This document shows, piece after piece, positions 1-40,648 of a stretch of DNA of 40,648 nucleotides. Source of the DNA: Nocardia ninae NBRC 108245 (GTDB lineage: Bacteria; Actinomycetota; Actinomycetes; Mycobacteriales; Mycobacteriaceae); the NCBI RefSeq assembly GCF_007990755.1, contig NZ_BJXA01000081.1, positions 1 through 40,648 on the forward strand, given 5' to 3'. The position numbers were made by a program, and so were the translations under genes. The notes beneath the pieces were generated by a model. The model was not told the origin of the DNA and searched no databases. It saw only the letters and a program-made list of their open reading frames with translations. Every line of letters begins with the position of its first letter. Within the stretch, counting starts at the first letter, position 1.

Positions 1-348
1 AGCGCAGGCCGGTGATCCGCCGCCCGGCGATCCGCGGCTCCACTGCTCGCCTGCGGTTACGCAGGCCGGGCGGCAAGCAGCGCGAAGGCAACGACCTGCC
101 CCGCTGAGGCTGCTGGGTTTTCTTAAGGTCTTGGAAAGCCCGCCCAGGAATGCTCTTGCAGTATGGGCACGCTGGCGATAGGTGGCTTCGGTTTCAGTGG
201 CTGGGGTGTCGGCGGCTTCGGCGTCGCCAGGTTCGGCCTGAAGCGGCTGCTCGGTATCGCGGATTCGGCGGTGACCGAATCCATGCGGCTGTCCACGCGG
301 GCGAGCGGTACGGTCATACCCGGCGGGCGGGCGCGAAAGAGGGTAGCG
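1..348. other. Left-edge region without an assignable gene
   Basis: A frame open from base 3 to TGA 105-107 would encode an Arg-rich 34-residue C-terminus, which could be the end of a gene outside the window; evidence is too thin to call it. Bases 163-348 are Gly-rich when read in the sigma-factor frame and look like leader, not coding sequence. A TGTCCAC (290-296) before CGGTC (311-315) is a weak ECF-like promoter candidate. Confidence 0.3.
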
Positions 349-1239
349 ATGGAGCCGGACGGGTTGGGCGTATTCATGACGCATCGCCCCCGCCTGTTCG
401 CACTCGCCTACCGGATGCTCGGGTCCGCCGGTGAAGCCGAAGACGCCGTGCAGGAGACCTACCTGCGCTGGGACGCCGCCGATCGCAGCCGAATCCGTTC
501 CGCCGAGGCCTGGCTGACCACCGTGCTGGTGAATCAATGCCGGGCCTGGCTGATTTCGGCACGGGCCCGCCGAGAGACCTACGTCGGGCCGTGGCTGCCC
601 GAGCCGGTGGCCACCGAGCGCGGCGAGCTCGGTCCGCTGGAGACCGTCGAAGAGCGCGAGCTGGTTTCCTTCGCGCTGCTCACCGCGCTGGAGCGATTGA
701 CTCCGGTCGAGCGAGCGGTGTTCGTGCTGCGCGAGGCGTTCGGTTACGCCCATCGCGAGATCGCCGACATGCTCACCATCACCGAGGGCAACTCGCAGCA
801 GATCTACCGGCGGGCCGGGCTGCGGGTGCGCGCGGGCCGGGCCCGCTTCGATGTGCCGTCCGAGTACGCGGGCGAGCTGATCAAGCGGTTCCTGAAGGCC
901 GCGCGCAACGGCGACATCGAGTCGCTGGAACAGTTGCTCACCGCCGATGTGGTGTCGATCGCGGACGGCGGCGATCAGATCAACGCGGCCCGCAGGCCGA
1001 TCGTCGGTGCGAACAAGGTCGCGCGGTACCTGGTCGGGTTGTTGCGGTGGGAGGTGCCCGGCATGGAGCTGCTCATCGAGGAGGTCAACGGCGCGCCCGC
1101 CGCGGTGGCCCGGGTGAACGGTGCGCCGATGCTCGTTGTCGGAATCGAGCTGGTCGACGGAGCGGTGGCTACGCTGCGGCTGGTCGTCAACCCCGAGAAG
1201 CTGGCCTACTTCGCCAAATCCACGGGCGCTGCGCAGTAA
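349..1239 (+). CDS. ECF41-type RNA polymerase sigma factor (SigJ-like)
   Basis: An extracytoplasmic-function sigma factor of 296 residues that would direct RNA polymerase to a small regulon. Sigma-70 region 2 occupies about residues 10-75 (RLFALAYRMLGSAGEAEDAV) and region 4 about 115-165 (LTPVERAVFVLREAFGYAH). After that comes a SnoaL/NTF2-like C-terminal extension of roughly 120 residues carrying DGGD at 206-209 and NPEKL at 281-285. These resemble the DGGG and NPDKL signatures of the ECF41 group, where the extension acts in place of an anti-sigma factor. ATG 349 is chosen because a GAAAGAGGG ribosome site lies just upstream; the frame stays open to 163 but that stretch is low-complexity. 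ECF41 genes usually sit beside a carboxymuconolactone decarboxylase, oxidoreductase or epimerase, and the next gene is an oxidoreductase. The group assignment is fairly sure; the target promoter is not. Confidence 0.88.
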   Translation: MEPDGLGVFMTHRPRLFALAYRMLGSAGEAEDAVQETYLRWDAADRSRIRSAEAWLTTVLVNQCRAWLISARARRETYVGPWLPEPVATERGELGPLETVEERELVSFALLTALERLTPVERAVFVLREAFGYAHREIADMLTITEGNSQQIYRRAGLRVRAGRARFDVPSEYAGELIKRFLKAARNGDIESLEQLLTADVVSIADGGDQINAARRPIVGANKVARYLVGLLRWEVPGMELLIEEVNGAPAAVARVNGAPMLVVGIELVDGAVATLRLVVNPEKLAYFAKSTGAAQ

Positions 1240-1337
1240 TTCGCCGGCAGCGTGACGTGCTTCACGCCCGAAAGTTGTCAGCAATGGCGGGGCTGTCCGA
1301 TCTGAAGGGTGTCGGCCGAACGAAAAGGAGCCACCTC

Positions 1338-2426
1338 ATGACCGGACAGCATCGGATCGTCGTCCTCGGCGCCGGGTACGCGGGACTGGCGGCAGCGGGC
1401 CGCCTCGCGAGCAAGGCGCGTGGGGCGCGGATCACCGTCGTCGATGCCCGCACCGACTTCGTCGAACGGGTACGGCTGCACCAGCAGGCCGCCGGGCAAC
1501 AGATTTCGAGCTGGAGCCTGCGGGAACTGTTGGACAGCAAGAAGATCCACTTCGTGCGCGCTCGCGCGACGGAGATCGATACCGCGAGTAAGCGGGTATT
1601 GCTGGATACCGCAACAGTTCTCGACTACGACACCCTCGTCTACGCGCTGGGCAGTACCGCGGACCGGGCCAGTGTTCCCGGCCTGGCCGAGCATGCCTAC
1701 TCGGTGTCGACGCCGGAGGACGCGGGCCGTTTCGAAGCTCCCTCCGGCACTGTTCTTGTCGTCGGTGCCGGTGCCACGGGTATCGAACTGGCCGCGGAAC
1801 TCGCTGAGTCACGTCCTGATTCGCGCGTGTGCCTGCTCAGCCCGGAGGAACCGGGGGCGTGGTTGTCGCCGCGGGCGTGGAAGCATATTCGCCGTGTGCT
1901 CGAGCGGCTCGGCGTCGAGATCCGCTCCGATGCCAAGGTGCTCGAGGTGACCGCGGCCGGAGTGCGGCTGGCCGACGGCACGCTGATCGAGGCCGCCGCG
2001 ACCGTGTGGACCGCGGGTTTCGCCGTGCCGGATCTGGCGCGGCGATCGGGCCTCTCGGTCGACGGAACGGGACGGGTGCTGGTAGACGCTGCGTTGCGGT
2101 CGATCTCGCACCCGGACGTGTACGCGGCGGGTGACAGCGCCGTGATAGCCGGACCCGGCGGGCGCGACCTGCGGATGGCCTGCGCGACCGCGTTGCCCAC
2201 GGGAAAGTACGCGGCCGATGCGATTGCCGCTCGGCTACGCGGCGCGGAACCGGGGAAGCTGCGGTTCCGGTACGTCGTCCAGTGTCTGAGCCTCGGCCGT
2301 CGGGACGGCCTCATCCAGGTGCTGCACGCGGACGACTCGCCTGCACGAACCGTGCTGACCGGGCGGCCGGCGGCGTGGGTGAAAGAGCAGGTCGTTCGTG
2401 GTGCGGGATGGGCGGCCCGCCGCTGA
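1338..2426 (+). CDS. FAD-dependent NAD(P)H oxidoreductase (NDH-2/AIF-like)
   Basis: A 362-residue two-dinucleotide-fold flavoprotein expected to oxidise NAD(P)H with FAD. The N-terminal FAD-binding motif is VLGAGYAGLAAAGRLA, a second Rossmann motif reads VVGAGATGIELAAELAE, and VYAAGDSAV near the C-terminus is the usual flavin-contacting GD motif. It is shorter than respiratory NDH-2 and has no obvious membrane anchor, so a soluble reductase is as likely. ATG 1338 has a good AAAAGGAG ribosome site at 1323-1330; the frame is open back to 537 only as a shadow of the sigma gene. It lies 98 bp after the ECF41 sigma gene in the same direction and is the best candidate for that factor's target. The electron acceptor cannot be told from sequence. 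Confidence 0.86.
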   Translation: MTGQHRIVVLGAGYAGLAAAGRLASKARGARITVVDARTDFVERVRLHQQAAGQQISSWSLRELLDSKKIHFVRARATEIDTASKRVLLDTATVLDYDTLVYALGSTADRASVPGLAEHAYSVSTPEDAGRFEAPSGTVLVVGAGATGIELAAELAESRPDSRVCLLSPEEPGAWLSPRAWKHIRRVLERLGVEIRSDAKVLEVTAAGVRLADGTLIEAAATVWTAGFAVPDLARRSGLSVDGTGRVLVDAALRSISHPDVYAAGDSAVIAGPGGRDLRMACATALPTGKYAADAIAARLRGAEPGKLRFRYVVQCLSLGRRDGLIQVLHADDSPARTVLTGRPAAWVKEQVVRGAGWAARR

Positions 2427-2480
2427 ATCGCCAACGATTCCGGCGGCTACGGCACTGGCGTCCGATAGCGGATCAGGTTT

Positions 2481-2499
2481 CGTCAACTTTGGGTTGACG
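2481..2499. promoter_or_regulatory. Palindromic operator 1, CGTCAAC-N5-GTTGACG
   Basis: A perfect inverted repeat with 7-bp arms CGTCAAC and GTTGACG around a 5-bp spacer (TTTGG). Its right arm contains the presumed -35 hexamer of the downstream gene. An identical-arm copy follows 28 bp later, centre to centre. The arms do not match the CIRCE, HAIR (HspR) or ClgR motifs as remembered. Confidence 0.7.
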
Positions 2500-2522
2500 C
2501 TGTCGAATCGTCAACCTATCGT
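2494..2522 (+). promoter_or_regulatory. Promoter of the HTH/Clp-N gene, leaderless
   Basis: A -35 TTGACG (2494-2499) and a -10 TATCGT (2517-2522) are separated by 17 bp. The ATG at 2530 lies 7 nt after the -10, so the transcript would start at or next to the start codon, with no leader and no ribosome site. Both promoter hexamers fall inside the palindromes described separately, which suggests repression by occlusion. Confidence 0.55.
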
Positions 2523-2527
2523 TGACG
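2509..2527. promoter_or_regulatory. Palindromic operator 2, CGTCAAC-N5-GTTGACG
   Basis: Second copy with identical arms and spacer length but a different spacer (CTATC). It covers the presumed -10 hexamer and ends 2 bp before the ATG at 2530. The pair probably binds one dimeric regulator on nearly the same face of the helix; the HTH protein encoded immediately downstream is the simplest candidate. Confidence 0.7.
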
Positions 2528-2529
2528 GC

Positions 2530-3258
2530 ATGACGCAGCCATACCGCCTCGACGACCTGATCGACGGCATCAAAAAAGCCCGCCCCGACAATGTGCTCGA
2601 CCAACTGTCCGACGCCGTGGTCACCGGCAATCACCTCGGCGAACTGGCCGATCATCTGATCGGCCACTTCGTCGACCAGGCCCGCCGCGCCGGCGCCTCG
2701 TGGACCGACATCGGCGCCAGCATGGGCGTCACCAAGCAGGCCGCGCAGAAGCGCTTCGTGCCGAAAGGGCCCGGCGGCCTCGGACAAGACGCCCTGATGG
2801 ATCCGAGCGCGGGCTTCGCCAGGTTCACCGAGCGGGCCCGCGGGGTCATCATTGCCGCGCAGGAAGCCGCACGTACCGCGGGTAACTCGGAGATCAGCAC
2901 CGCGCACCTGGTGCTCGGCCTGCTGTCCGAGCCCGACGGCATCGGCGCGAAAGAGATTCTCACCAGCGGTATTTCGCTGTCGGCCGTGGGCGAAGCGGTG
3001 GCCGCCGCACTGCCCGCCGGTACGGGCGACGTGCCGCCGCTCATCCCGTTCGACGCGGACGCCAAGAAGGCGCTCGAGCTGACCTTCCGCGAGGCACTTC
3101 GCCTGGGCCACAACTACGTCGGCACCGAACACATCCTGCTCGCGCTGCTCGAACAGGAGAACGGGGAAGGCCTGCTCACCGGTCTCGGCATGGACAAGAC
3201 GAAGACCGAGGCCCACATCGTCGAACTCCTCGCCCCGTACATGCCCAAAAAGCAATGA
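2530..3258 (+). CDS. HTH protein with C-terminal Clp-N repeats
   Basis: A 242-residue protein made of an N-terminal helix-turn-helix region (about residues 45-80, reading GASWTDIGASMGVTKQAAQKR) and a Clp N-terminal domain. The Clp-N part has its two usual repeats, one around ARGVIIAAQEAARTAGNSEI and STAHLVLGLLSE, the other around LRLGHNYVGTEHILLALLEQ. Clp-N domains bind substrates or adaptors in ClpA/ClpC, but here there is no AAA+ ATPase module. The protein could therefore sense a Clp adaptor or misfolded protein and act as a transcription factor; that role is inference. ATG 2530 is chosen because two palindromes and a promoter lie directly before it; the frame is open to 2398. No ribosome site is seen, which fits leaderless translation. 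It is convergent with the SUFU-domain gene. Confidence 0.85.
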   Translation: MTQPYRLDDLIDGIKKARPDNVLDQLSDAVVTGNHLGELADHLIGHFVDQARRAGASWTDIGASMGVTKQAAQKRFVPKGPGGLGQDALMDPSAGFARFTERARGVIIAAQEAARTAGNSEISTAHLVLGLLSEPDGIGAKEILTSGISLSAVGEAVAAALPAGTGDVPPLIPFDADAKKALELTFREALRLGHNYVGTEHILLALLEQENGEGLLTGLGMDKTKTEAHIVELLAPYMPKKQ

Positions 3259-3303
3259 GACGACGGTGGGCGGCCGGATGTACGCCGCCTGAAAGCCGCC
3301 GAG

Positions 3304-3978
3304 CTACGCCCGCCCGCGCAGGCCGCCACCCCAACGGGGCCATTGCGCTTGGGGTTTCGGCTCGGCAACCAACGGGTCGCGATCGATATCGGTGACGTAC
3401 AGCGGAAGGCGCGGGGCCAGTTCCGCCAGTAGTTCCAACGCTTTACCGCCCTGCGCGGCTCGGTACTCGGGCATCGTCAGCCCGACCAATTGCAGGAATC
3501 GCATGCTGCCGTGCGGGGTTTCGATGGTGCCGAGCTCCGGGTCGACGGTGAAGCCGACGGCGCGGATGCCGGAGTTCGGTCGGTCGGCGGCGATCGGGCC
3601 GTTCGCTTTGATGGTGTGTCCGGGCTCGAACCACTTGCCGGACTGGAAGACATAGCGGGCGAGATTCTGCAGGAAGTTCGCGGGCCACACCGGCGGCTCG
3701 GTATCGGCGGGCTTGCGCACCAGCCGGAAGGTGAACTCGAACCCCCAGCCGGACTTCTCGGGGTTGTCCCACTCCTTCTCGTACAGCTCGGTCATGCCGT
3801 AACTGACGTAGTGCCAGTGCGGTACCGGTTCGGTGCGTGAGTACGCGCTGATCCCGTCGAGCGGGTCGGGACCGCCGAGCGACCAGCGGTGATCGGTGGC
3901 CCAATGGAAAGGTTCGATATCGCCGTACAACGGCCGCAGTGCGCCGTCGATGGCATTCCAGCCGGGTGCTTCACTCAC
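3304..3978 (-). CDS. Suppressor-of-fused (SUFU) domain protein
   Basis: A cytosolic protein of 224 residues matching the bacterial SUFU fold, recognised from WNAIDGALRPLYGDIEPFHW at the N-terminus, the HYVSYGMTELYEKE segment and a central SGWGFEFTFRL strand. In animals SUFU restrains Gli factors. In bacteria the domain often occurs as an immunity protein or as a stand-alone protein of unknown role. GTG 3978 is chosen because GGTGGCGGGG lies just upstream and the SUFU homology starts there; upstream codons (open to 4179) overlap nadE and look non-coding. No toxin gene is adjacent, so an immunity function is not supported here. The family call is confident and the function unknown. Confidence 0.85.
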   Translation of the reverse strand: MSEAPGWNAIDGALRPLYGDIEPFHWATDHRWSLGGPDPLDGISAYSRTEPVPHWHYVSYGMTELYEKEWDNPEKSGWGFEFTFRLVRKPADTEPPVWPANFLQNLARYVFQSGKWFEPGHTIKANGPIAADRPNSGIRAVGFTVDPELGTIETPHGSMRFLQLVGLTMPEYRAAQGGKALELLAELAPRLPLYVTDIDRDPLVAEPKPQAQWPRWGGGLRGRA

Positions 3979-4081
3979 CCCGCCACCATAAGGGGAACCG
4001 CCGCCGTCGTCGGCGGCCCGCGCGCGGACTCGGTCTCGAGCAAATGGTCGCCTGAGCCGGATGCCGTTGGCAGGCAGCCGA

Positions 4082-6148
4082 TCAGGCGTCCGGCACGTTG
4101 CGCTCGAGCTCATCCAGCCAGGCCGCGGCCGACGCGTCGCTCGGCGCCCGCCAGTCACCGCGCGGGGACAGCGAGCCACCGGAGCCGACCTTCGGCGCGT
4201 TGGGCAGCGTCGAGCGTTTGAACTGGCTGGTCTGCACGAACCGGCGCAGGAACTCCGCGAGCCACCGCTTGATCGTGGCCAGCTCGTAGGCGTTGCGCTG
4301 GTCTGCGGGGATCAGATCAGGCCAGCGGCCGCGGTTCGGGTCGGCCCACGCGTGCCTGGCCAAATAGGCGATGCGGCTGGGGCGGTAGCCGAAGCGGAGC
4401 AGGTAGTAGAGGTGGAAATCCTGGAGCTCGTACGGACCGACGGTGGCTTCGGAGCTCTGACTCGGCGCCGCGGTGGTCGGGTCAGCGTTGTCGGGCACCA
4501 ACTCCGGCGAGATCTCGGTCTGCAAAATCGAGGTGAGTACCTCGCCCGCCGCGGGCCCGAACTGCCCGGTCTCGACCGACCAGGCGATCAGATATTTGAT
4601 CAGCGTCTTGGGGACCGAGGCGTTCACGCTGTAGTGCGCCATGTGGTCGCCGACGCCGAAAGTGCACCAGCCAAGGGCGAGTTCGCTCAGATCGCCGGTG
4701 CCGACGACGAGCGCGCCGTGCTGGTTCGCCAGCCGGAACAGGTGCGAGGTGCGCTCGCCCGCCTGCACGTTCTCGTAGGTGATGTCGTACTGCGGCACGC
4801 CGTCGGCGGCCGGATGGCCGAGGTCGCGCAGCATCTGCGTCGCCGACGGACGGATATCGATCTCCTGCGCGGTCACGCCGAGCGCGTCCATCAGCCGATG
4901 CGCGTCGGTGCGGGTTCGGGTGCTGGTCGCGAAGCCGGGCATGGTGTAGGCCAAGACATTTGCCCGGGGCAGGCCGAGCCGGTCCATGGTCTCGGCCGCG
5001 ACGATCAACGCCTGGGTGGAGTCCAGCCCGCCGGACACTCCGATGACCACCCGCTCCATCCCGGTGGCGCGCAGCCGGGTGCTCAACCCCTCGACCTGGA
5101 TGTGCTGCACCTCGGCGCAGCGGTCGTTGCGCACCGCAGGATCGGCCGGAACGTAAGGGAAGCGCTCGATCTCGCGTCGCAGCTCGACGACACCCCCGGG
5201 GATCGGCAGCTCCACCTCGACGCGCCGCAGCCGAGCCAGCCGTTCCCGGTGGTCGTGCACATTGTCGGCAAAGCTGCTGGTGCGCAGTCGATCTGCGGCC
5301 AGACGGCGCAAATCCAGGTCGGCGGTGACCAATTGCGGATGATCGGCGAACCGGACCCCCTCCGCGAGCAGATCACCGTTCTCGCACACCAGCGCCTGGC
5401 CATCCCAGGCCAGGTCGGTCGTCGATTCCCCGTGTCCCGCCGCCGAATACAGGTAGGCGGCCAGGTAGCGCGCCGAATGCGAGGTGCACAGCGCCCTGCG
5501 GTAATCGGCCTTGCCGATGACGATATTGCTCGCCGACAGGTTGACCAGCACCGTCGCCCCGGCCAGCGCGGCATAACCGCTGGGCGGCAACGGCACCCAG
5601 CCGTCCTCGCAGATCTCCAGATGGAACACGAACCCGTCGAGGTTGTTCGCCACGAACAGCAGGTCGGCGCCGAACGGCACCCGCTGCCCGGCGATCGTGA
5701 CGTGCGTGTCCAGGTTCTCCCGTGCCGCCGCGAACTGCCGCTTCTCGTAGAACTCCCGATAGTTCGGCAGATAACTCTTCGGCACCGCACCGAGCACCGC
5801 GCCGCGGCACACCGCGACGGCGCAGTTGAACAGCCGGCCCTGGGCCCGCACCGGCGCACCGACCACCAGCACCGTGTCGAGGTCGGCGCTCTCGGCGACC
5901 ACCCGCGCCAGCGCCGCCTGGACGGCGTCGTCCAGCGCGTCCTGGTGGAACAGATCGTCGGCCGTGTAGCAGGACAGGCCGAGCTCCGGGAAAACCGTCA
6001 GCACCACCCCGTCGGCTGCCGCTTCCCTGGCCAGCGCCAGGGTCTGCTCGACGTTGTAGGCGGGGTCGGCGACCCGCACCCGGGGCACGGCGACCGCCAC
6101 CCGGGCGAAATCGTGCCGATAGAGCGACTCGAAGGGCAGTTCACGCAC
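4082..6148 (-). CDS. nadE: Glutamine-dependent NAD+ synthetase
   Basis: Catalyses the last step of NAD biosynthesis, amidating nicotinic acid adenine dinucleotide with ATP and glutamine. The 688-residue length is the normal size of the two-domain enzyme found in M. tuberculosis. The N-terminal nitrilase-type glutaminase carries the Glu-Lys-Cys triad at E55 (FPELGLS), K124 ([12 protein letters not shown]) and C180 (EICEDGW). The C-terminal synthetase carries the ATP-pyrophosphatase P-loop SGGLDST at 372-378. The GTG start at 6148 has AAGGGGGA upstream. It is divergent from the small gene at 6236. All catalytic residues looked for are present. Confidence 0.97.
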
Positions 6149-6235
6149 TGCCGTCCCCCTTCGCCGAGGCTGCCGGAAATGATCATGATTCCCCTCCGGA
6201 ACCTACCCGCCATAGTGGCCCGCTAAGCTATAGCA

Positions 6236-6529
6236 ATGGCGGATGAAACGGATTCCGACCTAATCGCGGGGGAACGACGCGCCGATCTGCTGCGTGCGCT
6301 TTCTTATGTGTCCACAGAGTCACAGCCGGACGGCAGCTATGTCGTCAACGGAGATCTTCCCCCCGAGGTGGCGCCCCCATTTATTCGGGCGATCATGCGG
6401 GTCGAAGCGGAGTTGTTGTTGCACGATGCCGAGCTCGTCACCGTGGAGGGCGGCGAGCCGAGGTCCCCGGAAGAGCGCAGGACCGACGCGTTCGTGGCCC
6501 TGGTGTTGCGGGTCGACGACCGGGCTTAG
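6236..6529 (+). CDS. Small conserved-looking protein of unknown function
   Basis: A 97-residue acidic protein that I do not recognise. It has no signal peptide, membrane segment or Cys pair. The sequence is mostly helical in character (ADLLRALSYVSTES, IRAIMRVEAELLLHDAEL) with an acidic middle. It is divergent from nadE and 248 bp upstream of groEL2, with the CIRCE elements between. TAAGCT at 6224-6229 lies 6 nt before the ATG, the spacing expected for a leaderless transcript. Clean actinobacterial codon use and the short divergent spacing support a real gene. Confidence 0.62.
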   Translation: MADETDSDLIAGERRADLLRALSYVSTESQPDGSYVVNGDLPPEVAPPFIRAIMRVEAELLLHDAELVTVEGGEPRSPEERRTDAFVALVLRVDDRA

Positions 6530-6577
6530 GCCCGGTGTGGAAAGTTGCGAGCCGAGCGGCGCGGGAGCACCCCGGAC

Positions 6578-6604
6578 CTTGCACTCGGCACCTCCGAGTG
6601 CTAG
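6578..6604 (+). promoter_or_regulatory. CIRCE element 1 (HrcA operator)
   Basis: Inverted repeat CTTGCACTC-N9-GAGTGCTAG, differing from the CIRCE consensus TTAGCACTC-N9-GAGTGCTAA at only a few outer bases and keeping the exact 9-bp spacer. HrcA binds CIRCE to repress chaperonin genes until heat shock. A possible core promoter, TTGCAC (6579-6584) 17 bp from TAGAAA (6602-6607), coincides with it. Confidence 0.88.
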
Positions 6605-6612
6605 AAATGGCG

Positions 6613-8403
<1,791 letters not shown>

Positions 8404-8432
8404 GTCCAGCCACCAGGCAACACCTTTAGAAA

Positions 8433-8470
8433 CCGGAAGCCGGTCCACCCTCGGGTGGACCGGCTTCCGG
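8433..8470. terminator. Strong hairpin after groEL2
   Basis: An almost perfect stem of 17-18 bp: CCGGAAGCCGGTCCACCC pairs with its complement at 8453-8470 around a 2-4 nt loop. It lies 30 bp after the groEL2 stop and lacks a clear U-tract on the plus strand. It probably ends groEL2 transcription and could also stop any transcript arriving from the iron box side. Confidence 0.75.
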
Positions 8471-8510
8471 CGTCTGCGGAGTCCCTTCCGCTTGCTTCCT
8501 GATCGACTGT

Positions 8511-8529
8511 ACAGGTTAGGCTAACCTAC
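8511..8529. promoter_or_regulatory. IdeR/DtxR-type iron box between convergent genes
   Basis: Bases 8513-8528 read AGGTTAGGCTAACCTA, matching 16 of 19 positions of the actinobacterial iron box TTAGGTTAGGCTAACCTAA. IdeR/DmdR bound to Fe(II) represses from such sites. The box is not upstream of a gene: groEL2 ends at 8403 on its left and the lipoprotein gene ends at 8542 on its right. On the minus strand it exactly fills the 18-bp spacer between TTGAAT (8535-8530) and TACAGT (8511-8506). On the plus strand TCGACT (8503-8508) and TACATT (8527-8532) are also 18 bp apart. Confidence 0.72.
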
Positions 8530-8541
8530 ATTCAAATTGCC

Positions 8542-9546
8542 TCAGATGCCGTCGACGGCGAGCACGGCGAAGGGCTGTGGGGTACCGGGTCCCATCGGGC
8601 CGCCCTTGTCGAATTGTGAAGCGACCACCAGGAGTTGGTCGCCGGTGCGGACCAGCGTGGTGGGGATGCTCAGGGCCGCGTCGGTGATGCGCTGGTCCAT
8701 CGTCGCGGTGGCGCCGTCGTCGGTCATGGTCCAGCGGGCGATGGCGTTGTCGGTGTTCTGCACCACCCACAGGGTGTTGTCGTGCAATTCGAGCCCGTCG
8801 CCGTGGATCAGGTTGCCGCCGTGCAGCGCGACCTTGCGGATCGCGTCCGCGGCGTTCGGCGCGAGGGCGATGCGGAACAGCTCGCCCGTGTCCATGTCGA
8901 CAACGAACAAGTAGCGGCCGGCGGCGTCGGCCACGATGCCGTTCAGCGTGAAGCCACCGGGCGCGCGCGGCGCGAGAGCCGGGTTCAGATCGAATTGTGT
9001 TGTCATTTCGGCACGTCCGCCGTGTGCCGCGACGTGGGCGACCTCAGCTGCGGTGATGCGATAGACGACGCCGCGCACCGAGTCGGTCAGGTAGGCGGTG
9101 CCGTCCGGAGTGATGGCGACGTCGTTGACGAAGCGTGCCGCCGGGCCCGGCGCGTCGAACCGGGCGAGCAGGGCGCGGGACGCGGGGTCGTATACGGCGA
9201 CCCCGGCGGTCGAGTCGGTCACCCATAGTCGTCCCGCCTGGTCGACCTTCAGGCCATTGGCGGTCTTGCGGCCGTCGGCGCCCTCGGGCAGGAAGATCTC
9301 GGCCCGCTCGGCTCCCCGTGCGGCCTTGTAGACGGCTCCGGTGCTGTACGAGCCGACGTAGGTGTCGCCGGTGCGCGGGTCGGCGGCGATGCCTTCGGGG
9401 TAGGCGCGGTCGCTCGGCAGGGCGTAGGCGGCGGTGATCCGCGCGGCGGGTTCCGCAGTGTTTTCGCTGGTACCGCAGGCCACGGCGGCAGTACAGGACG
9501 CCGCGATGGCGATGGTTGCCATGCGGCGGCGCGTTGCGTAGGACAT
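8542..9546 (-). CDS. Lipoprotein with SMP-30/gluconolactonase-like propeller
   Basis: A 334-residue exported lipoprotein. The N-terminus MSYATRRRMATIAIAASCTA is a signal peptide and VAC at 22-24 is a lipobox, so C24 would be lipidated. The mature part has recurring beta-propeller strands of the SMP-30/gluconolactonase/LRE type (YPEGIAADPRTGDTYVGSYS, ANGLKVDQAGRLWVTDS, FVNDVAITPDGTAYLTDS, GNLIHGDGLELHDNTLWVV). These proteins bind a divalent metal and hydrolyse lactones, but the substrate cannot be predicted. A GAGAGG ribosome site precedes ATG 9546. It is divergent from the MarR regulator at 9669, which may control it. Confidence 0.8.
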   Translation of the reverse strand: MSYATRRRMATIAIAASCTAAVACGTSENTAEPAARITAAYALPSDRAYPEGIAADPRTGDTYVGSYSTGAVYKAARGAERAEIFLPEGADGRKTANGLKVDQAGRLWVTDSTAGVAVYDPASRALLARFDAPGPAARFVNDVAITPDGTAYLTDSVRGVVYRITAAEVAHVAAHGGRAEMTTQFDLNPALAPRAPGGFTLNGIVADAAGRYLFVVDMDTGELFRIALAPNAADAIRKVALHGGNLIHGDGLELHDNTLWVVQNTDNAIARWTMTDDGATATMDQRITDAALSIPTTLVRTGDQLLVVASQFDKGGPMGPGTPQPFAVLAVDGI

Positions 9547-9609
9547 GGTCGCCTCTCATCAGGTCTATCACTCGGATGTAGTCGCATCTGAGAATGAACA
9601 CGAACATAG

Positions 9610-9623
9610 ATTAGAGTTCTAAT
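9610..9623. promoter_or_regulatory. Candidate MarR operator
   Basis: Palindrome ATTAGA-GT-TCTAAT in the 122-bp region between the divergent lipoprotein and MarR genes. Arm length and A/T-rich character fit a MarR dimer site. It lies upstream of both genes, so one regulator could act on both. Confidence 0.5.
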
Positions 9624-9668
9624 GATCGTCAAGAGTCTTAGGTGAGGACGGGCAGATACCATGCGGTC

Positions 9669-10133
9669 ATGACGTCCCTGCCCTCCGCCGAGCGCCTCGG
9701 CTCCTACGTGAAGCGCGCCGAGCAGGCGCTGCAAACGGCGAAGAATGCCGCGCTGAAGCCCGCAGGCGTCACCGTCGCGCAGTACGCCGCGCTGCTGTTC
9801 CTCGACGAGAACCCCGGCATCTCGGCCGCCGCGCTGGCCCGGCTGTGCGGCGTGACGCCGCCGACGATGAACACGGTGCTGACCAACCTGCAGGACCGCG
9901 GGCTCATCGAGCGCACCCCGCACGCCTGGCACAAGAACATCCTGGAAACCCGCCTCACCGAAGCGGGCGCCGCCGTCATGCGGGATGCCGACGCCAGGGC
10001 GGTCCGGGTGGAACGCGCGGTGGCAGCCGGATTCACCGACGCCGAACGCGCGACCCTGCAGGACCTATTGACCCGCTGTGCCGACCTTTTCGACTCCGTC
10101 CGCCCCGAAACTCCTGCCGCCACCAAGAAGTAG
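9669..10133 (+). CDS. MarR-family transcriptional regulator
   Basis: A winged-helix repressor of 154 residues that would bind a small aromatic or oxidant signal. The winged HTH spans about residues 40-100 (TVAQYAALLFLDENPGIS, ALARLCGVTPPTMNTVLTNL, QDRGLIERTP), flanked by the long dimerisation helices typical of MarR. ATG 9669 is preferred to 9642 because TACCAT (9657-9662) lies 6 nt upstream, suggesting a leaderless message, and because the family start fits. It is divergent from the SMP-30-like lipoprotein gene with a palindrome between, the usual arrangement for a local MarR regulator and its target. Confidence 0.87.
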   Translation: MTSLPSAERLGSYVKRAEQALQTAKNAALKPAGVTVAQYAALLFLDENPGISAAALARLCGVTPPTMNTVLTNLQDRGLIERTPHAWHKNILETRLTEAGAAVMRDADARAVRVERAVAAGFTDAERATLQDLLTRCADLFDSVRPETPAATKK

Positions 10134-10171
10134 GCAGGAGTTCGGCGTCGAGGGCGACGTAACCAGACGCG

Positions 10172-10858
10172 TCAGCCCAGCAGAAAAGCCACGAGAAAGC
10201 CTGCGGCGGTGGCCATTCCGACCCACCAGCCGCCTTCGCGGTAAGCCTCGGGCATCAGCGAGTCGGCGAGCACCGCGAGGGTCGCGCCGCCCGCGAACGC
10301 CTGCACGGTGCTGATGTTGGTCTGGGAAAGATTGTCCGACAACGCATTCCCCAGCACGGTGACCACCACGAGCACCGAACCCGTTGTCGCCCAGAGCCAT
10401 AGCGGGCCGAGGCGCTGCACCCCGTGCTTGTCGCGCATCAGCGCGGCCCCGCTGATCGCCTCCGGCACATTGCCCACCGCGACGGCGACCAGCAGTGCCA
10501 GCCCGCCGCCACCGGCGAGGGTGACGCCGAGCGCGGTGTTCTCCGGAATACCGTCCAGCACCGTGCCGAGCAGTAGTGCCCATCCAATAGCGTTGGCGCC
10601 CAACTTGGTTTCGATCAGATGGTTGGCCACCACGTACACCCCCGCGCCGCCGAACAGCGCCACGGCCGCGATCAGCGCGCCCGCCTGATGGAACGCCGGC
10701 TCGAAGAGTTCGTTGGAGACCGCGGCGATCATGGTGCCCGCGCCGAACGCCATCAACGACGCGAGCATGGGCTTCGGCAAGGTCCACCGCAGGCCGATCG
10801 CGGCGCCGATCACCAGGGGTACGGCGGTGCCGAGCCCGTAGAGCAACGCAGTCAGCAT
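10172..10858 (-). CDS. ZIP-family metal transporter-like membrane protein
   Basis: A polytopic membrane protein of 228 residues with about eight hydrophobic segments, resembling ZIP permeases that import zinc or other divalent metals. The two signature helices are present but altered: TM4 reads LDGIPENTALGV where ZIP proteins usually have HNxPEG, and TM5 reads GNVPEAISGA instead of HNIPEG. The Pro-Glu cores remain and the histidines are replaced by Asp and Gly. Substrate and direction are therefore uncertain. ATG 10858 is chosen over 10954 because the first membrane helix starts there and TAGGGT (10871-10866) lies 7 nt before it. It is convergent with the MarR gene. Confidence 0.8.
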   Translation of the reverse strand: MLTALLYGLGTAVPLVIGAAIGLRWTLPKPMLASLMAFGAGTMIAAVSNELFEPAFHQAGALIAAVALFGGAGVYVVANHLIETKLGANAIGWALLLGTVLDGIPENTALGVTLAGGGGLALLVAVAVGNVPEAISGAALMRDKHGVQRLGPLWLWATTGSVLVVVTVLGNALSDNLSQTNISTVQAFAGGATLAVLADSLMPEAYREGGWWVGMATAAGFLVAFLLG

Positions 10859-10942
10859 GCGATTCACCCTAATGGGGCACGGTTGTTCGGGGGCGAGGTG
10901 CAGGTGGCGGTGCGTCCACCTCGAACTAATCGGCGCGCTATT

Positions 10943-10962
10943 GCGAAGTACCACTACTTCGC
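10943..10962. promoter_or_regulatory. Perfect palindrome upstream of the ZIP-like gene
   Basis: GCGAAGTA and TACTTCGC, 8-bp perfect arms around CCAC. It lies 85-105 bp upstream of the ZIP-like start, in a 465-bp region before the TetR gene at 11324. It does not match the Zur consensus. It could be an operator for either gene or a small hairpin. Apart from an A/T-rich patch near 11015-11040, nothing else gene-like is seen in 10859-11323. Confidence 0.4.
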
Positions 10963-11323
10963 GAAGTTGCCTGTCGGACAGGACGAATCAGGCATAACCA
11001 GCGGACCAGTTCGGAAAAAGAATAATTCTACGAATTCCCGTCAAAATCGCGCGCTGCTCGCTCGGCGCCGCGGTATCGACTGGCTCGGCAAACACTCAGT
11101 GACAAGAACGCCGTGCGTGCGATTCGCAGACCCGGTGGGGCCGGTCCGCCTTAAAGCGTGCTTGCGTAGCGGGATTCGGTACTGCTCGCAAGGGGTTCGA
11201 TGAGTGCGTGCCGAGTCGGTAACCAGCCTGCCAACTTTCGGCAAACGCCAGGTCAGTTGCGGGTTGATACCAAGGACCCGATCCATGTCGAGTGCTTCTC
11301 GGCCTTCTGTATTGTCTGGCCCA

Positions 11324-11956
11324 ATGTCACAGGATGCGAATACGGGTCGAATGTATGCCGGGCAACCCGTCGAGGACCGGCAACGTCAGCGGCGTGCGCG
11401 TTTTCTGGAATCGGGCCTGACGGTCTTCGCGCGCGACGGTTACGCCAATAGTTCGGTCGGCGCCATCTGTAAGGACGCCGGACTCTCCTCGCGACAGTTC
11501 TACGAGGAGTTCACCGGGCGCGAGTCTCTACTACTCGAGCTCTACGAGCAGATCGATCGCGAGTCGCGCGACGCGGTCGCCAAGTCATTGGAGAGCAAGG
11601 CCGACGCGAGTGCGCTCGAGATCATCGATGCGTCCGTCCGGGCGTACGTCGAGTCCATCGGGTCGGACCCGCGCAAGGCGCGCGTCGCACTGGTCGAGGT
11701 GGTCGGTGCGGGCCCGAAGGTGGAGAAGTTCCGGCTCGAACTGCGCCGGGTGTGGGGTTCGCTGCTGGCGGGTGCCGCGGAGGACGCGGCCATGCACGGC
11801 GAGATCCCGACCGGCGACTACGAGATGCGGGTGCTCGCCATCATCGGCGCGGTCAACTACGTGGTGGATTCGTGGAGCGGTGCCGACCCGCGCCCGCCGC
11901 TCGACGACGTGATCAGGGTGTTGAGCAGGGTGATCATGGGGGCAGTCGGCGCCTGA
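11324..11956 (+). CDS. TetR-family transcriptional regulator
   Basis: A repressor of 210 residues with the N-terminal TetR HTH at about residues 20-65 (RQRRARFLESGLTVFARDGY, ANSSVGAICKDAGLSSRQFY, EEFTGRESLLLELYEQ) and a helical ligand-binding domain. In-frame starts exist at 11204, 11285, 11324 and 11351. ATG 11324 is preferred since TATTGT (11310-11315) lies 8 nt before it, giving a leaderless arrangement; ATG 11351 has no better ribosome site. It is followed 50 bp later by an alpha/beta hydrolase gene in the same direction, a plausible target. Ligand unknown. Confidence 0.85.
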   Translation: MSQDANTGRMYAGQPVEDRQRQRRARFLESGLTVFARDGYANSSVGAICKDAGLSSRQFYEEFTGRESLLLELYEQIDRESRDAVAKSLESKADASALEIIDASVRAYVESIGSDPRKARVALVEVVGAGPKVEKFRLELRRVWGSLLAGAAEDAAMHGEIPTGDYEMRVLAIIGAVNYVVDSWSGADPRPPLDDVIRVLSRVIMGAVGA

Positions 11957-12006
11957 GCGCCGAGCAGCCGAGGCGCGGCGGCAACGGGGCCGGTAGCGTG
12001 CGCGGG

Positions 12007-12867
12007 ATGGAAACGGTTCCGATCCAAATGCCGGACGGCAGTACGGTTCCGGTGCGGCTGATCCCGGCCGCCGGCGCCCATCGACATCCGGTCACCCCGG
12101 ATGCGCCGCGCCCGGTGCTGGTGATCGTGCCCGGGCTCGGCGTCCCCGGCGGGTACTACGAGTCGTTCGCCGCGAAACTGGCGGCGCGCGGCTTCGACCT
12201 GGCGATCGGCGAGCTGCGCGGCAACGGCGACAGCACGCCGAAGCCGAGCGCCGCCAGCGCGTACGGCTACCACGAGCTGGTGTCGGTGGATTTTCCGGCG
12301 ATCTTCCAGGTGGTGCGCGACCGGTTCCCGGCCAGCACGCCGTATCTGCTCGGGCACAGCATGGGCGGGCAGTTCGCCGTCATGTACGCCGCGCGGATCC
12401 GCGGCAGGCTCGGCGGGCTGATCCTGGTCGCCTCCGGGACGCCGTATTACCGTGGCTACCCGGGACTTTCGAGTCCCGGCATCCTGGTCGGCACGGCGGC
12501 CGCTTCGCTGACCGCCAATCTGGCCGGTTTCTGGCCGGGGGACCGGATCCCCGCGGGCGGCTTCGGCCGCCAGTCCAAAGTGCTGATCGCGGATTGGGCG
12601 CGGCTGGCCCGCACCGGCCGGTTCCAGCCGGTCGGCGCGGACATCGACTACGAGGAGCGGATCTCCCGGCTGAAGCTGCCGGTGCTGTCCATCACCGTCA
12701 CCGGCGACGACCTCACCCCGCCCGGATCCGCCGAGCACCTGCTGGCCAAGCTGCCCAAGGCCGAGGTGACCACCTGGCATCAGCCGGAATCGTTGGGGCA
12801 CAACGGCTGGATCCGTGAGAACACCACCACCATCGATCAGATCGAGAAGTGGCTGCGCGATCGTTAG
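12007..12867 (+). CDS. Alpha/beta hydrolase
   Basis: A serine hydrolase of 286 residues with a complete-looking triad: nucleophile S118 in GHSMGG, acid D234 or D235 in TGDDLTPP, and H265 in SLGHNGW. The oxyanion region is VIVPGLGVPGGYY. The fold resembles serine aminopeptidase/monoglyceride-lipase-like hydrolases; the substrate cannot be predicted. No signal peptide is seen. ATG 12007 is preceded by TAGCGT (11994-11999) at 7 nt, consistent with a leaderless transcript; the frame is open to 11752 only as a shadow of the TetR gene. Its stop overlaps by 4 bp the stop of the opposing TetR gene. Confidence 0.88.
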   Translation: METVPIQMPDGSTVPVRLIPAAGAHRHPVTPDAPRPVLVIVPGLGVPGGYYESFAAKLAARGFDLAIGELRGNGDSTPKPSAASAYGYHELVSVDFPAIFQVVRDRFPASTPYLLGHSMGGQFAVMYAARIRGRLGGLILVASGTPYYRGYPGLSSPGILVGTAAASLTANLAGFWPGDRIPAGGFGRQSKVLIADWARLARTGRFQPVGADIDYEERISRLKLPVLSITVTGDDLTPPGSAEHLLAKLPKAEVTTWHQPESLGHNGWIRENTTTIDQIEKWLRDR

Positions 12868-13517
12868 CCGGGCCTGCGGCCGACCTCGCGATGGCGGTCG
12901 AACCCGTCGAGCATGGCGTCCAGGCCCACATCGAAGTGGTCGGCCTCCGGCTCCGCGTGCTCCTCGGTGCGCTGCGCGGCGACCGTGGCGATGGCGTGGC
13001 TGAGGATGTGGCCGATCGTGTACTCGCGCAGGCAGCGAGTCAGCTGCCGCGCGACGGCCGCCGAAAAGCCCGCGCCCTGCAGGTGTTCCACCATCCAGCT
13101 GCCGGTCTCGACGGCCAGGTCGCTGCGCACCGGACGCGTCGCGAAGACCGGCACCGCGTTCGGATGCCTGCGCAGCGTGGACCGCAGCCGGTGCGCGTAG
13201 GCGCGCATCAGATCGCGCCAAGGTTCCTGCCACGGTAAGGATTCCATGTCGAGCTCGGCGAACATCGTGTCAGCGATGGCGTCGAACAGCTCCTGCTGAT
13301 CGGTGAAGTGCCGGTAGGCGGCCATCGGATCGGCGCCGAGCGCGGTGCCGAGTTTGCGCATCGAGAATCCGTCGACACCGGTGCGATCGATGAGATTGAG
13401 CGCGACCGCGGCGATATAGTCGCGGTTCAACGCGGTCCGCGTCGTGGGTGCCGGGTTTGCGCGCCGGGTGCGGGTGCGCCGCGCGCGGGGCACCTCGACG
13501 GCGTTGTCGGAATCCAC
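12864..13517 (-). CDS. TetR-family transcriptional regulator
   Basis: A 217-residue TetR protein with a basic N-terminal arm (RARRTRTRRANPAPTTRTAL) before the HTH (about residues 30-78: RDYIAAVALNLIDRTGVDGF, SMRKLGTALGADPMAAYRHF). The C-terminal domain resembles TetR_C tetracycline-repressor-like ligand domains. GTG 13517 has AGAGGAGAG upstream. A perfect 15-bp palindrome at 13542-13556 lies in its upstream region and probably gives autoregulation. The gene ends by overlapping the end of the hydrolase gene on the other strand. Confidence 0.87.
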   Translation of the reverse strand: MDSDNAVEVPRARRTRTRRANPAPTTRTALNRDYIAAVALNLIDRTGVDGFSMRKLGTALGADPMAAYRHFTDQQELFDAIADTMFAELDMESLPWQEPWRDLMRAYAHRLRSTLRRHPNAVPVFATRPVRSDLAVETGSWMVEHLQGAGFSAAVARQLTRCLREYTIGHILSHAIATVAAQRTEEHAEPEADHFDVGLDAMLDGFDRHREVGRRPG

Positions 13518-13541
13518 GACCAGCTCTCCTCTCGAACCCGG

Positions 13542-13556
13542 GTCTACGACGTAGAC
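13542..13556. promoter_or_regulatory. Perfect 15-bp palindrome, likely TetR operator
   Basis: GTCTACGACGTAGAC: 7-bp arms around one central base, 25 bp upstream of the TetR start. It sits between the TetR gene and the 3' end of the peptidase gene, so autoregulation is the simplest reading. Confidence 0.62.
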
Positions 13557-13595
13557 ATCAGCTACACCGTAGGCCCAGGCCCTGGGAATCGGTCG

Positions 13596-15653
13596 TTATC
13601 CGCGCCGCTCGATCAGCATCTGCGTGAAGAACTCATAGATCAGCCCGGCTTGGAACGCCGACTGCTTGTTGTCCGCCGCGCCGCCGTGACCACCCTCGAT
13701 GTTCTCGTGGTACCAGAACTCGTGGCCCTGCTCCTCGAGCAGCGCGGCCATCTTGCGGGCGTGCCCGGGATGCACGCGGTCGTCCCTGGTGGACGTGGTG
13801 AGCAGGATCGGCGGGTAGGCCACATCGGCCCGAGCGTTCTGATACGGCGAGTACTTGCTGATGTACTCCCACTCATCGGGCTTGTCCGGGTCCCCGTATT
13901 CGGCGATCCACGAGGCGCCCGCCAACAGCAGGTGATAGCGCTTCATGTCCAGCAGCGGCACCTGGCAGACGATGGCGCCGAACAGCTCCGGATAGCGGGT
14001 CAGCATCACCCCCATCAGCAGACCGCCATTGCTGCCGCCCACCGCGCCGAGCTGATCGGCGGTCGTGATGCCGCGTGCGACAAGGTCTTTCGCGATCGCG
14101 GAGAAGTCCTCGTAGACCTTGTGCCGGTTGGCCTTCTGCACCGAGGTGTGCCACTGCGGGCCGTATTCGCCGCCGCCGCGGATGTTGGTCATCACCCAGG
14201 TGCCGCCGCGCTCCAGCCAGCCCATCCCGGACGCGCCGCTGTAGGCGGGCGTGCGCGATACCTCGAAACCGCCGTAGCCGGACATCACCGTCGGGCCGGG
14301 GGTTCCTCTGCGGTCGCGATGGCGAATGACGAAGTACGGCACCTGTGTTCCGTCGTCGGAGGTCGCGAAGAACTGCTCGGTCTCGATGCCGTCGGCGTCG
14401 AAGAAGCCGGGCTCCTGCTTGAGCTGCTCGGTGGCGCCGCCCACCGAGCTGGTCAGCAGCGTGGCGGGCGTCGTGAATCCGCTTGTGGTGAGCATGAATT
14501 CGTCGCCGCCCTCGAGCGGGTCCAGGTTCAGCACGCTGGTGGTGGCCATCGGCGGGGTGTCGGCCAGTGACTCCTTGCGCCAGCCGTCGGTGCCCGGCGT
14601 CAGCACGTAGAGCTTGGTCTGCACGTCCTCGAGGGTGATGAGCAGCAGATGGTTCTCGGTCCAGCCGTAACCGTGCAGCGAGGTGTGCGGGCCCGGAGTG
14701 AAGATCACCTCGAATTCCCGTCCGCCGGCAAGGAACTTCTCGAAGTTCATGGCCAGCAGCGCGCCCGCGGGATAGGCGGTGGCGCCCACCTCCCACGGCG
14801 ACTTCAGCCGGACCAGCAGCCAATCCTTGTACCAGGACTCGCTCGCGTCGGAGGGAATCTCCAGATGCCGTAGCGTGCCGTCGTTTTCGAGCAGATAGAC
14901 CTCTTCGTTGAAGAAGTCGGTGGCGCGGCCGATGAAATGGCGCTCGTAGCCGGGGGTTCGGTCATAGCCCGCCGAGACCGCGACATCGCCGGGCTCGCCC
15001 TCGAAGACGGTCACCGCGTCGACCAGCTCGGTGCCGCGCTGCCAGCGCTTGGCGATGCGCGGGTAGCCGGATTCGGTCAGCGAGCCAGGGCCGAAATCCG
15101 TGCCGACGTACACCGAATCGATGTCGATCCAGCGCATCTCGGACTTCGCCTCGGGCAGGAAGAAGCCACCGTCGGCCGGGTCGATGAAGGTGCGCGTCGC
15201 CATGTCGAACTCGCGCACCACCTTGGCGTCCGCGCCGCCGCGTGACAGGCTGATCAGGGTCCGCGACTGCTCGGGGCGCAGCACAGCAGCCCCGCCCCAC
15301 ACCCAGTTCTCGTCCTCGGCGGCGGCCAGCGCGTCCAGGTCGATCAGCACGTCCCAGTCGGGTGACTCCTTGGCGTACTCGGCGAACGTCGTGCGCCGCC
15401 ACAGCCCGCGCGGATGCTCGGCGTCGCGCCAGAAGTTGTAGAGCCAGCTGCCGCGCCGGCCCGGGTACGCGATTTTGGTGTCGGTGTCGAGCATGTCGAG
15501 AATGCGATGTTCGAGCTCGCTGAACCGGTCCGAGGAGGCGAATCGCTCCACGACCACACTGTTGTGTGCGCGCGCCCAGTCGAGGGCCCGCTCATCGGTC
15601 ACTTCTTCGAGCCAGAGGTTAGGGTCCGTCACATTCTGCTCAACGCCGCTCAT
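13596..15653 (-). CDS. Prolyl oligopeptidase family serine peptidase (S9)
   Basis: A 685-residue cytosolic-looking serine peptidase that would cut short peptides after proline or a related residue. The N-terminal half is the beta-propeller gate, beginning VTDPNLWLEEVTDERALDWA, the classical S9A opening. The C-terminal catalytic domain carries S541 in GGSNGG, D624 or D625 in TSTRDDRVHP and H656 in EGGHGG. No signal peptide is present. Length and layout match full-size family members, including the M. tuberculosis homologue Rv0457c, which lies in the comparable chromosomal segment (from memory). ATG 15653 has only a weak ribosome site. Confidence 0.93.
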   Translation of the reverse strand: MSGVEQNVTDPNLWLEEVTDERALDWARAHNSVVVERFASSDRFSELEHRILDMLDTDTKIAYPGRRGSWLYNFWRDAEHPRGLWRRTTFAEYAKESPDWDVLIDLDALAAAEDENWVWGGAAVLRPEQSRTLISLSRGGADAKVVREFDMATRTFIDPADGGFFLPEAKSEMRWIDIDSVYVGTDFGPGSLTESGYPRIAKRWQRGTELVDAVTVFEGEPGDVAVSAGYDRTPGYERHFIGRATDFFNEEVYLLENDGTLRHLEIPSDASESWYKDWLLVRLKSPWEVGATAYPAGALLAMNFEKFLAGGREFEVIFTPGPHTSLHGYGWTENHLLLITLEDVQTKLYVLTPGTDGWRKESLADTPPMATTSVLNLDPLEGGDEFMLTTSGFTTPATLLTSSVGGATEQLKQEPGFFDADGIETEQFFATSDDGTQVPYFVIRHRDRRGTPGPTVMSGYGGFEVSRTPAYSGASGMGWLERGGTWVMTNIRGGGEYGPQWHTSVQKANRHKVYEDFSAIAKDLVARGITTADQLGAVGGSNGGLLMGVMLTRYPELFGAIVCQVPLLDMKRYHLLLAGASWIAEYGDPDKPDEWEYISKYSPYQNARADVAYPPILLTTSTRDDRVHPGHARKMAALLEEQGHEFWYHENIEGGHGGAADNKQSAFQAGLIYEFFTQMLIERRG

Positions 15654-15694
15654 CCCAACATTGTTGCCGAGCGGGTCGGACCAGGTCCCTGGGG

Positions 15695-16240
15695 TTACCA
15701 GAAGTGCGCTACATCCACCACGACCCGTGCTCCGCTACCCGGTCCGTCGAGGGTGAACACCCGCATGGGCAGCCGTCCGCGGATGCCGAGACCGACCGTC
15801 GTCTGCCCCTCGAACGAGCCGGCCCAGGCCACCTGACGGAAGGTCTGGTACCCGGCCACATTCACCAGCTCATTGCGGTTCTGCGGCTGGTAGGTCGGTT
15901 GGCCCGCCTCGTTGTAAGCGGGCGCGTGCACGACCACATTCAGGAACGCCCCGCCACGCAGCGGCACGGGTGTGCCGGACCCGTCCATCGTCACCCTGTC
16001 GACGTAGCCGACGTGATAGCCGGGCGCCGAACCCGCGAGGTCGATGACGAGCCGATCGAAGCATTCGTGCCGACCGGACCGAACGCCGTTGACCGGGCCG
16101 GTCGACATCGGAGGGCTCGCTTTATCGAGCGAACCCCACACCAATCCGCAGTAGGAGGGAGTTGCCGCGGCCGGTCCGGGAATGATCCACAGGCCGACGA
16201 GAGTCGCGACGGAGGTGAACAACAGAAATATGCGACGCAT
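15695..16240 (-). CDS. Secreted AMIN-like domain protein
   Basis: An exported protein of 181 residues with a Sec signal peptide (MRRIFLLFTSVATLVGLWII, then PGPAAA for signal peptidase I, cleavage near residue 26). The mature part resembles actinobacterial AMIN-like domain proteins: HECFDRLVIDLAGSAPGYHV near the front and a closing VVVDVAHFW strand. Two cysteines (in SYCGLV and HECFD) could form a disulfide outside the cell. AMIN-type domains usually bind cell-wall material; the exact role is unknown. ATG 16240 has GAAGG upstream. It lies 41 bp upstream of the peptidase gene on the same strand. Confidence 0.72.
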   Translation of the reverse strand: MRRIFLLFTSVATLVGLWIIPGPAAATPSYCGLVWGSLDKASPPMSTGPVNGVRSGRHECFDRLVIDLAGSAPGYHVGYVDRVTMDGSGTPVPLRGGAFLNVVVHAPAYNEAGQPTYQPQNRNELVNVAGYQTFRQVAWAGSFEGQTTVGLGIRGRLPMRVFTLDGPGSGARVVVDVAHFW

Positions 16241-16447
16241 GCCGCACCGCCTTCAGGCAGTAAGAACGAATTATTCGATGAATCGGGCGAATCGGGCAGA
16301 GCGTTACTGCCGCACCGCAGTCGAAAAGGATTCGTGACCTTGGTATATCGGTTCGATACGCGTTCGACACCGCACGCACCTGACGGTGGTCCTGGCACGG
16401 GCTCAGTAGGATCGCGAGTTCGACGCTGATCCGACCAGGAGGTTTCT

Positions 16448-17422
16448 TTGCCGCCGTTTCTCTGGGAGCAGCACTGCTGTTTACCGCTGGTGCCTTCGGC
16501 GCGGATCGCGGACCTCGCGCGCTATCCGCTCGGGTCGTATCTGTCGGTGAATGTCGGGTATTCGCCGCATACGACGGAGGATTCGCTGAAGCTGACCCGG
16601 CAATATCGCACGGACGCGCTCGCCGACGGTCGATTCCGGTTGGTGCACAGCCACTCCGATATCGGCGACCCGGAAACCATTGCCCTCGCCTTCGATCTGG
16701 AGGACTCGGGGCCGCTCGGTGGTGACCTGGACAATGTGGCGCTGTTCTATGAGTACGGCGTCCGTTCGATGCTGCCGACCTACAACAGCGCCAATGCCGC
16801 GGGGTGCGGCTGCCTCGATGCCGAGGACACCGGGCTCACTGCCTACGGCCGTGACCTCGTGCGCACGCTCAACGAGGTCGGCATGTTCGTCGACGGCTCG
16901 CACTGTTCGGTGCGCACCGGGCTGGATCTGGCTACGCACACGCAGGTGCCGATGATCTACAGCCACTCCAATTTCGCCGCGCTGTGGGCACATCCGCGCA
17001 ATATCAGCGACGAACAGGCGAAGGCCTGTGCCGCCACCGGTGGCGTGATCGGAATCAATGGGGTGGGTATCTTCTTGGGCCACAACAGGGCTGACGAAGG
17101 CGCCGCTCGGATCGAGGCCATGGCGGATCACGTCGAGTACGGCGTGGAGCTGGTCGGCATCGAGCACATCGGGATCGGTTCGGACTATTCGTTCGACGCC
17201 GACGACTTCAACGGCATGCTCACCGACCATCCAGAGCTGTATCCCGAGTCGTACACCAAATGGGGCCCACTGCAATGGATTCCGCCAGAGGAGTTGCTCG
17301 GCACGGAGCGGGTGCCCGGCCTGGATGAGGTGCTGGCGCGGCGGGGCTTCAGGGCCGCCGATCGAGCGGCAGTGTTCGGCGGCAACTTCTCCCGGGTCGC
17401 CGCGCAGGTGTGGCGCGACTAA
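16448..17422 (+). CDS. M19 (renal dipeptidase-like) membrane dipeptidase homologue
   Basis: A 324-residue protein of the M19 amidohydrolase family, which cleaves dipeptides with two zinc ions. The family layout is clear: DLEDSGPL in place of VEGG, YGVRSMLPTYNSAN, GLTAYGRDLVRTLNEVGMFV, DGSHCS, MIYSHSN, HPRNISDEQ and GIGSDYSFD. The N-terminal HxD zinc motif (HND in classical members) appears as HCC near residues 9-11, so one ligand is changed. TTG 16448 is chosen for the strong AGGAGG at 16437-16442. It has no signal peptide despite the family name. The 3' end overlaps the opposing MmcQ/YjbR gene by 4 bp. Confidence 0.83.
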   Translation: MPPFLWEQHCCLPLVPSARIADLARYPLGSYLSVNVGYSPHTTEDSLKLTRQYRTDALADGRFRLVHSHSDIGDPETIALAFDLEDSGPLGGDLDNVALFYEYGVRSMLPTYNSANAAGCGCLDAEDTGLTAYGRDLVRTLNEVGMFVDGSHCSVRTGLDLATHTQVPMIYSHSNFAALWAHPRNISDEQAKACAATGGVIGINGVGIFLGHNRADEGAARIEAMADHVEYGVELVGIEHIGIGSDYSFDADDFNGMLTDHPELYPESYTKWGPLQWIPPEELLGTERVPGLDEVLARRGFRAADRAAVFGGNFSRVAAQVWRD

Positions 17423-17757
17423 CCCAGGTGCTCGGCGGACACCCGCTTGGGGACGCACATGCGCCAGGCCTCGACGACGAGTTCGGTCAGTTCCGCCTCA
17501 TCGATGGCGGCCAGCCGCACCCGAACCCAGTTGTACCGCTCGTCCGACGGGCGCGGCATCATGAATTTGTCCGGCTCGGCGGCGACCAGTGCCGCCCGCT
17601 CGGCCTTGGGATAGGCGAAGCCCATGCGTGTTTCGTCGGCGGACAGCGCGAGGTAGACGATCCGGCCGATCCGATACTTGACCCGGTCGCGGACCAGCGC
17701 CTCGGTGGTTCGCGGCAGGCTCATCGCTATCCGGCGTACGTCGTCAGCTGTCACCAT
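17419..17757 (-). CDS. MmcQ/YjbR family protein
   Basis: A cytosolic protein of 112 residues with the CyaY-like MmcQ/YjbR fold, recognised from ADDVRRIAMSLPRTTEA, MGFAYPKAERAALVAAEPDK and the YNWVRVRLAAID strand. The family is described as possibly DNA-binding but its biochemical role is unsettled. ATG 17757 is chosen as the family start; the frame is open to 17856 into the next gene. It is separated by 95 bp from the reductase gene upstream on the same strand. Confidence 0.82.
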   Translation of the reverse strand: MVTADDVRRIAMSLPRTTEALVRDRVKYRIGRIVYLALSADETRMGFAYPKAERAALVAAEPDKFMMPRPSDERYNWVRVRLAAIDEAELTELVVEAWRMCVPKRVSAEHLG

Positions 17758-17852
17758 CGGTTCATTATTGCGACGGGGTGCGACAGGTAGGTCGGATCGA
17801 ACCGCTGGAGACGCCTGTGGCGCGACCGTATCGGCCGCGCCACACCGCTGGT

Positions 17853-18899
17853 TCATCCGAGACGAACCAGCATCTTGCCTGTGTTGGCACCGGAGAGCAC
17901 GCCGAGGAACGCGGCAGGCGCCTGCTCGATGCCCTCGTAGACGGTCTCGGTGGTGCGGATCGTCCCGTCGGCCAGCCAGGCGGCTGCCTTGCCGATGTAC
18001 TCGCCGAAGATCGGGAAGTAACTGTTCACCAGCATGCCGCGCAGCGAAACCTCCCGCGTCGCAGCCTTGTACAGGTCGGGGCCCGGCTCGGCGGTGTCGC
18101 CGTTGTAGCCGCTGATCGCGCCGACGAGCGCGATCCGGCCCTTCGGCCGCATGGCCTCGACGGCGACCCGCAGGTGTTCGCCGCCGACACTGTCGAGGTA
18201 GACGTCGATGCCCGCCGGCGCGGCCGTGGCGAGCTGACCGGCCAGATCACCTGCCCGATAGTCGATCGCGGCGTCGAAGCCGAATTCGTCCAGCAGCAGC
18301 CTGGTCTTGGCGGGCCCACCCGCGGACCCGATCACTTTGGCCGCCCCGAGCGCCTTGGCGATCTGCCCGGCCACACTGCCCACCGCGCCCGCCGCCGCCG
18401 AAATGAACACGGTGTCACCGGGTTTCACCGGCGCCACATCGGTCAGTGCGGCGTACGCCGTGAGGCCGGTGGTGCCCAGCGCGCCGAGGTAGTGGTGCGC
18501 CGCGGCGAGCGAGGTGTCGATCGGGGTCACCGCAGCCGCGTCGAGCACCGCGTACTCCCGCCAGCCCGCGAAGTGCGACACCGTGCTGCCCACCGCGATA
18601 CCCGCCGCCTTCGACGCGATCACCTCGCCGACCGCCGAACCCTCCAGTGCCGCAGCCAATTCGAACGGCGCGATGTAGGACGGTCGATCGTCCATCCGTC
18701 CCCGCATGTAGGGATCCACCGACATCCAGGTGTTGCGCACCAAGACTTGCCCGTCGGCAAGCTCCTCGATCGGCCGCCGCACCAACGCGAAATTCTGCGC
18801 GGTCGGCGCGCCGACCGGCCGCGCCGCCAGCTGAATCTCTCGCGAGATCTGCGGCAGTACGCCCTCGGTGACCGGTCCCTGAGTGGTCTGAATGCTCAT
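17853..18899 (-). CDS. NADP-dependent medium-chain reductase (CurA/LTB4DH-like)
   Basis: A zinc-free medium-chain dehydrogenase/reductase of 348 residues that would reduce the C=C bond of alpha,beta-unsaturated ketones or aldehydes with NADPH. Typical motifs are VDPYMRGRMDD in the catalytic domain, GTTGLTAYAAL, and the nucleotide-binding AAAGAVGSVAGQIAKALGA. The closing GANTGKMLVRL is also characteristic of curcumin reductase/prostaglandin reductase relatives. ATG 18899 is preceded by AGAGGCAGAG. The AraC regulator lies 129 bp upstream in the same direction and may control it. Substrate inferred only by family. Confidence 0.9.
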   Translation of the reverse strand: MSIQTTQGPVTEGVLPQISREIQLAARPVGAPTAQNFALVRRPIEELADGQVLVRNTWMSVDPYMRGRMDDRPSYIAPFELAAALEGSAVGEVIASKAAGIAVGSTVSHFAGWREYAVLDAAAVTPIDTSLAAAHHYLGALGTTGLTAYAALTDVAPVKPGDTVFISAAAGAVGSVAGQIAKALGAAKVIGSAGGPAKTRLLLDEFGFDAAIDYRAGDLAGQLATAAPAGIDVYLDSVGGEHLRVAVEAMRPKGRIALVGAISGYNGDTAEPGPDLYKAATREVSLRGMLVNSYFPIFGEYIGKAAAWLADGTIRTTETVYEGIEQAPAAFLGVLSGANTGKMLVRLG

Positions 18900-19028
18900 C
18901 GCTCTGCCTCTACTTCGCTGTCTTCCCGAACCATTCGATCCGGTACCGAGAACGTTATGAGCCGAACCCCCCCACCCCCAGGTCCCGAAACGCCACCCCC
19001 CGGTCCAAACGCGACACGTCTGGCGGGG

Positions 19029-20063
19029 TCAGTTGGTTCGGAGGTGAGTGGGGGAGGTTCCGGCCCAGCGGTGGACGGCCTTGCGGAGGGCGCGGTCGTC
19101 GGTGAAGCCGAGGCGGTCGGCGATGGCGGAGGTGGTCAGATGTCCTTCGGCGAGAAGGGTTTTCGCCTGTTCGTAGCGGACCTGGTCGTACTCGGTGCGC
19201 CAGGTGGTGCCGTGCTCGGCGAGCTGCCGTTGCAGGGTTCGTGGGCTGACCGCCAGTCGGCGGGCGACGGTGGCCAGCGACGCGTCACCGGCGGCGAGGG
19301 CGGCGGCCAGCGCGACGCGGAACGCTTCCAGTGGGCCGGGGATCACGCGGGCGGTGGACAGGACCAGGTCGGCGTGGCTGCGTAGGAGGTCCGCGAGCAT
19401 CGGGTCGGCGCGGGGCAGTGCGGCGGTGGCGTCCGCGGCGGTGAAGGTGATGGTGTCGGCCGGCGCGTCGAACTCGATGCGGTCGGTGCCGAACGCGTCG
19501 AGCAGTGCGTCGTGGTTGTTCGGCGCGGCCCGGCTGAACGCGACACGGGCCGGGATCACCTGCCGTCCGGTGGCTTCACGGGCACGCCGCAGGTAGTAGG
19601 CGAGCACATACTCGTTGATCACCGCGGCGACGGCCGGGTCACCCGCGGTGGTGCGGAACCCGACGGTGAGATCGCCGTCGTGCGCGAGGTCGAAACCCTC
19701 GGCCGCCGCCGTGACCAACCGGTGGTACGGCTGCGCGGCCCGCAGCGCGTCCGCCAGCGTCGGTCCGTTCGTGACGAGATAGTCCCAGGTGGTCAAGGTC
19801 CCGAGCGGCGCGGCAGTGACCACGGCGAGCCCAGCACCCGGCTCCGGCCCGAGCTCAGCGAGCAGCTCCCACAACCGCACCAGCGAGCTCAGCGGAATGC
19901 GATTGAGCTCCCCGGCGAGCACTCCGTCGTCGATGCCGTGGATCGCCGAGAGCTGGTCCGCTCCGACACCGGCCCGTCGGGCCGTATCACGGACGAGCCG
20001 GATGAGGTGTGTCGAAGCAGTGCCGTCGATAGGCGCCGCACCCCTTGACCGACTCTCCACCAC
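19029..20063 (-). CDS. AraC-family transcriptional regulator
   Basis: A 344-residue regulator with an N-terminal arabinose-binding-like sensory domain (about 20-215) and a C-terminal AraC HTH pair (about 240-340). The first helix set reads [20 protein letters not shown] and the second [20 protein letters not shown] ending GTSPTHLR. This layout is the OruR/ArgR-like subgroup that senses small metabolites. GTG 20063 is preferred because TACTGT (20075-20070) lies 6 nt before it; the frame is open to 20219 but would then overlap the start of lpd. It is divergent from lpd. It is not RamB, which is encoded at 38046. Confidence 0.87.
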
Positions 20064-20194
20064 GGCCACACAGTAGCGAGCCGATATGTCCGGTTCCCTA
20101 CTCGATCGCCCGGGCGAACACCGAACTTTCGCCCAGGTGTGGCCTACGGCGCATTGTTGTGGGGGACCGGTGGGCCAACTCGTAGCGACAGAGT

Positions 20195-20207
20195 TAGGCT
20201 CGGTGTC
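20195..20207 (+). promoter_or_regulatory. -10 element and leaderless start of lpd
   Basis: TAGGCT at 20195-20200 is followed by 7 nt and then the GTG start at 20208. This spacing places transcription initiation at the start codon. No convincing -35 or ribosome site was found. Confidence 0.5.
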
Positions 20208-21611
20208 GTGACTTCCCATTACGACGTTGTCGTTCTCGGTGCCGGTCCTGGCGGTTACGTCGCCGCCATCCGTGCGGCACAGTTAGGCCTCCGTACCGCG
20301 ATCGTCGAGCAAAAGTACTGGGGCGGTGTGTGCCTGAACGTCGGCTGCATCCCTTCCAAGGCGTTGCTGCGTAACGCAGAGCTGGCGCACATCTTCACCA
20401 AGGAAGCCAGGACCTTCGGGATCTCGGGCGAGGTGAGCTTCGACTTCGGCGTGGCGTTCGACCGCAGCCGCAAGGTGGCGGACGGCCGGGTCAAGGGCGT
20501 CCACTTCCTGATGAAGAAGAACAAGATCGACGAGTTCGACGGCAAGGGCACCTTCACCGACGCGAACACGCTCTCGGTCGAGCTGTCCAAGGGCGGCACC
20601 GAGACCGTCACGTTCGACAACGCGATCATCGCGACCGGCACCGTCACCAAGCTGCTGCCCGGCACGCAGCTCAGCGACAACGTGGTCACCTACGAGGAGC
20701 AGATCCTCACCCGCGACCTGCCCGGCTCGATCCTCATCGTCGGCGCGGGCGCGATCGGCATGGAGTTCGGCTACGTCCTGAAGAACTACGGCGTCGATGT
20801 GCGCATCGTGGAGTTCCTGGACCGCGCGCTGCCGAACGAGGACGCCGACGTCTCCAAGGAGATCACCAAGCAGTACAAGAAGCTCGGCATCACCATCAGC
20901 ACCGGTGCCGCCGTGCAGTCGATCGACGACGACGGCGCCAAGGTCACCGTCGCGATCAAGGACAACAAGTCCGGCAACGTGGAGACGGTCACCGTCGACA
21001 AGGTGCTGCAGGCCGTCGGCTTCGCGCCCCGCGTCGAGGGCTACGGACTGGAGGCGGCGGGCGTCCAGCTCACCGACCGCGGCGCCATCGCGATCGACGA
21101 CTACATGCGCACCAACGTGTCGCACATCTACGCCATCGGCGACGTGACCGCCAAGCTGCAACTCGCGCACGTCGCGGAGGCGCAGGGTGTGGTCGCCGCC
21201 GAGACCATCGCGGGTGCGGACACCGTCACCCTCGGTGACTACCGGATGATGCCGCGCGCCACCTTCTGCCAGCCGCAGGTCGCCAGCTTCGGCCTGACCG
21301 AGCAGCAGGCCCGCGACGAGGGCTACGACGTGAAGGTCGCGACCTTCCCGTTCACCGCCAACGGCAAGGCGCACGGCCTCGGCGATCCGACCGGTTTCGT
21401 CAAGCTGGTCGCCGACACCAAGTACGGCGAGCTGCTCGGCGGCCACCTCATCGGCCCGGACGTCTCGGAGCTACTGCCCGAGCTCACCCTGGCGCAGAAG
21501 TGGGACCTCACGATCAACGAGCTCACCCGCAACGTGCACACCCACCCCACGCTCAGCGAGGCGCTGCAGGAAGCCTTCCACGGCCTCGCCGGCCACATGA
21601 TCAACTTCTGA
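20208..21611 (+). CDS. lpd: Dihydrolipoyl dehydrogenase
   Basis: The flavoprotein E3 component that reoxidises dihydrolipoamide in pyruvate and other 2-oxoacid dehydrogenase complexes, and in mycobacteria also in the AhpC/AhpD peroxidase chain. The 467 residues carry the FAD motif [17 protein letters not shown], redox disulfide C42/C47 in [18 protein letters not shown], the NAD motif [18 protein letters not shown], the flavin motif [19 protein letters not shown] and the C-terminal [14 protein letters not shown] with the catalytic His-Glu pair. GTG 20208 is the natural family start and has a -10 at the leaderless spacing. A strong intrinsic terminator follows. It is divergent from the AraC regulator. 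Confidence 0.97.
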
Positions 21612-21628
21612 TCGACCGCTGATCGCCG

Positions 21629-21671
21629 ACGGTGGCGTCCGGGCCTGAAAGGTCTGGGCGCCACCGTTTTT
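21629..21671 (+). terminator. Intrinsic terminator after lpd
   Basis: Long stem: ACGGTGGCG (21629-21637) pairs with CGCCACCGT (21659-21667), and an inner CCGGGCC/GGTCTGG helix with wobble pairs closes on a TGAAA loop. The stem runs into TTTTT at 21667-21671, the classic rho-independent form and rare in this GC-rich window. Confidence 0.9.
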
Positions 21672-21732
21672 CGTACCGCAACGGGCCGGTGGTCGGCTCG
21701 CCAACGTCGCGCCGGTCTGCTAGACAGCAGGG

Positions 21733-22434
21733 ATGCGGAAGTGGCTCATCGGTGGTGCATTGGTGCTCGTCGTCGTGCTGGCGGCGGCGGTCGGCGGCTA
21801 TTACCTGATGAATTCGCGGACGTACCAGTTGGCGGGGCGGTTGGTGGATCGGGTCGACACCACCGACAAGGTGGTCGCGTTGACGCTGGACGACGGCCCG
21901 ACCGACAAAGCGCCCGAGGTGCTGAAAACGCTGGCGGACAACCAGGTTACGGCCACGTTCTATCTGAACGGGCGCGATCTGGCTGCCCACCCGGCGCACG
22001 GCAAAGCGATCGCCGAGGCCGGCCACGAGATCGGCAACCACACCTACAACCATCGCCGCATGGTCTTGGTCTCCGCCGACACCGTCCGCGACGAGATCGA
22101 ACGCACCGACGCCGAGATCGCGAAAACCGGCTACCAGGGCCCCATTACGTTCCGTCCGCCCAACGGCAAGAAGCTGTGGGCGCTGCCGAAATATCTGTCC
22201 GACCACGACCGCACCACGGTGACCTGGGATGTCGAGCCCGACTCCGGCGGGAAGCCGAGCGCCGACAAACTCGTCGCCGACACCGTGGCGCAGGTTCGCC
22301 CCGGCTCGATCATTCTGCTGCACGTCATGCACGAGTACGCGGCGCCCGCGCTGGCCGCCATCCCGCGCATCGTCGCCGAACTCCGTGCCGCGGGCTACAC
22401 CTTCGTCACGGTGTCGGATCTGCTGAAGCGCTGA
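21733..22434 (+). CDS. Membrane-anchored polysaccharide deacetylase (NodB, CE4)
   Basis: A 233-residue enzyme with one N-terminal membrane segment (about residues 5-26) that places a NodB-type deacetylase outside the membrane, where it would remove acetyl groups from peptidoglycan or another glycan. CE4 motifs are complete: TLDDGP with D53/D54 (catalytic base and metal ligand), HTYNH with metal ligands H103/H107, RPPNG, WDVEP and the closing ILLHVM. The ATG at 21733 is followed at once by RKW and the hydrophobic helix, as expected of a signal anchor. It ends one base before the opposing PPOX gene. Confidence 0.91.
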   Translation: MRKWLIGGALVLVVVLAAAVGGYYLMNSRTYQLAGRLVDRVDTTDKVVALTLDDGPTDKAPEVLKTLADNQVTATFYLNGRDLAAHPAHGKAIAEAGHEIGNHTYNHRRMVLVSADTVRDEIERTDAEIAKTGYQGPITFRPPNGKKLWALPKYLSDHDRTTVTWDVEPDSGGKPSADKLVADTVAQVRPGSIILLHVMHEYAAPALAAIPRIVAELRAAGYTFVTVSDLLKR

Positions 22435-22851
22435 TCAGAGCATGCCGTAGGCGTGCGTCGGGGTGAGGATGGCCAAGGCGCGCCGATCGGCGACCATGGC
22501 TCGGCGGTAGTCGTCCCAGTCGGGGTGTTCACCGTTCGCGGCGCGGTAGTAGTCGACGAGCGCGTCCACGGTGGCGTCGTGTGGATCTTCGGCGACCGGC
22601 GTGACCGAGGCGATGGCCTCGATCACGGCGTAGGCGAAGAAGTCCTCGCGGCTGACGTGGATGGCGGCCCATGGCTCGCGCACCAGGTTGTGGTACTTCG
22701 CGCGGTCGGCGGTGATGGAGATGCGAATGAGGCCGTCGCCGCCGATCACGTGCAGCACGTTGGACTGTTGTGGGCGGCCGTTGCGCCGGATCGTGGTGAG
22801 GATCGACCTCTGGTGTTTGCGGGCGAAGTCGACTGCTTGGGCGAGTTCCAT
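22435..22851 (-). CDS. PPOX-class (F420/flavin-dependent) oxidoreductase
   Basis: A small split-barrel protein of 138 residues in the pyridoxamine-oxidase-like FDOR superfamily, many actinobacterial members of which use F420. Recognisable segments are ILTTIRRNGRPQQSNVLHVI, IRISITADRAKYHNLVREPW and AIHVSREDFFAYAVIEAIAS. The cofactor cannot be told from sequence alone. ATG 22851 is chosen; a TTG four codons earlier (22863) is also possible. Its stop abuts that of the deacetylase gene. Confidence 0.82.
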   Translation of the reverse strand: MELAQAVDFARKHQRSILTTIRRNGRPQQSNVLHVIGGDGLIRISITADRAKYHNLVREPWAAIHVSREDFFAYAVIEAIASVTPVAEDPHDATVDALVDYYRAANGEHPDWDDYRRAMVADRRALAILTPTHAYGML

Positions 22852-22905
22852 GGTGCTATTCAACCGCGTGTGATCCAGGTCTCTTCCCAGCGCGCGTAAC
22901 CGGGA

Positions 22906-23304
22906 TCAATCCCGGTGGTAGCTCTCCTGGGCGGCACGGACCTGCGGCATGCTCTGCTCCACCAGGTGGATCAGCGAGTGGAGCTGCTCGGCGACCTGCG
23001 CGCCGAGCTCGGTCAGCGTGTATTCGACGCGCGGTGGGATGGTTTCGTGCACCTCGCGGTGCACCATGCCGTCGCGTTCCAGCGCCTGCAGGGTCTGCGA
23101 GAGCATCCGCTCGCTGACGCCGTCGACGCGCCTGCGCAGTGCGCTGAATCGGTACGAGCCGTCACGCAGCGCGACCAGGGCGAGGATGCCCCAGCGGCTG
23201 GTCACGTTCTGCAAAACCGGGCGTGACGTGCAATCTTTCGCGAAAACGTCGGCTTCCAGCGTCGGATCGTCCAGATCTGGCGACGATGTGCGCTGCGTAC
23301 TCAT
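22906..23304 (-). CDS. HxlR/DUF24-family redox regulator (QorR-like)
   Basis: A 132-residue winged-helix regulator of the HxlR family. A single conserved cysteine, C25 in FAKDCTSRPVLQNV, stands where QorR/YodB-type thiol sensors have theirs, followed by TSRWGILALVALRDGSYRFS and SERMLSQTLQALERDGMVHR. It is divergent from a QorB-like quinone reductase, the same arrangement as qorR-qor2 of Corynebacterium glutamicum. ATG 23304 is preferred since TACTAT (23317-23312) lies 7 nt before it (leaderless), and that -10 is inside palindrome 23311-23323. Repression lifted by thiol oxidation is the likely mechanism (inference). Confidence 0.88.
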   Translation of the reverse strand: MSTQRTSSPDLDDPTLEADVFAKDCTSRPVLQNVTSRWGILALVALRDGSYRFSALRRRVDGVSERMLSQTLQALERDGMVHREVHETIPPRVEYTLTELGAQVAEQLHSLIHLVEQSMPQVRAAQESYHRD

Positions 23305-23310
23305 ACACCC

Positions 23311-23323
23311 GATAGTACCTATC
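23311..23323. promoter_or_regulatory. Palindrome over the regulator's own -10
   Basis: GATAG-TAC-CTATC, 5-bp arms around a 3-bp spacer, overlapping TACTAT, the presumed -10 of the HxlR gene on the minus strand. Likely autoregulatory half of a two-site operator. Confidence 0.5.
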
Positions 23324-23356
23324 TTGACCAAAGTGGTGTATGAATGCATAGTACTT

Positions 23357-23369
23357 ACTAATAGTTAGT
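23357..23369. promoter_or_regulatory. Second palindrome, on the quinone reductase side
   Basis: ACTAA-TAG-TTAGT, the same 5-3-5 geometry as the first palindrome and centred 46 bp from it. It lies 35 bp before the qorB-like start, placed to cover its promoter. Confidence 0.5.
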
Positions 23370-23403
23370 GCTTGCTGAACCGTACATACTCTTGGAGGTA
23401 GTC

Positions 23404-24255
23404 ATGACCGTTGCCGTCACCGGTGCCAGTGGACAACTGGGCCGTCTCGCCGTACAGGCTTTGCTGCGCGAGGGCACCACCTCGGTGGTCGCGATCGTGC
23501 GTGATCCGCAGAAGGTCGCCGACCTCGCCGAACTGGGCGCCGAGGTGCGCCAGGCGAGCTACGACGACGCCGACTCGCTCGATCGTGCGCTCGCCGGGGT
23601 CGATCGCGTGCTGCTGGTCTCCGGTAATGAATTCGGCGCCCGAGTGGCGCAGCACACCAACGTCATTCGCGCCGCCGAGCGCGCCGGCGTGCAACTGCTC
23701 GCCTACACCAGCATTCCGCGCGCGACGGAGAACCCGCTGATCCTGGCCCAGGAGCACATCGGCACCGAGGCGGTGCTCGCGGCGGCGACTGTCCCGCACG
23801 TGATTCTGCGCAACGGCTGGTACTGGGAGAACTACCTCGGCGGGCTCACACACGCGGTCGAGTCCGGTGTGCTGCACGGCGCGGCGGGGGAGGGCCGGGT
23901 GGCCGGTGCGGCGCGCGCCGACTACGCGGCGGTGGCCGCGAAGGTGCTCACCACCGACGGGCACGCCGGTCAGGTGTACGAGCTCGGCGGCGACGAACAC
24001 CTCATGTATGCCGATCTGGCCCAGGTGATTTCGGAGGCGGCCGGTAAGCCGGTGCGCTACGAGAACCTGGCCGAGGCGGACTATGCCGCCGTGCTCGAGC
24101 AGGCAGGGCTGCCCGCTGCCTACGCGACGACTCTCGCCGACGCGGACGCCGGCATCGCGACGGGCATCCTCGATGTGCACAGCGGCGACCTGCAGAAGCT
24201 GCTGGGCCGGGCGTCAACGCCTGCGGTCGAGGTGTTCCGCGCGGCGCTCGGATAA
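23404..24255 (+). CDS. NmrA-family NAD(P)H:quinone oxidoreductase (QorB-like)
   Basis: A 283-residue atypical SDR protein that would reduce quinones with NAD(P)H and so limit redox cycling. The N-terminal Rossmann motif MTVAVTGASGQLGRLAVQAL is typical of NmrA/QorB proteins, followed by AYTSIPRATENPLILAQEHI and the NGWYWENY segment that lines the QorB active site. ATG 23404 has TTGGAGG just upstream; the frame is open to 23368. It is divergent from an HxlR redox regulator with two palindromes between, which indicates induction by electrophiles or disulfide stress. Confidence 0.9.
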   Translation: MTVAVTGASGQLGRLAVQALLREGTTSVVAIVRDPQKVADLAELGAEVRQASYDDADSLDRALAGVDRVLLVSGNEFGARVAQHTNVIRAAERAGVQLLAYTSIPRATENPLILAQEHIGTEAVLAAATVPHVILRNGWYWENYLGGLTHAVESGVLHGAAGEGRVAGAARADYAAVAAKVLTTDGHAGQVYELGGDEHLMYADLAQVISEAAGKPVRYENLAEADYAAVLEQAGLPAAYATTLADADAGIATGILDVHSGDLQKLLGRASTPAVEVFRAALG

Positions 24256-24264
24256 CCGTGCTGT

Positions 24265-24322
24265 ACGGACACTTTCGCGAGCATTGCGCTGAATCGCCGC
24301 TCGACTCGGCGAAAGTGTCCGT
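24265..24322. terminator. 14-bp inverted repeat after the qorB-like gene
   Basis: ACGGACACTTTCGC (24265-24278) has a perfect reverse complement at 24309-24322 with a 30-nt spacer; a further GAG/CTC pairing extends the stem after a one-base bulge. No U-tract follows. It lies 10 bp after the qorB-like stop, so a terminator or mRNA-protecting hairpin is likely. Confidence 0.55.
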
Positions 24323-24340
24323 CCAGGCCGGGGTGCACGG

Positions 24341-24364
24341 CGGGGTTCCTGATGCGGAACCCCG
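24341..24364. terminator. Hairpin after the VOC gene
   Basis: CGGGGTTCC (24341-24349) pairs perfectly with GGAACCCCG (24356-24364) around TGATGC. It is 12 bp beyond the stop of the minus-strand VOC gene and is probably its terminator; together with the previous hairpin it separates two convergent genes. Confidence 0.6.
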
Positions 24365-24375
24365 CCGTCAGCAGC

Positions 24376-24753
24376 TCACACCCACTGCACGAGCTGCACG
24401 ATGATCCCGTTCGGATCCCTCATCTGGAAGTAGCGCTCATTCCACTCCTCGGTCTCGATCGGCGTGACGATCGGCACGCCCTCGCCCTGTAGTCGGGCGT
24501 ACTCCGCGTCGATGTCGTCCACCACGAACACCACGAGCAGTCCCTCGCCCGCGCTGCCCGCCGCGCTGCTCGGCTTGAAGCTCTTCAGTCCGGTGCGCAG
24601 GTAGATCACGTTCAACCCGGCATCGGGCCGGTCCAGCGAGACGAATCCGTCGGCCGACATCTTCTCGACGAAGCCGAGGTGGTCGATCAGGAACTTCGCC
24701 GAGGCCTGCGGATCGGGAACGTTGAGCGAGATGGCGGAAGCGGTGATATTCAT
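24376..24753 (-). CDS. VOC/glyoxalase-fold protein
   Basis: A 125-residue vicinal-oxygen-chelate protein with two beta-alpha-beta-beta-beta modules. ASAISLNVPDPQASAKFLID opens the first and LLVVFVVDDIDAEYARLQGE the second, ending RDPNGIIVQLVQW. Family members include glyoxalases, dioxygenases and antibiotic-binding proteins. The C-terminal metal-site Gln is seen but the other ligands are not certain, so function is unassigned. ATG 24753 has GAGGAGGG upstream. It is divergent from a TetR gene with repeats in the shared promoter region. Confidence 0.85.
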   Translation of the reverse strand: MNITASAISLNVPDPQASAKFLIDHLGFVEKMSADGFVSLDRPDAGLNVIYLRTGLKSFKPSSAAGSAGEGLLVVFVVDDIDAEYARLQGEGVPIVTPIETEEWNERYFQMRDPNGIIVQLVQWV

Positions 24754-24778
24754 GAGCCCTCCTCGGGATCAATTAACT

Positions 24779-24804
24779 CTATACTTAGTACGCTATACTT
24801 TGTA
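24779..24804. promoter_or_regulatory. Tandem 12-bp operator-like repeats between VOC and TetR genes
   Basis: CTATACTTAGTA (24779-24790) and CTATACTTTGTA (24793-24804) are direct repeats with 11 of 12 bases identical and 14 bp apart. Each contains a small palindrome, TACT-T-AGTA or TAC-TTT-GTA. They are A/T-rich in a GC-rich region and close to the VOC promoter. Confidence 0.58.
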
Positions 24805-24878
24805 GAAGAATTTCCGGGCGGCCGCACTATGACCTGCGTCACGCCGATACCATCGGGGCGACCAGGCGAGGAGGCAAG

Positions 24879-25772
24879 GTGGACGACGGTTCGGCGCAGC
24901 GGGGCAGCGAGGGTTCGGAGCAGCGCGTCGGCGATAACGCAGCAGAGCGCACCGGCCAGAACGCGGCAAACCGCACCGGCGGGAAGCCCGTCGATAAATC
25001 GCGTCGGGGCAGACAGGACCGCAGCAGCGCAGGCGATCCCGTTCGCACGCTGGAGTTGTTGTGGCGGGTCGCGGGCAGCCAGACGCCGACGCGCGGCCCG
25101 AAACAGCGCAGCAGCGTGGACGCCGTGGTCGCCGCCGCCATCGAGATCGCCGACACCGCAGGCATCGACGCGCTCACCATGCGCGCGGTCGCCACCGAAT
25201 TGGGCCTGACCCCCATGGCCACCTACACCTATGTGCCGGGCAAGGCCGAGCTGATCGACCTGATGGTGGACAAGGTCTACGCCGAGATGGACCGCGCCGA
25301 CCTGACGGAACTGCCGTGGCGCGACCGGGTCACCGCCATCGCGATGGCGAACCGCGCCATGCTGACGCGCCACCCGTGGGTCGCCTACCTGCCGACCACC
25401 CGCCCGCCGCTCGGCCCCGGCATGGCCGCCAAGTACGACTACGAACTGCGCGCGTTCGAGGGCCTCGGCCTGGACGACGTCACGATAGACGCCTCACTCA
25501 CCTACGTTCTCGGTTTCGTCACCTCGGTGGCCCGCATCGCGATCGACGCCGCACGCGCGGCCGCGGACAGCGCGATGTCGGATCACCAGTGGTGGGAGCG
25601 CGCCGCGCCGTTACTGGAGCAGGTCTTCGACCCGCGGCAATACCCGGTCGGCGCCCGCGTCGGAGCGACCGCCGGGATGACTCACGACGCCGCCTACAGC
25701 GCCGACCATGCCTTCGACTTCGGCCTCGCCCGGGTCCTCGACGGTTTGGCCACGCTCATCGAAAAGCGCTGA
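24879..25772 (+). CDS. TetR-family regulator with long N-terminal extension
   Basis: A 297-residue TetR protein. The first 80 residues are polar and low-complexity (GSAQRGSEGSEQRVGDNAAE and similar) and probably disordered. The HTH follows at about 85-130 (SVDAVVAAAIEIADTAGIDA, LTMRAVATELGLTPMATYTY). The C-terminal part resembles TetR_C domains of the tetracycline-repressor type. GTG 24879 has GAGGAGG at 24868-24874. It is divergent from the VOC gene, its likely target. Internal starts nearer the HTH cannot be excluded, but the ribosome site favours the long form. Confidence 0.85.
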   Translation: MDDGSAQRGSEGSEQRVGDNAAERTGQNAANRTGGKPVDKSRRGRQDRSSAGDPVRTLELLWRVAGSQTPTRGPKQRSSVDAVVAAAIEIADTAGIDALTMRAVATELGLTPMATYTYVPGKAELIDLMVDKVYAEMDRADLTELPWRDRVTAIAMANRAMLTRHPWVAYLPTTRPPLGPGMAAKYDYELRAFEGLGLDDVTIDASLTYVLGFVTSVARIAIDAARAAADSAMSDHQWWERAAPLLEQVFDPRQYPVGARVGATAGMTHDAAYSADHAFDFGLARVLDGLATLIEKR

Positions 25773-25781
25773 GCGCCTGCG

Positions 25782-26327
25782 CTACACCCCGTCGCGCTGG
25801 ATGCGCAGTGCGGTGATGGTGGCGGCCAGCCCTTCGTACTGGTTGACCAGCAGCACGATCTCGATGAGGCTGCGCTCGTCGTAGTGCCCGGCCAGTGCCG
25901 CCCAGTGCGCGTCGTCCAGGTCGCGGGTCTGCACCAACTGGTCGACGGCGGCGAGCAGGGCGCGGTGCTTGTCGGTCCAGCCCGGCGAGTCCGGTCCGGT
26001 GCGCACGCGGTCGAGGATCTCCGCCGTGACCCCGGCGCGCTTGCCGAGCCGGATGTGGTGGTCCATCTCGTATTCGCACTCACGCAGGTGCGCAACGCGC
26101 AGAATGACCAGCTCCGACTCGTGCCGGGGCAGCCTGCCCCCCGGCATGAGTTTGCCGGAGTAATGCAGCCAGCCGCGAAATAGCCCTCTGGTGCGGCCCA
26201 GTGTGCTGAACAGGTGGGCGTCGTCGGTGCCTGCAGCCTTGGAAAGCACCTGCCAGACAACCCAATTGATCGGGCCCAGCTCCCGCAGGCGTCCAGGTGA
26301 AATGCGTGGTCGCAGCGCTGAAACCAT
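25782..26327 (-). CDS. Carboxymuconolactone decarboxylase (CMD/AhpD-like) family protein
   Basis: A 181-residue helical protein of the CMD superfamily. The core is HESELVILRVAHLRECEYEM followed by DHHIRLGKRAGVTAEIL, which resembles the AhpD-type active helix, with one Cys and two His but without the CxxC pair of true AhpD. Such proteins may act as peroxidases, decarboxylases or isomerases; thiol peroxidase activity is doubtful with one Cys. ATG 26327 is chosen for GGAGGAG 11 nt upstream. It is convergent with the TetR gene. The 305-bp stretch upstream (26328-26632) shows no other gene I can support. Confidence 0.84.
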   Translation of the reverse strand: MVSALRPRISPGRLRELGPINWVVWQVLSKAAGTDDAHLFSTLGRTRGLFRGWLHYSGKLMPGGRLPRHESELVILRVAHLRECEYEMDHHIRLGKRAGVTAEILDRVRTGPDSPGWTDKHRALLAAVDQLVQTRDLDDAHWAALAGHYDERSLIEIVLLVNQYEGLAATITALRIQRDGV

Positions 26328-26632
26328 GCTCTGTCGGCTCCTCCGGGTACGAGGGGTGAGCGGCCGGGCGGCGCCGGGCCGAGCCGTCAGCCTACCGGCG
26401 AGTACGCCCGGGATCGATGGCCACGACCGACTCATAGTGCCGCGCAGGTCGGGCAGCTGCCGAATTGCCCGCGCAGCCTGGGGATTACACCGTTACGATC
26501 GATTTCGTGCGGATACGGGTACCTCGATGGGGCGCACAGAGCTCGCCATGCTCCAGACCGCGGCCCGGCAGCGCAGCTATGTGGCGCTGATCCAGCACGG
26601 CCTGATGATGCGGAGAGGCGGACAAGCTCGAC

Positions 26633-27499
26633 ATGCTGGTGAGGGTCAGGCCCGGGGCGCAGCTGTCCGGGGCCGAACAAGAATTCGTCGAATGTCTGCG
26701 CTCCTACCCTTCGGCCGCCCTCGCCGTGATCGATCTGCGGGTCGGCGACCGGCAGATCGACGCGGTGATCTGGACGCCGCGCGGGCTGACGGTGCTCGAG
26801 GTCAAGGGCTTTCGCCGCAGGCAGAGCGGCATTCTCAGCATCGCCGCCGAGGGCCCGTGGAAGATCAGTGACGCCGATGCGGACCTGGACGAGCCGGCGG
26901 GCAGCCCCTCCGATCGGCTGGAGCACGGAATTCACACAGTGAAGACCACGCTGGAGCGGGCGTTGCTCGATCCTGGGCACGTATGCGGCGCCGTCGTTCT
27001 CGTACCGTTTCGGGGCGCGGTGGTGCGCCCGTCGCGCACCAACCTGCGACCGGGTCTCGATGTCGTCGTCGGCAATGTCGCCGATGCCACCGAATTGCGC
27101 ATCTATCTCGAAGGGTTCTCGGCCGGGGCGCGGAAGTGGACGGCCGACCGCGTGCTCCGGGACTGCACCGCACTCGGCCTCGCCGAGCTCGCGCCGTCCC
27201 GGGCGGACCTGATCGCCGCCGGTTTCGAAGAGGTGCCGCAGCAAACCCCGAGTGTCATACCGCGTCCGCCGAAACCGCGGGTCGAGCCGACGCCGGGGGT
27301 CCCTACGAAACGGCATTCCTATGCCGGGTGGACCGTGGTCGGGCTGGCGGTCGTCGGGATGCTCGCGGTGATCGGCGTGGTCGCCACCTCGTTGGCGCGA
27401 GATTCTTCCCATCCCACGCCCGAGGAGACGAGCACGACAACCCCGGCACCGACAACGACCCCGCCGACTACCTGCTGGCCGTTCCAGCCGGACTGCTGA
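26633..27499 (+). CDS. Membrane-anchored NERD-domain protein
   Basis: A 288-residue protein with an N-terminal NERD (nuclease-related) domain and one membrane helix. The nuclease-like core is visible as IDLRVGDRQIDAVIWTPRGL and TVLEVKGF, giving the Asp (D43) and Glu-x-Lys (E56, K58) pattern of PD-(D/E)XK-type folds. A proline-rich linker leads to the helix at about residues 230-256 (VVGLAVVGMLAVIGVVATSL). A Thr/Pro-rich tail then ends in CWPFQPDC, whose cysteines could pair outside the membrane. The domain would face the cytoplasm. Nuclease activity is untested in most such proteins. ATG 26633 follows a GGAGAGG-like site. Confidence 0.8.
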   Translation: MLVRVRPGAQLSGAEQEFVECLRSYPSAALAVIDLRVGDRQIDAVIWTPRGLTVLEVKGFRRRQSGILSIAAEGPWKISDADADLDEPAGSPSDRLEHGIHTVKTTLERALLDPGHVCGAVVLVPFRGAVVRPSRTNLRPGLDVVVGNVADATELRIYLEGFSAGARKWTADRVLRDCTALGLAELAPSRADLIAAGFEEVPQQTPSVIPRPPKPRVEPTPGVPTKRHSYAGWTVVGLAVVGMLAVIGVVATSLARDSSHPTPEETSTTTPAPTTTPPTTCWPFQPDC

Positions 27500-27656
27500 G
27501 CACCGTTCGGGGGACCCGTTGTCCGGTGAACGCTGGCGGTTACCGGCTGGTGAACCTCGGTGAGGGGGCACCGAGCTTACGGTTGCGTAGTGTCGCCGCG
27601 GTACGGCAGGCTGCGTTTGTACATCGTCAGAACGGCCGAAACCTGGGAGGACCGTC

Positions 27657-29483
27657 GTGGGTCACTACAAGGCGAACGTGCGAGACATCGAGTTCAATCT
27701 GTTCGAGGTGTTCGGGCTCGACAAGCTGCTCGACACGGGCGCCTACGGCGATCTCGACTCCGACACCGTGCGGGAGATCCTGGCCGAGGTGAAGCGGCTG
27801 GCCGAGGGGCCGATCGCGGAGTCCTTCGCGGCCGCCGACCGTGATCCGATCGCGTTCGACCCGGCCACCTACTCGATCTCGGTGCCCGACGCGCTGCGCA
27901 AGTCCATCACGGCCGCACACGACGCCGACTGGAGCAGGCTCGGCCTGCCCGAGGGGATGGGCGGCACGCCCGCGCCCGCCGCGGTGGTCTGGGCCGTCCA
28001 GGAGATGATCGTCTGTGCCAACCCGGCGGCGTGCTTCTTCAACATGGGCCCGGTGATGGGCTCGGTGCTCTACAACGTCGGCAACGAACAGCAGCAGCGC
28101 TGGGCCGCCGAGGGTTACGAACGCGGCTGGCAGGGCACCATGGTGCTGACCGAGCCCGACGCCGGCTCCGATGTCGGCGCGGGCCGCACCAAGGCGATCG
28201 AGCAGCCCGACGGTACCTGGCACATCGAGGGCATCAAGCGGTTCATCTCCGGCGGCGATGTCGGCGACACCGCGGAAAACATGTTCCACCTGGTCCTCGC
28301 CCGCCCGGAAGGCGCGGGACCGGGCACCAAGGGCCTGTCGTTGTTCTACGTGCCGAAGTTCTTGTTCGATCCCGAGACACTCGAGCTCGGCGCCCGCAAC
28401 GGCGTGTACGCGACCAATGTCGAGCACAAGATGGGCCTGAAGTCCTCGCCCACCTGTGAGCTCACCTTCGGCGGCGAGGTGCCCGCGGTCGGCTGGCTGG
28501 TCGGTGACGTGCACAACGGCATCGCGCAGATGTTCCAGGTGATCGAGAACGCGCGCATGGTGGTCGGCATCAAGTCCACCGGCACGCTGTCCACCGGGTA
28601 CCTGAACGCGCTGGACTACGCCAAGCAGCGCATCCAGGGGGCGGACCTGACCCAGATGAGCGACAAGGCCGCGCCGCGCGTGCCGATCACCCGGCATCCG
28701 GATGTGCGGCGCTCGCTGGCGCTGCAGAAGGCGTACGCCGAAGGCCTGCGCGCGGTGTACCTGTACACGGCGGCGCATCAGAATCCCGATGTGGCGGAGC
28801 TGGTTTCGGGCGCGGACGCCGAATTGGCGCATCGGGTCGACGATCTGCTGTTGCCGATCGTCAAGGGTGTCGGTTCGGAGCGGGCCTATCAATATCTGAC
28901 CGAATCCCTGCAGACGCTGGGCGGTTCGGGGTACCTGCAGGACTACCCGATCGAGCAGTACATCCGCGACGCGAAGATCGACTCGCTCTACGAGGGCACC
29001 ACCGCGATCCAGGCGCAGGACTTCTTCTTCCGCAAGATCATTCGGGACAAAGGCGTGGCGATCGGGCACGTCACCGGGCAGATCGCCGCGTTCCTCGACA
29101 CCAAGAGCGGGCGGTTCGAGACCGAACGCGAGCTGCTGCGTACGGCATTGGCCGACGTGCAGGCGATGGCGGCCACGCTGACCGGCTTCCTGATGGCGGG
29201 CCAGCAGGATCCGGCCGAGCTGTACAAGGTCGGTCTCGGCTCGGTGCGCTTTCTGCTCTCGGTCGGTGACCTGCTCATCGGCTGGCGGTTGCTGGTGCAG
29301 GCCGAGATCGCGGCCGCCGCACTGGCTTCCGAGGCGCCGGAGAAGGATCGGGCGTTCTATACCGGAAAGGTCGCTGCGGCAAGCTTCTTCGCGAAGAACG
29401 TGCTGCCGGAGCTGACCGCGAACAAGGCGATCATCGCCGCGATCGATAACGACATCATGCAGTTGGACGAAGCGGCGTTCTAG
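27657..29483 (+). CDS. Acyl-CoA dehydrogenase (FadE5-like)
   Basis: An FAD enzyme of 608 residues that would carry out the first oxidation of fatty-acid beta-oxidation. It belongs to the long acyl-CoA dehydrogenase group with an extra C-terminal domain, as in mycobacterial FadE5 (broad chain-length range). Key features are the flavin/substrate motifs [17 protein letters not shown] and [10 protein letters not shown], the catalytic-base candidate E446 in [15 protein letters not shown], and a helical extension after about residue 470. GTG 27657 has GGGAGG at 27645-27650. It is convergent with a TetR regulator and a hairpin separates them. Confidence 0.93.
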
Positions 29484-29496
29484 CCCGCAGCCGACC

Positions 29497-29538
29497 GAAG
29501 GCGTCCCGTACTCGCTCAGCCGGGTACAGGGCGCCTTC
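29497..29538. terminator. Hairpin between acyl-CoA dehydrogenase and TetR genes
   Basis: GAAGGCG (29497-29503) pairs with CGCCTTC (29532-29538), with an inner CCGTAC/GGGTAC-like helix. It lies 14 bp after the dehydrogenase stop and 7 bp from the end of the opposing TetR gene, so it may serve both. Confidence 0.6.
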
Positions 29539-29544
29539 TGGCGT

Positions 29545-30378
29545 TCAGTCGGCGAGCAGCTTCAGGACCACCGGACGGGACAGGGTGCCTGAGACCTGGC
29601 GGGCCAGCTGGTTGGCGCTGGTGCCCTCGGCGTGCGCGGCGCGCAGGGCTGCGGCCAGCTCGTCGCGGGCCGCGTCGGCCGCTGCTTGGGCGTCGCGGAG
29701 TCGTTGCGCAGCGCGGTCGACACTCGTCGGGTGGTCCGCCGGAGTGGTCAAGTCATTGACCGGCGTGGTCTCCGTCGCCGTGGCGGGCTCCGGGGCGGGC
29801 GGGAAGTTGCGCATCGCCGCCCTGGCGAACTCCTGCATGAACTCCCGGGTCGCGTCCTTGTCCTCGGCGTTGTCGCCGAGCAGCAGGCGGGTGGTCTGCG
29901 GCACGGCCAGGCTCCAGTTGGACATGCCACAGAGGGCGAGCAGCAATCGGCCCGCGTACCGGGCGTCGACGCCGAATTGCTCGCTGGCCCTGTCGAATTT
30001 CTGCTCGTAGTGCTGGGCGCGCCAGCCGTCGATGTCGTGCGCGTCGACGCCGCGGTGCAGGCCCTCCCACAGCAGCAGGCGCAGCAGCTGCGGGTTGTTG
30101 TTGTGGTAGTCGAACAGCTTGCCGACGTAGCGGCCGGGGTCGGTCTCGGTCAACGGCTGGACCACGTCCATGAACTCGCGCATGGTGTCGATCAGGATCA
30201 CGTCGAAGAGCTTGTCCTTGCTGCCGAACAGGCCGTAGATGCGTTCCTTGTTCACCCCCGCCGCGTCGGCGATGCGATCGACGCGCGCGCCCGCCAGGCC
30301 GTATTCGGCGAATTCGTCTCGGGCGGCACGCAGCAGCGCCTGTTTGGTCGCGTCACTGCGCTTCATCGTGGCCGTCAT
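29545..30378 (-). CDS. TetR-family regulator with a second C-terminal HTH-like segment
   Basis: A 277-residue TetR protein. The normal HTH is at about residues 14-60 (ALLRAARDEFAEYGLAGARV, DRIADAAGVNKERIYGLFGS). After the ligand domain a Pro/Thr linker (about 200-220) leads to an Ala-rich helix and GTSANQLARQVSGTLSRPVV, which looks like a second small HTH as found at the end of other actinobacterial proteins. ATG 30378 is preceded by TAAAGT (30391-30386) at 7 nt, so the message may be leaderless. It is divergent from an MFS exporter with a palindrome over the exporter's -35. It probably represses both. Confidence 0.86.
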   Translation of the reverse strand: MTATMKRSDATKQALLRAARDEFAEYGLAGARVDRIADAAGVNKERIYGLFGSKDKLFDVILIDTMREFMDVVQPLTETDPGRYVGKLFDYHNNNPQLLRLLLWEGLHRGVDAHDIDGWRAQHYEQKFDRASEQFGVDARYAGRLLLALCGMSNWSLAVPQTTRLLLGDNAEDKDATREFMQEFARAAMRNFPPAPEPATATETTPVNDLTTPADHPTSVDRAAQRLRDAQAAADAARDELAAALRAAHAEGTSANQLARQVSGTLSRPVVLKLLAD

Positions 30379-30402
30379 GGTCCCGACTTTACCATCTCAT
30401 TA

Positions 30403-30418
30403 AACCAACTATTTGGTT
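30403..30418. promoter_or_regulatory. TetR/MFS shared operator
   Basis: AACCAA-CTAT-TTGGTT, perfect 6-bp arms, located between the divergent TetR and MFS genes. It overlaps the first bases of TTGACA (30417-30422), the -35 of the exporter gene, and lies close upstream of the regulator's own -10. Confidence 0.65.
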
Positions 30419-30446
30419 GACAATGGCCGCGCGGCAGTCCTACTGT
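30417..30446 (+). promoter_or_regulatory. Promoter of the MFS gene, leaderless
   Basis: A consensus -35 TTGACA (30417-30422), an 18-bp spacer and TACTGT (30441-30446), with ATG 30454 beginning 7 nt after the -10. No ribosome site is seen. Confidence 0.62.
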
Positions 30447-30453
30447 CGTCCCC

Positions 30454-31677
30454 ATGGCTACGCCGACCCTTCCGCTGACGACCGGTACTCCGGCCACCGC
30501 GCCCGCCTCCCCGCGCGCCCACACCGCGCGCACCCTGCCCGTCTTCGTGCTCGCCGCGCTGCTCGCCACCGGCCAGATGTATGTGCCGATTCCCCTGTTC
30601 ACGGCCATGAAAGCCGACTGGAACGTCGGCTCCGGTGTGATGACCTGGATCATCAGCGCGTTCGCCTTCGGCTATGCGGGCGGCTTCGTACTGTTCGGAC
30701 CGCTGTCGGATCGCTACGGACATCGCCGGGTGCTGATGACCGGCATGCTGGTCGCCGCGGTGGTCACCCTATTGACCGGTCTGGCTTTCAGTGCACCGGT
30801 CGCCCTGGTGCTGCGCATCGTGCAGGGCCTCGTCGTCGGGTCCATTCCGCCCGCGATCATGGCCTACGTCGCCACCCGTATCGCACCCGCGCACCGTGCG
30901 GTGGTGACCATGTCCATCGCCACCTCGTTCCTCGCCGCGACCGTTGTCGCGCAGATCGTTTCGCAGGCCGTGGTCGCCTCGTTCCCGTGGCGCACCGTAT
31001 TCCTCGGCTCAGCAGTCTTTTTCGCGGTGCTCGCGTTCGCACTGCGCGCGGTGATGCTCGACGACGCCCCGACCGGCCGGGATCTGCCGTTGCGGCACAG
31101 CTACGCCGCGATCCCCGCGGTGCTGCGTATCCTGCCGCTGCTGCCGATGCTGGTGGCCGGCGCGATGAGCATGGCGGTGATGGTCGGCATCTACACCGGA
31201 CTCGAATTGACCGGTGTGGTCACCGATTCCGGCGAGCTGCTCACGCTGCGCGCGGGTGCGCTGCCGGTGATGGTGGCGCTGCCACTGCTGGCCGTGCCGT
31301 TGGCGCGGCTGTCCAAGCACAGTCAGATCGTGCTCGGGGTGCTGGTCGCCGCCGCCGCGATGGTGGCCGCCACCTTCGAGGGCACGCACCTCGCGGTGCT
31401 GACGATCCTGCTGGCCGTGCTCGTCGGCGGGCTCGGCATCATCGCGCCTGCGGTGTTGCAGAGCGCGGGCGAGCTGGGTGGCGAATCCCGTGCCGCCGCA
31501 ATGTCGGTCGCGATGTTCAGCTTCTACGTGGGCGCCACCGCAGGCCCACTGGTCGCGGCCGCCGCTGCGCCGCACGGTTTTTCCGCCCTGGCCTGGACCC
31601 TGGCCGCCCTGCTCGTCGCCGCGTTGGCGATGACCCTCGTGGGCCTGCGCATTCAACGAAAGACATTGGCTACCTGA
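30454..31677 (+). CDS. MFS transporter, DHA/CynX-like exporter
   Basis: A 407-residue inner-membrane carrier with about twelve helices, likely exporting a drug or metabolite by proton antiport. The loop 2-3 motif of the superfamily is clear (FGPLSDRYGHRRVLMTGMLV) and a TM4 segment reads LRIVQGLVVGSIPPAIMAYV. The short N-terminus is Pro/Thr-rich and cytoplasmic. Control by the divergent TetR regulator is likely because an operator-like palindrome overlaps its -35. Substrate not predictable. Confidence 0.9.
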   Translation: MATPTLPLTTGTPATAPASPRAHTARTLPVFVLAALLATGQMYVPIPLFTAMKADWNVGSGVMTWIISAFAFGYAGGFVLFGPLSDRYGHRRVLMTGMLVAAVVTLLTGLAFSAPVALVLRIVQGLVVGSIPPAIMAYVATRIAPAHRAVVTMSIATSFLAATVVAQIVSQAVVASFPWRTVFLGSAVFFAVLAFALRAVMLDDAPTGRDLPLRHSYAAIPAVLRILPLLPMLVAGAMSMAVMVGIYTGLELTGVVTDSGELLTLRAGALPVMVALPLLAVPLARLSKHSQIVLGVLVAAAAMVAATFEGTHLAVLTILLAVLVGGLGIIAPAVLQSAGELGGESRAAAMSVAMFSFYVGATAGPLVAAAAAPHGFSALAWTLAALLVAALAMTLVGLRIQRKTLAT

Positions 31678-31753
31678 GTATTCGATGGAGTTGACGGCCG
31701 CGCTGCCGATCCGATCACCCGTCGCGCCGCTGCTGGTCTGCGGCGGGCTCGGC

Positions 31754-31868
31754 GGCTACCTGATCAGGTCGGGACCGTTGGCGGCTGCCTGATTAGACCC
31801 GGACCGTCACGGCTGCCTGGCTAGGTCGGCATTGTTGGCGGCTGCCTGATCAGGCCGGAACCGTTCGC
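31754..31868. repeat. Tandem array of four 28-29 bp repeats
   Basis: Four head-to-tail copies start at 31754, 31783, 31811 and 31840. Each begins GGCTGCCTGAT or a close variant and ends near GGACCGTTGGC. Copies 1 and 4 contain the palindrome CTGATCAG. No unique spacers separate the copies, so this is not a CRISPR array. It lies in the 767-bp gene-free stretch between the MFS gene and the DUF3349 genes, 23 bp before the 72-bp array. Confidence 0.78.
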
Positions 31869-31890
31869 GGCCGGCCCACCCGCAGATCTG

Positions 31891-32106
31891 CGCCACCATG
31901 TCCCGTTGACCATCTGGCTTTCCGCCGAGCGGGACATGAAGGCAGGCGTACCTGCTGGTTCACGCCACCATGTTCCGTTCACCGCCCGGCTTTCCGCCGA
32001 GCGGGACATGAAGGTAGGCGTACCTGTTGGTTCGCGCCACCATGTCCCGTTGACCATCCGGCTCCCCGCCTAGCGGGACATGATGGCGGGCACACCTGCA
32101 GATCTA
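31891..32106. repeat. Tandem array of three 72-bp palindromic repeats (locus A)
   Basis: Three head-to-tail copies of exactly 72 bp begin at 31891, 31963 and 32035, with a partial fourth at 32107. Copy 1 holds the inverted pair CATGTCCCG (31897-31905) and CGGGACATG (31930-31938); copy 3 keeps both arms and copy 2 has one change in the left arm. Copies are about 80-90 percent identical by eye. Since 72 is 24 codons, the minus strand stays open through the array, giving a spurious repeated peptide with VNGTWWREP. Related units lie near 36.2, 39.5 and 40.6 kb. The remaining bases to 32444 hold no gene I can support. Confidence 0.85.
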
Positions 32107-32444
32107 CGCCAGCACGCCCCTTTTGGTTTGGGAGTGGGCGGCCGGCGGCGCGGGCGAGGAGCGGGCGCCGCCGGCCGAGGGGTGGTGGGCCGGGCAGTGG
32201 CCCACCGGGTGAGTTGTCGGGGTGGTCAGGTGATTCCGACGAGGTCCAGCTTGCCTGGCGCACCTCAATGGTCGCCCCAGCTCCGCTGGGAGTCCGCTGG
32301 GAGCGGTGGTGAATTCGTTAGTGGCGCACCATGGAGGAGGCTTCTCGCGTTTCGCCGCAGCCATGTGCCACTGAACGTGGAGCGCCCGGACATCGAACGG
32401 TATTTACCCACGGTTCGATGTAGCCAGGCATCCCGGATCGACGA

Positions 32445-32759
32445 CTAGGACGGCGGGTCGGGGTCCTCGGGGGCCGCGCCGTTCTGGGGCCAGGCGTGGG
32501 CTTCCAATCGCGTCTGCACGCGCGAAACGTCTGCCTCCGAGGGCATTTCGTTGGTGACCTTGGTGATCATCACTTGGATGTCGGTTTTGTCGGCGGGGAA
32601 ATCACCGGAACCCGCTAGTTCGGCGGCGATTTGGCGGACCTCGTCGTCGGAGAGGCGGCGGCGGAGCAGGGCGAGCAGCGGGATGTAGTCGGCTTCCGGG
32701 ACACCGTCCGGATAGCCGGCGCGCAGCCAGTCGATGATGGCGTTCAGGAAGGGTGGCAT
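32445..32759 (-). CDS. DUF3349 protein, second copy
   Basis: A 104-residue protein of the DUF3349 family, known from M. tuberculosis Rv0543c, whose biochemical role is unknown. The N-terminal helices LNAIIDWLRAGYPDGVPEAD and YIPLLALLRRRLSDDEVRQI are the family signature. It is paralogous to the gene just upstream: both share WLRAGYP, the (D/S)DY-type core and a following EL helix. It is the last gene of the pit operon, 17 bp after its paralogue. ATG 32759 lacks a strong ribosome site, suggesting coupling to the upstream gene. Confidence 0.84.
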   Translation of the reverse strand: MPPFLNAIIDWLRAGYPDGVPEADYIPLLALLRRRLSDDEVRQIAAELAGSGDFPADKTDIQVMITKVTNEMPSEADVSRVQTRLEAHAWPQNGAAPEDPDPPS

Positions 32760-32776
32760 CGGTGAACGCTGCTTGC

Positions 32777-33112
32777 TCAGTCGAGGTCGGCGGGTGGGTC
32801 GGCGAGTGGCCAACCGCCTGCCGCGAGGTGCGAGGCGACCCTGGCGACGTCCACCTCGTCCGGCTGTTCCTTCGCGACCCGCGCGATGGCGTCCTCGATC
32901 TCGGCGCGGGTGATCTCGCTGTTCGGGTTCTCCGCCGCCAGTTCCTCGGCGATCGCGACCACCTCGAAGTCGGTGATATGCCGGTGCAGCACCGCGAACA
33001 AGGCGACATAGTCGGAGTGCGGGATGCCCTGCGGGTAGCCGGCCCGCAGCCAGCCGACGATCCGGCCGAGTACCTTCGGCCTGAGCTCTGCGGGTTTCGC
33101 TTGATCGGTCAC
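32777..33112 (-). CDS. DUF3349 protein, first copy
   Basis: A 111-residue DUF3349 protein. GRIVGWLRAGYPQGIPHSDY and VALFAVLHRHITDFEVVAIA match the family, and EEQPDEVDVARV-type helices follow. GTG 33112 has GAAGGGC upstream and lies 10 bp after the small membrane-protein gene. In M. tuberculosis the order pitA, Rv0544c, Rv0543c contains one such gene, so this locus carries a tandem duplicate. A link with phosphate uptake is suggested only by the conserved operon. Confidence 0.86.
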   Translation of the reverse strand: MTDQAKPAELRPKVLGRIVGWLRAGYPQGIPHSDYVALFAVLHRHITDFEVVAIAEELAAENPNSEITRAEIEDAIARVAKEQPDEVDVARVASHLAAGGWPLADPPADLD

Positions 33113-33122
33113 ATTGCGCCCT

Positions 33123-33407
33123 TCAGGACTGTCCGAACAGGTGAATGCCGAACCTCGCGGCGATGAAAGCCTTTGCCGTATAGAGGATCCCGGTGATGAT
33201 CGCCGCGATGATCAGTCCGAAGCAGAGTAGCGCGACGGTCAGCGCGGGGTAGTTGCGTTGCGTCACCCGGCCGTCCGGGGTCACCGTTCCCGCCATCGAC
33301 CAGAACCGGACGCCGACCGCGAACACCATAGGCAACCCCGCCCCGAGTATCAGCCCGGCCAGCGCGACCTTCCACAGGGAGTTCAGATTGGTGATGAGCG
33401 TATGCAC
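33123..33407 (-). CDS. Small two-helix membrane protein (Rv0544c-like)
   Basis: A 94-residue inner-membrane protein with two hydrophobic helices (about residues 11-31, WKVALAGLILGAGLPMVFAV, and 55-78, LTVALLCFGLIIAAIITGIL) joined by a polar loop. It is the counterpart of M. tuberculosis Rv0544c, always found next to pitA in relatives as far as I recall. The GTG at 33407 has GAGGAGCAGGAC upstream; the frame is open to 33581 but that part overlaps pitA. Spacing of 13 bp from pitA indicates one transcript. Function unknown; possibly an accessory subunit of the permease. Confidence 0.82.
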   Translation of the reverse strand: MHTLITNLNSLWKVALAGLILGAGLPMVFAVGVRFWSMAGTVTPDGRVTQRNYPALTVALLCFGLIIAAIITGILYTAKAFIAARFGIHLFGQS

Positions 33408-33420
33408 GTCCTGCTCCTCT

Positions 33421-34710
33421 CTAAACCTGCGCCGACCGCGGCGACTTACCGGGTTCCGCGGCCGCGTTGCCGCCGCTCGGTGCCGAGTCCTTCGGGCCGC
33501 CTGATTCGTCCTGTTCGGCGGCCGGCTCGTCGCGGGCCGCCTCGGCCTTCGCAACACTGGTCGGCGCGCCCGGCGTGTCACCCGGCCATTCGTTGACGTT
33601 GGTGGTGTCGACCGGATCCTTGCGGGAGCGCAGATAGATCAGACCCGACAACGCCAGCAGGATCGCGAATACCACCAGCACACCGGCCAACCCGCCGATG
33701 AAGTGCGCGATCGCCCAGCACGCGGCACCGGCCAGACCGGCCAGCGGCAGCGTGAACAGCCACGCGACCACCATCCGCCCCATCACACCCCAGCGCACCT
33801 CGGCACCCTTGCCGAGCCCGGTGCCCAGGATCGAGCCGGTCGCGGTCTGCGTGGTCGACAGCGGCAGCCCGAAGTGGGCCGAGGTGAGAATGATCGCCGC
33901 CGACGCGGATTCGGCGGCCAGACCCTGCGGCGATTCGATCTCGACGAGACCCTTGCCGAGGGTGCGGATGATCCGCCAGCCGCCGAGGTAGGTACCGGCC
34001 GCGATGGCGACGGCACAGGCGGCCATCACCCACAGCGGCATCTCATCGTTCTTGGTCAGCGAGCCGTGTGCGACCAGCGCGAGGAAGATGACGCCCATCG
34101 TCTTCTGCGCGTCATTGGTGCCGTGCGCCAGCGAGACCAGCGACGCCGAACCGATCTGGCCCCAGCGGAAACCCGTCTCCACCTTCGCCGGATCGGACTT
34201 CTGGGTGATCCGATAGACCAGCCAGGTGCCGATGGCCGACACCATCGCCGCGATGATCGGCGCGAGCACGGCGGGCAAAATGATCTTGGTGAGCACGCCG
34301 TCCGAGCCGGCCGCCCAGATCACGCCGCTGAAACCGAGAGCGGCGAGGGTGGCACCGATCAGGCCGCCGAACAGTGCGTGCGAGGAACTGGACGGCAGGC
34401 CGAACAGCCAGGTGAGCAAGTTCCAGAGAATGCCGCCGACCAGTCCGGCGAAGACGATGATCAGCAGATCATGCCCCTGCACGGCATCGAGGCGGACGAT
34501 GCCTTTGGCCACGGTGGCGGCGACGGCGACCGAGAGAAAGGCGCCGATCAGATTGAGCACCGCGGACAACGCGACCGCGACGCGCGGCCGGAGCGCGCCG
34601 GTGGCGATCGAGGTCGCCATGGCGTTGGCGGTGTCATGGAAGCCGTTGGTGAAATCGAATGCGAGTGCCGTGACGATGACGATCAGGAGAACCAGTAATT
34701 CGACGGTCAC
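33421..34710 (-). CDS. pitA: Low-affinity inorganic phosphate permease (Pit family)
   Basis: A proton-driven phosphate (or metal-phosphate) importer of 429 residues with ten or more membrane helices. Both inverted Pit signatures are present: FDFTNGFHDTANAMATSIAT near the N-terminus and SLAHGTNDAQKTMGVIFLAL in the second half. A hydrophilic C-terminal tail of about 60 residues (rich in Pro, Glu and Ala) follows the last helix. GTG 34710 matches the start of mycobacterial PitA; GTG 34728 is an alternative. It heads an operon with the two-helix protein and two DUF3349 genes. Confidence 0.93.
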   Translation of the reverse strand: MTVELLVLLIVIVTALAFDFTNGFHDTANAMATSIATGALRPRVAVALSAVLNLIGAFLSVAVAATVAKGIVRLDAVQGHDLLIIVFAGLVGGILWNLLTWLFGLPSSSSHALFGGLIGATLAALGFSGVIWAAGSDGVLTKIILPAVLAPIIAAMVSAIGTWLVYRITQKSDPAKVETGFRWGQIGSASLVSLAHGTNDAQKTMGVIFLALVAHGSLTKNDEMPLWVMAACAVAIAAGTYLGGWRIIRTLGKGLVEIESPQGLAAESASAAIILTSAHFGLPLSTTQTATGSILGTGLGKGAEVRWGVMGRMVVAWLFTLPLAGLAGAACWAIAHFIGGLAGVLVVFAILLALSGLIYLRSRKDPVDTTNVNEWPGDTPGAPTSVAKAEAARDEPAAEQDESGGPKDSAPSGGNAAAEPGKSPRSAQV

Positions 34711-34802
34711 GTGTCCAGTGTGCGGCACGGGTCAATATGATTGCCGGGTGGTTGCGGTTAACCGCGCGTCGCCGGTGCGATAAAGTCGGATCCTGTCCCC
34801 TA

Positions 34803-36047
34803 TCAGCCGAATCGGGTGCAGCCGGGGGGCACCGGCTTACCGGCGAAGCGGTCGTCTATCCAGGCATGGGTGCCGGGGATTCCGCTGGTACTGACGATGA
34901 AGTGTTCACCGGGATAAATCTGGAAATTCACCTGGGTACCGCCGCGGCACCAGTCGGTGTAGAGGTTCTCGGCCCCCGCCAGCGGCACCCAGAACTCGTT
35001 CAGACCGTGATACATGAACACCGGGACGGTCGGCGGCATGGCACCGAGCCGATTCTGCGCCAGGATCTCCCGAATGAACGGCAGCTCGGTCGGCGCCGCC
35101 ACATCGGTGAGCGCCTGCACCGGAATCGGCGCCACGATGCCGACGAACTCCTCGGCGGCCATGCAGAAATCCTTGCCGATGCGCGCCATGCGCCAGCCGT
35201 TGTCGTTCATCAGGTCGAGCATCTCCGGGTACTCCCGCGCCAACCCCAAGGTCGCGGCGAGGAATACCCCGGACGCGGCATCGCGACCGTTCATGGTGTC
35301 GAGCAGCAGGGTGAAATCGGCGGGCACGCCACCGAACGCGGCGCCGACGAGATTGATCTCCGGGGCATACGCCGGCGCCAGTTGCGCCGCCCACCCCGAC
35401 GCGATGGCGCCGCCGGAATAGCCGGTGACCACGGTCGGCGCGTCCGGCGCCAAGCCGAGTTCCGGCGTCTGGACCGCAGCGCGAATCGCATCGAGCACCG
35501 CATGCCCGGCCATCAGGCCCGCCGCGTACGCCTGACGCGGACCCTGATGATCCGGCACCAGCACCGCGTACCCCTTCGACAGCGGGATCTGCGCCTGCCA
35601 CAGCTTGCTCGACACCATCCGCAGCTCGTAGGACGGCGCGCACCGGTGCCCGAGTGAATCGATCGCCGGGTTCAGGCTCACCAGCGGACGAGGGCCGGGG
35701 CCGGTCCACGGGGCCGTCGGCATCAGCAGGGTGGCCACCACCGGGACCGGATTGCCCTTCGCGTCGGTGGAGCGGATCAGCAGCTCCGTCGAGGTCAGCG
35801 GGACCATCGTCACCCCGGTGCCGCCCGGGCGCGACGCGAGTACCGTTCCAGGGTTGCGGCTTTCGAAGCCGACCGGCGGCACATAGAACGGATCGCCCAG
35901 CGGCGTCGGCATGATCCCGGCGACTTCGCGGGACGGGAACAGCAATTCATCGAGCGGACTGGCGTGCGAGTTGACGCCGAGCACCGCGCCGAACGCCACC
36001 AGTACCGCAAGGGCAACGGCACAGAACCGCCCCGTCATCGAACCCAC
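34803..36047 (-). CDS. Secretory lipase family protein (LIP, PF03583-like)
   Basis: A 414-residue exported alpha/beta hydrolase of the secretory lipase family, with a signal peptide (GRFCAVALAVLVAFGAVLGV, cleavage near residue 29). The nucleophile is S211 in TGYSGGA, and the likely catalytic histidine is in YPGEHFIV. The acid position, HGxxDxxVP in family members, reads HGLNEFWVP, giving Glu for Asp. Substrates are probably acylglycerols or esters. GTG 36047 follows GGGAGCGGGG; ATG 36038 is an alternative. It lies 92 bp upstream of pitA in the same direction. Confidence 0.87.
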   Translation of the reverse strand: MGSMTGRFCAVALAVLVAFGAVLGVNSHASPLDELLFPSREVAGIMPTPLGDPFYVPPVGFESRNPGTVLASRPGGTGVTMVPLTSTELLIRSTDAKGNPVPVVATLLMPTAPWTGPGPRPLVSLNPAIDSLGHRCAPSYELRMVSSKLWQAQIPLSKGYAVLVPDHQGPRQAYAAGLMAGHAVLDAIRAAVQTPELGLAPDAPTVVTGYSGGAIASGWAAQLAPAYAPEINLVGAAFGGVPADFTLLLDTMNGRDAASGVFLAATLGLAREYPEMLDLMNDNGWRMARIGKDFCMAAEEFVGIVAPIPVQALTDVAAPTELPFIREILAQNRLGAMPPTVPVFMYHGLNEFWVPLAGAENLYTDWCRGGTQVNFQIYPGEHFIVSTSGIPGTHAWIDDRFAGKPVPPGCTRFG

Positions 36048-36258
36048 TTGACCCCGCTCCCGAAGCAGAAACCTGCCGAACCCCTGCAGTCTGACGTGGA
36101 CCTACACCCCTGAGGAGCCCACACTTGCAGTGGCAGAGCAATCTTCGCACCGGCCATCGCGAACCGCCCGACATCGGCCGGACTCCCGCGCGTCGGCGGC
36201 GAACGGGCGTGGCTGCGATCACCCGCGAGGTGCCCACATCCCAACCGCGCGACAGCGC

Positions 36259-36308
36259 ACGGGACGTGGCTGCGGCGAAGTGTGAGTGGGCGCTCCGCCA
36301 CGTCCCGT
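36259..36308. repeat. Copy of the 72-bp repeat family (locus B)
   Basis: Perfect 11-bp arms ACGGGACGTGG (36259-36269) and CCACGTCCCGT (36298-36308) with 28 nt between. More degenerate copies flank it, from about 36195 (GGCGGCGAACGGGCGTGG) to about 36360 (CCATGCCCCGC). Same arms and same core as the 72-bp units at 31.9 and 39.5 kb. The 393-bp gap 36048-36440 between the lipase and ligB genes holds these repeats and no gene. Confidence 0.72.
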
Positions 36309-36440
36309 TCGACGGGCACGTTGTGCGCGCAGCGCGAGCGGACACTCCGCCATGCCCCGCTGTGCGATCGGGTTCTGCGTTGAGGGCGTGGAACGCTCCC
36401 CTCAGCGGTGCGGCACGGTGACGTCTTGCCCGACTGCCGG

Positions 36441-37952
36441 CTAAGGAAGAAGCGTGCGGACCGCGTCGATGGTGTCGGCTTCGGCGGGATCCTTGTCGGG
36501 GCGGTAGCGGACCACGCGGGCGAAGCGCAGCGCCACCCCGCCGGGATAGCGCGGGCTGACCTGGACGCCGTCGAGGGCGATCTCGACGACCAGTTCGGGC
36601 CACAGGTAAACGGTCTGCTCGTCGCGGGCGCGTTCGTGCCGGGGGAACTCGGCCGTCTGCCATTGCAGCAACGCATCGGTGAGGCCCTTGAAGGTCTTAC
36701 CGACCATGACGGGCTCGCCGGTTTCCGGGTCACGAGCGCCGAGGTGCAGGTTCGACAGGTAACCGGTGCGGCGCCCGTAACCCCATTCCGCGCCGAGGAC
36801 CAGCAGGTCGAGGGTGTGCGTCGGCTTGATCTTCTGCCAGGACCGCCCGCGCCTGCCCGCCGCGTAGGGCGCGGACAGCGATTTGATCATCACGCCCTCG
36901 TGGCCCGCGGCGAGCGCGCCGTCGAAGTACTCCGCGGCGGCTTCTTCGTCGGGCCGGATCAGCGCGGGAATGCTCTGCGCGGCGGCTACTTTGGTGAGCG
37001 CGGCGCGGCGCTCGGACAGCGGGGCGTCGAGCAGGTCGGCACCGTCCAGGTGCAGACAGTCGAAGAAGTACGGGTGCAGCAGCAGTTCCCTGGTGGAACT
37101 CACCTCGGCGAACCGGCTCATTGTTTCTTGGAAAGGCCGCGGCCGTCCGGCATCGGTGAGCGCGAGGGTCTCCCCGTCCAGCACAACGCTGGTGCAGTCG
37201 AGCCCGGCGACCAGCTCCACCAGTTCCGGCACGCCCGCGGTGATATCGCGCAGCGTCCTGGTGAACACCCACACCCGCGAACCATCGCGATGCACCTGGA
37301 TCCGTGCGCCGTCCATCTTGATCTCGACGCTCACGTCCCCGTCGAACTCGGTCAATGCCTCGTCCAGCGAGGCGCCGGGCGAGGCGAGCATCGGCTGGAT
37401 CGGCCGGCCCACCTCGAGCCGGAATTCGCTGAGTGCCTCGACGCCGCCGGTCAGTGCCGCGATCGCGGTCACCGGCAGCCGACCGGACAGCATGTACGCC
37501 CGGCGCACGAGCTCGACCGGCACTCCCGCAGCCACGGCGACGGCCTCGCTGACGATCGCGGTGAGCGCCCCTTGGCGCAGCTCACCGGTGAGCAGGCGCA
37601 GCAGGAACGCCTGCTCGTCCGCGGTCGCGGCGGTCCAGAGGGCGGAGAGCAGGGCCTTGCGCCTGGCCGCCGATCCGGCACCCGAAGTCTCGGCCAGGTC
37701 GGACAGTGCGGCATCGACCGCCGAAACCGTCAGCGTCGCAACGAGTGCCGGAGTAGTGTCCACCGCGGTGAGGGTGCGCCAGCCGGTGCCGATCCGTCCC
37801 TGCCGTAGCTCGCCGGATGCCCACGCCACCACCGGCGCGAGTTCGTCCGGCGCGGCGGCGGTCAACAGCTCGGCGAAGGTGGCGATCTTCGTCTTGCGTG
37901 ACCTGGTCGCGCGGACCGTCTCCGAAGCCTGGACGACATGCGAGAACAACAC
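36441..37952 (-). CDS. ligB: ATP-dependent DNA ligase
   Basis: A 503-residue ATP-dependent ligase that seals nicks, additional to the replicative NAD-dependent LigA. It has the three-part layout of LigB/human ligase I type enzymes: an N-terminal DNA-binding domain (to about 190), the nucleotidyltransferase domain with the adenylated lysine K212 in EIKMDGARIQ, and an OB domain with the closing motif PRYPGGVALRFARV. Other motifs are DGETLAL, FFDCLHLDG, EGVMIKS and WQKIKP. Length equals M. tuberculosis LigB (about 507). The GTG at 37952 has TACCGT 6 nt upstream. It is divergent from ramB with 93 bp between. Confidence 0.95.
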   Translation of the reverse strand: MLFSHVVQASETVRATRSRKTKIATFAELLTAAAPDELAPVVAWASGELRQGRIGTGWRTLTAVDTTPALVATLTVSAVDAALSDLAETSGAGSAARRKALLSALWTAATADEQAFLLRLLTGELRQGALTAIVSEAVAVAAGVPVELVRRAYMLSGRLPVTAIAALTGGVEALSEFRLEVGRPIQPMLASPGASLDEALTEFDGDVSVEIKMDGARIQVHRDGSRVWVFTRTLRDITAGVPELVELVAGLDCTSVVLDGETLALTDAGRPRPFQETMSRFAEVSSTRELLLHPYFFDCLHLDGADLLDAPLSERRAALTKVAAAQSIPALIRPDEEAAAEYFDGALAAGHEGVMIKSLSAPYAAGRRGRSWQKIKPTHTLDLLVLGAEWGYGRRTGYLSNLHLGARDPETGEPVMVGKTFKGLTDALLQWQTAEFPRHERARDEQTVYLWPELVVEIALDGVQVSPRYPGGVALRFARVVRYRPDKDPAEADTIDAVRTLLP

Positions 37953-38009
37953 GAGTCGACGGTAACGCCTCCCTGTGACATATCGCTCAGCACTGCTGCT
38001 AATTCCCCA

Positions 38010-38045
38010 TTGGCAGGCTTGCGAAAACGCCCATAAACTGGACGC
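38010..38045 (+). promoter_or_regulatory. ramB promoter, leaderless, with possible RamB site
   Basis: TTGGCA (38010-38015), an 18-bp spacer and TAAACT (38034-38039), with the ATG 6 nt later. Within the spacer GCTTGCGAAAACGC loosely resembles the RamB box around TTTGCAAA on the other strand. RamB autoregulation is known in relatives. Confidence 0.5.
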
Positions 38046-39452
38046 ATGGCCAAGACTTACGTCGGGGCGCGGCTTCGTCAGCTGCGGACCGAACGGGGGC
38101 TGAGCCAGGTCTCACTCGCCCAGAAGCTGGAGATCTCGGCGAGCTACCTCAACCAGATCGAACACGACGTGCGTCCGCTCACCGTTCCGGTGCTGCTGCG
38201 GATCAGCGAAGTGTTCGGCGTCGACGCGACCTTCTTCTCGTCTCAGGACGACACCCGGCTCATCGCCGAGCTCCAAGAGGTCGTGATGGATCAGGAGCTG
38301 GGCATCGAGGCCGACACCCAGGAGATCGCGGACATGGTGTCCGCACACCCGAGCATGGCCCGCGCGCTGGTCAACATGCACAACCGTTACCGCAACACCT
38401 CCGCCCAGCTGGCCGCCGCCACCGAGGACCGGTTCTCCGACGGTTCGGGCAGCGCGGCGATCAGCAAGCCGCACGAGGAGGTGCGCGACTTCTTCTACCA
38501 GCGGCAGAACTACATCCACGAATTGGACACTGCCGCAGAGGAACTCACCGCCCGCATCCGGTTCCACGGCGGCGACGTGAACAGCGAGGTGGCGCGGATC
38601 CTGCGCGCGCACGATGTGCGGATCGTGGAGCGCATCGATCTCGGCGAGGGCGTGCTGCACCGGTACGACGAGCAGACTCAGCGGCTGGAGATCGCGCCGC
38701 ACCTGTCCGGTGGTCAGCGCACGTTCAAGCTCGCCGCCGAGCTCGCCTATTTCGAATGCGGCGGACTGCTCGAAAAGCTGGTCGAGGAGGGCAATTTCGC
38801 CTCTGAGGACACCCGCAAGCTGGCGATGCTCGGGCTCGCCAACTACTTCGCGGCGGCAACCGTATTGCCCTACACGCACTTTCACGAAGTCGCCGAGGAC
38901 TTCCGCTACGACATCGAGCGGCTCTCCGCGTTCTTCACGCAGAGCTACGAGACCATCTGCCACCGGCTTTCGACCCTGCAGCGGCCGAAACTGCGCGGCG
39001 TCCCGTTCTCCTTCGTGCGGGTGGACCGGGCGGGCAATATGTCGAAGCGGCAGTCCGCCACCGGGTTCCACTTCTCCGCCAGCGGCGGCACCTGCCCGCT
39101 CTGGAACGTCTACGAGACCTTCGCCTACCCCGGCAAGATCATGACGCAGATCGCGCAGATGCCCGACGGCCGCAAATACCTGTGGGTCGCCCGCACGGTT
39201 GAACGCCGGGCCACCCGCTACGGCCAGCCGAGCAAGACCTTCGCCATCGGTCTCGGCTGCGAACTGCGCCACGCGGGCCGGGTGATCTACGCCGACGGCA
39301 TCGACCTCGACGAAGTCCAGGCCACCCCCATCGGCGCGGGTTGCCGGGTCTGCGAACGGCTCAACTGCCCGCAGCGGGCGTTCCCGCCGCTCGGCAAGGT
39401 CCTCGACATCAGCGAACACCGCAGCTCGGTGTCCCCGTACGTGCTGAAGTAG
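38046..39452 (+). CDS. ramB: Acetate/propionate metabolism regulator RamB
   Basis: A 468-residue transcription regulator that in corynebacteria and mycobacteria controls acetate and glyoxylate-cycle genes (and itself). The N-terminal XRE-type HTH is at about residues 5-62 (VGARLRQLRTERGLSQVSLA, QKLEISASYLNQIEHDVRPL). An ImmA/IrrE-like (DUF955) domain follows in the middle (FKLAAELAYFECGGLLEKLV, NYFAAATVLPYTHFHEVAED), lacking a clear HExxH. The ScfR-type (DUF2083) C-terminal part contains C433, C436 and C441 (GCRVCERLNCPQR), which may bind a metal. Length matches mycobacterial RamB. The leaderless promoter and divergence from ligB are described separately. Confidence 0.94.
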   Translation: MAKTYVGARLRQLRTERGLSQVSLAQKLEISASYLNQIEHDVRPLTVPVLLRISEVFGVDATFFSSQDDTRLIAELQEVVMDQELGIEADTQEIADMVSAHPSMARALVNMHNRYRNTSAQLAAATEDRFSDGSGSAAISKPHEEVRDFFYQRQNYIHELDTAAEELTARIRFHGGDVNSEVARILRAHDVRIVERIDLGEGVLHRYDEQTQRLEIAPHLSGGQRTFKLAAELAYFECGGLLEKLVEEGNFASEDTRKLAMLGLANYFAAATVLPYTHFHEVAEDFRYDIERLSAFFTQSYETICHRLSTLQRPKLRGVPFSFVRVDRAGNMSKRQSATGFHFSASGGTCPLWNVYETFAYPGKIMTQIAQMPDGRKYLWVARTVERRATRYGQPSKTFAIGLGCELRHAGRVIYADGIDLDEVQATPIGAGCRVCERLNCPQRAFPPLGKVLDISEHRSSVSPYVLK

Positions 39453-39490
39453 GCGTCAGACCGAGCGAGTCGTTCCCGGACAACGAGCTA

Positions 39491-39634
39491 GGCGGCGAAC
39501 GGGACGTGGTGGCGGGGAAGTGCGGGTGGGGGCCCCGTCATGTCCCGTTCGGCGGGGAGCTGGGCGGCGGTCGGGACGTGGTGGCGGAGAAGGGCGGGTG
39601 GGGGTGTCGTTATGTGCCGTTGGGCGAAGGCCAG
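39491..39634. repeat. Two tandem 72-bp repeat units (locus C)
   Basis: Two units of exactly 72 bp begin at 39491 and 39563, each starting GGCGGCG and continuing through GGGACGTGGTGGCGG. They match the reverse complement of the locus A unit (shared CGGCGG, GGGACATGGTGGCG and CATGTCCCG blocks). In unit 1 ACGGGACGTG pairs with CATGTCCCGT (39539-39548). Unit 2 runs into the 3' end of the DUF559 gene, supplying its stop (39610-39612) and last codons. Confidence 0.8.
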
Positions 39635-40497
39635 ATCGGGGCGCCGTTGGCGTGGAGGGCTAGGCGGGTTCGGGTGAGGAATTTGGCGGGGTCGGTGGTG
39701 AGGAGGGTGGAGTTGACGCGGATGAGGGTCCAGCCGAGGGCTTCCAGGGTGGCGGTGCGGTCGATGTCTTTGGTGCGCTGGTGGGGGTCGGTCCAGTGTT
39801 GCTCGCCGTCGTATTCGACGGCGACTTGCCAACGGCGCCAACCCATGTCGAGGCGGGCGAGGCACCGGCCGAAGCGGTCGCAGACGCGGATTTGGGTCTC
39901 CGGCGTAGGCAGTCCTGCCTGGCATAACATGAGGCGGGTACGGGATTCTTGGATGGATTCGGCACCGCCGTCGATATAAGGCAGCACTTTTCGGAGCTTG
40001 CGGCATCCTCGGATACCAGGATGGCGGTCGATGAGCTGCTCGATCGCCGCCGACTCCAGACCTGTCGCCTGGCAGAGCGCGTCCAGTACTTCGACCGCCT
40101 CGGCGAACTCGAGGTGGCGCCCCAGGTCGAGGGCAGTGCGAGCCGGTGTGGTGCAACGAAATCCGTCGATCGAGCACACCTCGTCATCCGGGATGGCATC
40201 GCGATACACCCGGACACCCCGAGGCGCGCGCACATGCGCGGGCAACGTGATCTCCGCAGGCTTGCTGTCGAGCCATCGAGTGCCATGCATTGCCGCAGCC
40301 GAAAACCCACTCAGGACGGCCTTCCCCTTCGCCCAATACCCGGCCGCCAGCGCGCGCCCGCGCGCATCCAACGCAACCCCCTTGCGCAGGTACACATCCT
40401 GATGGATCCGCTCGTACTCGGTACGCAACTGCCACCGCCGCACCAGCCCGGCCCGCAACGCCCAACTACCAGGAAACGGCTCATCGAGTACCCCCAT
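39610..40497 (-). CDS. DUF559 / AbiEi-like protein with endonuclease-type C-terminus
   Basis: A 295-residue protein common in actinobacteria. The N-terminal half (to about 170) resembles AbiEi-type antitoxin proteins (LSGFSAAAMHGTRWLD, ITLPAHVRAPRGVRVYRD, TTPARTALDLGRHLEFAEAV). The C-terminal DUF559 domain has the Vsr/PD-(D/E)XK pattern: Glu near 180-184, D217 in ARLDMGW, E228 in VAVEYDGEQHW and the closing GWTLIRV. No AbiEii toxin gene is adjacent, so an orphan nuclease or regulator is more likely than a toxin-antitoxin pair. ATG 40497 has GGAGCAGGA upstream. The last residues and stop are encoded within a 72-bp repeat copy. Confidence 0.78.
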   Translation of the reverse strand: MGVLDEPFPGSWALRAGLVRRWQLRTEYERIHQDVYLRKGVALDARGRALAAGYWAKGKAVLSGFSAAAMHGTRWLDSKPAEITLPAHVRAPRGVRVYRDAIPDDEVCSIDGFRCTTPARTALDLGRHLEFAEAVEVLDALCQATGLESAAIEQLIDRHPGIRGCRKLRKVLPYIDGGAESIQESRTRLMLCQAGLPTPETQIRVCDRFGRCLARLDMGWRRWQVAVEYDGEQHWTDPHQRTKDIDRTATLEALGWTLIRVNSTLLTTDPAKFLTRTRLALHANGAPIWPSPNGT

Positions 40498-40613
40498 GCC
40501 CCAATCCTGCTCCACCCCAATGGCGTCCCGCCCCACCGCCAACCCTCCTGACCGCCACTTATCCCCAACCCCGAACCTATCCCCAGCTGTCGACCCACCC
40601 CCCCCGAATAGCC

Positions 40614-40635
40614 CGCCGCCATGTCCCCTTCGGCG
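40614..40635. repeat. Half-unit of the 72-bp repeat family (locus D)
   Basis: CGCCGCCATGTCCCCTTCGG and the following CGCG match the CATGTCCCGTTCGGCGG block of the repeat family. It lies at the right edge of the window, upstream of the DUF559 gene; any continuation is outside the sequence given. Confidence 0.5.
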
Positions 40636-40648
40636 CGCTACAGACCGG

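What the first reader, a model, noticed from the sequence alone, without database searches (positions are those of the whole stretch)
8403..8542. IdeR-type iron box with no gene to regulate: candidate iron-controlled small RNA
Seen: AGGTTAGGCTAACCTA (8513-8528) matches 16 of 19 bases of the iron-box consensus yet lies between two convergent gene ends. On the minus strand it exactly fills the 18-bp spacer of TTGAAT/TACAGT. A transcript from there would start near 8499 and meet the 8433-8470 hairpin after about 70 nt, the size of a small RNA. On the plus strand TCGACT/TACATT, also 18 bp apart, would give RNA antisense to the lipoprotein gene. Known: iron-responsive sRNAs such as MrsI exist in mycobacteria and are IdeR-controlled. 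Inference: this could be a nocardial counterpart at a different locus, or the relic of a lost siderophore gene.
Basis: partly seen in the sequence, partly recalled or inferred. Interest (0 to 1): 0.78.

Follow-up and report, generated by a model that had tools for sequence, protein, structure and literature searches.

The report
Second iron-controlled small RNA in Nocardia
Downstream of the chaperonin gene groL a small group of Nocardia species carries what looks like a short regulatory RNA gene that the iron sensor IdeR would switch on when iron runs out, in addition to what appears to be their own copy of the known mycobacterial iron RNA MrsI; it has not been tested in the laboratory.

Summary
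An IdeR-type box (8511-8529, 16 of 19) lies between the convergent ends of groL and an SMP-30-like lipoprotein gene, in an 18-bp minus-strand promoter spacer, ahead of groL's terminator hairpin. In 8 of 150 Nocardia genomes (one clade: suismassiliense, tenerifensis, colli, brasiliensis, vulneris and kin) a minus-strand -10 (TAYAGT), the box, a 5' hairpin with invariant AAGGGAC and the terminator occur together; the other genomes gave no strong match. Box differences between the two main forms stay within the IdeR consensus, and box-bearing copies carry a minus-strand T-run after the terminator. Best reading: an IdeR-repressed, roughly 70-75-nt trans-acting sRNA on the minus strand. The plus-strand and relic readings fit worse. 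It is not MrsI: a model built from blaI-linked MrsI-like loci matches 123 of 150 Nocardia, including this genome (another contig, own box), and does not match the window RNA. So this would be a second, lineage-specific iron sRNA. Both loops contain AGGG, but no conserved target was found. Expression and IdeR binding could not be tested, a strict promoter scan is negative, and conservation exceeds 4-fold sites of the lipoprotein gene but not those of groL.

The parts
8530..8535 (-). -35-like hexamer TTGAAT
   Evidence: TTGAAT in 3 of 8 copies, TTGTAG in 1, TGGAAT in 4
8511..8529 (.). IdeR-type iron box (core AGGTTAGGCTAACCT 8513-8527)
   Evidence: 16 of 19; present in 8 of 8 syntenic copies, the brasiliensis form scoring 17 of 19
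8506..8511 (-). -10 hexamer TACAGT (TACAGT in 3, TATAGT in 5 of 8 copies)
8424..8499 (-). proposed small RNA, about 70-75 nt; start (8499, give or take 3) and end inferred from -10 spacing and terminator
   Evidence: fold z-score -8.02, 0 of 200 shuffles as good, presumably because of the terminator stem
8476..8491 (-). 5' hairpin GCGGA-AGGGAC-TCCGC; AAGGGAC (8487-8481) invariant in 8 of 8, proposed seed
   Evidence: 15 or 16 of 16 identical to the window in the 5 relatives compared
8433..8470 (.). terminator hairpin, shared with groL on the plus strand
8423..8432 (-). minus-strand 3' tail TTTCTAAAGG; the tail begins TTT in 7 of 7 box-bearing haplotypes
6778..8403 (+). groL (GroEL), convergent neighbour (start placed by eye in the listed ORF)
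   Evidence: PF00118
8542..9546 (-). SMP-30/gluconolactonase-like lipoprotein gene, whose stop precedes the sRNA promoter
   Evidence: PF08450

Best explanation
A lineage-specific small RNA gene on the minus strand between groL and an SMP-30-like gene. With iron present, Fe-loaded IdeR sits on the box between -35 and -10 and blocks RNA polymerase (inferred). When iron is scarce the promoter opens and an RNA of about 70-75 nt is made, with a short 5' hairpin exposing AAGGGAC and a 3' terminator hairpin shared with groL (anatomy shown, transcript inferred). It most likely acts in trans by pairing its loop with GUCCCUU-like sites in mRNAs, as MrsI is reported to do with its own seed (inferred, targets unknown). 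It would work alongside MrsI, not instead of it.
For: Box beyond chance. The genome has an IdeR protein (E 4.1e-109 to structure 1fx7); of the 8 other places found by the same box search, 5 adjoin siderophore-type genes (SIP; thioesterase and GNAT; periplasmic binding protein; NRPS condensation domain; FecCD) and one is the MrsI-like locus. R1, built from the 8 copies, finds them in 8 of 150 Nocardia at E 8.6e-20 or better, the next match being 0.027. Minus -10 is TACAGT/TATAGT in 8 of 8; 41 of 62 columns invariant. The four box differences between window and brasiliensis forms raise the score from 16 to 17 of 19; 0.5% of random four-change sets do as well. Element identity exceeds 4-fold sites of the neighbouring lipoprotein gene: 55/62 vs 116/171 (tenerifensis), 53/62 vs 119/168 (colli), 47/62 vs 95/159 (brasiliensis); hairpin 15-16 of 16. 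Minus 3' tail begins TTT in 7 of 7 box-bearing haplotypes and 0 of 31 parsed box-less ones. Same box-in-spacer layout as the MrsI-like gene of the same genome (TTGCTA-18-TATAGT, read).
Against: No RNA data. Strict promoter and terminator scans find nothing. The 5' hairpin alone folds no better than 14 of 200 shuffles. Covariation is almost nil: one compensatory pair, in the shared terminator; one pair of hairpin 1 and one of the terminator are broken in the 4 brasiliensis-group copies. Against groL 4-fold sites (80-97% identical) the element (47-59 of 62, 76-95%) is not clearly more conserved. Only 8 of 150 genomes, all one clade, so the shared traits are not independent. In one search, 7 rows could not be parsed; one of them, box-less L106, has a TTTC tail by eye. 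Seed-site searches near starts: 12 and 15 matches against 12 and 12 reversed controls, 7 and 12 against 7 and 6 (with repeated rows for some sites), 131 and 129 against 212 and 169. The N. brasiliensis small-RNA paper lists no transcript at this locus in its main-text tables; those cells were from BHI agar or mouse lesions, supplements were not available, and that G031 is that strain is my assumption.
Confidence: 0.75

Rival explanations
1. An iron-controlled cis-antisense RNA: the minus-strand transcript overlaps the 3' untranslated end of groL mRNA and acts on groL stability or termination, not in trans.
For: The RNA is antisense to groL's 3' end and shares its terminator hairpin.
Against: The most conserved non-terminator part, the AAGGGAC hairpin, lies beyond groL's own terminator, where groL mRNA should end.
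Confidence: 0.12
2. The box drives a plus-strand RNA antisense to the lipoprotein gene.
For: TCGACT/TACATT, 18 bp apart, in the window.
Against: The plus -10 is TACATT in only 3 of 8, TATCTA in 1, TTAATT in 4; the stretch between box and lipoprotein stop aligns poorly between lineages.
Confidence: 0.04
3. Relic: the box survives from a lost iron-regulated gene or is a chance IdeR site without output.
For: Small clade only; no plausible protein gene directly downstream in either direction (by eye); weak consensus promoter; element no more conserved than groL 4-fold sites.
Against: The box differences respect the IdeR consensus, and -10, hairpin and T-run are kept with it.
Confidence: 0.08
4. 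It is the MrsI gene moved to a new place.
For: Same promoter layout; both proposed loops contain AGGG.
Against: The MrsI model R2 does not match the window element, and all 8 box-bearing genomes have an R2 match elsewhere.
Confidence: 0.01

Closest known systems
MrsI (ncRv11846), IdeR-linked iron-sparing sRNA of mycobacteria
   Same: IdeR box between -35 and -10 (compared with MrsI-like loci), intergenic, short, a proposed purine-rich loop containing AGGG, 3' terminator hairpin
   Different: Other locus (groL/SMP-30 instead of blaI or thioesterase-urease), other loop (AAGGGAC vs AGGGCUG), no outer GGACCG-CGGUCC stem, not matched by the MrsI model, coexists with MrsI, shares groL's terminator; 8 of 150 Nocardia versus 123 of 150 for the MrsI model
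Paired iron sRNAs of other phyla (RyhB-1/RyhB-2, PrrF1/PrrF2; recalled, not looked up)
   Same: Two iron-repressed sRNAs in one genome
   Different: Those pairs are similar copies under Fur; here the two RNAs show no sequence match and both have IdeR-type boxes

Membership tests
MrsI | IdeR box in the sRNA promoter | tested here: met
   (predicted box; binding not tested)
MrsI | Locus beside blaI and rv1847 (PMC8628891, passages; urease as further neighbour is recalled) | tested here: not met
   the MrsI-like gene of this genome lies at C125 in a stretch with FecCD, thioesterase and urease-like ORFs (by eye)
MrsI | Conserved core with 7-nt apical loop (loop length from PMC11188477; sequence AGGGCUG from A3) | tested here: not met
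   R2 gives no match in the window at E up to 10
MrsI | Represses bfrA and other iron-protein mRNAs by seed pairing | not testable with these tools
   5' ends of ferritin-family genes of six genomes inspected only; no target established
Iron-repressed trans-acting sRNA (functional class) | Noncoding intergenic transcription unit with promoter, iron operator and terminator | tested here: inconclusive
   supported by comparison; strict consensus scan negative; transcription not tested
Iron-repressed trans-acting sRNA (functional class) | Expression rises when iron is scarce | not testable with these tools
   no RNA data at hand
Iron-repressed trans-acting sRNA (functional class) | Conserved mRNA targets | tested here: inconclusive
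   no convincing excess over control; one weak lead (M28-like peptidase gene)
Any Rfam 15 family | Match above gathering score | tested here: not met
   0 in the window; 25 matches at E up to 5 in 8380-8600, all below gathering

The most novel reading that the evidence does not exclude
The brasiliensis-suismassiliense clade of Nocardia has a two-RNA iron-sparing circuit: ancestral MrsI (loop AGGGCUG) plus this younger IdeR sRNA (loop AAGGGAC) without sequence match to it, which arose beside groL by adding an IdeR promoter and a seed hairpin to an existing terminator, and which adds a second target set.
Probability: 0.5. Interest if true: 0.65.

Novelty: new member of a known kind. Interest (0 to 1): 0.52.

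Why it matters
To my knowledge (recalled) few iron-responsive sRNAs of actinobacteria are described, and seven searches of the held library showed no paper on an IdeR-controlled sRNA in Nocardia. If real, this is a clear case of a new sRNA gene arising where a repressor-controlled promoter and a seed hairpin were placed next to an existing terminator, and it gives a genus that includes human pathogens a second iron-linked RNA besides MrsI. The side result, an MrsI-like gene in 123 of 150 Nocardia, makes MrsI's role testable outside mycobacteria.

Tried and rejected
MrsI identity of the window element: rejected. Pairing of the window RNA with MrsI as a sponge: in five genomes 41 to 133 of 500 shuffles paired as well; rejected. 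Targets, 9-nt seed complement near start codons in G000 and G031: counts at control level upstream of starts (12 and 15 vs 12 and 12); downstream 7 and 12 vs 7 and 6, where some sites give more than one row. The pairs that I saw recur in both genomes were, by eye, the ribosome-binding site of a gene whose protein begins like SodA, another ribosome-binding site, and coding sequence resembling adenosine deaminase (names recalled, not searched); in all three the coding strand has the same sense as the RNA, so they are not targets. 7-nt complement in G127 and G031: 131 and 129 vs 212 and 169 controls; the list was cut, so I saw about 100 of G031's and about 50 of G127's places. Twelve regions were fetched and viewed with some loci; the only gene start that I saw with the site directly before a Shine-Dalgarno sequence in both genomes is a secreted peptidase resembling family M28 (by eye), a weak lead with no iron link. 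Ferritin-family genes in six genomes: a bfrB-like gene carries GGAGTCCC, complementary to the window form of the RNA, across codons 5-8 in 5 of 6; it is broken in G129 and does not fit the brasiliensis form of the RNA; judged coincidence. Five weak R1 matches in the family search (E 1.6e-4 to 0.0034): L145 turned out to be a blaI-linked MrsI-like locus; L143, L144, L146 look like iron boxes before genes and L147 matches only the hairpin part (by eye). Rfam: sub-threshold matches only, mostly on the terminator hairpin. N. brasiliensis ncRNA paper PMC5543724: parts 1, 2 and 5 of 5 and passages read; no transcript at this locus in its main-text tables.

Full report
OBSERVATION. The window is a Nocardia contig (C81 of a 9.70-Mb, 204-contig assembly), closest to N. 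suismassiliense among the rows compared (97% over groL plus the lipoprotein gene). Between the convergent ends of groL (stop 8403, +) and an SMP-30/NHL-type lipoprotein gene (8542-9546, -) lies an IdeR-type box at 8511-8529, 16 of 19 to the consensus; 0 of 100 shuffles of the window give such a match. Genome-wide the search finds 11 matches at 9 distinct places, 0 for the reversed control. Of the 8 other places, 5 adjoin siderophore-type genes (siderophore-interacting protein; thioesterase and GNAT; periplasmic binding protein; NRPS condensation domain; FecCD permease), one is the MrsI-like locus on C125 with a FecCD gene about 0.8 kb away, and for two (L001, L002) the ORF tested gave no Pfam match. 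The genome has an IdeR protein (best PDB match IdeR 1fx7, E 4.1e-109).

COMPARISON. A search for the lipoprotein gave 80 loci; in 27 of them groL was found in the fetched stretch. The box is in the groL-lipoprotein gap of 5 of these 27 (L008 suismassiliense, L009 tenerifensis, L010 colli, L011 vulneris, L013 brasiliensis); the best match in the other 22 is 7-11 of 19. A DNA search found 8 copies covering nearly the whole element among 150 Nocardia; the other matches listed cover the terminator part (list cut). A profile of promoter plus 5' hairpin (R1, built from those 8) matched the same 8 of 150 at E 8.6e-20 or better, the next at 0.027. In 401 genomes drawn from the family, 7 matched at E 0.01 or better: 2 known copies and 5 weak ones (1.6e-4 to 0.0034). 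On a groL plus lipoprotein tree of 28 rows the 6 box-bearing rows fall, with box-less N. altamirensis, in one supported clade (100/99); the best tree needs two changes (one gain and one loss, or two gains), and a single origin is not ruled out.

WHAT IS CONSERVED. Of 62 columns from -35 to the end of the 5' hairpin 41 are invariant in 8 of 8. The minus-strand -10 is TACAGT (3) or TATAGT (5); the -35 is TTGAAT (3), TTGTAG (1), TGGAAT (4). The plus-strand -10 is not kept. Four box bases differ between window and brasiliensis forms; all fit TWAGGTWAGSCTWACCTWA and the score rises from 16 to 17; random sets of four changes reach 17 in 0.5% and 16 in 3.2% of trials. Against the window, the element is 59, 55, 53, 47 and 47 of 62 identical in L008, L009, L010, L011, L013; 4-fold sites of the lipoprotein gene are 85, 68, 71, 60 and 60% identical, those of groL 97, 84, 87, 82 and 80%. 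So the element outdoes the lipoprotein gene but not groL, whose codon use is probably constrained. The hairpin is 15 or 16 of 16 identical; its A-U closing pair is lost in the brasiliensis group. The terminator hairpin is groL's own, present in box-less species too; but its minus-strand tail begins TTT in 7 of 7 distinct box-bearing haplotypes and in 0 of 31 parsed box-less ones, taken from named loci and the best matches, not from all 150 genomes (7 rows unparsed; L106 among them shows TTTC by eye). The box-bearing haplotypes are one clade, so these are not independent cases.

NOT MrsI. Reviews (passages read; the original paper is not held) place MrsI between blaI and rv1847, about 100 nt, with an IdeR site, a 6-nt (6-8 nt) seed and a 7-nt apical loop. 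R1's weak match L145 proved to be blaI - box - RNA - thioesterase-like ORF (ORF named by eye), which led to the family. Of 61 genomes searched with that BlaI, 51 matched; of 30 loci inspected, 13 have a box at 14 or more of 19 on the upstream side and 11 have the core GAGGGCUGC(A/G)G; AGGGCUG is a 7-nt apical loop in 8 of the 10 of these folded at the right place. A model of 10 of these (R2; 4 pairs with changes on both sides, 1 of 500 shuffles as high) matches 123 of 150 Nocardia at E 0.01 or better, among them this genome at C125:2368-2419 and the 7 other box-bearing genomes. There it follows its own IdeR box and TATAGT in a stretch with FecCD, a 4HBT thioesterase and urease-like ORFs (by eye). 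Of 10 Nocardia copies folded, 5 show the 7-nt loop in the minimum-energy fold; the copy of this genome does not. That R2 is MrsI rests on synteny, box and loop, not on a named M. tuberculosis sequence. R2 does not match the window element, and the blaI ortholog of this genome has no box within its fetched locus. Hence the window RNA is a second one.

MECHANISM. Shown: box, promoter-like hexamers, hairpins, their joint conservation, and presence of an IdeR gene. Inferred: repression by Fe-IdeR, the transcript and its ends, trans action through AAGGGAC. MrsI's loop AGGGCUG and this loop share AGGG, which may be chance. Searches for GUCCCUU-type sites near starts gave no convincing excess over control and one weak lead; pairing with MrsI itself is not better than shuffles.

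LITERATURE. Seven searches showed no paper on an IdeR-controlled sRNA in Nocardia; only listings, and passages of a few papers, were seen. The N. brasiliensis small-RNA paper (PMC5543724; parts 1, 2 and 5 of 5 plus passages) lists none at this locus in its main-text tables; its supplements were not available.

VERDICT. Very probably a constrained IdeR-controlled transcription unit, most likely a small RNA; a new member of the iron-sRNA kind, additional to MrsI; what it pairs with is unknown.

Noticed in passing
L212 (G000:C125) 2338-2470; L213-L221: An MrsI-like gene is matched in 123 of 150 Nocardia, including this genome, where it has its own IdeR box and lies near FecCD, thioesterase and urease-like genes instead of beside blaI; Rfam 15 gave no match above gathering score for it.
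   Followed up: partly
L152, L153, L159, L161, L163, L164, L169, L172, L173, L175, L177: MrsI-like RNAs near blaI in seven other genera share the core GAGGGCUGC(A/G)G and a covarying outer stem; in L163 it lies about 1 kb from blaI.
   Followed up: partly
L317 and L318: A secreted M28-like peptidase gene (by eye) has GTCCCTT directly before its Shine-Dalgarno sequence in both G031 and G127: a possible target of the window RNA.
   Followed up: no
L222-L227, upstream of a ferritin-family gene: A conserved AT-rich stretch with an imperfect IdeR-like repeat (TTAGGCAATACTAGCCTCA) precedes this bfrB-like gene in 6 of 6 genomes looked at.
   Followed up: no
L245, L254 (G031, G000:C51): The ribosome-binding site of a SodA-like gene (by eye) is GGAAGGGAC, the same sense as the window RNA's loop, in both genomes.
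   Followed up: no
G104:C64:172028-172078 and 189036-189086: One Nocardia genome has two MrsI-model matches 17 kb apart.
   Followed up: no
L106 (G118): A box-less groL terminator, unparsed by the script, whose minus-strand tail by eye begins TTTC: an exception to the T-run pattern.
   Followed up: no
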